DNA of 7,523 nt, taken from NCBI GenBank assembly GCA_016839845.1, contig JAEOTL010000314.1:1-7523 (forward strand), in the 5' to 3' direction. This document shows positions 1 through 7,523 of the stretch, one piece after another. The stretch is from Promethearchaeota archaeon (lineage in GTDB: Archaea; Asgardarchaeota; Lokiarchaeia; Sigynarchaeales; SOKP01). The translations under genes were made by a program, and so were the position numbers. The notes under the pieces are model-generated. The model was not told the DNA's origin. It ran no database searches and saw only the letters and a list, made by a program, of their open reading frames with translations. The number at the start of each line of letters is the position of its first letter. The first letter of the stretch is position 1.

Positions 1-130
1 AGGGTGTTTTAAGGATCGAAAAAAAATTTTAGAATTAATTTCTCTTTTTTTCTAATTCTTTACTTTTCATAGTTGCTTCTGCGATATGGGATCAAACGCT
101 AAAATAGCAACAATAGTATCTTTTTCTGTA

Positions 131-148
131 GAAGTAAAAATTTATATA
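131..148 (+). promoter_or_regulatory. Candidate archaeal promoter (TATA box) of the secreted hydrolase gene
   Basis: TTTATATA at 141-148 follows a purine-rich stretch (131-140) that could serve as a BRE. An archaeal start about 25 bases downstream would fall near 168-172 and give a leader of roughly 95-110 bases. The same 8-mer recurs before the small secreted protein at 4670-4677. AT-rich surroundings make chance TATA boxes common, so this rests on the motif and its placement only. Confidence 0.4.
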
Positions 149-219
149 CAACTTTATCAAAAAGTTACTTGTTTCGAAATCTAACAAAAAACTAAACTTC
201 AAAAAAAAAAATTTGAAAA

Positions 220-254
220 ATTGTATTAAAGAATTTCTCTACCTTTAATACAAT
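220..254 (+). repeat. Perfect 12-bp inverted repeat in the leader of the secreted hydrolase gene
   Basis: ATTGTATTAAAG at 220-231 is exactly reverse-complementary to CTTTAATACAAT at 243-254, with an 11-base centre (232-242). It ends 8 bases before the first ATG (263) and just upstream of the GAGG motif at 265-268. It could be a dyad operator for a dimeric regulator or an RNA hairpin next to the ribosome landing site. No T-run follows, so it does not look like a terminator. Confidence 0.65.
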
Positions 255-264
255 CTTAAAAAAT

Positions 265-268
265 GAGG
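265..268 (+). promoter_or_regulatory. Shine-Dalgarno motif that favours the second ATG (278)
   Basis: GAGG at 265-268 sits 9 bases before the ATG at 278. It lies inside the reading frame that would begin at the ATG at 263, which itself has no purine-rich motif before it (only TCTTAAAA). Initiation at 278 gives a conventional signal peptide with a short basic start. The 263 start adds only five residues. Confidence 0.5.
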
Positions 269-277
269 AAAAATATA

Positions 278-3193
278 ATGCAAACTAAAAAATTGAAGAT
301 TTATTTTGTAGTAATAGTCTTAGTTCTGGGGATTTTTGTATTTATAACACCCGCAACTTCTTGGAAATGGTATAATAATCCCAAGAAATCGAAGCTTGTT
401 TCAGAGGATGAGATGTTCGGTTGGATTGAGGAAATATGGGAAATAGGTGATCGAGGCCGGTATGGTTACCGAATGCCAGGAACACAAGCGGATATTGAAT
501 GTGCAGAATATATTTTAGAGAAATTTGATGAGTTTGGATTAGAAAACACATTATTAGAACCTGTACCAATACCTGTTAACTTTCCAGATGTATGGAGTTT
601 AACAACACACATAGGTGAAGTAGATAAATTAATACCTTGTGGTTTTGTTCGTTATGCTAATTTCACACCTCCAGGAGGAATTACTCGTAAAATGGTATAT
701 GTAGGAACGGGCTCAGAAGCAGAGTTCATAGCTGAAGCTGAAAACGGAGGAATTGAAGGTAAAATTGTCGTCGTGGATTTGATTGCTCCAGGTATTCCGA
801 TGGCAGCACTTGACTTATTTGATTTATATACTTACGATCCAGATAATAATTTGGCAGGAGATAAGATTACTGAAAATTGGCCTGTAAATAATATGCCCAG
901 TTCATATGATTTAGCTGCGGAATACGGTGCTGCTGGATTCGTTGGCATTCTTACATTTACCGCTAATGATATTCATCAATATTTGCATGCATATGTAGAT
1001 GGTCAAATTCCAGGAGTTTATATAAGTCCAAATGATGGTGATGATTTGAGGAGTTTACTATTAGATGGAACTCCAGTCGAAGCGACAATAGTTTTGACTG
1101 GCTATGAGGGAATAGGAGAAACCTTCAATGTATATGGATATTTACCTGGAAAATCAGATGAAACTATCATCGTTTATACTCAGCATGATGGATGGGGTAC
1201 AAACGAAGGTTCAGGCGTATCGGTAGTTATGGCTTTAGCTAAATACTTCTCCCAAATTCCTAAATGTAAAAGAGAACGATCGCTAATGTTCCTTATGTTA
1301 GCAAGTCATTTTGGTAAACGACCTCCTTTATTAGATATGTGCCATGAAGTTGCTGCGATACAAGATAAAATTGTAGCTGCTATTAGCGTTGAGATGATCT
1401 CAAAACAATATAAGATTGCAGGGGGAGAATTTGTTGAAACAGGTTTAATCTCTCCAAGAGCGCTATTTGTTTCAGGATTACCAGGATCAGCAAATCAGTA
1501 TTTATTAGATTTTGCTATAGATGCTGTTGTTGAAAACGATCTAGATCGGACATCTATTCAACCTGCTGCTGGAGGTCTCTTTCCACACGCACCAGGAGAA
1601 GGTGGCTTATTTGATATGATAGGAATACCAATTGTGCACCTTATTGCTCACAATGCCCCTCAATTCACTAATATGGATACTCCAGACACAGTCCAAAAAG
1701 ATGCTTTAGTGCCTACAGTTAAAGCATTAAGAGATATCGTCGAAAAAATTGACGATACCCCCGCAGCTTTAGTGAAATGGGAAATGACCATAGAAGATAG
1801 AGGCATAAAAGTATATTCAGAACTGAGAGAAGATGCATGGGAGTTAGAAGTACCTCCATTTGGATCCTATGATAGAATAGGGGTGCGTAGAGTTGTAAAA
1901 GAGGGTATTGAACCAGAGGGTGTAGTATTCATCTTACCAGGAACTTGGAGTAACGGTGAACAATTAACTTCAAATCCACCTGAAGATAAGTGGACTGCAG
2001 ATGAGGATCATAGTTTCGCTCTCTATCTTGCAAATAGAAATTTTGATGTTTATGCAATAGATTATAGAACCCACTTTGTAAACCAATACTTGAATCCTCC
2101 TGATCTTGGCTTTATGGCCTATTGGGGTTGGGACCAGTGGATTAGCGATATAAAAGAAGCAGTAGAATTAGCTAAAGCTATATCTGGGGCTAAGAGAGTT
2201 TATTTAGCAGGTGATAGTTTTGGAGGGAGTGCAACTATGAATTATGCATCGATGTATTGGAAAGAAGATCTCAAAGGCATATTATTACGGGATGGTGGAA
2301 CAGGAACTAAATACCCCGAACGTGTTACTAACTCATTCAACTTAACAGCTGTGATTGCTGGAATGATAGCAACGGGTAGTTGGGCTAATGAAGTAGGAGG
2401 TGCTCCTGGATCAATATTTGTAATGCAATATGCTGATCAAAATCCAACAGCTCCTGCTGAATTTCCACCAGGAACTCCCCTTGAACCTACAATAAATCCT
2501 TATACAAGTTTAGAGTGGACAAATATACAAGAGTGGGCAGCATTTATGATTTATATGGCATGGGGTCCAGGTGTTGTTAGTAATATTTATGGAGGGAAGG
2601 GTGATCCGGCTGTAATGATACACATTGATGCGACTTTTGATAGATATTGGCCTTCAAGATTAAGTCTTGAGAGTGCTGCAATAAGTGACTGGGATAATTG
2701 CCCATATGTAACATTTGATTTTGATGACCATTATAGTGAGATTGATGTTCCAATCCTTGCTTTTACAAGTGAGTTGATGGGATTAGCTTATTGGGGTCCA
2801 TTCAGAAGCGGTACTGCTAATCCAGATTTCACAGGAATATATCTTTGGGAATATGGTCACTTGGATGTGTACTCTGGTGAATATTCAGCAGAACAAGTGA
2901 GTCAACCAACCTACCAGTGGTTAATGAGTCATAGAATGCTTGTTGGGTTTGGTAGAGCCGGATCTTCCAGAAGGTGTGGTTATGAAGCTGCGATCTATAT
3001 TAATGCTACTACAATCGAACTTAGAATTGAGGAACAACGCATCTCATGGGATATTTACTATCACCGTATTTTCACATGGAACGAGAAGTACAAAGGAATG
3101 AATATTTGTGGTAAGATCACAGTTCATATTTCGAAAAAAGGATTCGCTTTTGCAAGTGGTCGTAAAGTCTTCTTTATGGGAATTAAAGTATAA
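278..3193 (+). CDS. Secreted M28-like (pseudo)peptidase with PA domain fused to an alpha/beta hydrolase
   Basis: This is an exported multidomain protein. Residues are counted from the in-frame ATG at 263; the ATG at 278 (Met6) is preferred because of its Shine-Dalgarno motif. A basic stretch and hydrophobic segment (12-29) with a plausible cleavage site after Ser33 form a signal peptide or anchor. Residues 48-98 look like the M28 N-terminal segment (RMPGTQADIECAEYI). Residues 110-280 contain PA-domain hallmarks (GGIEGKIVVVDL, EYGAAGFVGI, IPGVYISPNDG). Residues 285-497 follow the M28 fold, but the usual metal-ligand positions are changed: QHDGW (307-311) for HxDxW, NEGSG (314-318) for D-x-GSG, ASHF (347-350) for the EE pair, and FTNMDT (468-473) without the final His. 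Residues 540-895 are an alpha/beta hydrolase with the GDSFGG elbow (650-655, Ser652) and GHLDVY (His866); Glu837 is a possible acid. Residues 897-976 are a beta-rich tail of unknown type. Inference: a cell-surface or secreted serine hydrolase whose M28 half has a binding or structural role. The substrate is unknown. Confidence 0.85.
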   Translation: MQTKKLKIYFVVIVLVLGIFVFITPATSWKWYNNPKKSKLVSEDEMFGWIEEIWEIGDRGRYGYRMPGTQADIECAEYILEKFDEFGLENTLLEPVPIPVNFPDVWSLTTHIGEVDKLIPCGFVRYANFTPPGGITRKMVYVGTGSEAEFIAEAENGGIEGKIVVVDLIAPGIPMAALDLFDLYTYDPDNNLAGDKITENWPVNNMPSSYDLAAEYGAAGFVGILTFTANDIHQYLHAYVDGQIPGVYISPNDGDDLRSLLLDGTPVEATIVLTGYEGIGETFNVYGYLPGKSDETIIVYTQHDGWGTNEGSGVSVVMALAKYFSQIPKCKRERSLMFLMLASHFGKRPPLLDMCHEVAAIQDKIVAAISVEMISKQYKIAGGEFVETGLISPRALFVSGLPGSANQYLLDFAIDAVVENDLDRTSIQPAAGGLFPHAPGEGGLFDMIGIPIVHLIAHNAPQFTNMDTPDTVQKDALVPTVKALRDIVEKIDDTPAALVKWEMTIEDRGIKVYSELREDAWELEVPPFGSYDRIGVRRVVKEGIEPEGVVFILPGTWSNGEQLTSNPPEDKWTADEDHSFALYLANRNFDVYAIDYRTHFVNQYLNPPDLGFMAYWGWDQWISDIKEAVELAKAISGAKRVYLAGDSFGGSATMNYASMYWKEDLKGILLRDGGTGTKYPERVTNSFNLTAVIAGMIATGSWANEVGGAPGSIFVMQYADQNPTAPAEFPPGTPLEPTINPYTSLEWTNIQEWAAFMIYMAWGPGVVSNIYGGKGDPAVMIHIDATFDRYWPSRLSLESAAISDWDNCPYVTFDFDDHYSEIDVPILAFTSELMGLAYWGPFRSGTANPDFTGIYLWEYGHLDVYSGEYSAEQVSQPTYQWLMSHRMLVGFGRAGSSRRCGYEAAIYINATTIELRIEEQRISWDIYYHRIFTWNEKYKGMNICGKITVHISKKGFAFASGRKVFFMGIKV

Positions 3194-3195
3194 AG

Positions 3196-3240
3196 GAAGG
3201 TAAATTAACCTTCTTAAACAATATTTAAATTTTTTTTTTT
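3196..3240 (+). terminator. Stem-loop plus T-run after the secreted hydrolase gene
   Basis: GAAGGT (3196-3201) pairs with ACCTTC (3208-3213) around a 6-base loop, starting two bases after the stop codon. An 11-T run follows at 3230-3240. Archaeal termination mainly needs the oligo-T, so the T-run is the stronger part. The gap of 16 bases between stem and T-run is longer than in a bacterial intrinsic terminator. The rest of 3241-3340 shows nothing clear. Confidence 0.55.
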
Positions 3241-3340
3241 ATTTTTACCTACTATTCATTACTTTTGATAAAAGAGATAGATAAACCTAATTTAGTGGAG
3301 CATTTTATCGTATTAATTTTCAAGATAATTGCTTAAAATT

Positions 3341-3688
3341 TCAATGAGTATCATCAAGCTCTCGTTTTCTTTTCTCTAGTAAATCCCGTAGTTCGTTCAT
3401 TACTTCTCTCTTTGCTTCAGCAGGATTAACTTTTCTAGATGGAACTGGACTAGATTGAGATTTAATGGAACTTTCTTGAATTTCTGCAATTTTTTTTACT
3501 AGTATCTTAATCTGCGCTTCCAGTGAATTTATTTGTGTCTGGATTGAGTCGAGTCTGGTGTCTATTTTTTCTGGCATCTCCATAAATAAGTGGACCATAT
3601 TTTCAAAGCTCTCAATAGATTGTTTCACTTTTTCTTCAAAAGGAGTTTTACCTATTTTCTCAAAAATATTCAAAAATTCTTCTGTCAT
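3341..3688 (-). CDS. Small coiled-coil protein, HSBP1/CCDC53-like pattern (tentative)
   Basis: A 115-residue, charged, Cys-free soluble protein with no signal peptide. Residues 24-73 form a long heptad-like helix with hydrophobic positions I25, F28, L34, I42, L46, I49, I53, L56, I60 and L63. A Pro/Ser-rich linker (78-90) precedes a second basic amphipathic helix (89-112, EVMNELRDLLEKRKREL). The segment IDTRLDSIQTQINSLE (42-57) resembles the trimeric coiled-coil pattern of eukaryotic HSBP1 and the WASH-complex subunit CCDC53, which repeat R-I-D-x-x around a L-E pair. Coiled coils converge easily, so this is a lead and not an assignment. The start has a weak motif (GTAGGT, 3695-3700 on the minus strand) and no upstream alternative was evident. 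It lies 130 bases downstream of the winged-helix gene on the same strand, probably with its own promoter. It is presumably a self-associating adaptor or scaffold; its function is unknown. Confidence 0.7.
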   Translation of the reverse strand: MTEEFLNIFEKIGKTPFEEKVKQSIESFENMVHLFMEMPEKIDTRLDSIQTQINSLEAQIKILVKKIAEIQESSIKSQSSPVPSRKVNPAEAKREVMNELRDLLEKRKRELDDTH

Positions 3689-3750
3689 TTTTTAACCTAC
3701 TTAATTTTATTTAATTGGAAATAACTGGGTAATTAATAGTAAAGACGAGT

Positions 3751-3764
3751 ATATATTTATATGC
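3751..3764 (-). promoter_or_regulatory. Possible TATA box of the coiled-coil gene
   Basis: Read on the minus strand, this stretch is GCATATAAATATAT. A start about 25 bases downstream would be near 3727 and leave a leader of about 40 bases before the ATG at 3688. The AT-rich background keeps confidence low. Confidence 0.3.
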
Positions 3765-3766
3765 TG

Positions 3767-3802
3767 TCGAATTAATACGTGAAATGTGTAATGATCGAAT
3801 TA
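3767..3802. repeat. Direct repeat of TCGAATTA between the regulator and coiled-coil genes
   Basis: TCGAATTA occurs at 3767-3774 and again at 3795-3802, 28 bases apart, directly upstream of the presumed TATA box of the coiled-coil gene. The CG inside the motif makes it a little less likely to be chance in this AT-rich DNA. It could be a pair of regulator half-sites, but two copies of 8 bases is thin evidence. Confidence 0.3.
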
Positions 3803-3818
3803 TCTTATTTCTAATTTT

Positions 3819-4523
3819 TTATTCATTTTTTTGAAGTGCTTTTTCTTTCAATTCAAATATAGCTTTTAGCGGTAATGAAAAATCGAAATAAATGAATGCA
3901 CTATTTGTATCCAATTCATGTTCTCTGGCGAGTTTTTCTAACTTTAACATATATTCTAGACGTATATCAAAAAATTTTTCATAGCATTCTTCATCTAAGT
4001 ATATAAGATTAAACCAAGGTCGTGTTTTAGTTAACCAATACTTAGCATATATATGTTTAGCCTTTTCAATGTCGTCCAAATTATCTTTCAAATCATTTAA
4101 TAAAGGATTTAAATAATCGAGTAATTTTTTGCCATTATAAATTGCCTTCTGATAATTCGCAATTTCACGTTCATAGAATTTTAGAAGTTTTTGGGGATCG
4201 TTTGAAGAAAGTATATCTTTAAAATCTGGCACCTCCTCCTTAACTTCAGGATTTATACGATAAAATTTTGCAGGAATCTTTCCTTCTTTTAATAATTTTT
4301 CTTTCCTTGAGAGTACGAGTCCATCTTCCTCCATTCTTCTTAAAACTCTTGATAGAGTAGATTTATTTCTCTTTGTTAACTTTGCTAAGTCAGATACATT
4401 TTTTTCATAATAAATTTGTAGAATCATCCAAATATCATACCGTAAGGGGTGACTGTCTATTAATTCTTCCCAAGTTTCTTCTGTACTCGGAAAAAAAGTT
4501 TTAATTTCTTTTCTTATTGACAT
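3819..4523 (-). CDS. Winged-helix (ArsR/TrmB-like) transcriptional regulator
   Basis: A 234-residue cytoplasmic DNA-binding protein. Residues 26-92 form a winged helix-turn-helix. LRYDIWMIL begins helix 1, NVSDLAKLTKRNKSTLSRVL (42-61) holds the two HTH helices with the recognition helix near 53-63, and MEEDGLVLSRKE plus PAKFYRINPE form the wing. LRYDIW and the K/R-x-T-LSRxLRxMEEDGLV pattern are typical of archaeal ArsR- and TrmB-type regulators. Residues 105-234 are mostly helical and charged, rich in aromatics (KYWLTKTRPWFNLIYLDEE, 161-179), and lack a recognised ligand domain. They may dimerise or sense a signal. The start is supported by AGGATG (4532-4537 on the minus strand) 8 bases before the ATG. 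The gene is divergent from the small secreted protein, and the shared 281-bp region carries a palindrome array that is a natural target for this protein (inference). No Cys metal-sensing motif is visible. Confidence 0.8.
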   Translation of the reverse strand: MSIRKEIKTFFPSTEETWEELIDSHPLRYDIWMILQIYYEKNVSDLAKLTKRNKSTLSRVLRRMEEDGLVLSRKEKLLKEGKIPAKFYRINPEVKEEVPDFKDILSSNDPQKLLKFYEREIANYQKAIYNGKKLLDYLNPLLNDLKDNLDDIEKAKHIYAKYWLTKTRPWFNLIYLDEECYEKFFDIRLEYMLKLEKLAREHELDTNSAFIYFDFSLPLKAIFELKEKALQKNE

Positions 4524-4545
4524 TGTTTACACATCCTTTATCCGA

Positions 4546-4567
4546 TTTTTCTTTTTCTTTTTCTTTT
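4546..4567 (-). repeat. Polypurine tract (GAAAAA repeats) before the regulator gene
   Basis: On the plus strand this is a T-rich tract with a C every sixth base (three units of CTTTTT type). On the minus strand it reads as AAAAAG repeats just upstream of the Shine-Dalgarno motif of the winged-helix gene. It may lie in the leader or core promoter. It is a slippage-prone simple repeat with no firm function. Confidence 0.45.
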
Positions 4568-4669
4568 ATTAATAAAAATATTCATGTTCCTAAATAATTA
4601 ACTGTACGGTCTTATATTTACTTCTTTATTATAATATAGTTATTAATAGATATATATTTGATCATAAGA

Positions 4670-4678
4670 TTTATATAT
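4670..4678 (+). promoter_or_regulatory. Candidate TATA box for the small secreted protein gene
   Basis: TTTATATAT lies just upstream of the first palindrome. A start about 25 bases downstream (near 4698-4702) would fall inside that palindrome (4684-4709), the arrangement expected for repression at the initiation site, and would leave a leader of about 105 bases. A second A/T box at 4754-4762 (TTTTAAAAA) closer to the gene is an alternative and would place the array upstream of the promoter instead. Confidence 0.4.
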
Positions 4679-4683
4679 GGATC

Positions 4684-4754
4684 GTTGCATATTTCTTAAT
4701 TAATGCAACTAACCCGTTGCATATTATTAAATTAATGCAACGAATCAATTGCAT
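4684..4754. promoter_or_regulatory. Operator-like palindrome array, TTGCAT/ATGCAA half-sites with 32-bp period
   Basis: Two 26-bp palindromes (4684-4709 and 4716-4741) have identical 7-bp arms, GTTGCAT and ATGCAAC, around 12-base centres that differ in sequence. A third left arm, ATTGCAT, stands at 4748-4754. Left arms start at 4684, 4716 and 4748, so the period is exactly 32 bp, about three DNA turns. Between palindromes the facing arms form ATGCAAC-N6-GTTGCAT. The five half-sites alternate in orientation. The strict spacing with conserved arms and free centres is what cooperative binding of a dimeric regulator would select. The divergent winged-helix protein is the obvious candidate. Confidence 0.75.
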
Positions 4755-4804
4755 TTTAAAAAAATTTGATAAAAAGTTAAAAAAAAATAAAGGTATGAAA
4801 AAAA

Positions 4805-5431
4805 ATGAAAAAAACAAAAATACTTCTACTGGTAACATTGGGAATATGTATTATTAGCTTTATGCCAGCAGTAGTAGGAAAAGCAGATGTTAGACCAATT
4901 TCGGCCTTTACTGACACTAACGATGAAACAGGTGTAGTAGCATGGGTGGACTCCGAATATAATTTAATCCTTTTCCCTCATGGATTATGGTATGACCCAG
5001 AAAACATCACGAATTGTGAACACTCTGGTTCTGTACTCGTGAAAGACTTGAAAGATGGACGAATTTTGTATAAAGTGAATTTGCATGTAAAAGGTGCATT
5101 GATGTTGATTGCTTATTATGAAAATGAAAGTCAAATATTTGTAGGAAAAATGGATTATTCTTTCATAACAACCTTAATTGTTTATGGAGATGTTGATGAT
5201 CCAGTACCAAATCTTATTGATGTATGGTTTTTAGGTGGTGGCGAAAGTCCATTTCAGCATATAACGGGGAGTGGTACGGGGATATTTGTAGATGATGCTG
5301 CAGCAATTGCACGAGGGTTCGCTCCTGGAGCTACTGCGAAGGTAAAATTGAACCAAGTTGGTATTACTAAACCAGAGGGACACCCAATTTATCCCGGAAT
5401 ATGGCCTGTAGAATTAATCTTTTTCCACTAA
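4805..5431 (+). CDS. Small secreted protein of unknown function
   Basis: A 208-residue protein not matched to any known family. Residues 1-25 are a clear Sec signal peptide: KKTK, a hydrophobic core ILLLVTLGICIISFM, and a likely cleavage near Gly25 after AVV. The mature part of about 183 residues looks beta-rich, with alternating strands (NLILFPHG, GSVLVKDL, ALMLIAYYE, TTLIVYGDV, NLIDVWFLGGG). It includes a Gly-rich ITGSGTGIF turn (153-161) vaguely like allene-oxide-cyclase/dirigent-type barrels; that likeness is weak. One Cys (71) remains after signal removal, so there is no internal disulfide, and there are N-glycosylation sequons at Asn67 (NIT) and Asn107 (NES). No transmembrane helix or lipobox anchor is evident, so it is probably released or held by partners. 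AAAGGT (4789-4794) 10 bases before the ATG supports the start. The divergent regulator and the palindrome array suggest tightly controlled expression. Confidence 0.75.
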   Translation: MKKTKILLLVTLGICIISFMPAVVGKADVRPISAFTDTNDETGVVAWVDSEYNLILFPHGLWYDPENITNCEHSGSVLVKDLKDGRILYKVNLHVKGALMLIAYYENESQIFVGKMDYSFITTLIVYGDVDDPVPNLIDVWFLGGGESPFQHITGSGTGIFVDDAAAIARGFAPGATAKVKLNQVGITKPEGHPIYPGIWPVELIFFH

Positions 5432-5486
5432 AAAAGTCAAAAACAAGTGTTATAGCAAATAAAAGGAAATAAATTGTCTTAATTAA

Positions 5487-5580
5487 AAATATAGAAAGAG
5501 AAAGGAATTTGTTTAGATAAATGGCTTCTCGAATAACCACACCTGAACCAATATTCCTCTATTCTATATTTCTTTTTTTT
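5487..5580. terminator. Long imperfect hairpin with T-run between convergent genes
   Basis: AAATATAGAA (5487-5496) pairs perfectly with TTCTATATTT (5562-5571). The stem continues inward with AGAG/CTCT (5497-5500/5557-5560, one bulged A), GAAT/ATTC (5505-5508/5553-5556) and GTTTAG/CTGAAC (5511-5516/5543-5548, one G-U pair). A T-run follows at 5573-5580 on the plus strand. It lies between the stop codons of the small secreted protein and the helical-repeat protein, so a terminator for the plus-strand gene, perhaps bidirectional, is the simplest reading. The structure is longer than termination requires, so a processed 3' RNA is possible. Confidence 0.5.
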
Positions 5581-5601
5581 TATTTTTATATTTGTAGAAA
5601 T

Positions 5602-7125
5602 TTATTTTTTTAAAAAGAGACGTAATTGGAACATTCGCAGTAATTGCTCATCCAATCGGGCAAAGTCCATACGTTCATTAATAGAAATTCTTGATTTTTT
5701 TAAATTTTCCCATATACTTAATTGTTTAGCCAATTCCTCTTGCTCACTAGAAACTCTTATGACTAATCTGTTAAGTCCATATTTTTCGCATATATGTAGG
5801 GCTTGCACCAATAAATGTTGGGCTTTTTTTAAATCTAAGGTTATTAATTGGAGTTTTGCTTGAAGTAAAAGGGTTTCGGCTAATAACGAATAAGAGTGTT
5901 GATTCTTTGCAAGATCATGTATCCGAGTGATGTAGGACTGCGCCTGATCCAGTATTATTAGATTATTTGAGTCGCGCAGTTCAATCAGGAGCAAATCACA
6001 TAAATGAAGAAAGGCAGTAATAGTAATCGGCCAATAAACGATCTCTTCTTCAACAAACTGCTGTAATAATTCTTTAGCTTTTACTCGATCACTAGCTTTA
6101 GGACTAACTTTTAAAAGCAATACCTTGTATAGACGATAAATAGTATCATTTGTCTTGCTTTTCTCTCGATCTTTAAGCTGCTCCATACGATTAAGATATT
6201 GCTGTGCTCGAGAATAAGAGTTTATATGGATTGCTAAATCAAACAGCGAACTTAGGACGATAATTATCATGGATATGTTATTTATTTTCTCGTACTCCAT
6301 CAGACTTTTCTCAATGTAGTCTAGGGCAAGATCAAAATCATTCTGTTCGTAAAAAATAAGTCCCATATTGTTTAAAAACATCGGAATCAAATAATTATCA
6401 TTTAATTCATCGGCAAAAGCCAAACCCCGTTTACAATATTCCAGAGAGCTTTTCGATTCGCCAAGGAATCCTAGAATGCCATGAATACCCATAAGAAGAT
6501 GAGGTATATTCCGATTAAAACCATTACCTTCAAGTGCTAAACCTTTCTCAAAATATTCCCGAGCTCGTTCAAGTTCACCTTTTAAACCAAAACGGATTCC
6601 AAGTTGAGTAAGAGCACGTGCGATATCTTGTTTGTTACCAATTTCTTCTTGCAAAGTTAAACATTGCTCCAAGAATTGTAGGGCTAGATCTAATTCGCCT
6701 TTTTCCGAGTAAAAAAAGCCTTTTAGATATGATAAAGACGCTTTTCTTTGCATTGTCTCTTTCGAAGGCTCTTGAGTAATGGTTTTGAGTAGGTTTTCGC
6801 TTCTATCAATTATTTCAAAACTTCTATCTAATCTTCCTAGAAAGAGTAATGCTTCAGCAATTTCAATAGAAGCATCAAGTGTTTGGAGGGGATTTCCCAG
6901 TCTTTTGGTCTCTTGATAAATATGTTCAGAAACTTTCAGTGCATCTTCATTTTGTCCCAATCTATTTAAACATGTACTCTTAAGGAGTTGGCAGGATAGT
7001 TTTTCTTGAAAAGGAAGATCAGCCTTTTTTTCAAGTTTAGTTATTACTCGGAGGGCTTCCTTGAACTTACCCTGATTCTTAAGTTCTTCTGCCTCGTTTA
7101 ATTTCTTAATCTTTGAAAATTGCAT
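5602..7125 (-). CDS. TPR-like helical-repeat protein
   Basis: A 507-residue, almost wholly helical protein with no signal peptide or membrane segment, so cytoplasmic. TPR-type repeats cover most of it. The clearest are 130-163 (L134, G136, Y139, G143, A148, F151), 168-199 (L175, G176, F179, G183, A188, F192) and 248-281 (M254, G255, F258, A267, Y270). Weaker repeats lie near 9-32, 44-76, 84-116, 208-240, 290-316 and 412-447. The repeats of about 40 residues with a tail after each resemble the MalT/NB-ARC-linked TPR type. A basic, charged C-terminal segment (476-507) with NERMDFARLDEQLLRM is outside the repeats. TPR solenoids bind peptides or partner proteins; no enzymatic or DNA-binding domain is seen here. 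There is no Shine-Dalgarno motif before the ATG, and an in-frame stop lies 30 bases upstream, so the start is probably right and the mRNA may have a short leader. Such stand-alone TPR proteins are numerous in Asgard archaea (general knowledge, not checked here). Confidence 0.85.
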   Translation of the reverse strand: MQFSKIKKLNEAEELKNQGKFKEALRVITKLEKKADLPFQEKLSCQLLKSTCLNRLGQNEDALKVSEHIYQETKRLGNPLQTLDASIEIAEALLFLGRLDRSFEIIDRSENLLKTITQEPSKETMQRKASLSYLKGFFYSEKGELDLALQFLEQCLTLQEEIGNKQDIARALTQLGIRFGLKGELERAREYFEKGLALEGNGFNRNIPHLLMGIHGILGFLGESKSSLEYCKRGLAFADELNDNYLIPMFLNNMGLIFYEQNDFDLALDYIEKSLMEYEKINNISMIIIVLSSLFDLAIHINSYSRAQQYLNRMEQLKDREKSKTNDTIYRLYKVLLLKVSPKASDRVKAKELLQQFVEEEIVYWPITITAFLHLCDLLLIELRDSNNLIILDQAQSYITRIHDLAKNQHSYSLLAETLLLQAKLQLITLDLKKAQHLLVQALHICEKYGLNRLVIRVSSEQEELAKQLSIWENLKKSRISINERMDFARLDEQLLRMFQLRLFLKK

Positions 7126-7173
7126 ATATTTGAGATATTGATAAACTTTTGAATCTCATAATATTTTGGATTA

Positions 7174-7181
7174 ATATAAAA
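7174..7181 (-). promoter_or_regulatory. Candidate TATA box of the TPR-like gene
   Basis: The minus strand reads TTTTATAT here. A start about 25 bases downstream would be near 7150, giving a leader of about 25 bases, which fits the lack of a Shine-Dalgarno motif. Confidence 0.4.
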
Positions 7182-7224
7182 TAGGACGTATTTGTATAAA
7201 AATTATGAGTACTCAATAGAAATT

Positions 7225-7235
7225 AAAAAAAAAAA
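7225..7235 (-). terminator. Oligo-T termination signal of the right-edge gene
   Basis: An 11-A run on the plus strand is an 11-T run on the minus strand, beginning 22 bases after the stop codon of the gene at 7258. No good stem precedes it. This is the usual archaeal form of terminator. It suggests that the right-edge gene and the TPR-like gene are transcribed separately. Confidence 0.45.
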
Positions 7236-7257
7236 TATTTAATAAATTTACTATTCC

Positions 7258-7523
7258 TCAAGCTGTTTGAGAAACATCTACGAATTCTATAGGCCCTAAA
7301 AGCGTATCGATTCTTTTAACTTTAGTTCCTGCACGAAATACTGTATCTAATTTAATATATTTATTTAAAGATGGTATTTTTATAGTAATACGTCCCGTTC
7401 CTAACCACTGTTCTATAAAATCGGGTCTTTCTACATTAATTTCAAGAGATCTTGTTGGAAATCTTTCTTTACTTTTACTAGTAATCCCTTTCATGCACCA
7501 AATTTCATTTCGTTCAATTCTTA
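7258..7523 (-). CDS. 3' part of a gene, possibly a bacterial-type PH (DUF304-like) domain; cut by the window edge
   Basis: The reading frame ending at 7258 stays open to the window edge. The Met at 7494 is preceded in frame by RIERNEIWC with no stop and has no ribosome-binding motif at a usable distance. The true start therefore probably lies outside, and 88 residues are visible. Counting from Met at 7494, the pattern is a short strand (RSLEIN, 15-20), a helix-like ERPDFIEQWLG (22-32), then strands GRITIKIP, YIKLDTV and GPIEFVDV. The order (basic stretch, SLEIN strand, FIEQWLGTGRITIKI) resembles the C-terminal half of bPH2/DUF304 domains, where a helix leading to a G-G/T-I-x-I strand is followed by a final strand. 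There is no membrane segment in the visible part. The family call is a pattern judgement only. Confidence 0.5.
   Translation of the reverse strand, partial: RIERNEIWCMKGITSKSKERFPTRSLEINVERPDFIEQWLGTGRITIKIPSLNKYIKLDTVFRAGTKVKRIDTLLGPIEFVDVSQTA

Follow-up and report, generated by a model that had tools for sequence, protein, structure and literature searches.

A candidate tandem operator between a winged-helix regulator gene and a secreted-protein gene in a Promethearchaeota archaeon

The analysis was carried out on a stretch of 7,523 nucleotides of contig JAEOTL010000314.1 from a Promethearchaeota archaeon (assembly GCA_016839845.1), referred to as the window, with up to 227 Promethearchaeota genomes as the comparison set. 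An array of short inverted repeats lies where the first-pass annotation had placed it, between a winged-helix regulator gene on the minus strand and a secreted-protein gene on the plus strand. The features used below are given with their positions in the window; G057 denotes a genome of the comparison set with an orthologous regulator.

3819..4523, minus strand: gene of the winged-helix regulator (234 aa; open reading frame, Pfam), proposed to bind the array
4602..4620, minus strand: possible promoter of the regulator gene, TAAATATAAG then ACCGTACAG (read from the sequence, largely kept in G057)
4660..4663, plus strand: GATC element ahead of the TATA box, frequent but not universal in promoters of the regulator family
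4670..4680, plus strand: TATA box TTTATATATGG of the secreted-protein gene (sequence, G057 identity, family comparison)
4683..4710, no strand: putative operator unit 1, CGTTGCAT-N12-ATGCAACT, spanning the transcription start predicted at about 4700
4715..4742, no strand: putative operator unit 2, CGTTGCAT-N12-ATGCAACG, an extended dyad (motif matching)
4748..4754, plus strand: lone left half-site ATTGCAT, which reads GTTGTAT in the G057 array
4805..5431, plus strand: secreted-protein gene (208 aa; open reading frame), the proposed target, or cargo
5479..5583, plus strand: 3' element of 104 nt with nested inverted repeats, the core TGGCTTCTCGAATAACCACACC and a T-run (covariance model, 107.2 bits)
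5602..7125, minus strand: gene of a TPR protein (Pfam TPR_12, 2.5e-22)

The secreted protein has a hydrophobic N-terminus, as judged by eye, and a beta-rich structure model (pLDDT 86). Its homologues (107 besides itself) come from Asgard archaea wherever an organism is given, and four relatives on named genome contigs all belong to Candidatus Lokiarchaeota. The fold search gave no PDB match at E ≤ 0.001 and the Pfam search nothing at E ≤ 0.1; a viral relative was sought and none confirmed. In G057, too, a member of the regulator family has a TPR protein nearby (L095 9226-10767, TPR_12 6.5e-10), and ORFs with a similar start, judged by eye, were seen near other members of the regulator family in addition to this case. 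Further upstream, positions 263-3193 encode a 976-aa protein with a hydrophobic N-terminus, in which Pfam recognised only a serine aminopeptidase/alpha-beta hydrolase part; as several of its homologues bear an M28 peptidase domain (PF04389), the protein looks like an M28-hydrolase fusion.

In the intergenic region (281 bp, 80% A+T), five TTGCAT/ATGCAA half-sites start at 4685, 4703, 4717, 4735 and 4749 on alternating strands, with start-to-start steps of 18, 14, 18 and 14 bp. They form two exact copies of GTTGCAT-N12-ATGCAAC (4684-4709 and 4716-4741) in a register of 32 bp, followed by the lone third arm ATTGCAT at the +32 position (4748-4754). The dyad centres, ATTTCTTAATTA and ATTATTAAATTA, are unlike, yet both end in AATTA. 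The first-pass annotation had described five alternating half-sites with these spacings, identical 7-bp arms around unlike centres and a third unit reduced to its left arm at the expected position, all of which agrees with the motif positions; its 32-bp register is exact in the window, but in G057 the spacer of unit 2 is N13 and the third arm lies 33 bp on. The centres of the arms CGTTGCA and TGCAACG are 21 bp apart, which puts both arms of a dyad on one face of the DNA at a distance of two turns, and 32 bp correspond to 3.05 turns at 10.5 bp. When the whole window was shuffled, three or more dyad matches at ≤3 mismatches were obtained in 1 of 200 shuffles (observed: three, two of them exact). 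The 281-bp intergenic region was also put through 5000 dinucleotide shuffles: in 3 of them some 6-mer containing two or more G/C, counted on both strands, was present at least five times, and in 1 there were at least five exact inverted pairs of 7 bp separated by 6-14, as many as observed. An unanchored palindrome scan was uninformative, the sequence being 80% A+T.

The first-pass annotation was silent on the TATA box just upstream of the array, whose position suggests a mechanism. The first half-site begins 13 nt past the first T of this box. If the transcription start is assumed to lie some 25-27 nt past the centre of the TATA box, it is predicted near 4700, inside unit 1; for msvR of M. acetivorans, the excerpted text of PMC3729527 gives a start 27 nt after the box. 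The GATC element, located about 7 bp ahead of the TATA box and accompanied by a second GATC 20 bp upstream in some relatives (L014, L015), is perhaps BRE-like or a site for a factor shared between the divergent promoters. The stretch comprising GATC and TATA box (4657-4682) is the same in G057 at 26 of 26 bases. On the opposite strand, the possible TAAATATAAG/ACCGTACAG promoter might carry an autoregulatory half-site, which we treat as a lead only.

The regulator contains a MarR/ArsR-type HTH at about residues 24-75 and a long, helical C-terminal part. In Pfam searches it scored above the cut-offs of MarR (PF01047, 27.5 bits, cut-off 24.6) and HTH_5 (PF01022, 25.9 bits, cut-off 22), below that of TrmB (PF01978, 24.0 bits, cut-off 25.6) and, in NCBIfam, at 19.1 bits against a cut-off of 220 for the MsvR equivalog. 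A sequence profile search of the PDB returned only PagR and HlyU at E ≤ 0.01 and, at this threshold, no match to Phr (2p4w). The best Foldseek match of the structure model was Phr 2p4w (E 3e-4, TM-score 0.29), obtained with a low-confidence model that is weak outside the HTH (mean pLDDT 57). The 50 homologues besides the regulator itself are from Asgard archaea in every case with an organism given; regulators at 88% and 83% identity (P0002, P0003) come from metagenome contigs.

One independent copy of this exact array was found, in G057. The regulator beside it is identical to that of the window in 204 of 234 residues (90% at the DNA level), and the recognition helix KRNKSTLSRVL is common to both. 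The gene divergent from it encodes a protein of 449 aa whose N-terminus is hydrophobic; this protein scores just above the cut-off of a pectate-lyase-like Pfam family (27.2 against 27) and stands outside the cargo family of the window, whose profile matches only another gene of 243 aa in that genome (E ≤ 0.001). Apart from the spacing differences given above, the two arrays are alike: the arms agree in 33 of 35 bases, with both mismatches in the lone third arm, against 105/133 and 30/50 in the flanks and 30/37 in the spacers. The cargo relatives L001-L003 (70, 62 and 57% identity) are without such an array, and their genomes, which may be incomplete, gave no regulator match at E ≤ 0.001; L004 (46%) is likewise without the array, and the regulator is found elsewhere in that genome. 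As the array is present with the regulator though the cargo differs, and absent where the regulator is absent, it follows the regulator and not the cargo. The expectation that it would be found beside homologous gene pairs thus held for the regulator, with which it is kept in G057 despite the other cargo, but a second locus with both genes orthologous was not found in the genomes compared. The comparison strongly supports the earlier proposal that the winged-helix protein encoded next to the array binds there, all the more as promoters of related regulators carry half-sites in the corresponding position, often with a matching second arm.

The regulator family comprises 20 places at E ≤ 5.4e-45 (the next at 1.0e-24) in 16 of 227 genomes. 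For the operator survey, the best 20 of 30 regulator places were used, leaving out 10 weaker ones (E 1e-24 to 3e-16); G064:C50 was omitted for lying at a contig end with no upstream DNA, so that 19 places and the window gave 20 promoters. When the TATA boxes were picked by eye with the half-site in view, a half-site begins 11-14 nt after the first T in 19 of the 20 promoters (+13 in 14, +14 in four, +11 in one). In a blind retest, every TTTAWA in the 20 intergenic regions was considered (62 sites), and 18 regions had a 6-of-8 match at +11 to +14 to CGTYSCAT, a consensus read from the same promoters that it was tested on; as controls, 4-wide offsets elsewhere matched in 0-6 regions, the minus strand in 5 and base shuffles in 0.64 on average (highest 5 in 500). 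A 7-of-8 match was present in 13 regions, with 0-4 at other offsets, 2 on the minus strand and at most 1 in shuffles. The bumps at other offsets stem at least partly from second units of tandem arrays (window, G057).

The second arm, assessed for the 19 sites downstream of a TATA box, is clear (at least 6/8) in 10, partial (5) in two and weak (at most 4) in seven, and the group G054/G043/G004/G031 has the left arm only. Right arms compared with their own left arms scored 106 against a permutation mean of 97.7 (62 of 5000 permutations as high); with one promoter per group, and hence without near-duplicates, the result was weaker (63 against 57.6, 171 of 5000 as high). Against shuffled bases, the own-arm match was reached in 0 of 2000. 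Elsewhere, the spacer of clear dyads is N11 or N12, and in one case N8. Tandem units are also present at a G057 paralogue (L095 8340-8680), as a degenerate dyad followed by CGTCCCAT-N13-ATGGGAC.

The half-sites of the G057 paralogues differ (CGTTGCAT, TTTCCCAT and TGTCCCAT), and such differences between paralogues of one genome suggest separate half-site codes. In L095 (G057:C206, 543-9011), three successive regulators, the third cut short at 115 aa, are each divergent from a different gene and have differing operators. The recognition-helix residue before SR is L with TTGCAT (window, G057 and the GTPase fusion of G039), V with YCCCAT and A with TTTCAT (G007), with G095 as an exception (V with CGTTTCA); a tie between this residue and the half-site is only a lead. 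The helix of G057 paralogues reads KQSKSTV. The divergent product has a hydrophobic N-terminus, by eye, in at least 9 of the 20 cases (window, three in G057, G052, G039, G055, G056, G051). The divergent neighbour is a small membrane protein in G054 and a 597-aa ORF without obvious signal in G095, and in G007 no clear partner was seen past a 100-aa ORF, so that a secreted-protein target is not a simple rule; the region in G004 is partly masked.

A genome search for the dyad, which the first-pass annotation had put forward as a check, located GTTGCAT-N11-14-ATGCAAC at seven places in 6 of 227 Promethearchaeota genomes, with 3 for the reversed control. The only genome with two places is G057, both within the array beside the orthologous regulator, but the other five are near the control level and need mean nothing. 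The relaxed pattern TTGCAT-N10-15-ATGCAA matched G057 at five places (reversed control 0), two in the array and three inside ORFs; no intergenic dyad copy outside the array was found in this genome, which suggests a local regulator with a single target. A pattern of TATA box and GTYCCAT dyad, run against 79 genomes, gave eight matches (reversed control 1), namely four regulator-family promoters, from which the pattern was taken, and four sites inside ORFs. In L106 (G039:C24), a perfect CGTTGCAT-N13-ATGCAACG at about 1500-1528 lies about 20 nt upstream of an ORF (154-1482, minus strand) for a 442-aa small-GTPase/winged-helix fusion, whose HTH matches that of the window at 31% over 62 aa and has L before SR.

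Downstream, the secreted-protein gene is followed by the 3' element, which consists of an outer stem (AUAUAGAA/UUCUAUAU), a GGAGGA/UCCUCC stem, an inner GUUUAG/CUAAAC stem, the core UGGCUUCUCGAAUnACCACACC and the T-run. A covariance model built from 18 sequences, one of them the window copy, found the element at 43 places, spread over 22 of the 227 Promethearchaeota genomes (E ≤ 1e-5); the model also matched the opposite strand weakly (among 60 matches, E 1e-5 to 1e-3), and these matches were removed by a 1e-6 cut. Copies in L095 are found at 404-507, 2878-2981 and 4420-4519. In a set of 40 distinct sequences, pairing extends to 88.4% of cells, and two-sided changes occur in 10 of 22 pairs (shuffles 4.3, 0 of 500), counts obtained from an alignment fitted to the structure, with related sequences inflating the covariation. 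Slid structures had up to 8 two-sided pairs, and a slide by +3 gave 21 such cells against 16, at 39-55% of cells paired. In RNAalifold, the unadjusted alignment yielded a weak structure, and the hand-named structure and the covariance-model alignment performed better.

Among 30 loci, the core lies 67-104 nt after an ORF in 15 (L120 and L138 being the same gene), and 14 of these ORFs, all except L112, show, as judged by eye, a hydrophobic segment close to the N-terminus. In four loci (L123, L125, L128, L141) the ORF is elsewhere within 400 nt or of another kind, in six there is no ORF within 400 nt (L113, L134 and L140 of these with well-matching cores), and in five the core is absent within 9 mismatches (L127, L131 and L132 with a hydrophobic-N-terminus ORF just upstream). 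None of the five sources searched gave an Rfam match at gathering scores, and the core had no exact match in viral contigs. An integron attC site, judged against the attC consensus, was rejected by arm order. The element is probably a transcript end, which would fall in the T-run near 5570-5583, and its conserved core suggests a bound protein. It follows genes of unrelated secreted proteins, is present in both the window and G057, and occurs in 13 of the 16 regulator genomes, a co-occurrence that may be shared ancestry, as these genomes are one lineage. Cargo and 3' element together were also found in genomes without a regulator match (G001, G002).

By analogy with TrmB and MsvR, a repressor site is the best reading of the array. 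We consider it, with a probability of about 0.75, a tandem operator (two dyads and a half) of the divergent winged-helix protein, by which the secreted-protein gene would be repressed; the mechanism would be of a known kind, and the operator reading is well supported by sequence comparison. We infer binding by the window's own regulator, repression over activation, induction and autoregulation. The two CGTTGCA arms of a dyad would be contacted by one regulator dimer, each arm in its own major groove and the grooves some two helical turns from each other, and further dimers would take unit 2 and perhaps the half unit. The site of unit 1, spanning about -17 to +11, would cover the expected start (about 4700), and once bound, the protein would keep RNA polymerase from being recruited to the secreted-protein gene; a signal, perhaps sensed by the C-terminal part of the regulator, would release it. 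The N8, N11 and N12 dyads of the family and the N13 and 33-bp step of G057 speak mildly against strict phasing; exact helical phase may not be essential, and cooperative binding is possible.

The same regulator could instead use the array as an activator site, its dimers helping to recruit TBP/TFB or polymerase. Such a role would suit the dyads of G095, located upstream of the TATA box only, and of G007, where CGTTTCAT-N12-GTGAAACG downstream of the TATA box is joined by a like dyad upstream, and, according to the excerpted text of PMC4158304, TrmB-type regulators of archaea both activate and repress. But the half-site stands just downstream of the TATA box in 18 of 20 promoters by the blind count and 19 of 20 by eye, a place linked to repression in the same excerpts, and we regard activation as unlikely. 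That the array serves some other protein (of nucleoid or recombination type, or a second regulator from another locus) and lies near this regulator incidentally is less probable still: the array stays with the regulator orthologue though the cargo differs, and the perfect dyad before the GTPase-winged-helix fusion gene of G039, which shows that this regulator is not alone in having the sequence and could speak for such a protein, is a single match within chance (control 3) at a gene encoding a distantly related HTH, and so also fits a cognate-HTH reading. That the palindromes act as hairpins of the leader mRNA (ATGCAAC-TAACCC-GTTGCAT and ATGCAACGAATCAATTGCAT), tuning translation or stability, is the least credible, for although a start near 4700 would put both in the mRNA and a structured element is present at the 3' end, the first arm would lie upstream of the start and outside the RNA, yet the left arm after the TATA box is the best kept in the family, and unit 2 of G057 is 1 bp off in spacing with its arms intact.

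Beyond the tandem operator itself, the material allows a wider reading, offered tentatively and with the odds clearly against it, of a Lokiarchaeota cassette system in which each regulator would have an operator code to itself, and different secreted-protein genes would be exchanged between a fixed promoter frame and the fixed 3' RNA element. The codes would be GTTGCAT, TTTCCCAT, GTCCCAT and GTTTCAT, and the outcome, a doubtful one to the same degree, would be separately switched surface proteins. The idea derives from regulator and array staying together while the cargo changes, and from cargo and 3' element being found without the regulator. Among the matches listed from the open-licence PMC literature, the regulator family, the codes and the cargo exchange were not described, and the matches listed from open-licence PMC titles and abstract starts included no Asgard regulators or RNA elements of such kind. 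As far as we know, experiments on gene control in Asgard archaea are very few. The present case defines a regulator together with a probable binding code and a probable target closely enough for direct testing; the paralogues of one genome with differing half-sites form a natural set for how a winged helix chooses its DNA, and a 3' element with covarying stems marks secreted-protein genes.

Bacterial repressors are known with tandem cooperative operators, in which several identical inverted repeats lie roughly whole helical turns apart; the array of the window is like these in repeat layout, as read from the sequence, and differs in its archaeal TATA promoter. The site of Phr, the heat-shock regulator of Pyrococcus furiosus, covers the transcription start. 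In the excerpted text of PMC10746257, Phr is a negative regulator reading a palindrome, and, unlike the window regulator, it controls many heat-inducible genes. MsvR, as described in the excerpts of PMC3729527, is like the window regulator an archaeal HTH protein, divergent from a target operon in one species, with more than one inverted-repeat box per intergenic region; its boxes overlap BRE/TATA or the start site between divergent genes, and it represses via promoter blocking with a box spacing that tolerates a 1-bp change. Unlike the window regulator, MsvR has a V4R domain and boxes of the form TTCGTA-N4-TACGAA, as against GTTGCAT arms and a 12-bp gap. TrmB, TrmBL1 and Tgr, in the parts of the TrmB review that we cite (PMC4158304), share with the window a wHTH and palindromic sites downstream of BRE/TATA at repressed promoters, archaeal sites in this place going with repression, and differ in their motifs (TACT-N3-AGTA or TATCAC-N5-GTGATA) and sugar ligands. 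With its first half-site at +13, the array of the window lies just after the TATA box, as is characteristic of TATA-proximal repressor operators of archaea, whose sites overlap or directly follow the TATA box or the start.
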